Shown here: piece after piece, positions 1 through 64,000 of the stretch | How the letters are laid out: every line of letters begins with the position of its first letter | Position numbering within the stretch: the stretch's first letter is position 1 | Origin: Streptomyces sp. P9-A2 | GTDB taxonomy: Bacteria; Actinomycetota; Actinomycetes; Streptomycetales; Streptomycetaceae | DNA length: 64,000 bases | Direction: 5' to 3' | Assembly (NCBI RefSeq): GCF_036634175.1 | Contig: NZ_JAZIFX010000001.1 | Location: forward strand, 4,960,001 to 5,024,000 | The notes under the pieces: generated by a model | The model's input: the letters and a program-made list of their open reading frames with translations, nothing else | The model's database searches: none | What the model was told of the DNA's origin: nothing | Translations under genes and position numbers: made by a program

Positions 1-2
1 GG

Positions 3-71
3 CCCGACGCCTCGGGGAAGTCCGATGTCATCACCGCGTTGTTGCTCGCAGGGGCTGTGAGTTACGGATGA
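3..71 (+). CDS. possible 3' end of an upstream gene (partial)
   Basis: Reading frame 3 is open from the window edge to a TGA at 69-71 and reads PDASGKSDVITALLLAGAVS followed by YG. The codons have the high GC third positions of real Streptomyces genes. The frame ends by overlapping the 3' end of the minus-strand ATPase remnant, which would make the two genes convergent. Only 22 residues are visible, so no family can be assigned and the reading could be chance. Confidence 0.25.
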   Translation, partial: PDASGKSDVITALLLAGAVSYG

Positions 72-335
72 GCGGAGACGGTGAGTTCGAACCACACCGT
101 CTTGCCGATTCCGCACTCCCTTCTCGCCGCACCCCAGTCGTCCGACAGCTTCGCCACCAGTTCCAGGCCCCGGCCGGATTCGTCGTCCAGGGCTGCCCTT
201 GTCGGTGTCGGCAGTGTGCTGTTCGCGTCGGTCACCGTGATGCGGAGGCGGTTGTCCGTGAGTTCGCAGCGGGCCCGGATCTCACGGCCGACCGGAGCCT
301 TCGCGTGACGGTAGGCGTTGGTCATCAGTTCACCT
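62..335 (-). pseudogene. 5'-truncated RsbW-like ATP-binding protein (HATPase_c remnant)
   Basis: The C-terminal two thirds of a Streptomyces anti-sigma-factor-type ATPase (HATPase_c, SpoIIAB/RsbW-like) is recognisable. It has the N-box (ELMTNAYRH), a G1-like VTDANS and a G2-like DDESGRGLELV, and ends KTVWFELTV near the TAA at 62-64. Upstream of the N-box (about position 333) the frame stays open, but the residues are only the antisense of the DUF397 gene, so roughly 45-50 N-terminal residues are missing. An ATG at 323-325 inside the N-box could start translation but would not give a complete Bergerat fold. Intact relatives are usually about 130-150 aa and often sit divergent to an XRE/DUF397 pair. 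I infer that a deletion joined the two genes. Confidence 0.7.
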
Positions 336-505
336 GGTACAAGTCCAGTTATAGCGACAGTCAGGGAGGTGCCTGCGTCGAAGTCGCCCCCTGCCCCCAC
401 ACCGTCCACGTCCGGGACTCGAAGCTCGGGTCCCGGAGTCCTCGGTTCGCCGTCGCAGGAGGTGCCTGGACCGTGTTCGTCGCGTATGCCCGTACCGAAG
501 CTTGA
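305..505 (+). pseudogene. DUF397 domain protein lacking its native start
   Basis: The frame encodes a nearly complete DUF397 domain: FTWYKSSYSD, then GGACVEVA, VHVRDSK and a terminal GGAWTVFVAYA. DUF397 proteins are about 60-70 aa and normally follow an XRE-type regulator. Here no regulator precedes it, and the sequence upstream of HQFTW is the antisense of the ATPase N-box, so the native start is lost at about 323-333. A GTG at 305 with GGAG about eight bases upstream could by chance give a 66-residue product, so the protein may still be made. It is convergent with nothing and lies head-on to the ATPase remnant. Confidence 0.6.
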
Positions 506-732
506 GCTTCGAGGGGCGAGCCTCGGGATCCGAGCAGCGGCGGCACCCGGAGGAACGTCGTACGGGAGGCTCCGTCGGTCACTCTGCCTCGCGCCGCCGC
601 CCTCGTCCGCGAAGCCGTCCTCGCTGCCCGCGACCGTCGGCAACCGGCCACATCCTGTCCGGAGCCGGTGCCGCACCCGTAAGGAACCGGCCTTCGAGCT
701 GCCTGAAAGTGGCTCCCGGTCCCAGACCGCCC

Positions 733-1794
733 TCAGGCCACCCGGGCGGCTCCCGCGAAGGGCATTTCGGTGAGCGGGGCGATGCGGACCGAGGAGCCGG
801 AGTTCGGGGCGTGGATCATCTGCCCGTTGCCGATGTAGAGGCCGACGTGGGTGATGCCGGAGTAGAAGAAGACCAGGTCGCCGGGGCGGAGTTCGGACCG
901 TTCGACGCGGCGGCCGGCGTTGATCTGGGCGTAGGTCGTGCGGGGCAGGGACACGCCCGCCGAGCGGTACGCGGCCTGGACGAGGCCCGAGCAGTCGAAG
1001 GTGTTCGGGCCGGTGGCGCCCCAGACGTAGGGGCTGCCGAGCTTCTGGTAGGCGTAGGAGACGGCGTCGGCGGATCGAGGGCCGGGTGCCTGGGCGGTGA
1101 CGGAACCGGGCGCGGAACCGGGCGCGGAGGTGGGGGTGGCGGGGCCGGTGCGGTCCGTTCCGCCGTCGGTGAGTTCCGTGCGCTGCTCGGGTGTCAGCCG
1201 GGACAGCAGACGGCGTGCGGCGTCCAGCTTGCCGGTGACTGTCTTCTTGTGCCGTTTCAGCTCTGCCTGGCGGGAGGACAGTGAGGTGAGTTCGAGGCGG
1301 GCGGCACCGCGTAGTTGCTCGATCTCGCGGAGTTGCCCGCGTACGCGTCCCACCGCCGCGTTCTGGCGGCTGCCCGCCCGTTCGGCGAACGCGGCGCCGT
1401 CCAGGTAGCCGTCGGGGTCGTCGGAGAGGACGAGCTGCAGGGCGGGGTCGAGGCCGCCACTGCGGTACTGGGCCGCCGCGACCGTTCCCAGCGCCGTCCG
1501 TGCGGAGTTGAGCCGGTCCTCCTCGCGGGCGGCCTCGTCCTGCAGGTCGTGCAGCCGCTGCCGGGCCGACTCCGCCTTCTCCTTCGCACCGTTGTACTTC
1601 TCGGTGGCGGCCTCCGCCTCCTGGAACAGCTTGTCGGCCTCGGCCTTGACCTGTCCCGGTGCCGGCTGGGGCTCGGCGTGCCCCGTCCCGTCGAATCCGG
1701 TCGCGGTGGCCGCGCCGGCCAGGGCGAGAGTGACGGCCCTGCGGGTCCTGCCGCCGCCCAGCAGGAACTGTCTGGGCTTGCGGTGTGCTGCCAC
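733..1794 (-). CDS. secreted NlpC/P60 (C40) peptidoglycan hydrolase
   Basis: A 353-aa cell-wall endopeptidase. I chose the GTG at 1792-1794 because GGAG lies six bases upstream and the product then starts VAAHRKPRQF, matching the start of the paralogue at 6030-7253; an upstream ATG at 1837-1839 is open but unlikely. A hydrophobic export segment (LALAGAATAT) is followed by a coiled-coil region of about 170 residues rich in Glu/Arg/Ala, a Thr/Pro/Gly linker, and a C-terminal NlpC/P60 domain. The catalytic Cys is in TFDCSGLVQ and the His in THVGLYIGNG. The family cleaves stem-peptide bonds outside the membrane, and the coiled coil probably restrains activity. Unlike the second copy, I see no c-di-AMP riboswitch upstream, so the two should be regulated differently. 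Confidence 0.93.
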   Translation of the reverse strand: MAAHRKPRQFLLGGGRTRRAVTLALAGAATATGFDGTGHAEPQPAPGQVKAEADKLFQEAEAATEKYNGAKEKAESARQRLHDLQDEAAREEDRLNSARTALGTVAAAQYRSGGLDPALQLVLSDDPDGYLDGAAFAERAGSRQNAAVGRVRGQLREIEQLRGAARLELTSLSSRQAELKRHKKTVTGKLDAARRLLSRLTPEQRTELTDGGTDRTGPATPTSAPGSAPGSVTAQAPGPRSADAVSYAYQKLGSPYVWGATGPNTFDCSGLVQAAYRSAGVSLPRTTYAQINAGRRVERSELRPGDLVFFYSGITHVGLYIGNGQMIHAPNSGSSVRIAPLTEMPFAGAARVA

Positions 1795-2181
1795 GTGGAC
1801 TCCACGTCCTTTCCCGACGACCGCCCGGTCCGTGTGCACGGCCGGCCGGAGGCTCGGCCGCCGCGCCTTCCGGGCGATGGTGTCCGGCTGCCGCCCCTGG
1901 TCCGGGCAGCGGTGGGGAGCCGGTCACCTGGTGGAGGACGCTATTCCGGGTCCGGACGACCCGGTGACGGGTTGATCGGAAATGACAGGAGCGGATCGTT
2001 GAGTGAATGCGGGAGACCGAAGGCGCAGGGCACGGCCGTCGCCTTCCGTCAGCGCGATGATCAAAGCGCTGAATGAGGGGCGGGGCGGTGGGCCTGGGTG
2101 CTATGCGGCGCGCCGGGCCATGAGGCCGACGGGGCAGGGTGGTGTCGGCTGGGGGACGGGGGCCTCGTTAGGCTCCGGCTC
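1795..2181. other. divergent intergenic region, no feature recognised
   Basis: This 387-bp region separates the NlpC/P60 gene (minus) from the small membrane protein (plus) and should hold both promoters. I looked for a ydaO/c-di-AMP riboswitch on the minus strand and did not find the GGGTGAAT or CCCTTCC signatures. The open frames across it have poor codon bias. Confidence 0.5.
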
Positions 2182-2535
2182 ATGGACGTACTCATCCACC
2201 TCTTCGTCGGCCTGCACATCATCGGCATCGCGTCGCTCCTCGGTGGCTTCCTCACCCAGATGAAGGCGATGGGGCAGGGCACCGCACGCTTCGTCCCCGC
2301 GATGCTGCACGGTGCGCTGACGATGCTGGTCACCGGTGTGGTCCTGGTCGGGCTGAACCAGGCGCAGGACTATTCCGTCGACAACATCAAGATCGGTGTC
2401 AAGCTGGCCCTGCTGATCGTGATCCTCGGCCTGGTCTACGTGAAGCGGGACGACGAGAAGGTGGACAAGGGCCTGTTCGGCCTCGTCGGCCTGTTGACCA
2501 CGGCGAACATCTTCATCGCCGTGCTGTGGACCTGA
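2182..2535 (+). CDS. small four-helix membrane protein
   Basis: A 117-aa integral membrane protein beginning MDVLIHLFVGLHIIG. Four hydrophobic stretches cover most of the length, the third ending in a charged VKRDDEKVDKG loop. An open frame continues upstream to 2098 but that part is Arg/Gly-rich and not membrane-like, so the ATG at 2182 is preferred, although its ribosome site is weak. Its 3' end overlaps the 3' end of the convergent transporter gene by 23 bases. Genus-conserved proteins of this type have no established function; a simple membrane scaffold or transporter subunit is possible. Confidence 0.85.
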   Translation: MDVLIHLFVGLHIIGIASLLGGFLTQMKAMGQGTARFVPAMLHGALTMLVTGVVLVGLNQAQDYSVDNIKIGVKLALLIVILGLVYVKRDDEKVDKGLFGLVGLLTTANIFIAVLWT

Positions 2536-3529
2536 CGGGTTCCCGCACGGGTCCGGACGTGATCGCGGCTCGCGCCGAGGCCACCGCCCCGACGGCGACC
2601 ACCAGCCAGACGGCCACCGCGACCCACAACAGCACACGCCCCAGGCCCTCGAGCCACGGGACGCCGACGGCGGTGGACGCGCCCAGCGTCGCCGCCGCCG
2701 TCATGCCCAGGGGGAACACGGTCGCCCAGCGCCGCGTGTCGTACCGCGGCCGCGGCCGGACGGCCTCACCGACCAGCAGTACGCCGTACCAGGCCAGGTC
2801 GAGCACCAGCAGGTCGACGGTCATCACGCGCAGGACACCGAGGTCGTCGTCGTTCCACAGATGCAGCCGGGCGCTGTCGGCGACGAGCAGCTCCGCCCCG
2901 GCGAGCGCCGAGATGGCAATCGCACCGCCCGCGACCCAGTGGTCCCCGGCCCCCTCGGTCACCTGCCGCAGGTCGAAGCGGAACAGGGCGATGGCGTAGA
3001 GCACCAGCCCGGACCAGAACAGCACCAGCGCCACCCGCGCGAGCCAGGTCGCCGACTCGGCCGCGGCGAGCGTCGCGGCCAGGACGGCGAGCCCCTGCGT
3101 GGCCACACAGCACAGGAACACCGATCCGGGCATGCGAGGCTGCCGGCGTCGTACGACCAGTACGAGCAGCGCAGGCCAGAGCACCGCGGCCGGCGCGAGC
3201 AGCGCCCCGGCGAGCGCGTCGTGGCCCAGCGCGGACACCTGTGCGCCGAGCACGGTCGTCGCGGCGACCGCGGTGAGCGTGGTGAGCGCACCGGGTGTCT
3301 CCGCCTCCGGGATCCATCGCTCGCGTTCCCGCAGCAGCCGTAGGACGAACTCCGCCGCCAGCCCCAGCCAGGCGGCGCAGGCGAGCACGAGGAAGATCCG
3401 CGAGAGGATCTCCCGCCCCGCCAGATGCAGGGCCGTCGACACGATGCCGGTCGCCATCACGGCGGCACCGGCCGCCGGGGAACGCTGCGCCCACCAGGCG
3501 CGGAAGGGGTAGGCGGGAGGGGTGGGCAT
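2513..3529 (-). CDS. TDT/SLAC1-like (TehA-type) membrane transporter
   Basis: A membrane protein of about 338 aa with about ten hydrophobic segments. It opens with WWAQRSPAAGAAVMATGIVS, which resembles the first helix of the tellurite-resistance/dicarboxylate transporter (TDT) family; these proteins are anion channels or exporters. Family membership rests on this N-terminal motif, length and topology. The start at 3527-3529 (MPTPPAYPF) excludes an Arg-rich extension that would begin at 3598; neither site has a strong Shine-Dalgarno sequence. The gene converges on and overlaps the small membrane protein gene by 23 bases. Substrate cannot be told from sequence. Confidence 0.75.
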   Translation of the reverse strand: MPTPPAYPFRAWWAQRSPAAGAAVMATGIVSTALHLAGREILSRIFLVLACAAWLGLAAEFVLRLLRERERWIPEAETPGALTTLTAVAATTVLGAQVSALGHDALAGALLAPAAVLWPALLVLVVRRRQPRMPGSVFLCCVATQGLAVLAATLAAAESATWLARVALVLFWSGLVLYAIALFRFDLRQVTEGAGDHWVAGGAIAISALAGAELLVADSARLHLWNDDDLGVLRVMTVDLLVLDLAWYGVLLVGEAVRPRPRYDTRRWATVFPLGMTAAATLGASTAVGVPWLEGLGRVLLWVAVAVWLVVAVGAVASARAAITSGPVREPVRSTARR

Positions 3530-4045
3530 GGGCCGATGCCAGAAGAGCCTGCCGTGCCGGAAGGGGCGCCGCGCGGTGACCGTCCGGGCACTGAACATAT
3601 GGCGTCAACCGTGCCTTACGGACCGAATTCAGGGCCTTTTCGCCTCCGGTGGCGCGAGAGCCGGACAGGCGAGAGACCGTTGGGCCGGAGACGACCGGCT
3701 TGAACACGGCCTGCTCGGCCCGCAGCAGCGCAGCCTCGGCCGGCGAGTTCGTGCACGGTGAGTGGGGAGATGCCGAGGGAGGGAGATGCCGAGGGAGGGA
3801 GAGACGCCGAGGGTTCCGGCGGGGTGCGGTGTTCGGATCTGCCGTGCTGGGATTCAGGACCTCGAAAGCCTCCTCCTCGCGGGTCCGAGAGGGTTTTTTG
3901 CTCACCTGGTCGACTGTCGGACAGTATTCTTCCATAAGCGTGAGGTCAGGTATGCGTCAGCGCTGCCTGGAAGAGGCTCGCCAATACGCGAGTGCGTGAG
4001 AACCCCGTGTCGAACCAGCTGCCGAGGAAGAGAGTCAAGAGTCAG
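3530..4045. other. 516-bp intergenic region with a 16-bp tandem repeat
   Basis: The region lies between the divergent transporter and DUF4157 genes. It holds about three copies of a 16-bp unit (GGAGATGCCGAGGGAG) at 3766-3813, followed by an AT-richer stretch (3890-3940) that could hold the promoter of the DUF4157 gene. No -35/-10 pair there is convincing. The plus-strand frames across it have no coding signature. Confidence 0.45.
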
Positions 4046-5437
4046 ATGCGCATCAATGAACAGAGCGCTGATCGCAAGCCGCCCGGCCGCGCCCCGGCCA
4101 CACCCCAGACACCCGGTGTCGTCCCTGCGGGCCTTCTCGCTCTCCAGAGCACTGCGGGAAATGCGGCCGTCGTGCAAATGCTCCGCCAGGCCGGCCATAC
4201 CCGGGCCCCGGCGGAGCAGCACCAGCACGGAGCGGGCTGCGGTCATCAGCAACAGCCCGCCGTGCAGCGTTCCGCGGTCCACGATGTCCTGCGCGCCGGG
4301 GGCCGGCCCCTCGACACCACGACCCGTACCGACATGGAAACCCGGCTCGGAGCCGACTTCTCCGATGTCCGTATCCATAACGACAGCGCCGCGAAGGCTT
4401 CAGCCGCCGAAGTCGGCGCCCGCGCCTACACGTCCGGCAGTCACATCGTCATCGGCGAGGGCGGCGCGGACAAGCACACCCTCGCCCACGAATTGACCCA
4501 TGTTGTTCAGCAGCGCGAGGGACCTGTCGCAGGAGTCGACAACGGGGCGGGGTTGCGCGTGTCGGATCCCTCGGACCGATTCGAACGTGAAGCCGAGGCC
4601 ACCGCGCGGCGGGTGATGTCGGGCCCGGCCGTTACCCGACTGGATGTTCAAGGCGCGACGGAGCGTCAGGCACCTGTCGGTGCGCAGGTCGTGCAGCGGG
4701 CGCCCGACGTCCAGGATTTCCTGAAGGACGACCACTGGGCAAAGCGGGCGGCCGGACTTCCGAAGCAAAATCCGCGTCCGACGTCGAAACCGCGCTTGCT
4801 GAAGGAGGTTCTCGCGGAGACCGGGCCCGCGCTCCTGGATAAACTGAGGAAAAAGTATACGAACACGACCGCCAAGCAGCGCGCAGCCATGGGTCAGTTG
4901 GAAATTTTCAGGACCATGGAGATCGATGAATGCGAGGCGATAATGCACTGGTGGAACAGTGATCATCAGCGCAACACGGCCGACTGGATGAAAAAGAACA
5001 GGGATGATCCGGAAGGTATCGCCGCCCGATTCAAGGAAGAAGCCTCCATGGAGGAGCCAATGATTGGCGTCATCCCGGTGAAGAACCATCTTGGTGATGA
5101 GGGGCAGGCCCGCACCTATATCGATGACAGGCGCCCGGGAGAGCAAGCGCTGATGAAGTTCACATTGAAGCCCGGAGTGCATGAAATTCTTTTCGACTCG
5201 GAGCACATGGCGGTTTCGGGAGAAAGTAATAATCGCACCCCCCAGAGCCTCAGAAATATTGCCGGGGCGAAGGGCGGTTCCATGCCCGAGGCTTCTACTG
5301 GTGAGGGCGTACTGGGCGGGCATATCGGACTGAAGCAGGAGAAAAAGGGGGATTTCAGTTTGAGTGTGGGTGACAGTGACGCCTCTCGGCTGCTGTTTCA
5401 GCAGTTCCTCACGAAGGTTGAGATCGTCCCGGCCTGA
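4046..5437 (+). CDS. DUF4157 (eCIS-core domain) protein with unknown C-terminal domain
   Basis: A 463-aa protein; the ATG at 4046 gives MRINEQSADR, and an upstream GTG at 3992 would add 18 residues. Residues about 30-60 contain LLALQSTAGNAAVVQML, a motif common at the N-terminus of DUF4157 proteins. The DUF4157 domain follows: GRPLDTTTRTDMETRLG, FSDVRIHND, ARAYTSGSHIVIG and the zinc-peptidase signature HELTH in LAHELTHVVQQ. About 220 C-terminal residues (from DVQDFLKDD) match no family I recognise; they are Lys/Glu-rich and of lower GC than the neighbours. DUF4157 is the hallmark N-terminal region of proteins loaded into extracellular contractile injection systems, with the effector at the C-terminus. 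No injection-system or immunity gene is visible nearby, so this looks like an orphan cargo gene, possibly acquired. Confidence 0.85.
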   Translation: MRINEQSADRKPPGRAPATPQTPGVVPAGLLALQSTAGNAAVVQMLRQAGHTRAPAEQHQHGAGCGHQQQPAVQRSAVHDVLRAGGRPLDTTTRTDMETRLGADFSDVRIHNDSAAKASAAEVGARAYTSGSHIVIGEGGADKHTLAHELTHVVQQREGPVAGVDNGAGLRVSDPSDRFEREAEATARRVMSGPAVTRLDVQGATERQAPVGAQVVQRAPDVQDFLKDDHWAKRAAGLPKQNPRPTSKPRLLKEVLAETGPALLDKLRKKYTNTTAKQRAAMGQLEIFRTMEIDECEAIMHWWNSDHQRNTADWMKKNRDDPEGIAARFKEEASMEEPMIGVIPVKNHLGDEGQARTYIDDRRPGEQALMKFTLKPGVHEILFDSEHMAVSGESNNRTPQSLRNIAGAKGGSMPEASTGEGVLGGHIGLKQEKKGDFSLSVGDSDASRLLFQQFLTKVEIVPA

Positions 5438-5486
5438 TGGCCTGATGGCCTGATGGCCTGATGGCCTGATGGCCTGACGGCCTCAC
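5431..5486 (+). repeat. 8-bp tandem repeat at the DUF4157 stop codon
   Basis: Five exact and two degenerate copies of GGCCTGAT run from 5431 to 5486. The gene's own TGA (5435-5437) lies in the first copy, so copy-number change would alter the 3' flank but not the protein. Confidence 0.9.
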
Positions 5487-6029
5487 GGAGGGCGTAGCTG
5501 TGACGTTCCTCCGGTCTGCCGGGTGATGGACAACCGCGCTGGCGCCCGCCGGCGGAATCCGGGCGGGCTTCAGACGGCTTTTTGGGTAATCGGTGGCTCG
5601 CCCGACGTGGTGTATCGCTGGGCCGAGCTGGGCCGCCGCTTCCTGCCCCGCGGAAGTCCCGGACCGGCCGCCCGGCTGCCGCCTCTTCACCGACCAGTAG
5701 GCCTCACGAGGTGTCCGCGAAGACTCCTGCGGCCCGGCGGCAGCGGACCTCGGCAGCTCCGGCCCGGTCATCGGTTCTCGAACCGGGCGGTCTCGCACCG
5801 TCACGCCCGATGTGCGTAACCGGAGGGACGCACAAGGTGATTCCGGCCGAGGTTGTCCAGCGCCCCCGCCATGCCATGCACCCGTGGGGCACCCGTGGGG
5901 CGCACGAATGCCCTGAGCGGCGGCGGCGGGGGGCGCTCGGCGAAGCGGTTCTCGTCGGTCTGTCGCAAGTGGCGAGTCGACGACGGATCGCTGAGAGTCC
6001 GACAGGTCCGAAGTGGTCCCTCGCGGGGA
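5438..6029. other. 592-bp region without a recognisable gene
   Basis: After the 8-bp repeat the region has open frames on both strands (for example 5523-5819 plus and 5409-5804 minus), but their codon bias is poor and the products have no recognisable motif. It lies between two gene 3' ends and should hold terminators, though I found no strong hairpin. It could be the degraded edge of the accessory DUF4157 insertion. Confidence 0.4.
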
Positions 6030-7253
6030 TCAGGCCGGGCGGACCACGCTGTGGATCGACGAGTCGCCGTCGTAGAAGATCGACTCCTCGCGGACGTAGG
6101 TGCCGGGCTTCGGCGCGTGGATCATCATGCCGTTGCCGATGTAGACGCCCACATGAGTGATGTCGTCGTAGAAGAAGACGAGGTCACCGGGCTGGGCCTG
6201 GGACACAGTGACCGTGGTGCCTGCCTCGACCTGGTCGTAGGTGGTGCGGGGGAGGGAGACACCGGCGGCCTTCCACGCGCCCTGGGTCAGGCCCGAGCAG
6301 TCGTAGGAGCCGGGACCGGTGGCGCCCCAGACGTAGGGCTTGCCGATCTGCGCGCGGGCGAAGGCGAGGGCCTTCTCGGCCTTGGTCGCGTACGAGGAGC
6401 CCGTCGAGGCCGGCGGTGCGGTCGACGTGGAACCCGAGGAGCCGGAAGCGCCCGAGGAGCCGGAAGTGCCGGAGGGATCGGAAGTGCCGGAGGGGCCGCT
6501 CTCCGCCTGCTGCTGTTGCCGTGCCTCCTCCTCGACCTCCTGTCGCTCCGCCTGCTGCTGGGCGAGCTCGGCAGCCTTGCGGGCGGCTTCTTCCCGCTTC
6601 TTCTGCTCGGCCGCCGCGAGCCGCGCCTTCTCCTCGGCGGTCAGTTTCGACATCAGCTCACGCGCGGTGCTGAGCTTCTTCTGGACCGTGGCCTTGGCGG
6701 TCTTCAGGTCGTCCTGCGACTCGGTGAGCGTCGTGAGGCTCTCGGTGGCCTCCTTGCGCTTCTCCATCGTCTCGGACTGCTGGGTGACGTAGTCGTCGAC
6801 CGCCGCCTTCTGGCGGCCGGTCATCCGGTCCATCAGCTGGTTCCGGTCGAAGAAGTCCTGCGGGGAGTCCGCGAGCAGGAAGGTCGCCGTGTCGGGGACG
6901 CCGGCACCGGTCCGGTACTGGGCGGCGGCGAAGGAACCCAGCTCCTCCCGTGCCTCGTTGAGCGTCTGGGTGCGCTTGGCCACGTCGTCGAGGAGGGCGT
7001 CGGCGCGCTTGCGCTGCTTCGAGGTCTTCTCCTTGACCGCGTTGTACTTCTCGGTCGCCGACTCCGCCTGGCGGTACAGGTCGTCGACCTTCTTCTCCAC
7101 CTCCTCCAGGCTCGGCCGGTCGTCGTCCGAGGGGGCGGCGTCGGCCGTCTGGGAGAGGAGGGCCACGGAGGTGAGGGCCGCCGTGGCGAGAGCGGGGGTC
7201 CGTATGCCGGTCACGCGCGTACCCGGGGTGCGCGAATTGCGGTGCGACGCCAA
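6030..7253 (-). CDS. secreted NlpC/P60 hydrolase under c-di-AMP riboswitch
   Basis: A 407-aa peptidoglycan endopeptidase, paralogous to the gene at 733-1794. It starts with TTG at 7251-7253 (MASHRNSRTPG) behind GGAAGGAG. A signal-like segment (ALATAALTSVALLSQTADA) precedes a long coiled coil rich in Lys/Glu/Ala/Gln, a Ser/Gly repeat linker (GTSGSSGASGSSGS) and the NlpC/P60 domain. The domain has Cys in SYDCSGLTQ and His in ITHVGVYIGNG. It acts outside the membrane on stem peptides during growth or resuscitation. The leader contains a ydaO-type riboswitch, so expression should respond to cyclic di-AMP. From memory this corresponds to one of the S. coelicolor c-di-AMP-regulated wall hydrolases. 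Confidence 0.95.
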   Translation of the reverse strand: MASHRNSRTPGTRVTGIRTPALATAALTSVALLSQTADAAPSDDDRPSLEEVEKKVDDLYRQAESATEKYNAVKEKTSKQRKRADALLDDVAKRTQTLNEAREELGSFAAAQYRTGAGVPDTATFLLADSPQDFFDRNQLMDRMTGRQKAAVDDYVTQQSETMEKRKEATESLTTLTESQDDLKTAKATVQKKLSTARELMSKLTAEEKARLAAAEQKKREEAARKAAELAQQQAERQEVEEEARQQQQAESGPSGTSDPSGTSGSSGASGSSGSTSTAPPASTGSSYATKAEKALAFARAQIGKPYVWGATGPGSYDCSGLTQGAWKAAGVSLPRTTYDQVEAGTTVTVSQAQPGDLVFFYDDITHVGVYIGNGMMIHAPKPGTYVREESIFYDGDSSIHSVVRPA

Positions 7254-7299
7254 GGGAGGCGACTCCTTCCAACGTTCTGCCGCGGGGGAGCGGCGAGGG

Positions 7300-7500
7300 C
7301 TCCCCCGCCGTCCTGGCTCCAGGGGATTCGGGAGGGGTGCGGGCGGGTAGGCCGGAAGGGCCGTCCTACGGCTGCTCCGGGGAAGGAGCGGGCCGATTCA
7401 CCCCGGGTTCCCGGTGGGTTCCCGGCTCCGGCTGCCGCGGCGGCAGTGACGGACTCGGCGGAAGCCGCTCGCCCGGCGGGGTTCGCCGGTGGGGATCGCA
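7300..7500 (-). promoter_or_regulatory. ydaO/yuaA c-di-AMP riboswitch
   Basis: Read on the minus strand, the leader contains the conserved ydaO blocks in order: CGCCGAGTCCG, paired GGGAACCC elements, GGGGTGAATCGG, then GGACGGCCCTTCCGG and CCCGAATCC. The element ends about 45 bases before the TTG start of the NlpC/P60 gene. In Streptomyces this riboswitch class controls wall hydrolases such as rpfA and usually turns expression off when c-di-AMP is high. Boundaries are approximate because I could not fold it. Confidence 0.75.
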
Positions 7501-7512
7501 CGGCCCGCCCGA

Positions 7513-7542
7513 ACCGTAGCCAACTCATGTGCCTCATGTGAA
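7513..7542 (-). promoter_or_regulatory. promoter of the riboswitch-controlled NlpC/P60 gene
   Basis: On the minus strand TTCACA (7542-7537) and TACGGT (7518-7513) are separated by 18 bases, a good vegetative sigma match placed just upstream of the c-di-AMP riboswitch. Confidence 0.55.
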
Positions 7543-7699
7543 GGTTGATGGGTGATATGCCCGATACGTTTTCGTGACCTTCTTCGTCACGTCACCCAGG
7601 GTGAGCGCGTGATTCTTGAGGGTGGACGCACGTCCGGTCACCGGACGCGGGGCGGTGGCGAGCGCCGGAATACGGGGATGTTCCCGGGGTGGCCGCAGG

Positions 7700-7722
7700 T
7701 TGTCAGTGGGGCGCCCTAGACT
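7700..7722 (+). promoter_or_regulatory. RecA-independent DNA-damage (PafBC-type) promoter of pcrA
   Basis: TTGTCAGTG (7700-7708), eight bases, then TAGACT (7717-7722) exactly fits the mycobacterial RecA-NDp motif tTGTCRgtg-N8-TAnnnT, which is activated by PafBC. The -10 ends nine bases before the ATG at 7732, so a transcript from it would be leaderless or nearly so, leaving the GGAGGG at 7724-7729 mostly outside the mRNA. A second, more distal promoter may supply the basal transcript. Confidence 0.75.
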
Positions 7723-7731
7723 CGGAGGGCG

Positions 7732-10272
7732 ATGAGCAGCCTCTTTGACGACAGCTTCCTGGCGGACCTCCAGGGCCGGCGCGGCCCCGCGGACGAACCC
7801 CCGCCGCCACCCGAGGACGATCATGTGCCGGAGCAGGTTCCGGACGATCTGTTCGGCGGGAAGTTCGACGTGTCACCGGACCGGGACACCCACTACCGCG
7901 ACGGCGCCCCGCGCCCGGTGCTGGACCCCGCGGCCCTCCTGGAAGGGCTGAACGACAACCAGCGCGCCGCCGTCGCGCACTCCGGCTCCCCGCTGCTCAT
8001 CGTGGCCGGCGCCGGCTCCGGAAAGACCCGCGTCCTCACGCACCGCATCGCGTACCTGCTCGCCGCGCGGAGTGTCCACCCGGGCCAGATCCTGGCGATC
8101 ACCTTCACCAACAAGGCCGCCGGCGAGATGAGGGAGCGCGTCGAGCAGCTCGTCGGCCCGCGCGCGGGCGCGATGTGGGTGATGACGTTCCACAGTGCCT
8201 GTGTGCGCATCCTGCGCCGCGAGAGCAAGAAGCTCGGTTTCACGTCGTCGTTCTCCATCTACGACGCCGCCGACTCCAAGCGCCTGATGGCCCTGGTCTG
8301 CCGTGACCTGGACCTCGACCCGAAGCGCTACCCGCCCAAGTCCTTCAGTGCCAAGATCAGCAATCTCAAGAACGAGCTGATCGACGAGGAGGACTTCGCC
8401 GCACAGGCGGGCGACGGCTTCGAGAAGACCCTCGCCCAGGCCTACGCGCTCTACCAGTCGCGGCTGCGCGAGGCCAACGCGCTCGACTTCGACGACCTGA
8501 TCATGACCACGGTCAACCTGCTCCGGGCCTTCCCGGACGTCGCCGAGCACTACCGCCGCCGTTTCCGGCACGTCCTCGTGGACGAGTACCAGGACACCAA
8601 CCACGCCCAGTACGCCCTCGTGCGCGAACTCGTCGGCCCCGGAGAACACCCCGCCGAGCGCCCCGGCGAGCACCCCGGCGACGTGCCGCCGGGCGCGGAC
8701 CACCTGCCGCCCGCCGAACTGTGCGTGGTGGGCGACGCCGACCAGTCGATCTACGCCTTCCGCGGCGCGACCATCCGCAACATCCTCCAGTTCGAGGAGA
8801 ACTACCCCAACGCGACGACGATCCTGCTGGAACAGAACTACCGCTCCACGCAGACGATCCTGAGCGCCGCCAACGCCGTCATCGAGCGCAACGAGTCCCG
8901 CCGCCCCAAGAACCTGTGGACCAACGCGGGCACCGGCGCGCAGATCACCGGATACGTCGCCGACACCGAGCACGACGAGGCCCAGTTCGTCTCCGACGAG
9001 ATAGACCGGCTCACGGACGCGGGCAAGGCCAAGGCCGGCGACGTCGCCGTCTTCTACCGCACCAACGCACAGTCCCGTGTCTTCGAAGAGGTCTTCATCC
9101 GGGTCGGCCTGCCCTACAAGGTGGTCGGCGGCGTCCGCTTCTACGAGCGCAAGGAGGTCCGGGACGTCCTGGCCTACCTGCGGGTGCTCGCCAACCCCGA
9201 GGACTCGGTGCCGCTGCGCCGCATTCTCAACGTCCCCAAGCGGGGCATCGGTGACCGCGCGGAGGCCATGATCGACGCCCTCTCCCAGCGGGAGAAGATC
9301 AGTTTCCCCCAGGCGTTGAAGCGCGTCGACGAGGCGTACGGCATGGCCGCGCGCTCCACGAACGCGGTCAAGCGGTTCAACACGCTGATGGAGGACCTCC
9401 GTACGATCGTCGAGTCCGGCGCGGGCCCGGCGACCGTCCTGGAGGCGATCCTCGAACGGACCGGCTACCTCGCCGAGTTGCAGGCCTCCACCGACCCACA
9501 GGACGAGACCCGGATCGAGAACCTTCAGGAACTCGCCGCTGTCGCCCTGGAGTTCGAGAAGGAGCGTGGCGAGGGCGCGGTGACACCGGCGACACCGGGG
9601 GCCGCCGCCCCGGGGAGCACGCTGGCCGACTTCCTGGAGCGGGTCGCCCTGGTCGCCGACTCCGACCAGATCCCCGACGAGGACGAGGACGGTTCCGGCG
9701 TCATCACCCTGATGACCCTGCACACCGCCAAGGGCCTGGAGTTCCCGGTCGTCTTCCTGACCGGCATGGAGGACGGCGTCTTCCCGCACATGCGCGCCCT
9801 GGGGGAGACCAAGGAGCTGGAGGAGGAGCGGCGCCTGGCGTACGTCGGCATCACGCGCGCGCGTGAGCGGCTGTATCTCACCCGCTCCACGCTGCGCAGC
9901 GCCTGGGGGCAGCCCTCGTACAACCCGCCCTCGCGTTTCCTGGAGGAGATCCCGGCCGCCCATCTGGAGTGGAAGCGGACGGGCGCGACGGCGCCCGTGT
10001 CCTCCGGACCGGTGTCCGGGGTGGCGGCTTCGCTGTCGTCGTCCCGGTCCCGCTCGTCGGCGTCGGGCGCCTCCGGCTTCGCCACGCGCAGGGCCGCCGA
10101 GAAGCCGGTGGTGTCGCTGACGGTCGGGGACCGGGTCACGCACGACCAGTTCGGACTCGGCACCGTCGTCGGGGTGAAGGGCACGGGCGGCAACGCCGAG
10201 GCGACGGTCGACTTCGGGGACACCAAGCCGAAGCGGTTGCTGCTGCGGTACGCGCCGGTCGAGAAGCTGTAG
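7732..10272 (+). CDS. pcrA: ATP-dependent DNA helicase PcrA/UvrD
   Basis: An 846-aa superfamily 1A 3'-5' helicase acting in nucleotide excision repair, replication restart and RecA displacement. Visible motifs: Walker A AGAGSGKT (near residue 93), motif Ia TFTNKAAGEM, VDEYQDTN, motif III GDADQSIYAFRGA, QNYRST, and motifs V/VI TAKGLEF and YVGITRARERL. A Pro/Glu/His-rich insert (PGEHPAERPGEHPGD) interrupts the region just after VDEYQDTN and is lineage-specific. The C-terminus (VGDRVTHDQFGLGTVVGVKG) is the Tudor-like tail that contacts RNA polymerase in other PcrA proteins. The promoter is of the damage-inducible PafBC type. Length is slightly above the usual 720-800 aa because of the N-terminal extension and insert. 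Confidence 0.98.
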   Translation: MSSLFDDSFLADLQGRRGPADEPPPPPEDDHVPEQVPDDLFGGKFDVSPDRDTHYRDGAPRPVLDPAALLEGLNDNQRAAVAHSGSPLLIVAGAGSGKTRVLTHRIAYLLAARSVHPGQILAITFTNKAAGEMRERVEQLVGPRAGAMWVMTFHSACVRILRRESKKLGFTSSFSIYDAADSKRLMALVCRDLDLDPKRYPPKSFSAKISNLKNELIDEEDFAAQAGDGFEKTLAQAYALYQSRLREANALDFDDLIMTTVNLLRAFPDVAEHYRRRFRHVLVDEYQDTNHAQYALVRELVGPGEHPAERPGEHPGDVPPGADHLPPAELCVVGDADQSIYAFRGATIRNILQFEENYPNATTILLEQNYRSTQTILSAANAVIERNESRRPKNLWTNAGTGAQITGYVADTEHDEAQFVSDEIDRLTDAGKAKAGDVAVFYRTNAQSRVFEEVFIRVGLPYKVVGGVRFYERKEVRDVLAYLRVLANPEDSVPLRRILNVPKRGIGDRAEAMIDALSQREKISFPQALKRVDEAYGMAARSTNAVKRFNTLMEDLRTIVESGAGPATVLEAILERTGYLAELQASTDPQDETRIENLQELAAVALEFEKERGEGAVTPATPGAAAPGSTLADFLERVALVADSDQIPDEDEDGSGVITLMTLHTAKGLEFPVVFLTGMEDGVFPHMRALGETKELEEERRLAYVGITRARERLYLTRSTLRSAWGQPSYNPPSRFLEEIPAAHLEWKRTGATAPVSSGPVSGVAASLSSSRSRSSASGASGFATRRAAEKPVVSLTVGDRVTHDQFGLGTVVGVKGTGGNAEATVDFGDTKPKRLLLRYAPVEKL

Positions 10273-10577
10273 GCCGAGAAGCCGTCACCGGGAATCCGAT
10301 CCGGCACACCCGGAGCCCTCGCGGCCACTGAGCGGCGAGGGCCCGCGGGCGGCGCGCAGGACGAGGCGGTGCGAGGGCCGGGCGGGGGGACGGTCGTCCG
10401 CCCGGGATCGGTCCGACGGCCGGTCCACGACGCTCGGCCGGTTCTGCTTCCGGGACGGGCTGCCCGCCGGCCACGGCCGGCTCTGCGACGGCAGGATGGT
10501 TCTACGACGGTCAGACGGTTCTGTGGCGGCCGGCCTGCTCTGTGACGGTCGGTCGGTTCTGCGACGGCAGGGTGGTT
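10273..10577. other. intergenic region with terminator and 29-bp direct repeat
   Basis: A hairpin of eight base pairs (GCCCTCGC at 10315 with GCGAGGGC at 10335) may terminate pcrA. A 29-bp sequence starting TCTGCGACGGCAGG occurs at 10482-10510 and again, with one mismatch, at 10558-10586; the second copy runs into the stop of the M23 gene. Confidence 0.5.
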
Positions 10578-12248
10578 CTACGACGGCTCGAGGCCGTGGC
10601 TGCGGAACCAGGCCAGGGGATCGATCGCCGATCCGCCGGCCGGGCGGACCTCGAAGTGGAGGTGCGGGCCGGTCGAGTTGCCCGAGTTGCCCGAGAACGC
10701 GATCGGCTGGCCGGCCTTCACCGTCGTGCCGGAGGCGACCTGGTAGCTGGAGAGGTGGCAGTACCAGGTCTCCGTGCCGTCCATCGCCGTCACGATCATC
10801 ATGTTGCCGTAGGCGCTGTTGTACTGGGTGCGGACCGTGCCGTCGGTCGCGGCCATCACCGTCGCGCCGTACGAGACGGGGAAGTCGATACCACTGTGCA
10901 CGGACATCCAGTTGATGCCGGACTGACCGTAGTAGGCGCTGAGGCCGTGCTGCGCGACGGGGAGCGCGAACTTCGGACGCAGCCGCTCCTGGCGGGCCGC
11001 CTCCTCGGCCGCCGCCTTGCGGTCGGCCACCTGCTGTGCCTTCAGGTCGATGCGTTCCTGGGTGCGGCTGGCCCGGTCGGCGAAGTCGCCCGCCCCGGCG
11101 GAAAGGATCTCGAGCTGGGTGTCGAGCTGATTGTTGGCCACGGCGGGCTGTACCGGCTGCGTGTCCGCGGCGGCCTTCGTGGTCTCCTGACCGCCGCTTT
11201 CCTCCGCGAGATCGCCGACCGAGGCCGCCGCGATACCGGCGACCCCCATGACGCACGCCGAGGGTACGGCCACCGTCAGCAGCGCGGAGCGCTTGGCGGG
11301 CGTACGGCGGCGGGAACGGGAGCCGCTCCGCGAGGCCGCGCGCGGCGAGGGGACGGGGATCGACTCCTCCTGCTCGTCGAGCAGAGGGGTCGTGGCGGGC
11401 GGTTCGCCGGTGTCGCCCGAGGCGTCCTGGTGAGACCTGTACGGGTCGTCGCGGACGTTCTCATAGGAGTCACGGCCGGAATCACCGGATTCCCGCGCGG
11501 GAGTCCGGGAATCGAAGGCGGGGTGATCAGGAGCCTGCGGATCGATGTCCGGGGCGGTGGAGACGGCGGACGCCTGTGGAGCGGGATGCTGTTCGAACGT
11601 GGCCGTGGCCTGCTGGTCGAAGGGCACCGACTGGTGTTCGTAGGGGTCCGCGTAGGCGTCCGGGGCCGGTGCGACCGCGTTGCCGTCGGAGTTCCACTGA
11701 GTGGCGTCATGGGCGCCGGTGTCGAAGGTCTGGGTGCCCCAGTACCACTGCTGGGTCGGATCGGCGGCGCTCTGGGTCTGGTCGGGCCGGAGCCACGCGC
11801 CGGAGTCCCACTGGCCGCTCGCATCGGGTGCCGTGGCCTGCTGTGGCACCTCCGGTGCCTGCTGCTGCCCGGTGGTCCAGGCGGTCGCGTCGTAGCCGCC
11901 GGTCTCGTAGCCGCCCGTGCCGTAGCCGACCTGCTGCTGAGCCGCGTACGCGTCGTAGTGCGCGGTGTCGTGGCCTGCGGTGGACCACGTTCCGGTGGCA
12001 TTTCCGGTGGCGTACGGCCCCTGGTCGTGGCCGGGGAGGTCGGCGAAGAGGGGGTCGGCGGAGAAGGCCGCATGGGTGTGGCCGCCGGTTTCCGGGCCCA
12101 TGGGGGCAAAACCGTTGGCGTCGTAGCCGCCGTACATGGTGAAGTCGCCGTACTGGGCTTCCGGGGTGCCGTACGGCGCGTAATGCGCCGACGAGGTATC
12201 GGAAGCCGGGGCCGGGGCCATGGTCCCCGACGGGTGACGGTCGTTCAC
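10578..12248 (-). CDS. membrane-anchored M23/LytM-type endopeptidase
   Basis: A 556-aa protein. The GTG at 12246-12248 (VNDRHPSGTM) is chosen because a purine-rich AAAGAGAAG lies just upstream; a longer frame to 12362 is open but looks non-coding. About 280 N-terminal residues are low-complexity (Gly/Tyr/Ala/Gln/Asp-rich) and probably cytoplasmic. One membrane helix (LLTVAVPSACVMGVAGIAAA) follows a basic stretch, then a short coiled coil. The C-terminal LytM domain carries the zinc motifs HSGIDFP and HLHFE. It should cut peptide cross-links outside the membrane, or act as a LytM factor that activates amidases. The long disordered N-terminus is unusual for M23 enzymes but common in Streptomyces. 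Confidence 0.93.
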   Translation of the reverse strand: MNDRHPSGTMAPAPASDTSSAHYAPYGTPEAQYGDFTMYGGYDANGFAPMGPETGGHTHAAFSADPLFADLPGHDQGPYATGNATGTWSTAGHDTAHYDAYAAQQQVGYGTGGYETGGYDATAWTTGQQQAPEVPQQATAPDASGQWDSGAWLRPDQTQSAADPTQQWYWGTQTFDTGAHDATQWNSDGNAVAPAPDAYADPYEHQSVPFDQQATATFEQHPAPQASAVSTAPDIDPQAPDHPAFDSRTPARESGDSGRDSYENVRDDPYRSHQDASGDTGEPPATTPLLDEQEESIPVPSPRAASRSGSRSRRRTPAKRSALLTVAVPSACVMGVAGIAAASVGDLAEESGGQETTKAAADTQPVQPAVANNQLDTQLEILSAGAGDFADRASRTQERIDLKAQQVADRKAAAEEAARQERLRPKFALPVAQHGLSAYYGQSGINWMSVHSGIDFPVSYGATVMAATDGTVRTQYNSAYGNMMIVTAMDGTETWYCHLSSYQVASGTTVKAGQPIAFSGNSGNSTGPHLHFEVRPAGGSAIDPLAWFRSHGLEPS

Positions 12249-12553
12249 CAACTTCTCTTTCGCCTCGACAACAGGGGCTGCCAGAGCAGTGCGGCGACTG
12301 TACCCGGCGGTATGCGGGCGCGACAATCTTCTGCAGGTTTCACGCGCGCAGGAAACGGGCATTCGGTTGCGTTTTGGCGGCGCTCAAACACGGTCTTGGC
12401 TTTGTGTTCGAAACCTGTTCGAGATTTGTTAGGGGTCACGCCCTCAAGACGGCCGGGCGGGGCTGTCGTTGTTCGGGTGGGCGCGTGATGTCGCGATGGT
12501 TGACAGGGCTGGATGATTCGGGCGTGTCGGACGGGGCGAGGGCCGGGCGACCG
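12249..12553. other. intergenic region, 5' leader of the M23 gene
   Basis: This 305-bp region is relatively AT-rich for the window (12360-12440) and must hold the M23 promoter on the minus strand. No ydaO riboswitch signature or clear -35/-10 pair was found. Confidence 0.4.
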
Positions 12554-13411
12554 TCAGGCCGTCCGCGCGCGACCGGCGACAGGCTCCCCGGGATGCGCCG
12601 TGTCCAGTGCCTGCCGTATACCCGAGGCCACGGCGGGGTGCACGGGCAGGGCGAGGTGGCCGACGCCGCTCACCCGCACGTTCTGCGCGATGAGGTCCTG
12701 GTGCTCGACGCGAGCCGCTTCCAGCGGGTCCATGATGTGGTCCAGGTCGCTCCAGAAGGCGACGAAGTGCGTGCGGCAGCCGGGTGCGGGGCGGGTGAGC
12801 TCCTCGATCACCGGTGAACCGGGGCGCATCTGGCGCACGATCGGGTGCGCGTTGGCCAGCGGCGCGACGCGGGTGCCGGAATGCGGGGTACCCAGCGTGA
12901 CCAGGGTCCGTACACGGCTGTCACCGCCCAGGCGCTGCACGTAGTACCGCCCGATCAGTCCTCCGAGGCTGTGCCCGACGACATCGACGCGGCTGCTGCC
13001 GGTGCGCTCGCACACTTCCTCGATGTGCCGGCCCAGCAGTTCGGCCGCGACGCGGATGTCGCACGTCAGCGGAGAGTAGTTGAGCGACTCGACCCGCTGC
13101 CTGCCGTGCTGGGCGAGACTGCGGCGCAGCAGCACGAACACCGAGCGGTTGTCGATGAACCCGTGCAGCAGGACGACCGGGGGCCGGGCCTCCGTCGGCA
13201 GCTTCGCGGTGCCGTCCGGTGCGGGAGGCTCGGGGATCGTGTCCCGCCGCTCCTGCGCCATGCCGACGGGATAGAGGAGGGCGTGGCCCGCGAGGATCGC
13301 GAGTTCCAGGGCGGTCGCTTTCAGCAGGGCGGTGGAAAGAACCGCCGGCCGGTTCGGCGCCAGGCGCCGGCAGAGCGGCAGAAAGGGAAGTGCTGCCTCG
13401 GTGACCTTCAT
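12554..13411 (-). CDS. alpha/beta-hydrolase, lipase/esterase
   Basis: A 285-aa protein with an N-terminal hydrophobic segment (ALELAILAGHALLYPVGM) that may anchor or export it. The hydrolase fold shows the oxyanion motif VVLLHGF, the nucleophile elbow GHSLGG (DVVGHSLGGLIGRYY) and the late His in GVGHLALPVHP. This resembles the triacylglycerol lipase/PGAP1-like group often called esterase or lipase in Streptomyces. Start is the ATG at 13409-13411 (MKVTEAALPF) with AGGAGGTCGGCC upstream. It is transcribed away from icmB. Substrate is unknown; short- or medium-chain esters are a reasonable guess. Confidence 0.9.
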   Translation of the reverse strand: MKVTEAALPFLPLCRRLAPNRPAVLSTALLKATALELAILAGHALLYPVGMAQERRDTIPEPPAPDGTAKLPTEARPPVVLLHGFIDNRSVFVLLRRSLAQHGRQRVESLNYSPLTCDIRVAAELLGRHIEEVCERTGSSRVDVVGHSLGGLIGRYYVQRLGGDSRVRTLVTLGTPHSGTRVAPLANAHPIVRQMRPGSPVIEELTRPAPGCRTHFVAFWSDLDHIMDPLEAARVEHQDLIAQNVRVSGVGHLALPVHPAVASGIRQALDTAHPGEPVAGRARTA

Positions 13412-13869
13412 GGCCGACCTCCTGTCGGCACACGGAGGGACAGCTCCGTCCCCCGTGTGCCCTCATGGGGCGTCGCGACGAAAGCGGTCGACGCCGCGCG
13501 CGGCAGGCGCTCGGTGCGGCCGCGGTGTACGGCGGCCTCGTCGCGAAATCCCTTATGCGCATGTTCCCACTGATGCCCGTGTGACGCATGGGCGCGAGGT
13601 TCGGATGCCGAGGCCCCGCAACGGTGCGCGGTGAACATGTCCCTCCGTGTGATTTCCCCCTCGGTCCGCACCGTGAAACCGCCGGTTGCGGGATGCTGGC
13701 GATAACGTTCGTTCACTTCCCCGGCCGGTTCGGCCGGGGCGCCCGTACCGCGGTGGCGCCGTCGGTGCGGTGAGCGGCGGAGTGTGCGGTACTCGTGAGG
13801 GGTACCGGACGACTGATATGTGCGCTACGTGTCGGTACGGATGGATGGAGGCGCTTCATGGAGGCAGTG
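13412..13869. other. divergent intergenic region between lipase gene and icmB
   Basis: A 458-bp region that should contain both promoters. I looked for a cobalamin riboswitch ahead of icmB and saw none of the B12-box bases. The frames across it are shadows. Confidence 0.4.
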
Positions 13870-14286
<417 letters not shown>

Positions 14287-14449
14287 GGCCCGCCGTGAGG
14301 CATAGGGCCCGTCGTCCGGACAGGCCGGGTTCGCGGGGCCCGGCACCGCGCCTCGGGCGCGTCGCTGTCGCCCCCGAGGCTCCGCCCTGTGGTGGGCGCG
14401 CGGTCCGGGGCCGGGTTCGGGTTCGGCGGGCCGTGCCGGGGAAAGTGCG

Positions 14450-16252
14450 TCAGGACTGTGCGGCCGGGCTCAGTTCCGCCAGCATCGCGGCGCGCAGGCG
14501 CAGGGTGGTGACCAGCCGCTGGAACGCCTCCGACCAGTAGCCACCGGCACCCGGTGAGGCGTCCTCCGCCTCGTCGGGTACGGCCAGGAGCGCATCCAGG
14601 TGGCTCGCGTCCAAGGGCTCGAGGCAGCGCTCGGCCAGGCCCATGACACCGCTGAAACTCCAGGGGTAATTCCCCGCGTCCCGTGCGATGTCGAGCGCGT
14701 CCACCACAGCCCGCCCGAGGGGCGGCGCCCACGGCACCGCACACACACCGAGCAGTTGGAACGCGTCCGGCAGTCCATGTGTCCCGATGAACCCGGCCAC
14801 CCACTCCGCCCGTTCGGCGGCAGCCAGAGTGCCGAGCAGTTCGGCGCGTTCGGCCAGGGACACCGCCCCCGGGCCGCCCGCCTCCGCGGCGGAGGGCTCG
14901 CCGAGCAACGCCTGTGCCCACTCGGCGTCCCGCTGACGCACCGCCGCGCGGCACCAGGCCGCATGCAGCTCGCTCCGCCACTCGTCCCCGACCGGCAGGG
15001 CCACGATCTGCTGCGGTGTACGTCCGCCGAGCCGGCGCGACCACGTACTCAGAGGTGCCGCCTCCACCAACTGCCCTAGCCACCAAGACCGTTCACCACG
15101 GCCCGCGGGGGCCTTGGCCACCACACCGTCCCGCTCCATGCCCGCGTCGCACTCGTGCGGGGCCTCGACCGTGAGCATGGGAACGTCCCGCATATGGTCC
15201 ACGGCCACGCATGCCCCGGCCCGCACCGCCATGCGCCGCGCGAGGGCCGAGCCGGGCAGCGCCGACAGCAACTCGGCGGCCGTCGCCCGTACGTTGCGGC
15301 TGCGGTCGGCGAGCGACTGCTCCAGGAACGGTTCGTCGTCCGGGCCGAGGCGGGTACGGAGCGAGTCGAGGAACATCAGCCGGTCCTCGGCCCGCTCCGT
15401 CGCCCAGGTCGTCGCGAGCAGTTCGCGTGCGGCGGCGGGCTCGCGGGAGCGCAGCGAGGAGAGCAGGGCGACCCGCTCCGCGAAGAGGCCCTCCTGCCAG
15501 AGCCGCAGGACTCTCTCCCTGTCCCCGGGCCCCGGCAGCGACGTGCCCCCACCCGGTGCCGAGCGCAGGGCGAACCGCCAGTCCGGGTTGAGGCGGGCCA
15601 GCCACAGGCCTCGCGGTCCCGCGAACCGCAGGGCCGCCGGCCGCAGATCCGTACGCCCCCGCGCGGCGTCCAGCAGGGCGGGCAACGCCGGCGGGGGCGC
15701 CGCGAAACCGTGGGCGTTCGCTGCCGCGAGCCACTGGGGCAGCAGTTCCAGCAGATCCGGTGCCGCACCCCGGCGGCCACCGCCGGAGGCGCCGGAACGG
15801 TCGGTGAGCAGCGTCGTCAGCCGGCGGGCGGCGGCCGGCGGCAGTTCGGGGCGCGGGTCCTCGGGCGCCGGCCGCGGACGCTCGGCCGCCCTGGCAGGGC
15901 GCAGCCCGGCCCGGCGCCGTACGGTCGCCACGGCCGCCGCGTCCAGCAGGACCGCCGGGGCGTTCGCACCGGGCGCGGAGCCCGCCGGAGTGCGGCGGTC
16001 CGTCCCTAGCAGGGCGGTGGTCACGAGGTCCTCCCAGACGTCCGGGAGGGACGAACCCGACGAGGTCACCGAGTCCGCCGGGCCCGATACGTCCGGGGCG
16101 TCCACCGAGCCTGTCGGGCCCGCCGATTCCGACGAGGTCGCCGGGCCCGGTACGGCAGGGGCGTTCGCCGAGCCCGCGGTGTGCGGGGCGGGGCCGGAGG
16201 GAGTGGTGGCGTGCGGGCCGGACGGTGCCGCGGCGGCGACGGTCCTGTTCAT
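14450..16252 (-). CDS. DUF5691 family protein
   Basis: A 600-aa protein. The ATG at 16250-16252 (MNRTVAAAAPSG) has GGAAAGGAA upstream; the longer open frame is discarded. A disordered Pro/Ser/Gly N-terminus of about 85 residues leads into DVWEDLVTTALLGTDRRTP, the opening motif of DUF5691. The middle contains alpha-helical repeat-like segments such as ADRSRNVRATAAELLSALP, resembling a HEAT unit, which suggests a protein-interaction scaffold. It lies about 100 bases downstream of the SWIM gene in the same direction and should share its damage-type promoter. The family has no established biochemical role; its linkage to MoxR/DUF5682/vWA genes suggests it is part of the same machine. Confidence 0.85.
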   Translation of the reverse strand: MNRTVAAAAPSGPHATTPSGPAPHTAGSANAPAVPGPATSSESAGPTGSVDAPDVSGPADSVTSSGSSLPDVWEDLVTTALLGTDRRTPAGSAPGANAPAVLLDAAAVATVRRRAGLRPARAAERPRPAPEDPRPELPPAAARRLTTLLTDRSGASGGGRRGAAPDLLELLPQWLAAANAHGFAAPPPALPALLDAARGRTDLRPAALRFAGPRGLWLARLNPDWRFALRSAPGGGTSLPGPGDRERVLRLWQEGLFAERVALLSSLRSREPAAARELLATTWATERAEDRLMFLDSLRTRLGPDDEPFLEQSLADRSRNVRATAAELLSALPGSALARRMAVRAGACVAVDHMRDVPMLTVEAPHECDAGMERDGVVAKAPAGRGERSWWLGQLVEAAPLSTWSRRLGGRTPQQIVALPVGDEWRSELHAAWCRAAVRQRDAEWAQALLGEPSAAEAGGPGAVSLAERAELLGTLAAAERAEWVAGFIGTHGLPDAFQLLGVCAVPWAPPLGRAVVDALDIARDAGNYPWSFSGVMGLAERCLEPLDASHLDALLAVPDEAEDASPGAGGYWSEAFQRLVTTLRLRAAMLAELSPAAQS

Positions 16253-16355
16253 CGGATTCCTTTCCGGCGGGTGTCCGCGAGCAGCCGGGGGGTCTCGCGC
16301 ATCGGGTGTGCGGCGATGCCCGAGAGGCGGCCGGGGAGGGGCCCGGTGAGGTGGC

Positions 16356-17714
16356 TCAGCACAGCGGCACCACCTCACCGGGCCCCTCCGGCCAGGCCGA
16401 CAGCGGGGTGAATCCCCGGTGGCCGCATTCGCCGAAGACCTTGACCGGTGCGCCGCCCGAGAGAGCGACGAGACGCCACAGGCCGGGACGGGAAAGCGCG
16501 GCCGGGGTGAGCGGCAGGGCCGCGTCCTCGTCCGCGTCCGCGAGCTGCCAGGAGTCGCCGTCCGGGACCGGTGTCACCCGGTCCAGGGTCACCGGCACCG
16601 AATCCAGCCAGGGGTCGTCGCGCAACGCGTCGCCGTACCGGGCGACGGCCAGGGCCGTCGTCGTCCCGGGAGGCCGTTCGACTGTGGGTGCGGGCGGTGC
16701 GAACTGCTCGCCCAGCGCCGCTCGCGCCTGCCCCGCGCCCGGATAGGCGGACAGCTCCGCGTCCAGGGCCAGCCCCACCGGCAGCGCCGGTTCGGGGGCA
16801 CGCCCCGCGGCGCCGTAGGAGAGGAGCAGCGAGGTGCGCCGCGACCGTGTGCCGTACAGCCAGATCCGGCGGGTCGTCAGACGCGCGTCCACCGTGTCGT
16901 ACTGGGCGAGGACCAGCCAGCGGTCGCGCACCGGCGGACCGTCCGCCGAGGCCGGCAGTCCGATGCGGGAGCGGACCGTCGCGGCCAGGCCCTCCGGCAG
17001 CCGCTCGCGGCGCAGCCAGCCCTGATCGAGGAGGTGGAGCAGCGCGCACTCCTCCAGCAGCCTGGACGGCCATTCCGGACCCGTGCCCGGGACCGCCCCC
17101 AGCTCACGCACCCTGGCGGCCAGTCCCTGTGCCTGGGCGTCGACCATCCGGGCCGCCGTCTCCTCCCACGGGCCGTACCCGGACTGCTCCGCCGTGGCCA
17201 GCCCGCCGCGGAGCAGGTCGGCCAGCCGCTGCTCCAGCTCCGACGCACCCGCCGTGACCCGCTCGGCGCGCCGCTCCGCCCTGCGCCGGGCCGCCTCCGG
17301 ATCGGCGAGCCCGGACGAGGAACCCGATGGGGAGGCCGCGGTCTTCTCCTGCTCCGCGCGCCCGCGTCGGCCCTCGATCCACCGGCCGGCCCACTCCGGC
17401 ACCTCCGCCCGCGGCACCGCCCCTTCGTCGCCCGCCCAGAGCAGCAACAGACCGAGCGCGTGCTTGCAGGGGAACTTACGACTCGGGCAGCTGCATCGGT
17501 ACGCGGGCCCGGAGACGCCCGCGAGGTCGACCACCGTCCGGTACGGCTTGCTGCCGCTGCCCTCGCACAGCCCCCACATCGCCTCCTCGCCCGAACGGCC
17601 GGCCCCGGACCACGGACCGGCCGCGCCGAGTCTGCTTCCCGCCTTGCGCGACGCGGTGTCGGGCGCCAAGGCCAGCACTCGGTCCGCGGTCCAGCGCACC
17701 CCCTGCAACGTCAT
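16356..17714 (-). CDS. SWIM zinc-finger protein
   Basis: A 452-aa protein. The ATG at 17712-17714 (MTLQGVRWTA) lies eight bases past the -10 of the damage-type promoter, which supports a leaderless start and argues against the TTG at 17744. The SWIM zinc finger is seen as C74-x-C76-x6-C83-x-H85 in YRCSCPSRKFPCKHALG. SWIM domains bind DNA or proteins. The remaining 350 residues are helical and Arg/Ala-rich without another known domain. It heads the SWIM-DUF5691 operon, divergent from MoxR-DUF5682-vWA. I infer a substrate- or DNA-recognition role for the cluster. Confidence 0.88.
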   Translation of the reverse strand: MTLQGVRWTADRVLALAPDTASRKAGSRLGAAGPWSGAGRSGEEAMWGLCEGSGSKPYRTVVDLAGVSGPAYRCSCPSRKFPCKHALGLLLLWAGDEGAVPRAEVPEWAGRWIEGRRGRAEQEKTAASPSGSSSGLADPEAARRRAERRAERVTAGASELEQRLADLLRGGLATAEQSGYGPWEETAARMVDAQAQGLAARVRELGAVPGTGPEWPSRLLEECALLHLLDQGWLRRERLPEGLAATVRSRIGLPASADGPPVRDRWLVLAQYDTVDARLTTRRIWLYGTRSRRTSLLLSYGAAGRAPEPALPVGLALDAELSAYPGAGQARAALGEQFAPPAPTVERPPGTTTALAVARYGDALRDDPWLDSVPVTLDRVTPVPDGDSWQLADADEDAALPLTPAALSRPGLWRLVALSGGAPVKVFGECGHRGFTPLSAWPEGPGEVVPLC

Positions 17715-17721
17715 GTCATCG

Positions 17722-17744
17722 AAGGTAGATCCCCCCACTGACAA
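17722..17744 (-). promoter_or_regulatory. PafBC-type damage promoter of the SWIM-DUF5691 operon
   Basis: On the minus strand TTGTCAGTG (17744-17736), eight bases and TACCTT (17727-17722) fit tTGTCRgtg-N8-TAnnnT exactly. The -10 ends seven bases before the ATG at 17714, predicting a leaderless mRNA. Confidence 0.7.
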
Positions 17745-17792
17745 TCGCCCCGGCGATTGCGTTTTCCCAGGTCACAGCGATTGTCAGTGGGG
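17733..17792. repeat. 16-bp perfect inverted repeat between divergent operons
   Basis: CCCCACTGACAATCGC (17733-17748) is repeated inverted at 17777-17792 with a 28-bp spacer. Each arm supplies the TTGTCAGTG element of one of the two divergent damage-type promoters, so the symmetry joins both promoters in one control region. Confidence 0.9.
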
Positions 17793-17803
17793 TGGTGCAG
17801 GGT
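17781..17803 (+). promoter_or_regulatory. PafBC-type promoter of the MoxR-DUF5682-vWA operon
   Basis: TTGTCAGTG (17781-17789), eight bases, then CAGGGT (17798-17803). The -10 deviates from TAnnnT only at its first base. The predicted mRNA start near 17810 gives a leader of about 38 bases with GGAGGGGG at 17831 before the ATG at 17848. Confidence 0.6.
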
Positions 17804-17847
17804 GGTCACCAGATCCGAACCGGCTGAGCCGGAGGGGGAACTCCGCC

Positions 17848-18993
17848 ATGACTGTCTCCGTTGAACCGACATCCCTCGACCCGCGTCAGAACGGCTCCGT
17901 GCCCGCGGCCCCGGCCGAGGTCCTGCGGGCGCACGCCGAGGACGCCTTCGCCGCCGAACTCGCCGCACTGGCCGCGCAGGACGACCGTCCGCGGCCCGCC
18001 CGGTGGAAACTGTCCCCGTGGGCCGTCGCGACCTACCTGCTCGGGGACACGCTGGCGGACGGCACCCTGATCACACCCAAGTACGTGGGCCCGCGCCGCA
18101 TCGTCGAGGTCGCCGTCACCACCCTGGCCACCGATCGCGCGCTGCTCCTGCTGGGAGTGCCCGGCACCGCGAAGACCTGGGTGTCCGAGCACCTCGCCGC
18201 CGCGGTCAGCGGCGACTCCACCCTGCTGGTCCAGGGCACCGCCGGCACCCCGGAGGAGGCCATCCGCTACGGCTGGGACTACGCCCGGCTGCTCGCCCAC
18301 GGGCCCAGCCGCGACGCCCTCGTGCCCAGCCCCGTCATGCGCGCGATGGCGGAAGGGGCGACGGTCCGCGTCGAGGAACTGACCCGTATCCCGGCCGATG
18401 TCCAGGACACGCTCATCACGATCCTGTCGGAGAAGACACTGCCGATTCCCGAACTGGGCCAGGAGGTGCAGGCGGTCCGCGGCTTCAACCTGATCGCCAC
18501 CGCCAACGACCGCGACCGCGGGGTCAACGACCTGTCCAGTGCCCTGCGCCGCCGTTTCAACACCGTGGTGCTGCCGCTGCCGGAGACCCCCGAGGCGGAG
18601 GTCGACATCGTCTCGCGCCGAGTGGACCAGATCGGCCGCTCCCTCGACCTGCCGCCCGCGCCCGACGGCATCGACGAGATCCGCCGGGTCGTCACCGTCT
18701 TCCGTGAGCTGCGTGACGGGGTCACCACCGACGGCCGGACGAAGCTGAAGTCGCCCAGCGGCACCCTGTCGACGGCCGAGGCGATCTCCGTCGTCACCAA
18801 CGGGCTGGCGCTGGCAGCCCACTTCGGCGACGGCGTGCTGCGGGCCGGGGATGTCGCGGCAGGCATTCACGGCGCGGTCGTCCGCGACCAGGCGGCGGAC
18901 CGTGTCATCTGGCAGGAGTACCTGGAGACCGTCGTCCGCGAGCGCGACGGCTGGACGGACCTCTACCGGGCCTGCCGGGAGGCCGGCACATGA
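17848..18993 (+). CDS. MoxR-family AAA ATPase
   Basis: A 381-aa AAA+ ATPase. The start ATG follows GGAGGGGG. The Walker A motif is GVPGTAKTW (Gly103 onward). The Walker B region reads VRVEELTRIP around residue 176, with Glu in place of the usual Asp of VDEINR, and sensor 1 is NLIATAN, followed by an arginine-finger region SSALRRRFN. MoxR ATPases remodel proteins together with a vWA-domain partner; the partner is encoded two genes downstream at 21869-23050. The operon is preceded by a damage-type promoter. The acidic Walker B substitution may slow hydrolysis but keeps the catalytic Glu. Confidence 0.93.
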   Translation: MTVSVEPTSLDPRQNGSVPAAPAEVLRAHAEDAFAAELAALAAQDDRPRPARWKLSPWAVATYLLGDTLADGTLITPKYVGPRRIVEVAVTTLATDRALLLLGVPGTAKTWVSEHLAAAVSGDSTLLVQGTAGTPEEAIRYGWDYARLLAHGPSRDALVPSPVMRAMAEGATVRVEELTRIPADVQDTLITILSEKTLPIPELGQEVQAVRGFNLIATANDRDRGVNDLSSALRRRFNTVVLPLPETPEAEVDIVSRRVDQIGRSLDLPPAPDGIDEIRRVVTVFRELRDGVTTDGRTKLKSPSGTLSTAEAISVVTNGLALAAHFGDGVLRAGDVAAGIHGAVVRDQAADRVIWQEYLETVVRERDGWTDLYRACREAGT

Positions 18994-19093
18994 AGGGCCG
19001 GGAGAGCCGGGAGAGCCGGGGGGACCGGGGGAGGAAGGCACGTCGGAAGCCGGCGTGCCCTCCCGGCGGGGCTTCGAGGGGGGCGGGGACGGC

Positions 19094-21583
19094 ATGGACA
19101 GCGCGGGCGGCATGAGCGGACCGGACCGGCCCGGAGGCGGCCGGGGAGCGGGGCCGCTGCTGCTCGGGGTGCGGCACCACGGGCCGGGGTCGGCGCGGGC
19201 GGTGCGGGCCGCATTGGAGGAGACCAGGCCGGAGGTCGTCCTGATCGAGGGCCCGCCGGAGGCGAACAGTCTGATTCCGTTTGCCGCGGACGCCGACATG
19301 CGTCCGCCGGTCGCCCTGCTCGCTCATGCCGTGGACGAGCCCGGCCGCTCGGCGTTCTGGCCGCTCGCCGAGTTCTCCCCCGAGTGGGTCGCGATCCGCT
19401 GGGCGCTCGAACACGGCGTCCCCGCCCGCTTCATCGACCTGCCGGCCGCCCACAGCCTGGCCTGGGGCAGGGACGAGGAGGCGGACGGGGCGGACGAGGC
19501 GGACGAGGAAGGCACGGCGGCCGAGGGAGATCACGAGGAGCGGGCGACCGGTACCGCGGCGGGCGGCGAGGTGCGGCTCGATCCGCTCGGGGCGCTGGCC
19601 GGGGCCGCCGGGTACGACGACGCCGAGCGGTGGTGGGAGGACGTCGTCGAGCACCGGGGCGTGAGGGAGAGGGGCGACGCGCTCGCACCGTTCACCGCCC
19701 TGGAGGAGGCCATGACGGTGCTGCGGGAGGAACACGGGAGCGGAGGGCGGGACCCGGGCCCCGGTCCTGCCCCGGGTTCTCCTGCGGTGCCGGGCCGGGA
19801 CCTTGTGCGCGAGGCGTACATGCGGCTCCGGATCCGGGAGGCACAGCGTGAGTTCAGGGGCGGTGTGGCCGTCGTCTGCGGTGCCTGGCACGTGCCCGCG
19901 TTGCGGCGGAGGGTCACCGTCGCCGCCGACCGGGCCCTGCTGAAGGGGCTGCCGAAGGTCAAGGCGGACATGACCTGGGTGCCGTGGACGAACCGCAGGC
20001 TGTCCCGCTTCAGCGGATACGGCGCGGGCATCGACTCGCCCGGCTGGTACGGGCATCTGTTCGGCTCGGCGGACCGGCCCGTCGAGCGGTGGATGACCAA
20101 GGTGGCGTGGCTGCTGCGGGCCGAGGACCGGATCGTGTCCTCCGCCCATGTCATCGAGGCGGTACGACTGGCGGACACGCTCGCCGCGATGCGCGGCCGG
20201 CCACTGCCCGGACCGGGCGAGACGACCGACGCGGTACGGGCGGTGATGTGCGAGGGCTCCGACGTGCCGCTGGCGCTGGTGCACGACCGGCTGATCGTCG
20301 GTGACGTGCTCGGGGAGGTGCCGGCGGCGACGCCCGCGGTACCCCTCCAGCGGGACCTCACGCGAGCCCAGCGCAGACTCCGGCTGAAACCCGAGGCCGC
20401 GGACCGTGAGCTGGAACTCGACCTGCGCAAGGAGACCGACGGGGAGCGCAGCAGACTGCTGCACCGGCTGCGGCTGCTCGCCGTGGACTGGGGGGAGCCG
20501 ACGGCCTCGTACGGGAGCACGGGCACCTTCCGGGAGACCTGGCGGCTGCACTGGGAACCGGAACTGTCCGTGCGGGTGGCCGAGGCCGGGATATGGGGGA
20601 CGACCGTACACGCCGCCGCGACCGCCAAAGCCGAGGCGGACGCCGTCGCCGCGCGTGGCCTGGCCGACGTCACCGGGCTCGCCGAGCGCTGCCTCCTGGC
20701 CGCACTGCCCGACGCTCTGCCGACGGTGATGCGGATACTCGCCGACCGCGCGGCCCTCGACTCGGACGTCGGCCATCTTGCCCAGGCCCTGCCGGCCCTG
20801 GTCCGCTCGCTGCGCTACGGCGATGTGCGCGGCACCGGCACCGCGGCGCTCGCGGAGGTCGCCGCCGGGCTGGCGGAGCGGATCCTGGTCGGCCTGCCAC
20901 CGGCGTGTGCCGGCCTGGACGCGGACGCGGCCGCGGAGATGCGGCGCCATCTCGACGCGGTGCACGGGGCGGTCGGCCTCCTCGGTGACGCGCCCGCGCC
21001 GGGCCATGGGAACCTGCGTGTCCGCTGGGCGTCGGTGCTGCGCACGCTGGCGACGCGGGACACTGTGCCCGGGGTGATACGAGGGCGGTCCGTTCGCCTG
21101 CTGCTGGACGACGGGGAGCTGGGGCAGAACGAGGCGGCCCGGCAGATGGGGCTGGTGCTGTCGTCACCGGGCACGGCACCGGCGGACGCGGCGGCGTGGA
21201 TCGAGGGCTTCGTCGGCGGCTCGGGCGGCGGCCTGCTCCTAGTCCACGACGAGCGGCTCCTCGGACTGGTCGACGCGTGGCTGGCAGGTGTACCGGCGGA
21301 GGCGTTCACGGACGTACTGCCGCTGCTGCGGCGGACGTTCTCGGTGTACGAGTCCGGGGCCCGGCGCACGCTGGGCGAGCTGATCCGGCGCGGACCGGGG
21401 GCGCCGAGCGGCTCGGCGGCCACCGGTTCCGGGGCACCCGGGTTCGCGTCCGGCCTCGACTCCGGTCGCGCGGACGCGGTCCTGCCCGTGGTACGGCTGC
21501 TGCTCGGCCTGGACGAGAACACCCGGGGTGGTGAAGGCGGCAGCGGGGACGCGCGCGCCGGCCTGGTCGAGGTGGCGCGATGA
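19094..21583 (+). CDS. DUF5682 protein, predicted Tiki/TraB-like peptidase
   Basis: An 829-aa protein starting at ATG 19094 (MDSAGGMSGPD); a start at 19112 is possible, and the frame upstream overlaps the ATPase gene in another phase. The N-terminal 280 residues have the pattern of the Tiki/TraB/EreA superfamily: GVRHHGPGS with G25-x-x-H28, VVLIEGPPE with Glu52, and a second GxxH at G263-AW-H266 in VVCGAWHVPAL. In that superfamily these residues bind the metal and catalyse hydrolysis. An acidic Asp/Glu linker lies near residues 130-160. The long C-terminal part is Ala/Leu-rich and helical. Between a MoxR ATPase and a vWA protein, it could be the enzyme they load. Family assignment to DUF5682 is firm; the enzymatic inference is mine. 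Confidence 0.85.
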   Translation: MDSAGGMSGPDRPGGGRGAGPLLLGVRHHGPGSARAVRAALEETRPEVVLIEGPPEANSLIPFAADADMRPPVALLAHAVDEPGRSAFWPLAEFSPEWVAIRWALEHGVPARFIDLPAAHSLAWGRDEEADGADEADEEGTAAEGDHEERATGTAAGGEVRLDPLGALAGAAGYDDAERWWEDVVEHRGVRERGDALAPFTALEEAMTVLREEHGSGGRDPGPGPAPGSPAVPGRDLVREAYMRLRIREAQREFRGGVAVVCGAWHVPALRRRVTVAADRALLKGLPKVKADMTWVPWTNRRLSRFSGYGAGIDSPGWYGHLFGSADRPVERWMTKVAWLLRAEDRIVSSAHVIEAVRLADTLAAMRGRPLPGPGETTDAVRAVMCEGSDVPLALVHDRLIVGDVLGEVPAATPAVPLQRDLTRAQRRLRLKPEAADRELELDLRKETDGERSRLLHRLRLLAVDWGEPTASYGSTGTFRETWRLHWEPELSVRVAEAGIWGTTVHAAATAKAEADAVAARGLADVTGLAERCLLAALPDALPTVMRILADRAALDSDVGHLAQALPALVRSLRYGDVRGTGTAALAEVAAGLAERILVGLPPACAGLDADAAAEMRRHLDAVHGAVGLLGDAPAPGHGNLRVRWASVLRTLATRDTVPGVIRGRSVRLLLDDGELGQNEAARQMGLVLSSPGTAPADAAAWIEGFVGGSGGGLLLVHDERLLGLVDAWLAGVPAEAFTDVLPLLRRTFSVYESGARRTLGELIRRGPGAPSGSAATGSGAPGFASGLDSGRADAVLPVVRLLLGLDENTRGGEGGSGDARAGLVEVAR

Positions 21584-21868
21584 CCGACGTACGGCAGCAA
21601 GGCGCATCGCCGCAGAGCCCGCGCGCCCAGGTCACACGAGCCAGGTCACACGAGTTCCGGATGCACGGGCCCTGGACGAAGGCGCCCAGGACACACGAGC
21701 TCCGGACACACGCACTCCGTATGCACGCACTCCGTACGCACGAGCCCTGGACGCACACGCTCCGGACGCACACGCTCCGGACGCACGAGCCCAGGATGCA
21801 CGAGTACAGGACGGACACGCTCCGGAGGCACGCGTCGGCACGAAGGGGCACGGTACGAAGGGGGACCC
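21584..21868 (+). repeat. degenerate 15-bp tandem repeats between DUF5682 and vWA genes
   Basis: Between the two operon genes lie 285 bp made largely of diverged 15-bp units such as CTCCGGACGCACACG (densest at 21640-21830). Because the unit is a multiple of three, all three plus frames stay open across it, including the vWA frame, which has no start codon until 21869. It could be a spacer or an expanded 5' extension of the vWA gene. The ATGA overlap at 21580 could start a His/Thr/Arg-rich repeat peptide, which I do not consider a real gene. Confidence 0.8.
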
Positions 21869-23050
21869 ATGTCGGCTGCGGTGACGGACGTGGAGCAGGA
21901 GCGGCTGCGACGGTGGCGGCTGGTGCTGGGCGGGGGTGAGGCGGACGGCACCGGATGCCGTCTGTCCGGACAGGACGCCGCCATGGACGGAGCCCTCACC
22001 GCGCTCTACGGCAGGGAGGACGGGCCGCGGAAGGGAAGCAGGCCGCGGGCAGGACAGGAGCGCTCGGCGGGGCTGGGGGCGTCCGCGCCGTCGGTGGCGC
22101 GCTGGCTCGGGGACATCCGGACCTATTTCCCGTCCTCCGTCGTCCAGATCATGCAGCGCGACGCCATCGACCGGCTGGGGCTCGCCACCCTCCTCCTGGA
22201 ACCGGAGATGCTGGAGGCGGTCGAGGCCGACGTCCACCTCGTGGGCACCCTGATGTCGCTCGACAAGGCGATGCCGGAGACGACGAAGGAGACCGCACGG
22301 GCCGTCGTCCGCAAGGTCGTCGGTGAACTGGAGAAGCGGCTCGCCACCCGGACCCGGGCCACTCTCACCGGTGCCCTCGACCGGAGCGCCCGCGTCGACC
22401 GGCCCCGTCACCGTGACATCGACTGGAACCGCACCATCGCGGCCAACCTCAAGCATTACCTCCCCGAGTACCGGACGGTCGTGCCCGCGCGGCTCATCGG
22501 TTACGGGCGTGCCGCGCGGTCGGTGAGGAAGGAGGTCGTCCTCTGCGTCGACCAGTCCGGGTCGATGGCGGCCTCCGTCGTGTACGCGTCGGTGTTCGGG
22601 GCGGTCCTCGCGTCCATGCGGTCGATCGACACGCGGCTCGTCGTGTTCGACACGGCGGTCGTCGACCTCACGGACCAGCTCGACGACCCCGTCGACGTGA
22701 TCTTCGGGACCCGGCTCGGCGGCGGTACGGACATCAACCGGGCGCTGGCGTACTGCCAGTCACAGATCACCCGGCCGGCGGAGACGGTGGTCGTCCTCAT
22801 CAGCGACCTCTACGAAGGGGGCATCCGCGACGAGATGCTCAAGCGGGTCGCGGCGATGAAGGCGTCCGGGGTGCGGTTCGTGACGCTGCTGGCGTTGTCC
22901 GACGAGGGAACACCCGCCTACGACCGGGAGCACGCGGCCGCCCTTGCCGCACTGGGCGCGCCGGCGTTCGCCTGTACGCCCGACCTGTTCCCGGAGGTGA
23001 TGGCCGCGGCGATCGAGAAACGGCCGCTGCCGGTACCGGACCCCGTGTGA
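21869..23050 (+). CDS. vWA-domain (MIDAS) protein, MoxR partner
   Basis: A 393-aa protein starting MSAAVTDVEQERLRRW behind AAGGGGGACCC. The N-terminal half is helical. The von Willebrand A domain begins around residue 220 with the metal-ion-dependent adhesion motif DQSGSM (Asp228, Ser230, Ser232). The later Thr is in GGGTDINRAL and the Asp in VVLISDLYEGG. Such proteins bind a divalent metal and act as substrate adaptors for MoxR ATPases. It is the last gene of the MoxR-DUF5682-vWA operon and is separated from DUF5682 by a tandem repeat rather than the short gap usual in the operon. Confidence 0.93.
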   Translation: MSAAVTDVEQERLRRWRLVLGGGEADGTGCRLSGQDAAMDGALTALYGREDGPRKGSRPRAGQERSAGLGASAPSVARWLGDIRTYFPSSVVQIMQRDAIDRLGLATLLLEPEMLEAVEADVHLVGTLMSLDKAMPETTKETARAVVRKVVGELEKRLATRTRATLTGALDRSARVDRPRHRDIDWNRTIAANLKHYLPEYRTVVPARLIGYGRAARSVRKEVVLCVDQSGSMAASVVYASVFGAVLASMRSIDTRLVVFDTAVVDLTDQLDDPVDVIFGTRLGGGTDINRALAYCQSQITRPAETVVVLISDLYEGGIRDEMLKRVAAMKASGVRFVTLLALSDEGTPAYDREHAAALAALGAPAFACTPDLFPEVMAAAIEKRPLPVPDPV

Positions 23051-23278
23051 GGACGCACGAGGAGCGAGGGGGCGGCCTCGTCCCGCACGCCGTGCGATGT
23101 GTTCCGTCCTGCGCGCGCAGAATCTGACTCCGGAGCAAGGAAGACTTCGGGGGCATCCCGACGCGGATGGCCGAAGGCCGTCGGGACCTGTCCGGTCGTA
23201 AACCCGTGGATGGGGTGAGCCGGTCTCCCATGGGGGTGAGGGCCGGTCGTCCCGCGCTCGGAGGGGCGGGAACAACCC

Positions 23279-23318
23279 TGCCCCTCCGAGTACGCGGCCC
23301 TGCCCCTCCGAGTACGCG
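23279..23318 (+). repeat. 18-bp direct repeat
   Basis: GCCCCTCCGAGTACGCGG occurs twice, a few bases apart, upstream of sucC. No function is apparent. Confidence 0.75.
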
Positions 23319-23394
23319 GCGGGCCTCACCGGGTCGGCCCCAGCCCGGTGAGACCACTCACCGATGGCACTCTGTGTCACCAATCCGGGCATCA

Positions 23395-23410
23395 TGTGAC
23401 AGGTATCACC
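23395..23410 (+). promoter_or_regulatory. CRP-like operator upstream of sucC
   Basis: TGTGA-CAGGTA-TCACC matches the CRP/FNR-family dyad TGTGA-N6-TCACA in nine of ten positions. It is centred about 65 bp upstream of the transcription start predicted from the TAGCCT -10 at 23456, close to the class I activator position. Confidence 0.45.
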
Positions 23411-23432
23411 GCTCATGTGTGACCCCGCGATT

Positions 23433-23461
23433 TCGAGAGGCCTCGCAACCGGCGATAGCCT
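23433..23461 (+). promoter_or_regulatory. sucC promoter
   Basis: TCGAGA (23433-23438) and TAGCCT (23456-23461) are 17 bp apart, a typical Streptomyces vegetative promoter. The same GCGATAGCCTG context recurs ahead of mdh. The predicted leader is about 125 bases. Confidence 0.5.
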
Positions 23462-23592
23462 GCTAGGTGGACATGCCGCGCGCTCGGTCACCGTGTGCGC
23501 ATCCCTTGTGACACAGCGGACGTCGTCACGTTGCCCTTCGCGGCACGCCCACGCATCAACGACCGCGAGATCACTGATAGGGACGGAAGCGC

Positions 23593-24771
23593 GTGGACCT
23601 GTTCGAGTACCAGGCGAGGGACCTCTTCGCCAAGCACGATGTACCGGTGCTGGCCGGTGAAGTCATCGACACGCCTGAGGCGGCGCGCGAGATCACCGAA
23701 CGTCTCGGCGGCAAGTCTGTCGTCAAGGCGCAGGTGAAGGTCGGTGGCCGCGGCAAGGCCGGTGGCGTGAAGCTGGCAGCAACCCCGGACGAGGCCGTCG
23801 CCCGCGCGACGGACATTCTCGGTATGGACATCAAGGGCCACACGGTCCACAACGTGATGATCGCCGAGACCGCTCCGGAGATCGTCGAGGAGTACTACGT
23901 CTCCTTCCTCCTCGACCGTGCCAACCGCACCTTCCTCTCCATCGCGTCCGTCGAGGGCGGCATGGACATCGAGGAGGTGGCGGCCACCCGTCCGGAGGCC
24001 GTCGCCAAGACGCCGATCGACGCCAACGAGGGTGTGACCCCCGAGAAGGCGCGCGAGATCGTCGAGGCCGCGAAGTTCCCGGCCGAGGTGGCCGGCAAGG
24101 TCGCCGACGTCCTCGTCACGCTGTGGAAGACCTTCATCGCCGAGGACGCGCTCCTCGTCGAGGTCAACCCGCTGGCCAAGGTCGCCTCCGGCGACGTCCT
24201 CGCCCTCGACGGCAAGGTCTCCCTCGACGAGAACGCCGAGTTCCGTCAGCCGGAGCACGAGGCCCTCCACGACAAGGCCGCGGCCAACCCGCTGGAGGCC
24301 GCCGCCAAGGAGAAGAACCTCAACTACGTCAAGCTCGACGGCGAGGTCGGCATCATCGGCAACGGCGCGGGGCTCGTGATGAGCACCCTGGACGTCGTCG
24401 CCTACGCCGGTGAGGCGCACGGCGGCGTGAAGCCCGCCAACTTCCTCGACATCGGCGGTGGCGCCTCCGCCGCCGTCATGGCGAACGGCCTGGAGATCAT
24501 CCTCGGCGACCCGGACGTCAAGTCCGTGTTCGTCAACGTCTTCGGTGGCATCACCGCCTGCGACGAGGTCGCCAACGGCATCGTGCAGGCGCTGCAGCTG
24601 CTCGCGGACAAGGGTGAGGAAGTCACCAAGCCGCTGGTCGTGCGTCTGGACGGCAACAATGCCGAACTGGGTCGCAGGATCCTCTCCGACGCCAACCACC
24701 CGCTCGTACAGCGCGTGGACACCATGGACGGCGCGGCCGACAAGGCCGCCGAGCTCGCGGCTGCGAAGTAA
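23593..24771 (+). CDS. sucC: succinyl-CoA ligase (ADP-forming) beta subunit
   Basis: A 392-aa TCA-cycle enzyme subunit that, with SucD, converts succinyl-CoA to succinate with formation of ATP or GTP. GTG start with GGGACGGAAG upstream; the product begins [19 protein letters not shown]. The ATP-grasp part shows [17 protein letters not shown], and the CoA-ligase half shows [12 protein letters not shown] and [18 protein letters not shown]. Length is the family norm (about 390). sucD follows 21 bases after the stop, clearly co-transcribed. Expression may be set by a CRP-like site upstream. Confidence 0.98.
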
Positions 24772-24792
24772 GGGACGAGGGACTAAACAGCC

Positions 24793-25677
24793 ATGGCTAT
24801 TTTCCTCAACAAAGACTCCAAGGTCATTGTCCAGGGTATGACCGGCGCCACCGGCATGAAGCACACCAAGCTCATGCTGGCCGACGGCACGAACATCGTC
24901 GGCGGTGTGAACCCGCGCAAGGCGGGCACCTCCGTCGACATCGACGGCAACGAGATCCCGGTCTTCGGTACGGTCGCCGAGGCGATCGAGAAGACCGGTG
25001 CGAACGTATCCGTCCTCTTCGTACCGCCGGCGTTCGCGAAGGCCGCCGTCGTCGAGGCCATCGACGCCGAGATCCCGCTCGCGGTCGTCATCACCGAGGG
25101 CATCGCGGTCCACGACTCGGCGGCGTTCTACGCGTACGCCGTGTCGCAGGGCAACAAGACCCGGATCATCGGCCCGAACTGCCCCGGTCTGATCACCCCG
25201 GGCCAGTCGAACGCCGGCATCATCCCGGGTGACATCACCAAGCCGGGCCGCATCGGCCTGGTCTCGAAGTCCGGCACGCTGACGTACCAGATGATGTACG
25301 AGCTGCGGGACATCGGCTTCTCCTCGGCCGTCGGCATCGGTGGCGACCCGGTCATCGGCACGACCCACATCGACGCGCTGGCCGCGTTCGAGGCCGACCC
25401 CGACACCGACCTGATCGTGATGATCGGCGAGATCGGTGGCGACGCGGAGGAGCGGGCCGCGGCGTACATCAAGGAGAACGTGAAGAAGCCGGTCGTCGGC
25501 TACGTCGCGGGCTTCACCGCGCCCGAGGGCAAGACCATGGGCCACGCCGGCGCGATCGTCTCCGGTTCGTCCGGTACCGCCCAGGCGAAGCAGGAGGCCC
25601 TCGAGGCCGCGGGCGTCAAGGTCGGCAAGACGCCGACCGAGACGGCCAAGCTGGCACGCGAGATCCTCGCGGGCTGA
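24793..25677 (+). CDS. sucD: succinyl-CoA ligase alpha subunit
   Basis: A 294-aa subunit that binds CoA and carries the phosphohistidine. The N-terminal CoA-binding Rossmann domain reads [17 protein letters not shown] and [26 protein letters not shown] lies mid-protein and the active-site His is in [12 protein letters not shown]. It starts with ATG and runs directly after sucC. A 46-bp perfect palindrome 12 bases after the stop ends the operon. Confidence 0.98.
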
Positions 25678-25688
25678 TCAGCCGCAGA

Positions 25689-25734
25689 AGCACGGATGGG
25701 CCCGACCCCTCGAGGGGTCGGGCCCATCCGTGCT
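25689..25734. terminator. sucCD terminator, 46-bp perfect palindrome
   Basis: AGCACGGATGGGCCCGACCC and its exact complement meet at a TCGA centre, giving a stem of up to 23 bp. No U-tract follows, as is usual in Streptomyces. Confidence 0.9.
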
Positions 25735-25760
25735 CCGGACGCGGAACCCGGACCCGGACC

Positions 25761-25800
25761 CGGACCCGACCCGGGTGCCCGGGCACCCGGGTCGGGTCCG
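25761..25800. terminator. terminator of the minus-strand XRE/sigma-like gene
   Basis: A 40-bp perfect palindrome (CGGACCCGACCCGGGTGCCC and its complement) abuts the stop codon at 25801-25803 of the convergent gene. With the adjacent palindrome it insulates the two units. Confidence 0.85.
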
Positions 25801-27120
25801 TCACCATGGCCGAGGTGCCAGCCGCTCCGGGCCGTGCAGCAGTTCCTCGCGCAGCTCGGCGCGCAGCTTCCGCTCCTTGTCCGAGAGGGGCCCCGGTGCC
25901 ACGCGCGGCGGCACCCCCTGGACCGTCTCGCCGGGCGGCACCGGCGGGTCGTAGTGGGTGGGAGCCGTGTGCAGGGTGAGCGCGGTGGCGCCGATCAGGG
26001 CGAGCGTGAAGGCGATGGCGGCCCGGGTCCAGAAGCGGGCCCTGCGCTCGCTGCCGTCGCGCACCTCCGGAGGTCCGGCCGGCCGGAGGTGTTCGGTGGA
26101 GGACAGTTCGGCCAACCGCTGGTGAAGTACGAGCGGGTCCGACAGTTCTGGCAGCCGGGCCGCGAGGGTCTCATGCGCGTGCAGCAGGCGGCGCGCGGTC
26201 GCGGGCGTGCTCGCTTCCGTCTCCGCCGCGGTCTCCGGCAGGTCGAGGCCGACACCGTCGTAGAGCACGACCGTGCGACGGTACGGCGGCGGCAGGTGCA
26301 GCAGGACGTCCAGCAGCACGCGGTCGGAGGGCTGCGAGGGTGGTGGTTCCGGGCGCCGGTGGCGGGGCCGGAACCGGTGCCACGGGGCGAGCGCCCACTC
26401 GTACGCCGCCGCGCGCACCCAGCCGGCCGGGTCGCGGTCGCGGGCCACCTCGGGCCAGCGGTCCCAGGCCAGTTGGAAGGCCCGCTCGACCGATTCACAC
26501 GCCAGGTCGCGACGACCGGACAGGAGATACGCCTGTCGTACGAGCGCCGGGGCACAGAAGGCGTACAGGGCGTCGAACGCCTGAGTGGGCGTCAGGGCGG
26601 TGGGATCGACGGCCTCCCCCCGGACGGACCGGTCGGGCCGTCCGGACCGGTCAGGTCGGTCAGACCGTCCGGACCGGTCCGGTCGGTCAGGTCGGACGGA
26701 CCGGACGGGCCGGTCGGGCCGTCCGGGCGGGCGCAGGATGCTCCGCCCGGCGGGGTGCACGGGGGGAGGCTCGGCCGAACATGCCGGAGAAACGGCCGAC
26801 TTGATGGTTTCGGTGAATTCGGCGGGCGCGGAGTGTCCGGCGGGCTCAGAGCGTCCGGAGTGTCCGGCGGGTTCTGAGGGCTCCGGGAATCGCTGCTGTC
26901 CGGTGGGCTCGGGTCTCGTCGGGGTGGTGGTGGTCAGCAGCTTCAGGTAGGTGTCCCCTTTCCGGCCACGCGGCGAGGTGCGGCCGGACTCCCACGCACG
27001 CACCGTCTCGCGGCTGACGCCGACCCGCCGGGCGAGCTGAGCCTGGGTCAGCGAGTGGGACTCGCGCAGGCGTCGGCGCTCCTCGGGCGGGGGGAGGGGG
27101 GTGGCAGGGCTCCGTGTCAC
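25801..27120 (-). CDS. XRE helix-turn-helix / sigma-like fusion with C-terminal membrane helix
   Basis: A 439-aa protein starting with GTG ([14 protein letters not shown]) behind GAAGGGGC. Residues about 15-52 form an XRE HTH ([27 protein letters not shown]). A disordered region holds a tandem array of Arg-Pro-Asp-Arg-Ser units (nucleotides about 26628-26728). Residues about 175-330 resemble ECF sigma regions 2 and 4 ([45 protein letters not shown]). One membrane helix ([15 protein letters not shown]) lies near the C-terminus with the tail presumably outside. It could be a membrane-tethered regulator using one or both DNA-binding modules. Neither partner nor target is indicated; the divergent neighbour is the DUF6350 gene. 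Confidence 0.85.
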
Positions 27121-27216
27121 AGGATGCCCCTTCGTGCGGAAAAGTACATAAACTTATATTGGGCGACACAGCGGCGTTTCGCCTGTTACGCGGGGAAAGC
27201 GCGTGTCGTTGGGAGC

Positions 27217-28977
27217 ATGACGGGTGTGATCCAGACGACCGCCCGGCGAACGAGGCCGGCCCTCCTGCTCACCCGGATGCGCGACCGCTCGCCCGGCCTG
27301 GACTCCGCCCTTCTCGGCGGTGCCCTCGCGGCGGGGCTCGGGCTCGCCGCGTTCACCATGCTCGTGATCCTGTTGTGGATCGGCTCGCGGTACCCGGACA
27401 GCGGGCCCGACGGCGCGCTGAGCACTGCGGCGGCGCTGTGGCTGCTGGCGCACGGTGCCGAACTGGTCCGCACCGACACACTCTCCGGCGTGCCGACCCC
27501 ACTCGGCGTCCCACCGCTGCTGCTGCTCGCACTCCCGGCGTGGCTGCTGCACCGGGCGGCCCGCGACGCCGCCGACGGGGGCGCGTCGGACGCGTCGGTG
27601 GCCCCGGACGATGCCCCGCTCGTCGGTGGACCGACGGCCTGGGCGGGCGTCGTCCTCGGCTACCTGGCCGTCGGCACGCCTGCCGCGCTCTACGCCGCGG
27701 GCGGTGGGCTGCGACCGGCGTGGGCGTCGGTGGGCATGTGCGTGCCGCTGATGGCGGCGGTGGCCGCGGGCGTGGGGGTGTGGCGGGCTTACGGCTGCCC
27801 GCGAGGGCCGCTGGAACGAACCGTGGGTGCGCTGCTGCCGAGGGGCGTACGCCATCTGCTCCTGGGCCCGGACGGACGCCTCGGCGTCGCGGCGCGCGCG
27901 GCGGCGGCCGGGACCGCGGTGCTCGTCGGCGGCGGGGCGCTGCTGCTGACGCTGTCACTGCTGTGGCACGGAGGCGAGACCCGGGCGGCCTTCCTGAGGC
28001 TGACGGAGGGATGGCCGGGGCGGATCGCGGTGCTGCTGCTCGGCGTCACCCTGCTGCCGAACGCGGCGGTGTGGGCGGCGTCGTACGCCCTGGGCCCCGG
28101 GTTTCTCCTCGGCGTCGGCCATGCCGTGACACCGCTCTCCGCCTCACCGGCCCCGCTGCTGCCCGCGTTCCCGCTCCTCGCGGCGGTGCCGGACGCGGGG
28201 ATGGGGACGCCGGTGAACTGGGCCGCCGGGACAGTGCCGTTGGCGGCCGGGGCGGTGGCGGGGTGGTACGTCGCGAAGGGCGCCGGCACGGCCGGGCACC
28301 CGGTGGATCCCGGAGGCGGGAGGCCGGGACAGGAGCCGGACGCGGTCTGGTCACGGAGCCGGACGGCCGGTGTCGCCGGAGTGGCGGCGGCGCTGTGTGC
28401 GGCCCTGCTGGCGATGCTCGCCGCGTTGGCGGGCGGACCGATGGGGGTTGCCGCGCTCTCCCGGTTCGGGCCGGTGTGGTGGCAGACGGGGGGCGCGACG
28501 CTGGTGTGGATCGGGCTGACGGCCACGGTGACGGCCCTGGCGGTACGGGCCTGGCGGTGCCGCGCACCCCGGAGTGAACGGGGGAAGCGGGCACCGGCGG
28601 GCCCGGACGAGGAGAGGCGGGCGGGCGTGCGGGCGGGTACGCGGGCCAGGATTCCGGGGATCGGCCGCCCGCGACGGGGGTCACCGGAGGGCGATACCGG
28701 TGCGACGGCGGGTGGCCGACCGCTCCGGGGCGCCGCCGACCCCTACGACTTGCTTCCGACGGACCCCGTCCCCGACCGGGACCCCCTCGGCCGTGATTTC
28801 TCCAGCCGCGAACCCCACAGCCGCGAACCCCACAGCCGCGAACCCCACAGCCGCGAACCCCACAGCCGCGAACCCCACAGCCGTGAACCGCACGGCCGCG
28901 AACCCCACAGCCGTCACCTCCCCGACAGTGGCCTCCCCGCCGCTCCCGAAACGCCGAAGCCGCCCCCCGCCCAGTAG
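27217..28977 (+). CDS. DUF6350 (PerM-like) membrane protein
   Basis: A 586-aa polytopic membrane protein. ATG 27217 ([12 protein letters not shown]) with GGGAG upstream; the longer frame to 27055 overlaps the divergent regulator. About nine or ten hydrophobic segments fill residues 30-430, as in the DUF6350 family; a mycobacterial member, PerM, is linked to cell division and persistence. The C-terminal cytoplasmic tail is Arg/Pro-rich and ends in about seven copies of SREPH. The stop codon lies in the loop of a 19-bp terminator hairpin. It sits between sucCD and purNH, as I recall for other Streptomyces. Confidence 0.85.
28804..28917 (+). repeat. 15-bp tandem repeat coding for SREPH units
   Basis: About 7.5 copies of AGCCGCGAACCCCAC, the first five identical. 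The unit is a multiple of three, so copy-number change lengthens or shortens the tail of the DUF6350 protein without frameshift. Confidence 0.95.
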
Positions 28978-28995
28978 GGCGGGGGGCGGCTTCGG
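28954..28995. terminator. bidirectional terminator
   Basis: A 19-bp perfect stem (CCGAAGCCGCCCCCCGCCC and its complement) with a four-base AGTA loop lies between the convergent DUF6350 gene and the gene at 29036-29845. The TAG stop of the former lies at the loop/stem edge. Confidence 0.9.
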
Positions 28996-29035
28996 GAAGT
29001 GGGGGTGACTTCGGGGAGCGGTGGCCGGTCGGCCG

Positions 29036-29845
29036 TCAGTCGGTCGTCCCGAGCAGGTTCCGGAGCTCGCTCGGCAGGAGGTCGTTGCAGGACTCCTTGG
29101 ACTGCTGAGTGAGGGCGTCACTCGTGCACGTGTAGTAATCCTGGTAGACCATCTGTGCCGTGAAGCTGACGGCGACCAGGATGAGAGCCAGGGAGGCCGT
29201 GACCAACCCGCTCACCGCCGCCGTGGTCTGCGGGCGGCCCTTCTGCTCGGGCGGAGCCGGGGAGTCGGGGTCGGAGGCCGCGCGGGGCTTGGCCCGCAGG
29301 GCGCTGACGGCCCAGTGCACGGCGAGCGCACCCAGCAGCAGCGCGACGTACGGCCAGCCGAACAGGGCGAAGAAGAAGGCCCACATGCCGGACAGCAGGG
29401 AGTAACGCGCCCGGCGCTGGGCCGGATCCGTGGGATCCCAGCGAGGGCCGGGGCGTTGAGGGCCGCCGGTTCCGCCGCCGCCCTGGCCCTCCGGACCGTG
29501 TGGGCGCTCACCGAATCCGCCGGAGGAGCGGCCGGGCTGGCGGTCGCTCCACCGCCCGCCCCAGAGGGAGCGGCCGCCGCTGCCTCTCTGCTGTCCGCGG
29601 CCGTCACCGTCCTCGTCGCCGGACGAGTGCCGGGGCTGCCAGGGCTGGTCGGGAGACCCCTCCGGTGGCGGCGCGAACGGATTGTTCTCCTCGGAGCCAC
29701 GGCGCCCGTCGCCGTCGCTGCCGCCCTCGCCCCGGGGCGTCTCGGGCGGCGAGGAGGGGCGCTCCCGCAGCAGCGCGGCGCCACGCTCCCCTTCCTGCGC
29801 CGACGGCCGGGGGAACGTGAGGAGTCGCAGGCTGCGGTCCGGCAT
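29036..29845 (-). CDS. Streptomyces-conserved membrane protein
   Basis: A 269-aa protein; ATG 29843-29845 ([14 protein letters not shown]), with a TTG one codon upstream as alternative. The first 140 residues are disordered and Gly/Pro/Arg/Ser-rich. Two or three membrane helices follow ([38 protein letters not shown]). The tail ([20 protein letters not shown]) contains two Cys and probably faces outside. No family function is known. It is convergent with the DUF6350 gene and divergent from purN. Confidence 0.8.
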
Positions 29846-30267
29846 CAAGTGAGCGTCTTCCCCTTAATCAAGTCCATCAAGTTACGACTGTGACGACTAA
29901 TGCTCGATTACTGCTTCCACTGCTTGTACTGCCTGTACGGCTACTGCTCGACGGGCTGGACATGCGCGGCTGAGCCGGGGCATTCCCGTCCGTTTTCCGG
30001 TCCCGGCACCTTGTCCTGTGAACGCTTGGTGCCCAGGTGGCGTTCCCGGGCGACCGGACGTTCCCGGACGCTCCCGAACCGGCTCTTCCCAGACGCTACC
30101 TTCCGGCCACGCCCCCGTCCCGTGGGGGCCGCTCCCTGTGCCGGTATCGTTGCTGGCGGTCGGCCGCTTCGTAGGCTTCCCCGTATCCGAGGGTGCGAAG
30201 CATTTGTATGAATGTACAAAGCGCTGGTCTCCGACCGCACCGGCGCTCCCCGAGAAAGGGCCCCACC
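29846..30267. other. divergent intergenic region upstream of purN
   Basis: A 422-bp region holding the promoters of purN-purH and the membrane protein gene. An AT-richer stretch with repeated TACTGC units lies at 29900-29950. I looked for a ZTP riboswitch or PurR box and saw neither. Confidence 0.4.
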
Positions 30268-30906
30268 GTGGCCGCCAAGCCCGTGGCCGAGCGCGCCAGG
30301 CGTCTCGTCGTGCTGGTCTCCGGATCCGGCACCAACCTTCAGGCGCTCCTCGACGAGATCGGCGCCGCCGGCGTCGGGGTGTACGGAGCCGAGGTCGTGG
30401 CCGTCGGCGCCGACCGCGGGGACATCGAGGGGCTCGACCGCGCCGAGCGCGCCGGGCTGCCGACCTTCGTGTGCCGGGTCGGGGACTTCGCCACCCGCCA
30501 GGAGTGGGACGCGGCGCTCGCCGAGGCCGTCGCCGCCCATGAGCCCGACCTCGTGGTCTCCGCGGGGTTCATGAAGATCGTGGGCAAGGAGTTCCTCGCG
30601 CGCTTCGGCGGGCGGTTCGTCAACACCCACCCCGCCCTGCTGCCCAGTTTCCCCGGAGCCCACGGCGTACGGGACGCGCTCGCGTACGGCGTCAGGGTCA
30701 CCGGCTGCACCGTCCACTTCGTCGACGACGGCGTCGACACCGGACCGATCATCGCGCAGGGCGTGGTGGAGGTCCGGGACGAGGACGACGAGAGCGCGCT
30801 GCACGAGCGCATCAAGGAAGTCGAGCGAAGGCTGCTCGTCGAGGTCGTGGGGCGGCTCGCCCGCAACGGCTATCGCATTGAGGGACGAAAGGTAGTTATC
30901 CAGTGA
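30268..30906 (+). CDS. purN: phosphoribosylglycinamide formyltransferase
   Basis: A 212-aa enzyme of de novo purine synthesis that transfers the formyl group from 10-formyl-THF to GAR. GTG start ([12 protein letters not shown]) with GAAAGG upstream. Motifs: [17 protein letters not shown] near the N-terminus, [15 protein letters not shown], the catalytic Asn-His in [15 protein letters not shown] and the Asp in [16 protein letters not shown]. purH begins before its stop (GTGA overlap at 30903-30906), so the two are translationally coupled. Confidence 0.97.
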
Positions 30907-32465
30907 CCGCCGAGAGCAACAAGCGGGCCATCCGACGGGCGCTCGTCAGCGTCTACGACAAGACCGGCCTCGAGGACCTCGCGCGCGGCCTGCACGAGGC
31001 CGGTGTGGAGCTCGTCTCCACCGGGTCCACCGCCGGCCGCATCTCCGCCGCCGGCGTCCCCGTCACCAAGGTCGAGGAGCTCACCGGCTTCCCCGAGTGC
31101 CTGGACGGCCGCGTCAAGACCCTGCACCCGAAGGTCCACGCCGGCATCCTCGCCGACCTGCGCCTCGACAGCCACCGGCAGCAGCTCGGCGAGCTGGGCG
31201 TGGAGCCGTTCGACCTGGTCGTGGTGAACCTCTACCCGTTCCGCGAGACCGTCGCCTCGGGCGCCACGCCCGACGAGTGCGTCGAGCAGATCGACATCGG
31301 CGGCCCGTCGATGGTGCGCGCCGCGGCGAAGAACCACCCCTCGGTCGCCGTGGTGACCAGCCCCGCCCGCTACGCCGACGTCCTCTCGGCGGTGAACGAC
31401 GGCGGCTTCGACCTCACCACCCGCAAGCGGCTCGCCGCCGAGGCCTTCCGGCACACCGCCGCGTACGACGTGGCCGTCGCCTCCTGGTTCGCCTCCGAGT
31501 ACGCGCCCGTGGACGAGTCGCACTTCCCCGACTTCCTCGGCGCCACGTACGACCGCGCGCACACTCTGCGCTACGGCGAGAACCCGCACCAGCCCGCCGC
31601 CCTCTACACCTCTCACGCCGGCGGCCTGGCCGAGGCCGAGCAGTTGCACGGCAAGGAGATGTCGTACAACAACTACACGGACACGGACGCCGCCCGCCGT
31701 GCCGCGTACGACCACAGCGAGCCGTGCGTCGCGATCATCAAGCACGCCAACCCGTGCGGCATCGCGGTCGGCGCGGACGTCGCCGAGGCGCACCGCAAGG
31801 CGCACGCCTGCGACCCGCTGTCCGCGTTCGGCGGTGTGATCGCCGTGAACCGGCCGGTCAGCAAGGAGATGGCCGAGCAGGTCGCCGAGATCTTCACCGA
31901 GGTCGTCGTCGCGCCGGACTACGAGGAGGGTGCCCTCGAGGCCCTCACCAAGAAGAAGAACATCCGCGTGCTGCGCGCCCCCGAGGCCCCCGCCGCCCCG
32001 GTCGAGGTCAAGCCGATCGACGGCGGCGCCCTCCTCCAGGTCACCGACCGCCTTCAGGCCGAGGGCGACGACCCGGCGAACTGGACCCTGGCGAGCGGCG
32101 AGGCGCTGTCGGAAGCGGAGCTGGCCGAACTGGCCTTCGCATGGAAGGCGTGCCGGGCCGTGAAGTCCAACGCCATCCTGCTCGCCAAGGACGGTGCCTC
32201 GGTCGGCGTCGGCATGGGCCAGGTCAACCGGGTCGACTCCGCGAAGCTCGCGGTGGAGCGGGCGGGAGCAGAACGCGCGCAGGGGGCGTACGCGGCCTCC
32301 GACGCCTTCTTCCCCTTCCCGGACGGCCTGGAGATCCTCACCGGGGCCGGCGTCCGGGCCGTGGTCCAGCCGGGCGGTTCGGTCCGCGACGAGCAGGTCG
32401 TGGAGGCAGCGAACAAGGCCGGCGTGACGATGTACTTCACGGGGACGCGGCACTTCTTCCACTGA
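30903..32465 (+). CDS. purH: bifunctional AICAR formyltransferase / IMP cyclohydrolase
   Basis: A 520-aa enzyme catalysing the last two steps to IMP. The N-terminal MGS-like IMP cyclohydrolase domain reads [20 protein letters not shown] and [14 protein letters not shown]. The transformylase domain shows NPHQPAALY, the catalytic KHANPCG, and [11 protein letters not shown] near the end; it terminates RHFFH. GTG start overlapping purN. Downstream lies a pentanucleotide microsatellite before the terminator. Substrate ZMP (AICAR) is the ligand of the ZTP riboswitch seen upstream of glyA in this window. Confidence 0.98.
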
Positions 32466-32520
32466 GCGCCACGCCGTCCGACGGCACGAACGCCGAGCAC
32501 CGAGCGCCACACCGTCCGGC
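32466..32520 (+). repeat. imperfect direct repeat after purH
   Basis: GCGCCACGCCGTCCG (32466-32480) recurs as GCGCCACACCGTCCG (about 32503-32517), directly ahead of the pentanucleotide array. Confidence 0.6.
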
Positions 32521-32584
32521 GACACGACACGACACGACACGACACGACACGACACGACACGACACGACACGACACGACACGACA
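32521..32584. repeat. pentanucleotide microsatellite (GACAC)n
   Basis: Twelve perfect copies of GACAC plus four bases of a thirteenth, uninterrupted. It lies in the 3' untranslated region of purH, 55 bases after the stop. Such arrays are prone to slippage. Confidence 0.98.
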
Positions 32585-32738
32585 TGCCCGTGCCCCGGGC
32601 GGCCCGCCGGCCGCCCGGGGCGAGCCGGAGTTGTGCGCTGCGGTGTCCTGCCTCCCCCGGGGTCGGCGGAGGTACGACGACGGCGCTGTACGAGGTACGT
32701 CTCCCCGTGCCTGACGGTTACTCCGTCGGACCAGGGCG

Positions 32739-32790
32739 ACGCACCAGGGCGGTGTCTCACCCGTACGGGTGAGACACCGCCCTGGTGCGT
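32739..32790. terminator. 52-bp perfect palindrome, bidirectional terminator
   Basis: ACGCACCAGGGCGGTGTCTC and its exact complement flank a CACCCGTACGGGTG centre, allowing a stem of up to 26 bp. It lies between the convergent purH and the membrane protein gene at 32858-33508. Confidence 0.9.
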
Positions 32791-32857
32791 GATCGGCCGG
32801 AAGCGGTGCCCGGCGGAACCGGAGCAGCGGCGGGGCCGGTTCGGTGGCGGAACCGGT

Positions 32858-33508
32858 TCAGTACCGGGGCCGGTTGAACCAGTAGCTTCCGTTCCGGTTG
32901 GCACAGAACACGATGATCAAGATGCCGGGTATCAGGCTGATCAGCGCGAAGATGTTGCCGGGTATCAGGGTGATCACGCTGAACAGGGTGACCACCGAGG
33001 CGTAGATGATCGCCGAGACGCGGACCCCGCCGTACCCCGTGGCCATCTTCGCGGCGGTGAGGACCGCCCAGAACGCGAACGCCAGAACGATCACGCCGAG
33101 CACGATCATGAAGCCCGCACCGATGTCGCTGACGGTGTTCAGATCGTCCGACGAGATGTTCGGGTCCGAGGAGATGCTCGGGTCCGAGGAGATCTCCTCC
33201 TCGATGTAATCGGCGAACCGTGCGCTGGCCACCATCGCCAGCACACCGCCGAGGGCCTGGAGCCCGCCGAGCACGAACAGCATCACACGCGCGGCCTTCA
33301 CGCTGCCCGGCATGACCGCCACGGGACCGGGACCGGGACCCGGCTGCCCGTAGGACTGCGGGAACGCCGGTGGAGAGGGGTAACCGTAGCCAGGCCCGCC
33401 GGGAGGCTGCTGCTGGGGATACCCGTAGCCGGGCCCGCCGGGCCCGCCGTGCTGGCCGGGCTGCTGGGGCGGCTGCCCGTAGGGGTTGTTCGGGTCGCCG
33501 AAGCTCAT
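32858..33508 (-). CDS. Pro/Gly/Tyr-rich membrane protein
   Basis: A 216-aa protein starting [18 protein letters not shown] with GGAAGAACC upstream. The first 65 residues are a cytoplasmic low-complexity tract of repeated PGYGYP units. Four hydrophobic segments follow ([76 protein letters not shown]), with an SSDP repeat ([19 protein letters not shown]) in the first extracytoplasmic loop. This layout is common in Streptomyces membrane proteins of unknown role. It is divergent from folD. Confidence 0.85.
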
Positions 33509-33877
33509 GGCGGTTCTTCCTCCGTTGTCGCTTCAGGTGCGGGAACACGCGGGGCGCGGTTCGGAGGAAGGTCTACAGATGCGGTCCGGTCCCCCCGGTA
33601 CTGCCCGCGGCACTGTGTGTTCATCGTTCTCGACGTGTCTGTCGATTGTCCAGCCGCAGGCAGATTGTGTTGTGCAAGTGCAACATTGCTGATCTTGGCC
33701 GGATACGGGTGGAACATGACCGGTGCGAGGGTGAACCGGGGCCGGCCTGCGGGATCGCGAACCCCGTGGTCGCCCGGCGCGCACCCGCGGTACGAGCCAC
33801 GGGTACGGCCCCGGTGCGCGGCGCCCGGAATACGGGCGGATTGGAACCCGGGCCCGGTCATCCGCGAAGATGGGGCC
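33509..33877. other. divergent intergenic region upstream of folD
   Basis: A 369-bp region with an AT-rich patch (33640-33700) likely to hold the promoters. A small dyad TTGTGCAAGTGCAACA at 33671 is visible. No ZTP riboswitch signature was found ahead of folD. Confidence 0.4.
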
Positions 33878-34732
33878 ATGACCGCCCAGATTCTCGATGG
33901 CAAGGCCACCGCAGCAGCGATCAAGTCCGATCTGACCGCCCGCGTGGCGGCGCTGAAGGAGAAGGGCGTCACGCCCGGCCTCGGCACGATCCTCGTCGGG
34001 AGCGACCCCGGCAGCCAGAAGTACGTCGCCGGCAAGCACCGGGACTGCGCCCAGGTCGGCATCGCCTCCATCCAGCGGGAGCTGCCCGAAACGGCCACGC
34101 AGGAGGAGATCGAGACGGTCGTCCGCGACCTGAACGAGGACCCGGCGTGCACCGGGTACATCGTCCAACTGCCGCTGCCCAAGGGCATCGACGAGAACCG
34201 CATCCTCGAACTCATGGACCCGGACAAGGACGCCGACGGCCTCCACCCGATGAACCTCGGCCGCCTGGTCCTGAACGAGCCGGCCCCCCTGCCCTGCACC
34301 CCCAACGGTGTCCTCACCCTGCTGCGCCGTTACGGCGTGGAGATCAAGGGCGCGGAGGTCGTGGTCGTCGGCCGCGGGGTGACGATCGGCCGCCCGATGC
34401 CGCTGATGCTGACCCGGCGCAGCGAGAATGCCACCGTGACCCAGTGTCACACCGGCACCCGCGACCTGTCGGCGCATCTCAAGCGCGCGGACATCATCGT
34501 CGCCGCCGCCGGCTCCGCCCACCTCGTCCGCCCCGAGGACGTCAAGCCCGGCGCGGCCGTCCTGGACGTCGGTGTCTCCCGCACCGCCGAGGGCAAGATC
34601 GTGGGTGACGTGCACCCCGGCGTGGCCGAGGTGGCCGGCTGGATCTCCCCCAACCCCGGCGGTGTCGGCCCGATGACCCGGGCCCAGCTGCTGGTCAACG
34701 TGGTCGAGGCGGCGGAGCGCAGTGCCGGCTGA
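33878..34732 (+). CDS. folD: methylenetetrahydrofolate dehydrogenase/cyclohydrolase
   Basis: A 284-aa bifunctional enzyme making 10-formyl-THF, the formyl donor for PurN and PurH encoded nearby. It starts [19 protein letters not shown]. Motifs: the catalytic Lys in [38 protein letters not shown], the NADP loop [13 protein letters not shown] and [15 protein letters not shown]. The DUF3017 gene begins 11 bases before its stop. Confidence 0.98.
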
Positions 34733-35348
34733 CCCCAGCGCCCGAGAGGCGGAGACCAGGGCCCGCGAGACCGGGGCGAACCCGGATGAGACGCACGAGC
34801 AGACCCAGGAACAGGCCCAGGAACAGGCCCAGGAACAGGCCCAGGAACAGGCCGAGGGTGCGGTCGAGGAAGCCGCCGACGGGAAGACAGCCGACGAGGG
34901 TGGCATCACGGTCACCGACCCGGTCAGCGCGCCCGACGCCACGGGGCGGCCGCGGCGCGCCACCCGCCGCTTCCCGCTGTTCACCAGGGACACCGCACGT
35001 CCGGAGGGCGGCGGCCGGGCCGCACCGGGCGACGCCCCCGCGCCCGCCCGGCAGTGGCCGATCCTCGCGGTGCTGTTCATGGCCGGACTCGGCCTGCTGC
35101 TGACGGCGTTCGACCTGTTCCGGCTCGGCACGCTGCTGATCGGTGTGGCGCTGCTGGCGGGCGGGGTGTTGCGCTGGATGGTTCCGGACGTCGGCATGCT
35201 CGCCGTGCGCTCCCGCTTCACGGACATCGTCACGTACGGCGGGCTGGGCCTCGTGATCGTGCTGCTGGCGCTGATGGTGCAGCCCAAGCCCTTGCTGGAG
35301 ATCCCTTTCCTGAAGGACACCCTGCACTTCACCGTCAGTAACAGCTGA
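34722..35348 (+). CDS. DUF3017 membrane protein
   Basis: A 208-aa protein translationally coupled to folD (GTG at 34722 inside the folD 3' end). The N-terminal 110 residues are acidic and disordered, with about four copies of a 12-bp repeat giving AQEQ units (34804-34853). The C-terminal part has three membrane helices ([49 protein letters not shown]), the DUF3017 layout. The family commonly follows folD in Streptomyces and has no known function. Confidence 0.9.
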
Positions 35349-35837
35349 CGCCGCCGCCGCCTCGTGCCGTCCGGTGAACGGCGGCGGTCCGTCCTCACCC
35401 CCGTGAAAGGACGGGCCGCCGCCGGGAACAACCTTCCTGCACCGGGAACCGGCTGTTCAACGGTTCTCCGGGCGCTGTGGCACGGAAGTGACCATTCCGC
35501 TACGTCCTCCGGATGGCTCTGGAAACTTCCCGACGTGCCCCCGAAGCATCCTTGGAGCGCAACCGGCGTGATAATCATGACGATCCCGGACAATCGTGAT
35601 GTCCCACGCGTTGTGATGGTTCTGTACGGCCGAAGGGAGCGCCGGTGGGAGACTGGGGACACGAGCGGGTGAGCGTGCGACGCCGCGTGCCCGCGGCCCT
35701 GACGCTCCCGTGCGCCCCCACCCTGGGAACTGAGATCCCGACTGGCGACATCCATGTGGGTAGCCGGACCGGGGACTCGGCAGAGGCACCAGGCGCGAGG
35801 GAAAAACCAGCACGACCGGGGGGAAGGTAGGGAAGCA
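35349..35837. other. 489-bp intergenic region
   Basis: A GC-rich hairpin (GCCGCCGCC with GGCGGCGG, about 35350-35387) probably ends the folD operon. Beyond it are dyads around 35440-35475 and 35565-35600 but no clear promoter. No convincing coding frame is present. Confidence 0.4.
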
Positions 35838-36998
35838 ATGCCTCGTTGGAAGGCCTTGCCGGATGAACTCGATCCGCAGATCAGGGAGTTCACCAGCCAG
35901 CTCAGGCGGGTGGTGGACCGCAGTGGCATGAGTGTCGCGTCGGTCTCGGACCGCACGGGCTACAGCAAGACGTCTTGGGAGCGTTACCTGAACGGCCGGC
36001 TGCTCGCGCCCAAGGGCGCGATCGTGGCCCTGGCCGAGGTCACCGGGACCAATCCGGTGCACCTGACCACGATGTGGGAGCTGGCCGAGCGGGCCTGGAG
36101 CCGCTCGGAGATGCGTCACGACATGACGATGGAGGCGATCAGGATCTCGCAGGCGCGCTCCGCGCTGAGCGAGCTCGCCGGACCGTCGTCGACCGGCGCG
36201 GGCGGCAGAGGGCGCAAGAGCGGGGGTGCCGCGGTCCGGCCGGGCGTCGCCGGGCCGGCCGGGATCGCACCGTCCGTGCCCCCCCAGCCCACCGCCTCGG
36301 ACGCCCGTGACGCCTCGGGGGCGAACTCCTGGGGCATGGCCGGGTACACCGGACCGTCCCCGTCGGGCCGCCGGGGCGGCCCGGCCGCGCAGCCTGCCGA
36401 GGGCGGGCGCACGCCGGGTTCCCCGGGCGGGCCGGGCGCACCGTCCCGGCGAGCGGCGAGCCGTGGAGGCTCCGGCGGTTCCGGTGGCAAACGGCGGACG
36501 GGGACCTTCCTCGCGGGCGCCGTCGGCGCTCTGGTGGTGATTGCCGCCGCCTTCTACGTCACCGGGCTCGACAGCGAGAAGGGCGGCGAGGCCGCGAAGT
36601 CCCCGTCGCCCACGGCCTCCGTCCCCGCGAATCTGCCCGCCGGAGTGGAGTGCAGCGGTGACAGCTGCGACGGCAAGGACGCGGAGAGCATGGGGTGCAG
36701 CGGTGACCTCGTGACCACGACGCAGACGGCGACCGTCGGCACCACCCTGGTCGAGGTCCGCTACAGCAAGACCTGCGGTGCCGCGTGGGGTCGGATCACC
36801 CAGGCCGCTCAGGGCGACAAGGTCGAGATCACCGGCGGGAAGACGAAGCAGAGCGCCGGCATCACCGAGGTCGGCGACACGGTCACGTACACCCCGATGG
36901 CAGCGGTCGCGAAGGCGACGGACGCCCGGGCCTGCGTGGTGCTGGCTTCCGGCGAGGAAGGGTGCACGGAGGCGACGGAGGCGGGGGGCACGGAGTAG
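35838..36998 (+). CDS. XRE-HTH membrane protein with DUF2690 domain
   Basis: A 386-aa protein. ATG 35838 (MPRWKALPDELDPQ) with GGGAAG upstream; the frame extending to 35754 is rejected. Residues about 5-75 hold an XRE-type HTH (VASVSDRTGYSKTSWERYLNG). A long Gly/Pro/Arg/Ser linker precedes one membrane helix (FLAGAVGALVVIAAAFYV). The extracytoplasmic DUF2690 domain has four or five Cys in GVECSGDSCDGKD, MGCSGDL and SKTCGAAWGRI. This pairing of cytoplasmic HTH and outside Cys-rich domain suggests a one-component transmembrane regulator. The target is unknown. Confidence 0.9.
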   Translation: MPRWKALPDELDPQIREFTSQLRRVVDRSGMSVASVSDRTGYSKTSWERYLNGRLLAPKGAIVALAEVTGTNPVHLTTMWELAERAWSRSEMRHDMTMEAIRISQARSALSELAGPSSTGAGGRGRKSGGAAVRPGVAGPAGIAPSVPPQPTASDARDASGANSWGMAGYTGPSPSGRRGGPAAQPAEGGRTPGSPGGPGAPSRRAASRGGSGGSGGKRRTGTFLAGAVGALVVIAAAFYVTGLDSEKGGEAAKSPSPTASVPANLPAGVECSGDSCDGKDAESMGCSGDLVTTTQTATVGTTLVEVRYSKTCGAAWGRITQAAQGDKVEITGGKTKQSAGITEVGDTVTYTPMAAVAKATDARACVVLASGEEGCTEATEAGGTE

Positions 36999-38560
<1,562 letters not shown>

Positions 38561-38597
38561 TCACCTCGTCCGACCGCGGGCCACAGGCCACGCACCC

Positions 38598-38633
38598 CGG
38601 ACCCCGCCCCGGTACTGACCGGTGCGGGGTCCG
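38598..38633 (+). terminator. mdh terminator
   Basis: CGGACCCCGC (38598-38607) pairs with GCGGGGTCCG (38624-38633) around a short loop, about 40 bases after the mdh stop. Confidence 0.7.
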
Positions 38634-38790
38634 TCCGCGTACGGGGATCAAAGTACTGGCCAAAGCTTGACGCATGTCACATGATCGCACTCTTGACAAT
38701 CTGCTTCCTTTCGGCTCAATCCCTCCCCTATGCTGATGTCTCGTCAACTCAGCCGTCGCCGAAGACGCACGCAGCATCGGGGGGACCGCC

Positions 38791-39397
38791 ATGAGCACCG
38801 TCCACGTGCCGCGGCGAGCGGATCACCCGGACGGCCCGGCCCCGCCGGAGGCCGCGTCCGTCGCGCCGCACGCCGGCGAGGCGACCCGGCTGCTGTGCGG
38901 GGGCGTCTACGTGGACCCCGACTACCGCGACCGCGTCATCTGCGAGCCGTATCTCCATGAACAGCGGATCGTGGCGCCGGTGAGAACTCCAGCGCCACCA
39001 ACGGTGGCCCCGCGCCGCGGAGGAGAGCCTCCGGCGATGACGGCGCGTGAGGAGGGCGGCGTCCGCATCGGGGACGTCCACCGCGGTCCCTTCGCCATCG
39101 GTGGGAACGCACACGCGGAGAGCCGCCACGGGGCCCCGGCGCCCGGTGACGCGGCCGGTGCGGAACCGCTCGCCGCGGTGAGGGAACTGCGGGCCGATCC
39201 GGCCCGGCTGAGGCTCGGTGGGCAGACCGCACGCGCAGCTGGACGAGGCCCTGGCGGAGACCGAGGAGGAGACCGACCGGACCGGTACGGCCGGAGAGAG
39301 CCGCCGCCGGCGGCTGCGTGACCTGCTCGCGGGCGCCGGGACACTCACGGCGTTGCTCGCCTCGGCCGCAACCGTGGCGGGGCTGCTCGGGATGTGA
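38791..39397 (+). pseudogene. frameshifted Streptomyces hypothetical protein
   Basis: The gene starts at ATG 38791 with a good product (MSTVHVPRRADH... LLCGGVYVDPDYRDRVICEP... VRELRADPARLR). After about 39215 the frame loses codon bias and ends at 39321. In the next frame, high-GC3 codons resume at 39236 with QLDEALAETEEETDRTGTAG and continue through RRLRDLLAGAGTLTALLAS to a TGA at 39395-39397. One inserted base within 39205-39236, near the CGCGC run, explains both. The reconstructed protein of about 200 aa would have an acidic/coiled segment and a C-terminal hydrophobic helix. It is either a real pseudogene or an assembly error; I know no function for the family. Confidence 0.7.
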
Positions 39398-39446
39398 CAC
39401 CGGTGGGCGAAAGACCGAAGGGGCGAGGGGAACGAGGGGGGAAGCG

Positions 39447-40583
39447 ATGAACGGGGCACCGCGGTACTGGAACGAGGAGACCGAGCGCTGGGAGGAGAGG
39501 GGCCCGGAGGGGCAGAGGGCACAGAGGGAGACGGGGGAGACGGGGGAGACGGGGGACGAGGCCGCGACCTCACCGGCGGTGACGCCGCCTCCGGCGGTGA
39601 CGCCGCCTCCGGCGGTTCCGTCATCCCCGGGTGCCCGGTCCCCGGCTGCCCCGCCGCCTCCGGATGCTTTGTTCTCCGCTCCCACCCTCACGGGCATCCG
39701 ATGGCCGGGCGGCGCTGCCCCGCCGGCGGCCGGGCCGCCCGCACCGTCCCCCTGGTCGTCCCCCGAGCTGCCCCACGGCCCCGCCGGGCCCTTCGTCCCG
39801 CCCGTTTTCCCGGGCCCGCCCCCGGCTCGGCACGGGCTCGACCGGAGGCGGGTGTGGTCCGTGGTGGGCGGGGCCGCCGTGGTCGGGGTGGTCGTGGGAC
39901 TGGCGCTGACCCAGACCCTGGGAGGCGGCAACGGGGAGGACGGCCAGGGGGACGACAAGGCCGCCTCGGCGAGTGTGTCGCGGCCGGCCGGCTCCGGGGC
40001 GCCCGGGACGGAGGAGGTCCCGGCCCCGAGGCAGCCGACGTCCGCCGCGGAGGAGCCCACCTCGCCCGCTCCCGATCCGGACAGTACGGTCCCCGCCGGT
40101 TACGACCGGTACGCCGATTCCGAGGGCTTCACCATCGCCCGCCCCACGGGGTGGACCCGTAGCAGTGTGTCCTCCCAGTACGGGATGGACGTGGTCACCT
40201 ACCGCAGTCCCGACCGAGGCATGCGGCTCCAGGTGTTCGAGGTGGCGGAGCCCTCGCCCGACGCGTCGTACGAACTGTTCCTCTCCGACGCCACCCCCAA
40301 GGCCCCCGGATTCGAGCGGCTCTCCCTCGAGACGCTGGACGACGGCGACTTCACCGGCTCCCGGCTGGAGTACCTGGCGGACTCCATGAGGGGGGAGCCC
40401 GACATCGGGACCTGGCACGTCGTCGACCTGCGCTTCCAGGCCGCCGACGGCAAGCTGTACGCGCTCGCCGCCTACGGGGCCGACTCCGACGGTCACGAGG
40501 ACGAGCGGGAACTGATCCGGACCGCCCTCGGACACTTCTGTCCGGCGGAGACCACCTGCGGGACCGCCATGGACTCCGGCTGA
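39447..40583 (+). CDS. Pro-rich single-pass membrane protein with outside domain
   Basis: A 378-aa protein; ATG 39447 (MNGAPRYWNEETERWEE) with GGGGGGAAG upstream. The N-terminal 130 residues are disordered (Pro/Ala/Gly, short GETGETGDE and TPPPAV repeats). One helix (VVGGAAVVGVVVGLALTQT) leads outside to a Ser/Pro linker and a compact domain from about residue 220 (YADSEGFTIARPTGWTRSSV ... HFCPAETTC). The domain resembles those found on many actinobacterial serine/threonine kinases and lipoproteins of unknown role. It follows the frameshifted gene by 49 bases, possibly in one operon. Confidence 0.85.
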   Translation: MNGAPRYWNEETERWEERGPEGQRAQRETGETGETGDEAATSPAVTPPPAVTPPPAVPSSPGARSPAAPPPPDALFSAPTLTGIRWPGGAAPPAAGPPAPSPWSSPELPHGPAGPFVPPVFPGPPPARHGLDRRRVWSVVGGAAVVGVVVGLALTQTLGGGNGEDGQGDDKAASASVSRPAGSGAPGTEEVPAPRQPTSAAEEPTSPAPDPDSTVPAGYDRYADSEGFTIARPTGWTRSSVSSQYGMDVVTYRSPDRGMRLQVFEVAEPSPDASYELFLSDATPKAPGFERLSLETLDDGDFTGSRLEYLADSMRGEPDIGTWHVVDLRFQAADGKLYALAAYGADSDGHEDERELIRTALGHFCPAETTCGTAMDSG

Positions 40584-40794
40584 ACCGACCCGGACCGGAG
40601 TTTTGCGATGTTTTTCCCTGCTTCGACCGCATGTTCTGTGATGCGGCACACTTCCCGTGATGAATCGCGCATGCATTCGGGGTTCGAGGGAAGGAGCCCT
40701 CCCGTTCCGTGGGTGACGCCCGTGTGACTCGACATGGTCATTCGACCTGTGTCACTCATGGGCGCTGAACAGGAACGGAAGGCAGCAGGCGATC

Positions 40795-42315
40795 ATGGCG
40801 GACAGTACAGAGCTTCAGGCGCGCACCTCCATCCACGCGGGAGGTGAGTGGCGGGCGGCCGTCTCGGGGGCCACGCGCGAGATCCTCGACCCAGCGGACG
40901 CCCTGCCGTTCGCCGTCGTCGCGGAGGGCGACGAGAAGGACACCGACCTCGCGGTGGCCGCCGCCAGGCAGGCGTTCGACGAGGGCCCGTGGCCGCACAC
41001 CCCCGTTGCCGAGCGGGCCGCGCTGCTGCGCCGCGTCGCCGGTCTCCTCGCCCGGGACCGGGAGGAACTCGGCCTGCTGGAGAGCCGGGACGCGGGCAAG
41101 ACCGTCGAGGAGGGGCGCGTCGACATCGACTGTGTCGCCGACGCCTTCCGCTACTTCGCCGACCTGGTCGCCGGGGAGGCCCCCGGCCGGGTCGTCGACG
41201 CGGGCTCCACCGACGTCCACAGCGTCGTCGTGCACGAGCCCGTCGGTGTCTGCGCCATGATCACACCCTGGAACTATCCGCTGCTCCAGGCCAGTTGGAA
41301 GATCGCCCCGGCGCTCGCGGCCGGCAACACCTTCGTCGTCAAGCCCAGCGAGATCACTCCGCTGACCACCGTCGCACTCATCGCCCTGCTGGCCGAGGCG
41401 GGACTGCCCGCCGGTGTCGCCAACATCGTCACCGGCCCCGGCCACACCGTCGGCGCCCGGCTCGCCGAGCACCCCGACGTCGACCTGGTCTCCTTCACCG
41501 GCGGACTGGCCAGCGGCACCAAGGTCGCCCAGGCCGCCGCGCCGGGCGTGAAGAAAGTCGCCCTGGAACTCGGCGGCAAGAACCCCAACGTGGTCTTCGC
41601 CGACGCCTGCGCCACCGAGGAGGGCTTCGACACCGCCGTCGACCAGGCGCTCAACGCGGCCTTCATCCACAGCGGCCAGGTCTGCTCGGCGGGTGCGCGG
41701 CTCATCGTCGAGGAGTCCGTCCGCGACCGCTTCGTCACCGAACTCGCCCGCCGCGCCGAGAGGATCAGGCTCGGCCGGGGCACCGCGGACGGCGTCGAGT
41801 GCGGACCGCTGGTCTCGGAACAGCAGCGCGACAAGATCGAGGCGTACGTCGCCTCCGCGTTGCAGGAGGGCGCGGTGCTGCGCTCCGGCGGCAAGCGGCC
41901 CGAGCCGTCCGCCGAGCGGCCCGAGGCCGGCTACTTCTACGAGCCGACCGTCCTCGACCACTGCCACCGCGAGATGCGGGTGGTGCGCGAGGAGGTGTTC
42001 GGGCCGGTCCTCACCGTCGAGACCTTCCGCACCGAGGACGAGGCCGTCGACCTCGCCAACGACACCGAGTACGGGCTGGCCGGTGCCGTCTGGACCACCG
42101 ACGCGGGCCGCGCCCGGCGGGTGGCCGGACGGCTGCGCCACGGCACCGTGTGGATCAACGACTTCCATCCCTACCTCCCGCAGGCGGAGTGGGGCGGATT
42201 CGGCAAGAGCGGAGTGGGCCGCGAACTCGGCCCGGCGGGCCTCGCCGAGTACCGCGAGACCAAGCACATCTACCAGAACCTCGCGCCGAAGCCGGTGCGC
42301 TGGTTCGCGGGCTGA
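40795..42315 (+). CDS. betB: betaine-aldehyde dehydrogenase
   Basis: A 506-aa NAD(P)-dependent aldehyde dehydrogenase starting MADSTELQARTSIHAGGEWR. Catalytic parts: TPWNYPLLQASW (Asn), KPSEITPLTTV (cofactor Lys/Glu), SFTGGLASGTKV, LELGGKNPN (general base Glu), and the nucleophile Cys in HSGQVCSAGAR. The neighbouring choline-oxidase-like and betaine-type ABC genes make glycine-betaine aldehyde the likely substrate. The next gene is 342 bases downstream, so it may have its own transcript as well. Confidence 0.92.
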   Translation: MADSTELQARTSIHAGGEWRAAVSGATREILDPADALPFAVVAEGDEKDTDLAVAAARQAFDEGPWPHTPVAERAALLRRVAGLLARDREELGLLESRDAGKTVEEGRVDIDCVADAFRYFADLVAGEAPGRVVDAGSTDVHSVVVHEPVGVCAMITPWNYPLLQASWKIAPALAAGNTFVVKPSEITPLTTVALIALLAEAGLPAGVANIVTGPGHTVGARLAEHPDVDLVSFTGGLASGTKVAQAAAPGVKKVALELGGKNPNVVFADACATEEGFDTAVDQALNAAFIHSGQVCSAGARLIVEESVRDRFVTELARRAERIRLGRGTADGVECGPLVSEQQRDKIEAYVASALQEGAVLRSGGKRPEPSAERPEAGYFYEPTVLDHCHREMRVVREEVFGPVLTVETFRTEDEAVDLANDTEYGLAGAVWTTDAGRARRVAGRLRHGTVWINDFHPYLPQAEWGGFGKSGVGRELGPAGLAEYRETKHIYQNLAPKPVRWFAG

Positions 42316-42657
42316 GCCGCCACCACCGAGCGGCACCCGTGGTGAACACGGCGCCCGCGCCCCGCGGGAGGCACCCTCGGCGTGCACAGCGCACACGCCG
42401 CCCGCGTGCGGTCGCGGCCGCCGGACGGCACACCGGGGGCACCCTCCCCCGGGAGAGTGCCCCGGAGCCCTCTCCGAGGCCGCCCGCCCCGGAGCCCTTC
42501 ACCTGCCGTGCGCCCCGTGCTTCCCGCACGTCCTGTGCTTCCCACGCGTCCCGTGCTTCCCGCGTGACGACGTACCACTTCGAGCATTCCCCTGCCCGGG
42601 GTTTCGCCCGTGGCTCCGCCGACACCCCTTGTTTCCGAGTTCCCGGAGGAGTAGCCC
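42316..42657. other. 342-bp spacer with hairpin and short repeats
   Basis: An imperfect hairpin at 42433-42465 (CCGGGG..CAC with GTGCCCCGG) could attenuate read-through from betB. Degenerate 15-bp repeats around CCCGTGCTTCCCGC fill 42507-42565. The start of the oxidase gene has GGAGGAG just upstream. Confidence 0.5.
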
Positions 42658-44204
42658 ATGCCAGATCACGCTCACGAACATGCCCACGAACACACGTACG
42701 ACTATGTCGTCATCGGTGGTGGCACCGCAGGATCCGTCATCGCCTCCCGGCTGACGGAGAACCCCGACGTCACCGTCGCGGTCATCGAGGGCGGTCCCAG
42801 TGACGTCGGCCGCGACGACGTACTGACCCTGCGCCGCTGGATGGGCCTGCTCGGCGGCGAGCTGGACTACGACTACCCCACCACCGAGCAGCCGCGCGGC
42901 AACTCGCACATCCGGCACAGCCGGGCCCGCGTGCTCGGCGGATGCTCTTCGCACAACACCCTCATCGCGTTCAAGCCGCTCCCGTCCGACTGGGACGAGT
43001 GGGAGCAGGCCGGCGCCCAGGGGTGGGGGGCGACGCGGATGGAGCCGTACTACACCCGGCTCAGGAACAACATCGTCCCGGTCGACGAGAAGGACCGGAA
43101 CGCCATCGCCCGTGACTTCGTCGACGCCGCACAGGCCACACTCGGCGTGCCGCGCGTCGAGGGCTTCAACAAGAAGCCGTTCGACGAGGGCGTCGGCTTC
43201 TTCGACCTCGCCTACCACCCGGAGAACAACAAGCGTTCCTCGGCGTCGGTCGCGTATCTGCACCCGGTGATGGACGAACGCCCCAACCTGACGATCCTGC
43301 TGGAGACCTGGGCGTACCGGCTGGAACTGAACGGAACCCGCGCCGAGGGCGTCCACGTCCGCACCAAGGACGGAGAGGAGATCCTCGTCCGGGCCCGGGG
43401 CGAAGTCCTGCTGTGCGCCGGCGCGGTCGACTCGCCCCGGCTCCTGCTGCACTCCGGTATCGGCCCGAAGGCCGACCTGGAGGCGCTCGGCATACCCGTG
43501 GCGCACGACCTTCCCGGTGTCGGCGAGAACCTGCTCGACCACCCCGAGTCGGTGATCGTCTGGGAGACGGACGGGCCCATCCCGGACAACTCCGCGATGG
43601 ACTCCGACGCCGGCCTGTTCGTGCGCCGGGACCCCGGACACGCGGGACCCGACCTGATGTTCCACTTCTACCAGATCCCGTTCACGGACAATCCGGAGCG
43701 ACTGGGCTACCAGCGGCCGGAGTTCGGCGTCTCGATGACCCCGAACATCCCCAAGCCGAAGAGCCGCGGCCGGCTCTACCTGACCAGCGCCGACCCGGAG
43801 GTCAAGCCCGCGCTGGACTTCCGCTACTTCACCGACGAGGACGACTACGACGGCCGCACCCTCGTCGACGGCATCCGCATCGCCCGCGAGATCGCGAAGA
43901 CCGAGCCGCTGGCCCACTGGCTCAAGCGCGAGGTGGCTCCCGGCCCCGACGTCACGGGTGACGAGGAGCTGAGCGAGTACGCCCGCAAGGTCGCGCACAC
44001 CGTCTACCACCCGGCGGGCACCTGCAGGATGGGCGCCGCGACCGACGAACTGGCCGTGGTGGACCCCGAACTGCGGATCCGCGGAATGCAGGGCATCCGG
44101 ATCGCGGACGCCTCCGTCTTCCCGACCATGACCGCAGTGAACCCGATGATCGGCGTGCTGATGGTCGGCGAGCGGGCCGTCGACCTGATCGGAGGCGATG
44201 CGTG

Positions 44205-44205
<1 letters not shown>
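42658..44205 (+). CDS. GMC-family choline dehydrogenase/oxidase
   Basis: A 515-aa FAD-dependent glucose-methanol-choline oxidoreductase. The N-terminus has a His-rich start ([16 protein letters not shown]) and then the FAD-binding [16 protein letters not shown]. The GMC signature is [10 protein letters not shown], and the active-site His is in [11 protein letters not shown], with the partner Asn in [11 protein letters not shown]. It would oxidise choline to betaine aldehyde, the substrate of BetB. ATG 42658 has GGAGGAG upstream. The ATPase gene starts at its stop (TGATG). Confidence 0.9.
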
Positions 44206-45379
<1,174 letters not shown>

Positions 45380-45380
<1 letters not shown>

Positions 45381-47326
45381 TGGCGACCGTCACCGCCGCC
45401 GCCCCCCGGGCCGGCGAGCGGCCGGGCCTGCTCGGACGTGCCGCCGTGCGCAAGCTTCTGCTGCTCGCCGCGGCCGCCGTGGTCCTCGTCCCGTTCGCCG
45501 CGGCCCGCTGGGCGAGTGGCGGCTGGCCCGAGGCGCTGACCGTCGACGTCTCCGGACCGCTGGCCGACGCCAGCGACTGGATCATCGACAACCGGGATTC
45601 CCACCCCCTCTTCCTCCACTTCTTCGGCCACGTCAGCAACGTCGTCGTCCTCGCCGTACGAGCCGTCTACCTCGCCCTCCTCGCCGTCGGATGGGCGGGA
45701 GTGACCGCCGTCGCCGGGCTGGTCGCCTGGCGGGTCGCGGGCCTGCGGCTCGCGCTCGGCACCGCTGTCGCATTCCTCGCCTGCGGTCTGCTGGGCATGT
45801 GGGTGCCCACCATGCAGACGCTCGCCCTGATGGTGGTCGCGGTCGCCGCGTCCGTCGTCCTCGGCGCGTTGCTGGGACTCGCCGCCGGACTCTCCGACCG
45901 CCTGGACCGCGTTCTGCGCCCGGTGCTGGACACCATGCAGGTGTTCCCCGCCTTCGCCTACCTCCTGCCGGTCGTGCTGGTGTTCGGGATCGGTGTCCCC
46001 GCCGCCGTCCTGGCCACCGTGATCTACGCCGCGCCGCCCATGGCCCGGCTGACCTCGCTCGGCCTGCGCGGCGCCGACAAGGAGGTGCTGGAGGCCGTCG
46101 AGTCGCTCGGCGCCGGTGCCCGTCAGCGCCTGCTGACCGCCCGCATCCCGCTGGCCCGCAGGGAACTCCTCCTCGGCCTCAACCAGACGATCATGATGGC
46201 GCTGTCCATGGCCGTCATCGCCTCGGTGATCGGCGCGGGCGGCCTCGGCGACCGCGTCTACCAGGCGCTGGCCTCCGTCGACGTCGGCGCGGCCCTCGCC
46301 GCCGGCATCCCGATCGTGCTCCTCGCCGTCGTCCTGGACCGCGTCACCGCCGCGGCCGGGGCGAACACCGACGGGACACCCCGGCCCCGTACGCACTGGC
46401 TGTACGTCGTGGCCGGCGCCACGGCCGTCGCGGTCGCCGGACGTCTGGCGGACCGGCTGGAGTGGCCGGACGGGTGGGTCGTCGCGATCGCCGGACCGGT
46501 CAACCGGGCCGTCGACTGGATGACCGACCACCTCTACTCGGGTGTCCCCGTCGTCGGCGGCACCGCCGACTGGGCCGCCCGCTTCACCACCTGGGTGCTC
46601 GACCCGGTGCGGGACGGACTGCAGTGGCTGCCCTGGTGGTCGGTGCTGCTCGTCGTCGCCGCCCTGGCCTGGCTGATCGGCACCTGGCGCACCGCGCTCA
46701 CCGCCGTCCTCGCCATGGCCGCCATCGGGGTGCTCGGGGTGTGGAACCCGTCCCTCGACACGCTCTCCCAGGTCCTCGCGGCCGTCGCCGTCACCCTTGT
46801 CATCGGCTTCGCGACGGGTGCCGCCGCGGCACGCAGCGACCGCGTCGATCGTCTGCTGCGGCCCGTGCTGGACGTGTTCCAGACGATGCCGCAGTTCGTG
46901 TACCTGATCCCGGTCGTCGCCCTGTTCGGCGTCGGCCGCGCCCCCGCCGCCGCCGCGGCCATCGTCTACGCGCTGCCGGCCGTCGTCCGTATCACCGCGC
47001 AGGGGCTGCGCCAGGTCGACCCGGCGGCCCTGGAGTCGGCCCGCTCGCTCGGCGCGACCAGTGCCCAGCAGTTGCGCCAGGTCCAGCTCCCGCTGGCCCG
47101 CCCGGCGCTGCTCCTCGCCGTCAACCAGGGCGTGGTCCTGGTCCTCGCCGTCGTCATCATCGGCGGCATGGTCGGCGGTGGCGCACTCGGTTACGACGTC
47201 GTCTTCGGCCTCGCCCAGGGCGACCTGGCGACCGGCCTGGTCGCCGGTGCCGCGATCGTCTGCCTGGGCCTGATGCTCGACCGGGTGACCCAGCCCACCG
47301 AACGCCGCGCGAAGAAGGGAGCCTGA
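45380..47326 (+). CDS. betaine/choline ABC permease, two permease domains in one chain
   Basis: A 648-aa protein with two BPD_transp_1 (ProW-type) domains in tandem, about residues 130-310 and 460-640. Each has its own EAA-like cytoplasmic loop (EAVESLGAGARQRLLTARIP and ESARSLGATSAQQLRQVQLP). Single-domain ProW/OpuAB subunits are about 280-350 aa, so this is an internal duplication that likely forms a pseudo-symmetric channel with one copy per transporter. About 14-16 membrane segments are expected. It is coupled at both ends to the ATPase and binding-protein genes. Confidence 0.92.
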
Positions 47327-47327
47327 G

Positions 47328-48284
47328 ATGCGACTTCGTACGACGTCGGCCGTGGCCGGAGTGTCCGCGCTCGTCCTGCTGACCGGCTGCGGCGCCGCCG
47401 ACATGACCAAGCAGGCATCGCCGTTCGCCAACGCCGAGGGCGCGCGGACGGTCACCCTGTCCGTGCAGTCCTGGGTGGGCGCCCAGGCCAACGTGGCCGT
47501 CGCCCAGTACCTGCTGGAGCAGGAACTCGGCTACCGCGTCGACACCGTGCAGGTCGACGAGGTGCCCGCCTGGGACGCGCTCAGCCAGGGCCGGGTCGAC
47601 GCCATCCTGGAGGACTGGGGTCACCCGGATCAGGAGCAGCGGTACGTCCAGGACAAGAAGACGATCACGCCCGGCGGTGATCTCGGGGTCACCGGGCACA
47701 TCGGCTGGTTCGTGCCGACGTACTTCGCGGAGAAGCATCCCGACATCACCGACTGGAAGAACCTCAACAAGTACGCCGATCAGTTCCGCACCGCGGAGAG
47801 CGGCGGCAAGGGCCAGCTGATAGACGGGTCACCGGCCTACCTCACCAACGACAAGGCGCTGGTGAAGAACCTGAAGCTGGACTTCAAGGTGGTGTTCGCC
47901 GGATCGGAGGCCGCGCAGATCACCCAGATCCAGCAGTTCGCCAAGGAGAGGAAACCCTTCCTCAGCTACTGGTACACACCCCAGTGGCTGTCCGCGAAGG
48001 TGCCGATGACCGAGGTGAAGCTGCCCGAGTACGAGGAGGGCTGCGACGCCGACCCGGAGAAGGTCGCCTGCGCCTACCCGCACACTCCGCTGCAGAAGTA
48101 CCTCAACGCGGACTTCGCGAAGGACGGCGGCGACGCGGCGGACTTCCTGAAGAAGTTCCAGTGGACGACCGAGGACCAGAACGAGGTCTCCCTGATGATC
48201 GCCGAGCAGCGGATGGCGCCTCAGGAGGCGGCGGAGAAATGGGTGGACGGCAACGAGTCCACCTGGAAGGCCTGGCTGTCCTGA
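47328..48284 (+). CDS. glycine-betaine/choline-binding lipoprotein
   Basis: A 318-aa OpuAC-type substrate-binding protein. The signal peptide ends in the lipobox LLTGC (SALVLLTGCGAADM), so it is anchored outside the membrane by a lipidated Cys. The fold starts VTLSVQSWVGAQANVAVAQY, with Trp residues (QSWVG, PAWDAL, LEDWGHP) suited to caging a quaternary amine. It follows the permease by one base and closes the operon before a 34-bp palindrome. Ligand may be choline or betaine; the adjacent oxidation genes favour choline. Confidence 0.92.
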   Translation: MRLRTTSAVAGVSALVLLTGCGAADMTKQASPFANAEGARTVTLSVQSWVGAQANVAVAQYLLEQELGYRVDTVQVDEVPAWDALSQGRVDAILEDWGHPDQEQRYVQDKKTITPGGDLGVTGHIGWFVPTYFAEKHPDITDWKNLNKYADQFRTAESGGKGQLIDGSPAYLTNDKALVKNLKLDFKVVFAGSEAAQITQIQQFAKERKPFLSYWYTPQWLSAKVPMTEVKLPEYEEGCDADPEKVACAYPHTPLQKYLNADFAKDGGDAADFLKKFQWTTEDQNEVSLMIAEQRMAPQEAAEKWVDGNESTWKAWLS

Positions 48285-48318
48285 GGACCGGACCGGGGAC
48301 CGGTCCCCGGTCCGGTCC
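48285..48318 (+). terminator. terminator of the choline/betaine operon
   Basis: A 34-bp perfect palindrome (GGACCGGACCGGGGACC and complement) starts right after the stop of the binding-protein gene. Confidence 0.85.
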
Positions 48319-48355
48319 GCCTGACGGTCGGTCCGGAGCGGACCGGATATGACGC

Positions 48356-48395
48356 GCGGCCCCGGGATCACCGAGCGAGGTGAACCCGGGGCCGC
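48356..48395 (-). terminator. terminator of the CMD-family gene
   Basis: GCGGCCCCGGG-A-TCACC-loop-GGTGA-A-CCCGGGGCCGC forms a 16-bp stem with one A-A mismatch, about 80 bases beyond the minus-strand stop at 48476. Confidence 0.8.
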
Positions 48396-48475
48396 TTGTC
48401 ACGCGACACGCGCGGTCACGCGGCGGATGCCGGATGCCGGATGCCGGATGGCGGGTGCCGAGGGCCGGGTGCCGG

Positions 48476-48937
48476 TCAGGCGTGCGAGCCCGGCCGGTAG
48501 TGGCCCGGAGCGAGGCGGCAGGTCACGCCGAACCGGTTCCAGGCGTTGATCACCGTGATGGCGGCGATCAGGTGTGCCAGCTCGGCCTCCCCGAAGTGCT
48601 CGGCGGCCCGCCCGTACACCTCGTCCGGCACGAACCCTCCCCCAGACTTCGTCTGGGAGGTGCCCCCAGTCAGGACCGTCACCGCCTCGGTCAGCTCGAT
48701 CGCCGCGAGCTCCTTGGCTGTGTAGAAGTGCCGCGACTCCTCCCAAGCGGCGAGCTGCACGATCCGCTCCACGCTCTCGCCCGCCGCGAGCGCGTTTTTG
48801 CTGTGCATGTCCAGGCAGAAGGCACAGTGGTTGAGCTGCGAGGCCCGGATCTTCACCAGCTCGAGCAGCTTCGGGTCGATCCCCCTTACGGGCCGCCGCA
48901 GCAGGCGTGCACACCATCCCAAAAGCCCCACAACCAT
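48476..48937 (-). CDS. carboxymuconolactone decarboxylase/AhpD-like protein, altered
   Basis: A 153-aa protein with the AhpD-type redox core KIRASQLNHCAFCLDMHSKNA (CxxC and the following His), typical of alkylhydroperoxidase-like CMD proteins. Two oddities. The N-terminus (MVVGLLGWCARLLRRPV) differs from the usual HPDLYKAM-type start and is shorter, joining the conserved part at GIDPKLLEL. A palindromic repeat at 48637-48669 is inserted in frame between VTVLT and FVPDEVYGRAA, adding about a dozen residues (GGTSQTKSGGG). Later motifs AAITVINAWNRFGV are normal. The CxxC is intact, so activity may survive. Confidence 0.85.
   Translation of the reverse strand: MVVGLLGWCARLLRRPVRGIDPKLLELVKIRASQLNHCAFCLDMHSKNALAAGESVERIVQLAAWEESRHFYTAKELAAIELTEAVTVLTGGTSQTKSGGGFVPDEVYGRAAEHFGEAELAHLIAAITVINAWNRFGVTCRLAPGHYRPGSHA
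48637..48669. repeat. short palindromic Streptomyces repeat inserted in a gene
   Basis: CTCCCCCAGAC-TTC-GTCTGGGAGG followed by TGCCCCCAG forms a hairpin (CCCAGAC/GTCTGGG). From memory very similar elements are scattered through Streptomyces genomes as REP/MITE-like units. Here it is inside the CMD gene and keeps the frame. Confidence 0.7.
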
Positions 48938-49065
48938 GGCCGATCGAGGCCGTGTTCAAGGGTCCCCCGCCCCCTCTCGCCGCCCGGCGCCTAGGCTGTC
49001 CGCCGCGAGCCGGGGAGCACGGCGCACCGCGGCGGCGAGGCGGCACACACGGGGGAGTGGAGAAC

Positions 49066-49509
49066 ATGACGCAGAAGACGGCGGGTCAGGAGACGGCGGG
49101 CCAGAGGGCGGCTCAGAAGACGGTGGCCCAGGAGACGGTGGCCCAGGAGACGGTGGCTCAGGAAACGGCCCCGAAGGCGATACCCGCGGCGCGGACACGG
49201 CGGCGGATGCGGTCCGGCACGGTGATGCTCGGTGGCGCGGGGCTCCTCGCGGCGGCCCTGTCCGCGTGCAGTTCGGAGCCGGACCGCCGCTGCGTGGACC
49301 GGGACAGTTACGACCACCTCAACGGCTACAGGATCGTCGCCGACGAGAACTGCACGACGAGCTCCGGTTCCCTCGGCGAGGGAGCCGACGCCGACTGGTA
49401 CTACGACGCCGACGTCAGCGACGGCTGGGCCGACGACGGCACCTTCAGCCGGAGCAAGGCCGTCGACCGGGGCGGCTTCGGCTCGTCCTCGGGCAGCAGC
49501 GGCGGCTGA
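49066..49509 (+). CDS. small lipoprotein preceding the ATP-grasp gene
   Basis: A 147-aa protein; ATG 49066 (MTQKTAGQETAGQ) with GGGGGAG upstream. A cytoplasmic tract of 15-bp repeats (AQETV units, nucleotides about 49125-49170) precedes a basic stretch and an export signal ending in a lipobox-like LSAC (GAGLLAAALSACSSEPDRRC). The mature part has a short Cys-containing segment (CVDRDSYDHLNGYRIVADENC) and a Gly/Ser/Tyr/Asp-rich tail. A small secreted protein like this usually precedes the glutathionylspermidine-synthase-like gene in Streptomyces, here 35 bases downstream, so they probably act together. Function unknown. Confidence 0.85.
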   Translation: MTQKTAGQETAGQRAAQKTVAQETVAQETVAQETAPKAIPAARTRRRMRSGTVMLGGAGLLAAALSACSSEPDRRCVDRDSYDHLNGYRIVADENCTTSSGSLGEGADADWYYDADVSDGWADDGTFSRSKAVDRGGFGSSSGSSGG

Positions 49510-49544
49510 CCACCCCGTCGAGCGAAGGAACGAAGGACCCGCCC

Positions 49545-50768
49545 GTGGAACGCCGCACCATCGAACCCCGCCCCGGCTGGCAGCAGACCGTCGAGGAACA
49601 GGGGCTCATCTACCCCCTCACCCTGCCCGAGCCGCTCGAGGCCGACCGGGCGGCGGGCCTCCCCGTCCCCGACGACGCCTGGGTCCCGTACTGGGACGAG
49701 AGCGCGTACTACGTCTTCGGCCTCGACGAAGTGGAGGCGCTGGAGGAGGTCGTCGAGGAACTGCACCGCATGTGCCTCGCGGCCGCCGACCACATCGTCA
49801 CCGCCGACCGCTTCGCCGACCTCGGCATCACCGATGCCCGGGTCGCCGGCGCGGTCGCCGAGGCCTGGCGCCGGCGGGCCGAACTCCCCTCCCTCTACGG
49901 CCGTTTCGACCTCCGTTACGACGGCACCGGTCCCGCGAAGCTGCTGGAGTACAACGCCGACACCCCCACCTCCCTGGTGGAGGCCGCCTCACCCCAGTGG
50001 TTCTGGATGGAGGAACGGTTCCCCGGCGCCGACCAGTGGAACTCCCTGCACGAACGCCTCGTCGACGCCTGGCGTAAGCAGGCCGCGCTCCTCCCGCCGG
50101 GCAGCCCGCTGTACTTCGCCCACTCCTCGGCCGACGTGCTCGGCGAGGACCTCATGACCGTCGCCTACCTCAAGGAGACCGCCGAACAGGCGGGCCTCGC
50201 CACCGAGTGGCTCACCGTGGAGGAGATCGGCTGGGACCGGCTCTCCGGCCGCTTCGTCGACAACGGCCTCCGGTTCATCCGCAGCATCTTCAAGCTGTAC
50301 CCCTGGGAGTGGCTCACCACCGACCGCTTCGCCGGTCATGTCCTCGACACCCTCGACAACGGCGGCGGCACCGGCAGCACCCTGTGGATCGAGCCCGCCT
50401 GGAAGATGCTGCTCAGCAACAAGGCCCTGCTGGCGATCCTCTGGGAGCTCTTCCCGGACCACCCCAACCTCCTCCCGGCCCACCTCGACGGCCCCCGCGA
50501 CCTGGCGTCGTCCACCGGCTACGTGGCCAAACCACTGCTCGGCCGCGAGGGGGCCGGGGTGACGATCCACCCGCCGGGCAGCGCCCCCGTGGTCCGCGAC
50601 GAACCCTGCTGCTACCAGCAGCTCTCCCCGCTGCCGGACTTCGACGGCAACCATGTGGTCCTCGGCGCCTGGACGGTCGGGGACGAGTCCGCCGGTCTCG
50701 GCATCCGCGAGTCGGCGGGCCTGATCACCGACGAGTACGCCCGCTTCCTCCCGCACGTGATCCTCTAG
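49545..50768 (+). CDS. glutathionylspermidine synthase-like ATP-grasp ligase
   Basis: A 407-aa protein. GTG 49545 (VERRTIEPRPGWQQTVEEQG) with GAAGGA upstream; the long open frame further upstream is a shadow. The pattern fits the C-terminal synthetase domain of glutathionylspermidine synthase: FDLRYDGTGPAKLLEYNADT, EAASPQWFW, LNNGGGTG-like LDNGGGTGSTLWIEP, YVAKPLLGREGAGV and CCYQQLSPLPDFDGNHVVLG. The amidase half is absent. Actinomycetes lack trypanothione chemistry, so the real substrate is unknown; an ATP-dependent amide ligation to a peptide or amine is the class reaction. It pairs with the upstream lipoprotein gene. Confidence 0.92.
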   Translation: MERRTIEPRPGWQQTVEEQGLIYPLTLPEPLEADRAAGLPVPDDAWVPYWDESAYYVFGLDEVEALEEVVEELHRMCLAAADHIVTADRFADLGITDARVAGAVAEAWRRRAELPSLYGRFDLRYDGTGPAKLLEYNADTPTSLVEAASPQWFWMEERFPGADQWNSLHERLVDAWRKQAALLPPGSPLYFAHSSADVLGEDLMTVAYLKETAEQAGLATEWLTVEEIGWDRLSGRFVDNGLRFIRSIFKLYPWEWLTTDRFAGHVLDTLDNGGGTGSTLWIEPAWKMLLSNKALLAILWELFPDHPNLLPAHLDGPRDLASSTGYVAKPLLGREGAGVTIHPPGSAPVVRDEPCCYQQLSPLPDFDGNHVVLGAWTVGDESAGLGIRESAGLITDEYARFLPHVIL

Positions 50769-50818
50769 TCCCGCGCCCCGCACCTGGTCCGAGCCCCGGG
50801 TCTGGCCCGCACACCGCA

Positions 50819-51025
50819 CCAGGCCCGCGCCCCGAGCCACGTCTTCGCGCCGGGCCACGCCCTCGTGCCGGGCCACGCCCTCGTGCCGGGCCACGCCCTC
50901 GTGCCGGGCCACGCCCTCGTGCGAACGCCCGTACCCCGGGCCAGGTCCGTACCCCGGGCCAGGCCCGCGCCCCGAGCCACGTCTTCGCGCCGGGCCATGT
51001 CCTCGTGCGAACGCCCGTACCCCGG
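50819..51025. repeat. nested direct and tandem repeats
   Basis: A 39-bp sequence beginning CCAGGCCCGCGCCCCGAGCC occurs identically at 50819-50857 and 50959-50997. Between them an 18-bp unit (CCACGCCCTCGTGCCGGG) is repeated 3.8 times at 50855-50922. A third motif (CTCGTGCGAACGCCCGTACC) occurs at 50916 and 51002. Confidence 0.95.
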
Positions 51026-51079
51026 TGGATTCCCCCGACCGGATGATGGACGCCACGCCCCGCCCTCCGCGCCGCCCGG

Positions 51080-51085
51080 TAGGCT
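51080..51085 (+). promoter_or_regulatory. glyA promoter -10
   Basis: TAGGCT places the transcription start near 51092, exactly at the 5' end of the ZTP riboswitch. No good -35 is visible. Confidence 0.45.
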
Positions 51086-51090
51086 GGCCG

Positions 51091-51190
51091 ACGGGCCGTG
51101 ACTGGCGTGCTGGGATGGGACCGACCATCGGGGAGCGGCCCCCGGGCCGTGCTGTGGGCCCGGTACGAGTGCCGTGCGCCTGGGCCGCCA
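51091..51190 (+). promoter_or_regulatory. ZTP (pfl motif) riboswitch of glyA
   Basis: The leader shows the pfl consensus in order: CCGTGACTGGCG (51096-51107), GGGGAGCGG (51130-51138) and, after a variable stem-loop, GCCGTGCGCCTGGGC (51171-51185). ZTP riboswitches sense the purine intermediates ZMP/ZTP that build up when 10-formyl-THF is short, and switch on one-carbon genes. SHMT (glyA) is a typical target. The Shine-Dalgarno GGAGG at 51217 lies 32 bases after the core. Confidence 0.85.
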
Positions 51191-51227
51191 TGCCGTGAAC
51201 GCCGAACGCCACGTCCGGAGGTCCCTC

Positions 51228-52676
51228 ATGCCCACCGAGCCCCTCTCCACCGCTTCCACCGCCTTCCGCTCCGCCCTCGACGTGATCCGCGCCGTCGAGC
51301 CGCGCGTCGCCGACGCCATCAGCCAGGAGGTCGCCGACCAGCGCGAGATGCTCAAGCTGATCGCCTCCGAGAACTACGCCTCCCCGGCCACCCTCCTGGC
51401 GATGGGCAACTGGTTCAGCGACAAGTACGCCGAGGGCACCGTCGGCCGCCGCTTCTACGCCGGCTGCCGCAACGTCGACACCGTCGAGTCGCTGGCCGCC
51501 GAACACGCCAAGGAGCTTTTCGGCGCCCGCCACGCCTACGTCCAGCCGCACTCCGGCATCGACGCCAACCTGGTCGCCTTCTGGTCCGTGCTCGCCCAGC
51601 GCGTCGAGGTCCCCGCTCTGGAGAAAGCCGGCGTCCGCCAGGTCAACGACCTCTCCGACGGGGACTGGGCCGAGCTGCGCCGCGCCTTCGGCAACCAGCG
51701 CATGCTCGGCATGTCCCTGGACGCCGGCGGCCACCTCACCCACGGCTTCCGCCCGAACATCTCAGGAAAGATGTTCGACCAGCGCTCCTACGGCACCGAC
51801 CCGGCCACCGGCCTCATCGACTACGAGGCCCTGCGCACCTCCGCCCGCGAGTTCAAGCCGCTGATCATCGTCGCCGGGTACTCCGCGTACCCCCGTCTGG
51901 TGAACTTCCGGATCATGCGCGAGATCGCCGACGAGGTCGGTGCCACGCTCATGGTCGACATGGCGCACTTCGCCGGTCTCGTCGCCGGCAAGGTCCTCAC
52001 CGGCGACTTCGACCCGGTGCCGCACGCCCAGATCGTCACCACCACCACCCACAAGTCGCTGCGCGGCCCGCGCGGCGGCATGGTCCTGTGCGACGACTCC
52101 CTCAAGGATCAGGTCGACCGCGGCTGCCCGATGGTTCTGGGCGGCCCGCTCCCGCACGTCATGGCCGCCAAGGCGGTCGCCCTGGCGGAGGCCCGGCAGC
52201 CCGCCTTCCAGGACTACGCCCAGCGCATCGTGGACAACTCCCGCGCCCTCGCCGAGGGCCTGATGAGCCGCGGCGCCACCCTGGTCACCGGCGGCAGTGA
52301 CAACCACCTCAACCTGATCGACGTCGCCGCCTCCTACGGCCTCACCGGCCGGCAGGCCGAGGCCGCCCTGCTCGAGTCGGGCATCGTCACCAACCGCAAC
52401 TCCATCCCGGCCGACCCGAACGGCGCCTGGTACACCTCCGGCATCCGCATCGGCACCCCCGCACTGACCACGCGCGGCCTGGGCACCGCCGAGATGGACG
52501 AGGTCGCCGCCCTCATCGACCGCGTACTGACCACCACGGAGCCCGGCACCACCAGCAAGGGTGCCCCCTCCAAGGCCCAGCACATCCTCGACGCGAAGGT
52601 CGCGGACGAGATCTCCCGCCGCGCCACCGACCTGGTCGCCGGTTTCCCGCTGTACCCGGAGATCGACCTCGGCTGA
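51228..52676 (+). CDS. glyA: serine hydroxymethyltransferase
   Basis: A 482-aa PLP enzyme converting serine and THF to glycine and 5,10-methylene-THF, the input of FolD. ATG 51228 ([18 protein letters not shown]) with GGAGG upstream. Motifs: [37 protein letters not shown] and the PLP lysine in [14 protein letters not shown]. The chain is about 60 residues longer than E. coli GlyA, with an insert around [17 protein letters not shown]; actinobacteria have such long forms. It is controlled by a ZTP riboswitch. Confidence 0.97.
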
Positions 52677-52698
52677 GGAGTTCCTTCTCGACGCGTCC

Positions 52699-52731
52699 CA
52701 TGGCGGTCCGGCCATGTGCCGGGCCGCCATG
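52699..52731. terminator. terminator between glyA and the convergent gene
   Basis: CATGGCGG and CCGCCATG, extended by CCGG/CCGG, form a hairpin 22 bases after the glyA stop. Confidence 0.75.
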
Positions 52732-52739
52732 CGCCGTCG

Positions 52740-53495
52740 TCAGGCGTCCAGCAGCTCCTGCCTCGGTCCCGGATCCTCCCGGTCCTTCCGCCGGCGGATC
52801 AGCGGCAACCGCAACACGTACGGGCGCAGCACCAGGGCCAGTGCCGCTCCGGCCGCCAGGCCCGGTATCGCCCACCACCAGTCGGTGCCGTCGCCCGTCG
52901 CCGGTGCGGCGTGGGTCTCGGAGGCTGCCGCGGCCGCACCCTGGTCCGTCCCGGGGCCGGCCTGTTCCGTTCCCGACCCGGCCTGCTCCGTCTGCCACGG
53001 TGCCGGGTAGAACCCGGGGGCCGATCCCGTGCCTGCCCTCTTGCCCATCACGCCCAGCTCGAACAGGAACTTGTGCACATCCGACGAGTGCTCGGCGCGA
53101 TGCCAGAGGCCGTTCGGCGTTTCGGCGAGATGCCCCGCCGTGTGTATCCACGTGTACTGGCCCATGTCCGCCAGGAAGACCCGGTCCACACGCCAGGGCG
53201 TCACATCGTGCACCATCCACGTCACGTTGATCAGCCGGGCCGAGGCCGAGGGTGCCTCCGGCGGCTTCTCCCGCACGCCCGTGCCGATCGAGCCGAGCAG
53301 CCGCTCCAACTCGGCATACCTCTTGTCGTCGTGATACAGGGACGCGGTCTCCCCGCTCTCCGGCGAGACCACCAGCACGCTCGTCGGCCCCCCGGCCGAG
53401 GCGGGCGACGCCCCCCACACCATCAGGGCCATCGCCGCCGTCAACGCGCCCATGCCCGCCGTAAGACGTCGAACCCTGCATGTCCATCCGCGCAT
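52740..53495 (-). CDS. secreted, C-terminally membrane-anchored protein
   Basis: A 251-aa protein; ATG 53493-53495 (MRGWTCRVRRLTAG), with a GTG four codons upstream as alternative. A signal peptide ends ASPASAGG. The exterior domain of about 135 residues includes VLVVSPESGETASLYHDDKR, INVTWMVHDVTPWRVDRVF and GQYTWIHTAGHLAE. A Thr/Gly/Ala linker leads to a C-terminal helix (WWWAIPGLAAGAALALVL) and a basic tail. This layout is conserved in Streptomyces next to glyA; function unknown. It could belong with the sigma/anti-sigma genes upstream on the same strand, which end 128 bases before it starts. Confidence 0.85.
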   Translation of the reverse strand: MRGWTCRVRRLTAGMGALTAAMALMVWGASPASAGGPTSVLVVSPESGETASLYHDDKRYAELERLLGSIGTGVREKPPEAPSASARLINVTWMVHDVTPWRVDRVFLADMGQYTWIHTAGHLAETPNGLWHRAEHSSDVHKFLFELGVMGKRAGTGSAPGFYPAPWQTEQAGSGTEQAGPGTDQGAAAAASETHAAPATGDGTDWWWAIPGLAAGAALALVLRPYVLRLPLIRRRKDREDPGPRQELLDA

Positions 53496-53634
53496 CCGGA
53501 CCCCCACTCGGCCGGTCGATCCCCGTACGGCCCACGCATGGGCCGCCTGTCACTTCTGGTACACCGCCCGACCCGCCGGGGTTCCCAGCCGGGCAGACCC
53601 AATTCCGGGGCGCACCCGGACATCTGGCCGGCTG

Positions 53635-54539
53635 TCAGCCCGCCGCCCCGCCCAGCTCCTCCACGGATTCCGCGATCTCCAGCGCCCGTGTCTTCGAGGC
53701 CTCCCCCTCCAGCCGGAGCGTCACCTCACCCGCATCCCCCACACCGGCGGTCCCGCCGCGGTCGGTCCACAGCAGGGTCGGCCCGGCGGTGCGCTTCTCC
53801 CGGGTGAACCGGTGGCCGTCCGCGTCCACCAGCCAGAAGCTCAGAAGATGCGGCCGTGGGAACCACAGCGCCGGATCCGGCACACCGCCCTCGGAGCCCT
53901 CTCCGCCGAGTGGCAACCGCACCGGCTGCTCCCGCACGCTCTTGGTGAACGTGAAGTCCAGACGGGCCGGAAACTCGTCCAGCCGGATCGCGCGCCCCTG
54001 CTCCCGCCAGCACAGGCTCACCATGAACCGGCCGCGCGGCAGCCCGCTCACCGTCACCGCGTCCGGAGCACCCAGCGCCTCCGGCACCAGCGGTGCGAAA
54101 CCGGCCTGCCGCTCCGCCTGGGCGAGCGACAGCGACCGCCCGCAGCCCGGCACCTCGGCGTCCGGAGAAGGCACCGCCGACGGGTCGTACCGCACCTCCA
54201 CCCCGCCGAAGCCGAACCAGTCGGACACCGCCGCCCGCACCGGCGGCGTCAACGCGAGCACCATCAGCAGTCCGCACAGCGTGGCGGCCAGCGACCGCCA
54301 CCGCGCCCGCGCCCAGCTCCGCGCCCCCCGCAGCCGCTCCGCGGCACCCGGCGGCCCGGTTACCGCAACGGGCACGTCCTCGGTGAGTATCCGCTCCAGC
54401 ACCCGCTCGACCATCGACTCGGGCCCGCCCGCGCCCCCCTGCCCGTCCAGGGACCGGCCGAGCGCCCGCAGCTCCTCTCGCAGCCGGGCGGTCTCGGCGC
54501 GCCCGCCCTTGGTGGCGTCGCCATCGTCGTACGACTCGC

Positions 54540-54543
<4 letters not shown>
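53635..54543 (-). CDS. single-pass anti-sigma-type membrane protein
   Basis: A 302-aa protein whose ATG (MSESYDDGDATKGG) overlaps the ECF sigma stop (ATGA at 54540-54543), which implies coupled translation. The N-terminal 80 residues are cytoplasmic and helical (RAETARLREELRALGRSLDG), followed by one helix (LAATLCGLLMVLALTPPV) and a large outside domain. No zinc-binding HxxxCxxC anti-sigma motif is present, so the anti-sigma role is inferred from coupling, topology and position. The outer part may sense envelope stress. Confidence 0.8.
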
Positions 54544-56245
<1,702 letters not shown>

Positions 56246-56505
56246 CCCGGCCCCCGGCCCGATTCCGATCCCGGCTCCGGCTTCGGTCACCACGGAACTG
56301 AACGCGGACCCGGTACCGACTCGTACCACCGGGTGAGCGCCGTACATCACTCCGGCTGCGCCTGCCCGGGAGCGGGCCGTGGTCGTACAGTCGGTACGAG
56401 GGCGGCCGCTCCGGCGGTCACCCGCTGTGTGCCGGACCGGTATCACCACCCGGACCGGCACCACCACAACGGAAACGACGGCAACGACGGAACGAAGGAG
56501 ACGAC

Positions 56506-57084
56506 GTGGGGACCGTAACGATCGGTGTGTCGATCTCGGTCCCGGAGCCTCACGGCAGCCGGCTTCAGCAGCTGCGCGCGGGCTTCGGTGACGCCGCTGC
56601 TCACGGTATCCCCACGCATGTCACCCTGTTGCCGCCGACGGAGGTCGACGAGGGCGACCTGCCGGCCATCGAGACGCATCTGAGCGAGGTCGCCGCGACC
56701 GGCCGCCCGTTCCCCATGCGGCTCTCCGGCACCGGCACCTTCCGGCCCCTGTCACCGGTCGTGTTCGTCCAGATCGTGGAGGGCGCCGAGGCCTGCACCT
56801 GGCTGCAGAAGCAGGTCCGCGACGCGTCCGGTCCCGTCCCGCGGGAGCTGCAGTTCCCGTACCACCCGCACGTCACCGTGGCGCACGGCATCGAGGAGGC
56901 GGCGATGGACCGCGCCTTCGAGGAACTCGCCGACTACGAGGCGCGGTGGCCCTGCACCGGGTTCGCGCTCTACGAACAGGGCGCCGACGGGGTGTGGCGC
57001 AAGCTGCGGGAGTTCCCGTTCGGCTCGCTGGTGGTGCCCCCGCAGCCCGGCCGCGCCGATCGGGGCTCCGTCACCGCGCGCTGA
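56506..57084 (+). CDS. 2'-5' RNA ligase-like 2H phosphoesterase
   Basis: A 192-aa 2H phosphoesterase; GTG 56506 with AAGGAGACGAC upstream. The two HxT motifs are HVTLLPPTEV and HVTVAHG, the catalytic pairs of the LigT/2'-5' RNA ligase superfamily. Such proteins open cyclic phosphates or seal 2'-5' bonds in vitro; the physiological substrate in Streptomyces is unknown. It lies downstream of trpS with 260 bp between, suggesting a separate promoter. Confidence 0.92.
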   Translation: MGTVTIGVSISVPEPHGSRLQQLRAGFGDAAAHGIPTHVTLLPPTEVDEGDLPAIETHLSEVAATGRPFPMRLSGTGTFRPLSPVVFVQIVEGAEACTWLQKQVRDASGPVPRELQFPYHPHVTVAHGIEEAAMDRAFEELADYEARWPCTGFALYEQGADGVWRKLREFPFGSLVVPPQPGRADRGSVTAR

Positions 57085-57162
57085 TCTTTGTGACCTCAGG
57101 CCCCCGCAGGGTCTCCGGCCCGCATGACCTCCGGCCCCGCATGATCTCCGGCCCGCAGGGCC

Positions 57163-57960
57163 TCAGGCCGGCAGCCGCCGGAACACCGCCCGGGGCAGGT
57201 GCCGCAGCGCCGACATCACCACGCGCAGCCTGCCCGGCACCCACACCGTTTCCGCGCGGCGGCGCAGCCCCAGCTCGACCGCCGTCGCGACCGCCTCCGG
57301 GGTGGTGGTGAGCGGGGCCCCGCGCGAAGCGCCGGCCGTCCGGGTACGGACGAAGCCGGGGCGTACGACCATGACGCGCGCGCCCGTGCCGTACAGCGCG
57401 TCGCCGAGGCCCTGGGCGAAGGTGTCCAGGCCGGCCTTGCTGGAGCCGTAGATGAAGTCCGCGCGGCGGGCCCGCTCACCGGCGACGGACGACAGCACCA
57501 CCAGGCAGCCGTGCCCCTGGTTCTGGAGGGCGCCCGCGCACACGAGGCCCGAGGAGACCGCGCCGGTGTAGTTGGTCTGCGCGACCCGGACTGCGGCCCG
57601 GGGCGACCGCTCGTCATGGGCCTGGTCGCCGAGGGTGCCGAAGGCGAGCAGCACCATGTCGATGTCACCGTCCGTGAAGGCCTCGCCGAGGACATTCTCG
57701 TGGGAGGCGGGGTCGAGGGCGTCGAAGGCGATGACGCGCACCTGGGCGCCCAGGCCGCGCAACTGCTCCGCGGCCTGTTCCAGCGCGGGGGAGAGCCGGC
57801 CCGCCAGCCACACCGTGCGGGTGCGGCGGGCGATCAGCCGGCGGGCCGTGGCCAGGGCGATCTCGGACGTACCGCCGAGGACGAGCAGGGACCGGGGCAG
57901 CCGGGCCGCGGCGGGAGCGATGCGGTCCCATCCCGCGGGGGAGACGGTGTCATCAGGCAT
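57163..57960 (-). CDS. DprE2-like short-chain dehydrogenase
   Basis: A 265-aa SDR. ATG 57958-57960 (MPDDTVSPAGWDRIAP) follows a spurious open stretch. The cofactor motif is the LLVLGGTSEIALATARRL variant seen in decaprenylphospho-erythropentofuranose 2-ulose reductases (DprE2). The catalytic Ser is in VVLSSVAGERAR and Tyr/Lys in FIYGSSKAGLDTFA. In mycobacteria DprE2 completes DPA synthesis for arabinan; a DprE1 partner would be expected elsewhere in the genome, although Streptomyces does not build mycobacterial arabinogalactan. It is transcribed away from the YihY gene. Confidence 0.88.
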   Translation of the reverse strand: MPDDTVSPAGWDRIAPAAARLPRSLLVLGGTSEIALATARRLIARRTRTVWLAGRLSPALEQAAEQLRGLGAQVRVIAFDALDPASHENVLGEAFTDGDIDMVLLAFGTLGDQAHDERSPRAAVRVAQTNYTGAVSSGLVCAGALQNQGHGCLVVLSSVAGERARRADFIYGSSKAGLDTFAQGLGDALYGTGARVMVVRPGFVRTRTAGASRGAPLTTTPEAVATAVELGLRRRAETVWVPGRLRVVMSALRHLPRAVFRRLPA

Positions 57961-58085
57961 GCCGGTGACCGTATCGCCCCTATATGGGCGATTGGTTTTG
58001 AAACCTTGCGCCACTCGTCGGAACGGGTGATTAATGGGATGTCGCTCCGGACATGGGATTTCCCCCGCAGGGGCAAGGACGGTTC

Positions 58086-58997
58086 ATGGACTGGCTGAAG
58101 AAACTCCCGGTGGTCGGCCCGTGGGCCACGCGGCTGATGCTCACGCACGCGTGGCGGTCCTACGAGCGGATGGAGCGGGCGCACTGGACCCGGCTGGCCG
58201 CCGCGATGACGTTCACCAGCTTCGTCGCACTGTTCCCGCTGCTCACCGTCGCCGCCGCGATCGGCGCCGCCATGCTCAGCCAGGAGCAGCAGGACACCCT
58301 CCAGGACAAGCTCACCGAGCAGGTGCCCGGTATCTCCGACCAGCTGGACATCGGGAGCCTGGTGGAGAACGCCGGCGCCGTCGGCCTCATCGCCGGTGCC
58401 GCCCTGCTGTTCATCGGCATCAGCTGGGCCGGATCGATGCGGGAGTGCCTGCGCGCGGTGTGGGAGCTGTCCGACCCGGAGGAGAACCCCGTCCTGCGCA
58501 AGGCCAAGGACGCGGGCATCCTGGTCGGGCTCGGCGGCGCGGTCCTGGTCACCCTGGTCGCCTCCACGGTCGCCTCGACGGCGGTCGGCTGGATCAGTGA
58601 CGCCATCGGGCTGGAGAAGGGCGGCTGGGGCGGGATCGTGCTGCGGATCGCTGCCTTCGCCGTCGCCGCGGGCGCCGACTTCCTGCTCCTGCTGTACGTC
58701 CTGTCACCGCTGCCCGGGGTCGAACCCGCCCGCCGCCGTCTGGTCGTGGCCGCGCTCATCGGCGCGGTCGGCTTCGAACTGTTGAAACTGCTGCTCAGCG
58801 GCTATATGCAGGGCGTGGCCGCGAAGAGCATGTACGGCGCGTTCGGGGTCCCGGTCGCCCTGCTGCTGTGGATCAACTTCACCATGAAACTGGTCGTGTT
58901 CTGCGCCGCCTGGACGGCGACGCAGAGCCGGGAGACCGAGGGAGTCACGGACGCGGACGACGGCGCACCAGATCCGGCAGCGGCCAGCGGCGGTTGA
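58086..58997 (+). CDS. YihY/BrkB family membrane protein
   Basis: A 303-aa polytopic membrane protein; ATG 58086 (MDWLKKLPVVGPWATR) with AAGGACGG upstream. The family opening (AAAMTFTSFVALFPLLTVAA) is seen near residue 40, followed by GISWAGSMRECLRAVWEL and five more hydrophobic segments, ending in a short acidic tail. The family was once called RNase BN but is now regarded as a transporter-like membrane protein without firm function. Its 3' end overlaps the convergent carboxypeptidase gene by 53 bases. Confidence 0.93.
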   Translation: MDWLKKLPVVGPWATRLMLTHAWRSYERMERAHWTRLAAAMTFTSFVALFPLLTVAAAIGAAMLSQEQQDTLQDKLTEQVPGISDQLDIGSLVENAGAVGLIAGAALLFIGISWAGSMRECLRAVWELSDPEENPVLRKAKDAGILVGLGGAVLVTLVASTVASTAVGWISDAIGLEKGGWGGIVLRIAAFAVAAGADFLLLLYVLSPLPGVEPARRRLVVAALIGAVGFELLKLLLSGYMQGVAAKSMYGAFGVPVALLLWINFTMKLVVFCAAWTATQSRETEGVTDADDGAPDPAAASGG

Positions 58998-60345
58998 CCA
59001 GGAACGCCCCGCCCGCGAGCAGTACCAGCACCCCGCCCGTGACGGCGAGCGCGGTGCCGACGCCGCCGGCCCCGCCGGCCGCGGCACTCGCCACCGGCTT
59101 GCCGTCCGCGGCGCCGAGCGTTCCCTCGCCCGTGCCGCCCGCCTCGCCGGGGGAGGCACTGGCACCCGGCCGGGCGCCGGCCCGCACGGCGCTCCTGGGC
59201 GGCACCAGCTCACCCACCGGATCGACCTTGCCGGCCGCCTCGAACCCCCAGTCGAACAGCTTCGCGGTCTCCTTGTAGACCCCGTTGCTCTCCTTCTTCT
59301 CCGGGTTCATCACGGTGACGAGCAGGACCCTGCCACCCTGCTCGGCGACACCGGTGAAGGTGGCACCCGCGTCGGTGGTGTTGCCGTTCTTCACTCCCGC
59401 TATGCCCTCGTAGACGGGCACGTCGTAGTCGCCGGACAGCAGCCGGTTGGTGCTCTGGATCTCGAAGGAACCGCGGACCTTCTTGCCCTTCTTGTTCTTC
59501 TTCGTCTCACCGGGGAAGTCCGCGCGGACCGTCGAGGCGTACTCCCGGAAGTCCTTCTTCTGCAGCCCGGAACGGGCGATCAGGGTCAGGTCGTACGCGG
59601 ACGACGTCTGCCCCTCGGCGTCGTAACCGTCCGGGCTCACCACGGCCGTGTCGAGGGCCTGGAGCTCCTCGGCGTGCTCGTTCATCTCCTCGACGGTCTT
59701 CTCGACACCCCCGTTCATGGCAGCCAGCACCCGCACGGCGTCGTTGCCCGAGCGGAGGAAGACCCCGAGCCACAGGTCGTGGACGGTGTACGTCTCGTCC
59801 TCCTTGAGCCCCACCATGCTGGAACCGGAGCCGATGCCGGCCAGGTCGGAGGACTCGACCTTGTGCTCCGTCGAGCTGGGCCACTTCGGCAGCAGGGTGT
59901 CGGCGAACAGCATCTTCAGGGTGCTGGCCGGGGCCAGCTTCCAGTGCGCGTTGTGCGCGGCGAGCACCTCGCCCGACTCGGCGTCGGCGACGATCCAGGA
60001 CCGGGCCGACAGGCCCTTCGGCAGCACCGGCACGCCGCTCGCGAGGTTGACCTGGGTCCCCGCCTGCCCGAGCCGGGCGCCGCCCACCGTCGACATCTTC
60101 GCCGGGGGAGCGGCCTTGGAGCCGTTCGGCTTCTTCGGCTTCTTCGAGCCCTTCGACGGGCTCTTGGACGGGCTCTTCGACGGGTCGGCCGAGGCCGTGG
60201 CCGAGGAGTCGGCCGAGGGTATGGACGAAGAGCCGGCCGACGGGCTCGGGGCTGCGAGGGCAACGGGAGCGGTCAGCGCGGTGGACAGAAATATGGCGGA
60301 AGTGACCAGCAGCGAGCGCCGGATGGAGTTTTTGGGTGCGGGCAC
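58945..60345 (-). CDS. D-alanyl-D-alanine carboxypeptidase (S11)
   Basis: A 466-aa low-molecular-weight PBP. GTG 60343-60345 (VPAPKNSIRRSLLVTSAIF) is preferred; the open frame to 60996 upstream is a shadow. After the signal peptide comes a Ser/Lys/Pro linker (DPSKSPSKSPSKGSKKPKK). The S11 domain has the SxxK in PASTLKMLF, SGN in FLRSGNDAV and KNG in AGVKNGNTT. A C-terminal helix (VTGGVLVLLAGGAFLV) and basic tail anchor it. It trims the terminal D-Ala of stem peptides. The SxxK-SGN-KNG (rather than KTG) set is accepted for this actinobacterial group. It overlaps the YihY gene tail-to-tail. Confidence 0.93.
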   Translation of the reverse strand: MPAPKNSIRRSLLVTSAIFLSTALTAPVALAAPSPSAGSSSIPSADSSATASADPSKSPSKSPSKGSKKPKKPNGSKAAPPAKMSTVGGARLGQAGTQVNLASGVPVLPKGLSARSWIVADAESGEVLAAHNAHWKLAPASTLKMLFADTLLPKWPSSTEHKVESSDLAGIGSGSSMVGLKEDETYTVHDLWLGVFLRSGNDAVRVLAAMNGGVEKTVEEMNEHAEELQALDTAVVSPDGYDAEGQTSSAYDLTLIARSGLQKKDFREYASTVRADFPGETKKNKKGKKVRGSFEIQSTNRLLSGDYDVPVYEGIAGVKNGNTTDAGATFTGVAEQGGRVLLVTVMNPEKKESNGVYKETAKLFDWGFEAAGKVDPVGELVPPRSAVRAGARPGASASPGEAGGTGEGTLGAADGKPVASAAAGGAGGVGTALAVTGGVLVLLAGGAFLVNRRWPLPDLVRRRPRP

Positions 60346-60517
60346 GGTCGGAAACGTACATGCAGTGCCTGCGGAAGTCCCCACTCCCTCCCCACCCCGT
60401 GAACGGAACCGGACACCGGCCGGTGATACTGGACCCATGCCGTGCCCGCCCGGGGGACCACCCCCGGAGCCCCGGCCGAACCCGGGCGCCCGGCGTTGCG
60501 ATGAAAGGTCAGATCTG

Positions 60518-60766
60518 GTGAAACTCAGCCGTCCCGTCTCCTGGTTCCTGCTCGCCTTCGGGGTATGGAGCTGGATCATCTGGATCACTTTCGTCAAGAA
60601 CCTGGTCAAGGACGGCAGCGGGCTCGCCTTCGACGACGGCGAGCCGACGGCGTATTTCTGGGTCCATCTGCTGCTGGCCGTCGTCTCCTTCGTATTGGGG
60701 ACGGTCGTCGGAGGCATCGGGTTGCGTGGTCTGCGCGCACTGAGCCGGACGTCACGGACGTCGTAA
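60518..60766 (+). CDS. SCO4848-like small membrane protein
   Basis: An 82-aa two-helix membrane protein: VKLSRPVSWFLLAFGVWSWI, a loop with KDGSGLAFDDGEPTAYF, and VHLLLAVVSFVLGTVVGGIG. GTG 60518 with AAAGGTC upstream gives the length I recall for S. coelicolor SCO4848. Divergent from the carboxypeptidase and followed by the phosphoesterase 24 bases later, likely one operon. Function unknown. Confidence 0.88.
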   Translation: MKLSRPVSWFLLAFGVWSWIIWITFVKNLVKDGSGLAFDDGEPTAYFWVHLLLAVVSFVLGTVVGGIGLRGLRALSRTSRTS

Positions 60767-60790
60767 CGGAAATCTGGGGAACACCGCACC

Positions 60791-62146
60791 GTGGTCATCG
60801 TCTTCGTACTCGTCGCGCTCCTGGTCCTGTCCGTCCTGGTGACGGGCAGCTGGTACCTGTGGCGCCGTCTGTTCCGCGACACGACCCGGGCTCCGGGCGC
60901 CGTGCGGCGCGTCGGCGTGGCGGTGATCGCCGGCGGCTGGGCGCTGACCTTCGCGGCGTTCTTCGCCACGCGCAGCGGTGTCCCGTTCTGGCTCAAGCAG
61001 GTCCTGGCCTGGCCCGGTTACCTCTGGCTGGCCCTGTGCCTCTACCTGTTCCTCGCGGTGCTCGTGGGCGAGGCCGTCCGCCCGGTGCTGCGCCGGGTCC
61101 TGGAGCACCGGGCACGGAGCACGGCAACGCCGCCGAGCCAGGAGCCGGCACCGATACCGGAGGGTGCGGCGGCCGCCGCACCCACGGCACCGTCAGGACC
61201 GCCCGCACCGGGAGCGTCACAGCCGACGGACGCGGACGCCCCCGCGCCGGCCGGCACCACGCCCCCCGCCCCCGCTGCCGACACCCCCGAGGACCTCGCC
61301 GGTCCGACGGACCCCGCCGGTCCCTCCCGGCGGCTGTTCGTCTCCCGGGTGGTCGCCGGGGCCGCCGCCGTGGCGGCCGTCGGGACGGTCGGGTACGGAA
61401 CGTACGGCACGGTGCGCGGGCCGCAGGTGAAACGGGTCACCGTGCCGCTCGCCAAGCTGCCGCGCGCGGCGCACGGCTACCGGATCGCGGTCGTCAGCGA
61501 CATCCACCTGGGGCCGATCCTCGGCCGGGGCTTCGCGCAGAAGGTCGTCGACACGATCAACTCCACCCAGCCCGACCTGATCGCGGTCGTCGGCGACCTG
61601 GTGGACGGCACGGTCAAGGAACTCGGCCCGGCCGCGGCCCCCCTCGCGCAGCTGAGGGCACGTCACGGCTCCTTCTTCGTCACGGGGAACCACGAGTACT
61701 TCTCCGGTGCCGAGGAGTGGGTCGACGAGGTGCGCCGGCTCGGCCTGAACCCGCTGGAGAACGCGCGCACACAACTCCCGCACTTCGACCTCGCCGGGGT
61801 GAACGACCTGGCCGGCGAGAACGAGGGCCAGGGGCCCGACTACGCGCGGGCGCTCGGCGACCGGGACCGGGCCCGCGCGTGCGTGCTCCTCGCCCACCAG
61901 CCGGTGATGGTCCACGAGGCCGTCGACCACGGCGTCGACCTCCAGCTCTCCGGCCACACCCACGGCGGCCAGCTCTGGCCCGCCAACTACCTCGCCGCCG
62001 CTGCCAATCCGACCCTCGCGGGCCTGGACCGCTACGGCGACACCCAGCTGTACGTCAGCCGTGGCGCCGGCGCCTGGGGCCCGCCGACCCGGATCGGCGC
62101 GCCGTCGGACATCACGGTGATCGAACTGGCGTCGAAGCAGACCTGA
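60791..62146 (+). CDS. membrane-bound metallophosphoesterase (YkuE-like)
   Basis: A 451-aa protein starting GTG 60791. Three helices lie in the first 100 residues. A disordered Ala/Pro/Thr linker follows, then a further helix (VSRVVAGAAAVAAVGTVGYG). The calcineurin-type domain has SDIHLGP, GDLVDGT, GNHEYF, LAHQPVM and GHTHGGQ, the complete dimetal set. YkuE-type enzymes are anchored outside the cytoplasm and act on unknown phosphoesters, possibly lipid or cell-wall intermediates. It converges on the histidine kinase gene. Confidence 0.93.
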   Translation: MVIVFVLVALLVLSVLVTGSWYLWRRLFRDTTRAPGAVRRVGVAVIAGGWALTFAAFFATRSGVPFWLKQVLAWPGYLWLALCLYLFLAVLVGEAVRPVLRRVLEHRARSTATPPSQEPAPIPEGAAAAAPTAPSGPPAPGASQPTDADAPAPAGTTPPAPAADTPEDLAGPTDPAGPSRRLFVSRVVAGAAAVAAVGTVGYGTYGTVRGPQVKRVTVPLAKLPRAAHGYRIAVVSDIHLGPILGRGFAQKVVDTINSTQPDLIAVVGDLVDGTVKELGPAAAPLAQLRARHGSFFVTGNHEYFSGAEEWVDEVRRLGLNPLENARTQLPHFDLAGVNDLAGENEGQGPDYARALGDRDRARACVLLAHQPVMVHEAVDHGVDLQLSGHTHGGQLWPANYLAAAANPTLAGLDRYGDTQLYVSRGAGAWGPPTRIGAPSDITVIELASKQT

Positions 62147-62182
62147 CGGCGGTGACCGCAGGCCACGGGACCGCCTCGGGGC

Positions 62183-63751
62183 CTACGGTGCGGCCTCGGC
62201 GGCCTCGGCGGCCTCGGCGGCCTCGGCGGCCTCGACGGCGTTGTGCGTCTCGTCCGGCACCGACGTTTCCGCCCGCGCCGGCAGGGTCACCGTCACCGCC
62301 AGGCCCTCGCCCGGGGCCGTCCGTACCGTCACCTCGCCGCCGTGCGTGTGGACCACGCCCTGCACGATCGCCATGCCCAGCCCGCTGCCCGCCCCGCCGC
62401 CGGCCCGGAAGAAGCGGTCGAAGAGGCGCGCCGCGTCCTGCGCGCCGAGCCCCGGCCCGTCGTCCGCCACGCACAGCCGCACGACGCCGCCGGCGCGGGT
62501 CACCCCGAGCCGTACCGGCACCTCGGCGGGCGTGTGCGTGCGCACGTTGCCCAGCAGGTTTCCCAGCACCTGCCGCAGCCCGGACTCGTCGGCCCGTACC
62601 AGCACCGCACCGCCGGCGTCGACGGTCACCGGCCGCTCCGGCTGCTGCACCCGCAGGTCCTCGGCGGCGTCCCGCACCAGCCGGCACACGTCCACGTTCC
62701 GCAGCCGCAGTTCGGGCCGCTGGTCGAGGCGGGCCAGCACGAGCAGCTCGTCCACGAGCCGCGCCATGCGGTCGGACTCCGCCAGCATCCTGTCCCAGGC
62801 CCGGCGCCGCTCCGCCGGCTCGCGCAGCATCCCCCGGTCGTACAACTGGAGGTAGCCGCGGATCGCGGCCAGCGGGGTGCGCAGTTCGTGCGAGGCGTCG
62901 GCCACGAACCGGCGCAGCTGGGCCGCGCTGCGCTCGCGCGTGCGGTACGCCGACTCGACCTGCTGGAGCATCGAGTTCAGGGCGAGCCGCAGCTGCTCCA
63001 CCTCCAGGATGGGGTCCCGGCTGGAGGGCACGCGCCGGGTCAGATCGCCCTCGGCGATCGCCGACGAGGTCTCCACCATGTCCTCCAGCGGCCGCATCCG
63101 GCGGCGGACGCTGACCATCGTCAGACAGGCCAGCAGCGCGAGCAGCAGTGTCCCGATGGCCGCGTCGAGCCTGATCGCCTTGGCGACCCCCGCGTGCAGC
63201 GACTCGGTGGAGGTGGCGATCAGGACGTACGTGCCGTCCCCGAGCTGTGTGGCCGTCGCGCGGTAGGCGGCGCCCCGGACGGTGAGGTCGTGCGGCTCGG
63301 GGTCCCGGGCCAGGGTGCGCGGGTCGCCCACCTCGTCGGCCAGGGCGCGCTGGGCGGCGGTCGGTTCGAGGCCGAGGATGCCCACGGCCTCGCCCCCGGG
63401 ACCGACGGCGGCGAAGATCGAGTCGGGGCGGTTCTCCCCGTTCCACTCCGGGTGCACCCGTTCGGTGAAGAAGCTCAGCACGCTCAGCGAGTCGATCTGC
63501 CGCAGGGTCAGCTGGGAACCGCCGAGCGAATCGCGGTTCTGGGTCAGCTCCGTGTCGATCTGGTCGAGCAGGTAGTAGCGCATGACCAGCACGCTCACCA
63601 GGGTCGCCGCCGTGATGCCGATGGCGAGCAGCACCAGGTTCGCCAGCGTCAGCCGGCCGCGCAGGGAGTGGACGCCCCGCTCGCAGCACATCAGGCGGCG
63701 CAGCCGGGAGAGGTGAGGGCCGCGGCGGGGTCGCGGCTTCGGCGCCCTCAC
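62183..63751 (-). CDS. sensor histidine kinase
   Basis: A 522-aa membrane kinase. GTG 63749-63751 overlaps the response-regulator stop (GTGA), so the pair is coupled. Two helices (LANLVLLAIGITAATLVSVL; AIGTLLLALLACLTMVSV) flank an outside sensor domain of about 150 residues. HAMP (RRRMRPLEDMVETSSAIAEG) follows, then the H-box DASHELRTPLAAIRGY, N-box LRQVLGNLLGNVRTH, G1 VADDGPGLG and G2 GSGLGMAIVQ. The C-terminus ends in a 9-bp repeat giving four AAE units. The ligand is unknown. Confidence 0.96.
   Translation of the reverse strand: MRAPKPRPRRGPHLSRLRRLMCCERGVHSLRGRLTLANLVLLAIGITAATLVSVLVMRYYLLDQIDTELTQNRDSLGGSQLTLRQIDSLSVLSFFTERVHPEWNGENRPDSIFAAVGPGGEAVGILGLEPTAAQRALADEVGDPRTLARDPEPHDLTVRGAAYRATATQLGDGTYVLIATSTESLHAGVAKAIRLDAAIGTLLLALLACLTMVSVRRRMRPLEDMVETSSAIAEGDLTRRVPSSRDPILEVEQLRLALNSMLQQVESAYRTRERSAAQLRRFVADASHELRTPLAAIRGYLQLYDRGMLREPAERRRAWDRMLAESDRMARLVDELLVLARLDQRPELRLRNVDVCRLVRDAAEDLRVQQPERPVTVDAGGAVLVRADESGLRQVLGNLLGNVRTHTPAEVPVRLGVTRAGGVVRLCVADDGPGLGAQDAARLFDRFFRAGGGAGSGLGMAIVQGVVHTHGGEVTVRTAPGEGLAVTVTLPARAETSVPDETHNAVEAAEAAEAAEAAEAAP
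62191..62235. repeat. 9-bp tandem repeat in the kinase C-terminus
   Basis: Five copies of CGGCCTCGG (the last with one change) encode the AAE repeat at the end of the histidine kinase. Confidence 0.9.
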
Positions 63752-64000
63752 GTCAGGCCGTATCCGACCCCGCGCCGGGTGGTGATCACCGGCGGTCCCA
63801 GGGTGTCGAGTTTGCGGCGCAGGTAGCTGATGTAGGTCTCGACGACGGTCGACTCCGGCGGAGTGTGCTCGTACTGCCAGACGTGGCGCAGCAGTTGGTC
63901 CTTGGGCACGATCCGGCCGCCGTTGCGCACCAGGAAGCGCAGCAGGGCGTACTCGGTGGGGGTCAGTTCGACCGAACGGCCCGCGCGGCGCACCGAGTAC
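63748..64000 (-). CDS. OmpR-family response regulator (partial, 5' end beyond window)
   Basis: The visible C-terminal 83 residues form the winged-helix DNA-binding domain of an OmpR/PhoB regulator: VELTPTEYALLRFLVRNGGR, VPKDQLLRHVW, VVETYISYLRRKLD and the terminal TTRRGVGYGLT. The receiver domain lies beyond position 64000, and the GTG at 63993 is an internal Val, not the start. It overlaps the kinase gene by four bases and is its cognate regulator. Confidence 0.95.
   Translation of the reverse strand, partial: YSVRRAGRSVELTPTEYALLRFLVRNGGRIVPKDQLLRHVWQYEHTPPESTVVETYISYLRRKLDTLGPPVITTRRGVGYGLT

Follow-up and report, generated by a model that had tools for sequence, protein, structure and literature searches.

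The divergent arrangement of two operons around a short intergenic region in the genome of Streptomyces sp. P9-A2 raises the question of what the perfect inverted repeat between them represents, one regulatory element or two, and to which cellular response it might connect the genes on either side. In the window (the whole 64,000-nucleotide stretch of DNA that was analyzed), the minus strand carries a gene for a SWIM zinc-finger protein (16356..17714; PF04434) followed by a gene for a DUF5691 protein (14450..16378; PF18944, 587 bits), an ORF that is counted from its first GTG and whose true start may be further in. The plus strand carries genes for a MoxR-type AAA+ ATPase (17848..18993; PF07728, AAA_5, 129 bits), an 823-aa DUF5682 protein (19112..21583; PF18934, 978 bits), whose start is placed at 19112 because a protein of that length is listed for this genome, and a vWA protein of the CoxE type (21869..23050; PF05762, 213 bits). 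The pcrA gene, with its UvrD/PcrA domains, lies on the same strand at 7732-10272. The gene identities proposed in a preliminary description of this DNA (SWIM, DUF5691, MoxR, DUF5682, vWA, PcrA) are borne out by Pfam. In all 75 loci measured, the vWA gene lies behind the DUF5682 gene on the same strand; the two are separated by a gap of -26 to 945 bp in 75 relatives, and here a degenerate 15-bp tandem array (21649-21832) occupies most of it.

The perfect 16-bp repeat is present as first described, with arms at 17733..17748 and 17777..17792 separated by 28 nt, and pattern matching finds a real outward-facing motif on each strand. The motif is that of RecA-NDp/PafBC-type promoters; the UV-inducible recA promoter of S. 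rimosus reads TTGTCAGTGGC-N6-TAGggT (Ahel, 2002, quoted in PMC2375139), and computational analysis has since extended the promoter type to 67 genes of S. coelicolor (PMC2375139). The SWIM arm on the minus strand (17722..17743; TGTCAGTG-N8-TACCTT) matches TGTCRGTG-N8-TANNNT exactly, as does a site before pcrA (plus strand, 7701..7722) that the preliminary description had also pointed out. The MoxR arm on the plus strand (17782..17803; TGTCAGTG-N8-CAGGGT) has the same TGTCRGTG core and the same 8-nt spacer, with one mismatch to the TA consensus, a C instead of T at the first -10 base; it is classed here as a CA-type variant, presumed to function alike, and not as a strict member because its -10 element is invariably CA in the relatives described below. 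The pair of promoters proposed earlier thus stands in core and spacing on both arms, while the plus arm is never the canonical TANNNT. The MoxR ATG (17848) lies 44 nt downstream of the plus-strand motif. At the SWIM gene the predicted leaderless start holds, with the in-frame ATG at 17714, 7 nt past TACCTT; a second ATG at 17719, nearer the -10 box, is out of frame. The sequence therefore supports two divergent, putatively RecA-independent damage-type promoters, one for each half of the cluster.

A short motif in a long window may arise by chance, and an inverted repeat may be merely a hairpin. With up to two mismatches allowed, the window holds 7 matches vs 8.2 in shuffles, no signal and the one observation in favor of such a reading. 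The whole 8.39-Mb genome, on the other hand, contains 45 exact TA-type sites, where about 1.1 are expected from base composition and the reversed pattern gives 0. The genome-wide spacing peak is sharp, and both arms occur in nearly all of 83 Streptomyces genomes and at every one of the 77 named loci, at unequal distances from each other; these conservation counts contradict chance or a mere hairpin, to which we give practically no credence. The genes behind the 45 sites agree with a damage-responsive promoter class: 42 were scanned with Pfam, the remaining three sites having no clear ORF, and 19 of the 45 sites precede repair, replication or helicase genes, namely those for two UDG-family glycosylases, RarA/MgsA, RuvC, UvrA, UvrB, UvrC, O6-methylguanine methyltransferase, DnaE, DnaX, an AlkZ-like protein, RecQ, XseA, RecA, PcrA, two more DEAD-box helicases, a RecD2-HHH-domain protein and a SNF2 helicase. 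Transporters, hydrolases and family-less proteins are among the other genes. At 25 of the 45 sites, as at SWIM, the first start of the best ORF lies 5-10 nt past the -10 element. The regulator PafBC is encoded in this genome, where pafC (HTH_PafC over cut-off, WYL, WCX) adjoins a second WYL/WCX gene.

Some of these sites stand before genes outside the repair repertoire. Exact TA-type motifs at seven loci (L019, L022, L024, L028, L081, L086 and L093) precede genes for an MFS transporter, a SUKH-4 protein, a HAD hydrolase, a DUF2797 protein, an ECF-like sigma factor, an ABC transporter and a PIG-L protein, all of which may belong to the regulon without being repair genes. Another (C1:238174-238195, locus L001) lies at a gene for a WGR-domain protein with propeller-like repeats; in E. 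coli, a WGR gene (yehF) is kept beside the yehLMPQ cluster.

The damage response to which the two operons belong might instead be the LexA/RecA SOS regulon, as many Streptomyces damage genes are LexA targets in the account of PMC9380542. No LexA box lies near the starts, however: a search for GAACNNNNGTTC (GAACN4GTTC) with at most one mismatch gave none between 13714 and 21434 of the window, and SOS control of the two operons is judged very improbable.

Whether the two promoters form one operator was examined by comparison within the genus, in 83 genomes of the 96 with a SWIM match. The divergent layout occurs in all 83. By automatic count, the strict SWIM arm is present in 79 of the 83 and the strict MoxR arm in 82, with a SWIM pattern that requires TA and a MoxR pattern that accepts any first -10 base. 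In three of the four SWIM misses detection failed although the arm is visible on inspection (L095, L096, L100; L078, the same place as L100, was left out), and the fourth, like the single MoxR miss, is a one-mismatch form; among all loci inspected, L069, L097 and L205 show one-mismatch forms. Among 80 named loci, which may share species with the other genomes examined, 77 hold both genes, and all 77 have both arms (SWIM, 72 automatically and 5 by inspection; MoxR, the strict CA form in 77). Position -12, the first -10 base, is unconstrained in the MoxR pattern and yet reads C in 94 of 94 MoxR arms and likewise at all 77 named loci. Motif conservation at this position in relatives had been set beforehand as a test of the proposal; it was passed within the family, with a looser SWIM form outside it.

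The preliminary description treated the inverted repeat as the unit. On that view it would be one operator, and a dimeric regulator bound to both arms would control both operons together, a reading that draws on the perfect 16-bp complementarity in the P9-A2 genome. Across the relatives the arms do not behave as a unit: the distance between their TGTC ends takes many values from 17 to 969 bp, inserts of several hundred bp lose neither arm and leave the MoxR motif near MoxR and the SWIM motif before SWIM, and the conserved letters stop at the edges of the two promoters. Because the gap varies and each arm follows its own gene, the arms are best regarded as independent promoters and not as a palindromic operator, which is a highly unlikely explanation; the 16-bp identity is that of two similar promoters standing back to back.

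The constant C in the MoxR arm raises the further question of whether CA-type sites belong to the same promoter class. When TGTCAGTG sites were taken genome-wide whatever follows, with a site pattern that omits sites with G at position 36, 91 sites were found vs 55 for the reversed control. A hexamer NAnnnT stands at spacer 8 in 42 of the 91 and at any other spacer from 4 to 12 in only 0-3; the 42 comprise 22 TAnnnT, 17 CAnnnT and 3 GAnnnT. An ATG or GTG lies 6-10 nt downstream of 14 of the 22 TA sites and 11 of the 17 CA sites, vs 6 of the 49 remaining sites (Fisher 2e-5 and 7e-5, respectively). In addition, TG occurs at spacer positions 13-16, a range picked after viewing the sequences, in 9 of 17 CA sites vs 0 of 22 TA sites (Fisher 1e-4). 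The spacing peak, the start distance and the spacer TG enrichment together make CA-type promoters look like a real subclass in this genome, in which the TG may compensate for the missing T of the -10 element. Genome-wide, 90 sites have a base other than T (A, C or G) at the start of the -10 element, vs 3 in the control; some of the 90 may fall within genes. A motif variant given in PMC2375139, TGTCAGTG-N9-ANG, would admit CA-type sites too.

An alternative is that only the SWIM arm is a PafBC promoter and that some other factor recognizes the MoxR arm through TGGTGCA, a site of its own, in response to a different or additional signal. The MoxR spacer, in which TGGTGCA lies beside the shared core, is indeed far more conserved than the SWIM spacer. 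Moreover, 20 CA/GA sites hand-picked for a TG-like spacer, and hence no fair sample, front mixed genes, many of them non-repair: Pfam scans of 16 of the 20 downstream genes gave a DEAD-box helicase (presumably Lhr-like), an exonuclease, a NADAR protein, a pentapeptide-repeat protein and a mycothiol-S-transferase, beside ordinary metabolic and transport genes. Against another factor, CA-type sites share their core, N8 spacing and distance to the start codon with TA-type sites, and in co-directional relatives the MoxR half sits behind the SWIM promoter. On balance this alternative is unlikely, if worth keeping in mind, and we favor a PafBC-type promoter on both sides, for which the CA-type -10 element would offer a handle on how such promoters are tuned. 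A related site elsewhere in the genome (C1:5898200-5898221, locus L118) reads TGTCAGTG-N8-GAAACT before a NADAR-domain gene that starts 7 nt downstream.

How one cluster came to have two such promoters is suggested by relatives beyond the genus. Outside the family, 65 genomes have a match; in the 20 of them that were examined MoxR is always on the same strand as SWIM and downstream of it (20/20), and DUF5691 is found on that strand in 19, being undetected in one. No MoxR motif with fewer than two mismatches occurs in these 20 genomes. At the SWIM genes, a looser form, TGTC-N12-YAnnnT with a start 5-9 nt on, is present in 17 of 20 vs 13 of 900 control windows; the strict motif is present in only 2 of 20, two genomes from a single genus lack any such promoter at the start, and L171 shows no trace of one, all of which counts against the reading favored here. 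In families f16 and f3, three SWIM genes (L168, L169, L170) start 6-7 nt after TGTCGGAG-N8-CAGAMT, so that the CA-type -10 element stands on the SWIM side outside the family. In families f16 and f4 (e.g., G093, G351, G446, G086), several genomes have the SWIM match within an open frame some 990-1380 aa long, where SWIM may be fused to a neighbor.

Other genera of the Streptomycetaceae were sampled with 20 of 89 genomes with a match, from 13 genera, and three genomes were added later. The strict SWIM arm is present in 15 of the 20, with two mismatches at L194, L208 and L212, one mismatch at L206 and no arm at the usual place at L207. In 14 the layout is divergent and MoxR lies no more than 3.5 kb away; their MoxR arm is strict in 13 (12 automatically and L204 by inspection) and a one-mismatch form in the other. 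In G458 and G464 the divergent halves lie further apart and the MoxR motifs are of the CA type, and in the added genome G453, also divergent, a CA-type motif stands close to MoxR. Four of the 20 genomes, in genera g123 and g126, are co-directional. Genus g126, with its halves contiguous, is co-directional without a MoxR motif (3/3), and g123 is co-directional with several kb extra between the halves (3/3). A MoxR motif is present in two of the three g123 genomes, one of them looser; the third has separated halves without a motif, which counts against retention of a promoter by every separated half. Across the Streptomycetaceae, a separated MoxR half has a motif of its own in nearly all cases. 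In a MoxR tree the outside genomes stand apart (98/95) and g123 clusters with g126 (100/99), with poorly resolved branching in the rest of the family. The simplest reading of these layouts is that a single damage promoter served an ancestral operon of all five genes, which was split in most Streptomycetaceae examined, the order of events being our inference. The split operon would be a natural experiment in which the promoter, and not only the genes, was kept.

Taken together, it is probable that two separate RecA-NDp/PafBC-type damage promoters drive the halves of an ancestral SWIM-DUF5691-MoxR-DUF5682-vWA unit, split divergently in most Streptomycetaceae examined, and the twin promoters point to a role for the cluster in surviving DNA damage. 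In mycobacteria, single-stranded DNA (ssDNA) binds PafBC, whereupon RNA polymerase with the housekeeping sigma factor uses promoters with the -26 motif (PMC11804915). By analogy, with the step from mycobacteria to Streptomyces inferred, damage would produce ssDNA that activates PafBC, PafBC would let the housekeeping holoenzyme use promoters with TGTCRGTG at about -26, and both operons would be switched on together. After the split, the MoxR half would have carried its own copy of the promoter, with a CA-type -10 element, and both halves would have stayed damage-inducible. As for the proteins, a structure model and fold comparison suggest that the C-terminal part of the SWIM protein may be a tandem OB fold like that of RPA70 or of the HIN type. 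The SWIM-OB protein could handle ssDNA and MoxR, vWA and DUF5682 could be its ATP-driven remodeling partner, a weaker step than those before it. A joint reading is offered tentatively, as possible rather than probable: Streptomyces would have PafBC-type promoters of two grades (TA, and CA with an upstream TG), and the yeh-type MoxR cluster, common to E. coli and actinobacteria, would be a damage machine in which an RPA70-like SWIM protein holds ssDNA while MoxR, vWA and DUF5682 remodel whatever is bound to it, its control by damage having mattered so much that the half set apart by the split took a damage promoter with it.

The literature bears on these proposals in several ways. According to PMC9380542, S. 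venezuelae does not conserve the mycobacterial PafBC motif, and the paper leaves open whether such a response exists; the 45-site counts in the present, related genome do not fit that remark, and Streptomyces gains from them a concrete and testable candidate PafBC regulon. In M. smegmatis without pafBC, levels of MoxR1, MoxR2 and a von Willebrand protein are lower (PMC5656591). Searches of the open-access literature found no paper naming DUF5682 or DUF5691, and none among the matches listed that ties this cluster to damage. Streptomyces is already known to have this type of promoter; what appears to be new, the 67-gene list of PMC2375139 and the S. venezuelae expression tables aside, is the set of targets described here, the CA subclass and the keeping of a promoter after an operon split. 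The proposed promoters would place five genes without a known function (those of two DUF families, SWIM, and a MoxR/vWA pair with E. coli relatives) in the RecA-independent damage response.

Compared with known RecA-NDp/PafBC promoters, the locus shares the core TTGTCAGTG, the N8 distance to the -10 element, a repair regulon and pafBC genes in the same genome, and the SWIM arm fits fully; it differs in the MoxR arm, always CANNNT and not TANNNT, in targets that are not repair genes of known function, and in the two outward copies that follow an operon split. A precedent is S. coelicolor SCO6735, which likewise had no earlier link to damage, carries a leaderless-type RecA-NDp promoter and is induced 5-fold by UV (PMC5087735); that case concerns one gene with a TA-type promoter and measured induction, whereas here two operons are known from their sequence. 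The vWA-MoxR-VMAP ternary conflict systems (PMC7159879; mentioned in PMC10910872) also combine a MoxR ATPase with a vWA protein, but the third partner here is DUF5682, the bpMoxR model scores 24.7 bits on this MoxR, below its cut-off of 27, and PADLOC gives no match for the cluster. A related cluster is yehL-yehM-yehP-yehQ of E. coli: genes for MoxR, DUF5682 (YehM, 2.4e-98), VWA_CoxE and SWIM proteins stand together in both, so that the Streptomyces cluster is of the yehLMPQ type by membership, whereas the E. coli cluster has the order MoxR-DUF5682-vWA-SWIM, has no DUF5691 gene annotated beside it and adjoins the DUF4132 gene yehI as well as the WGR gene yehF.
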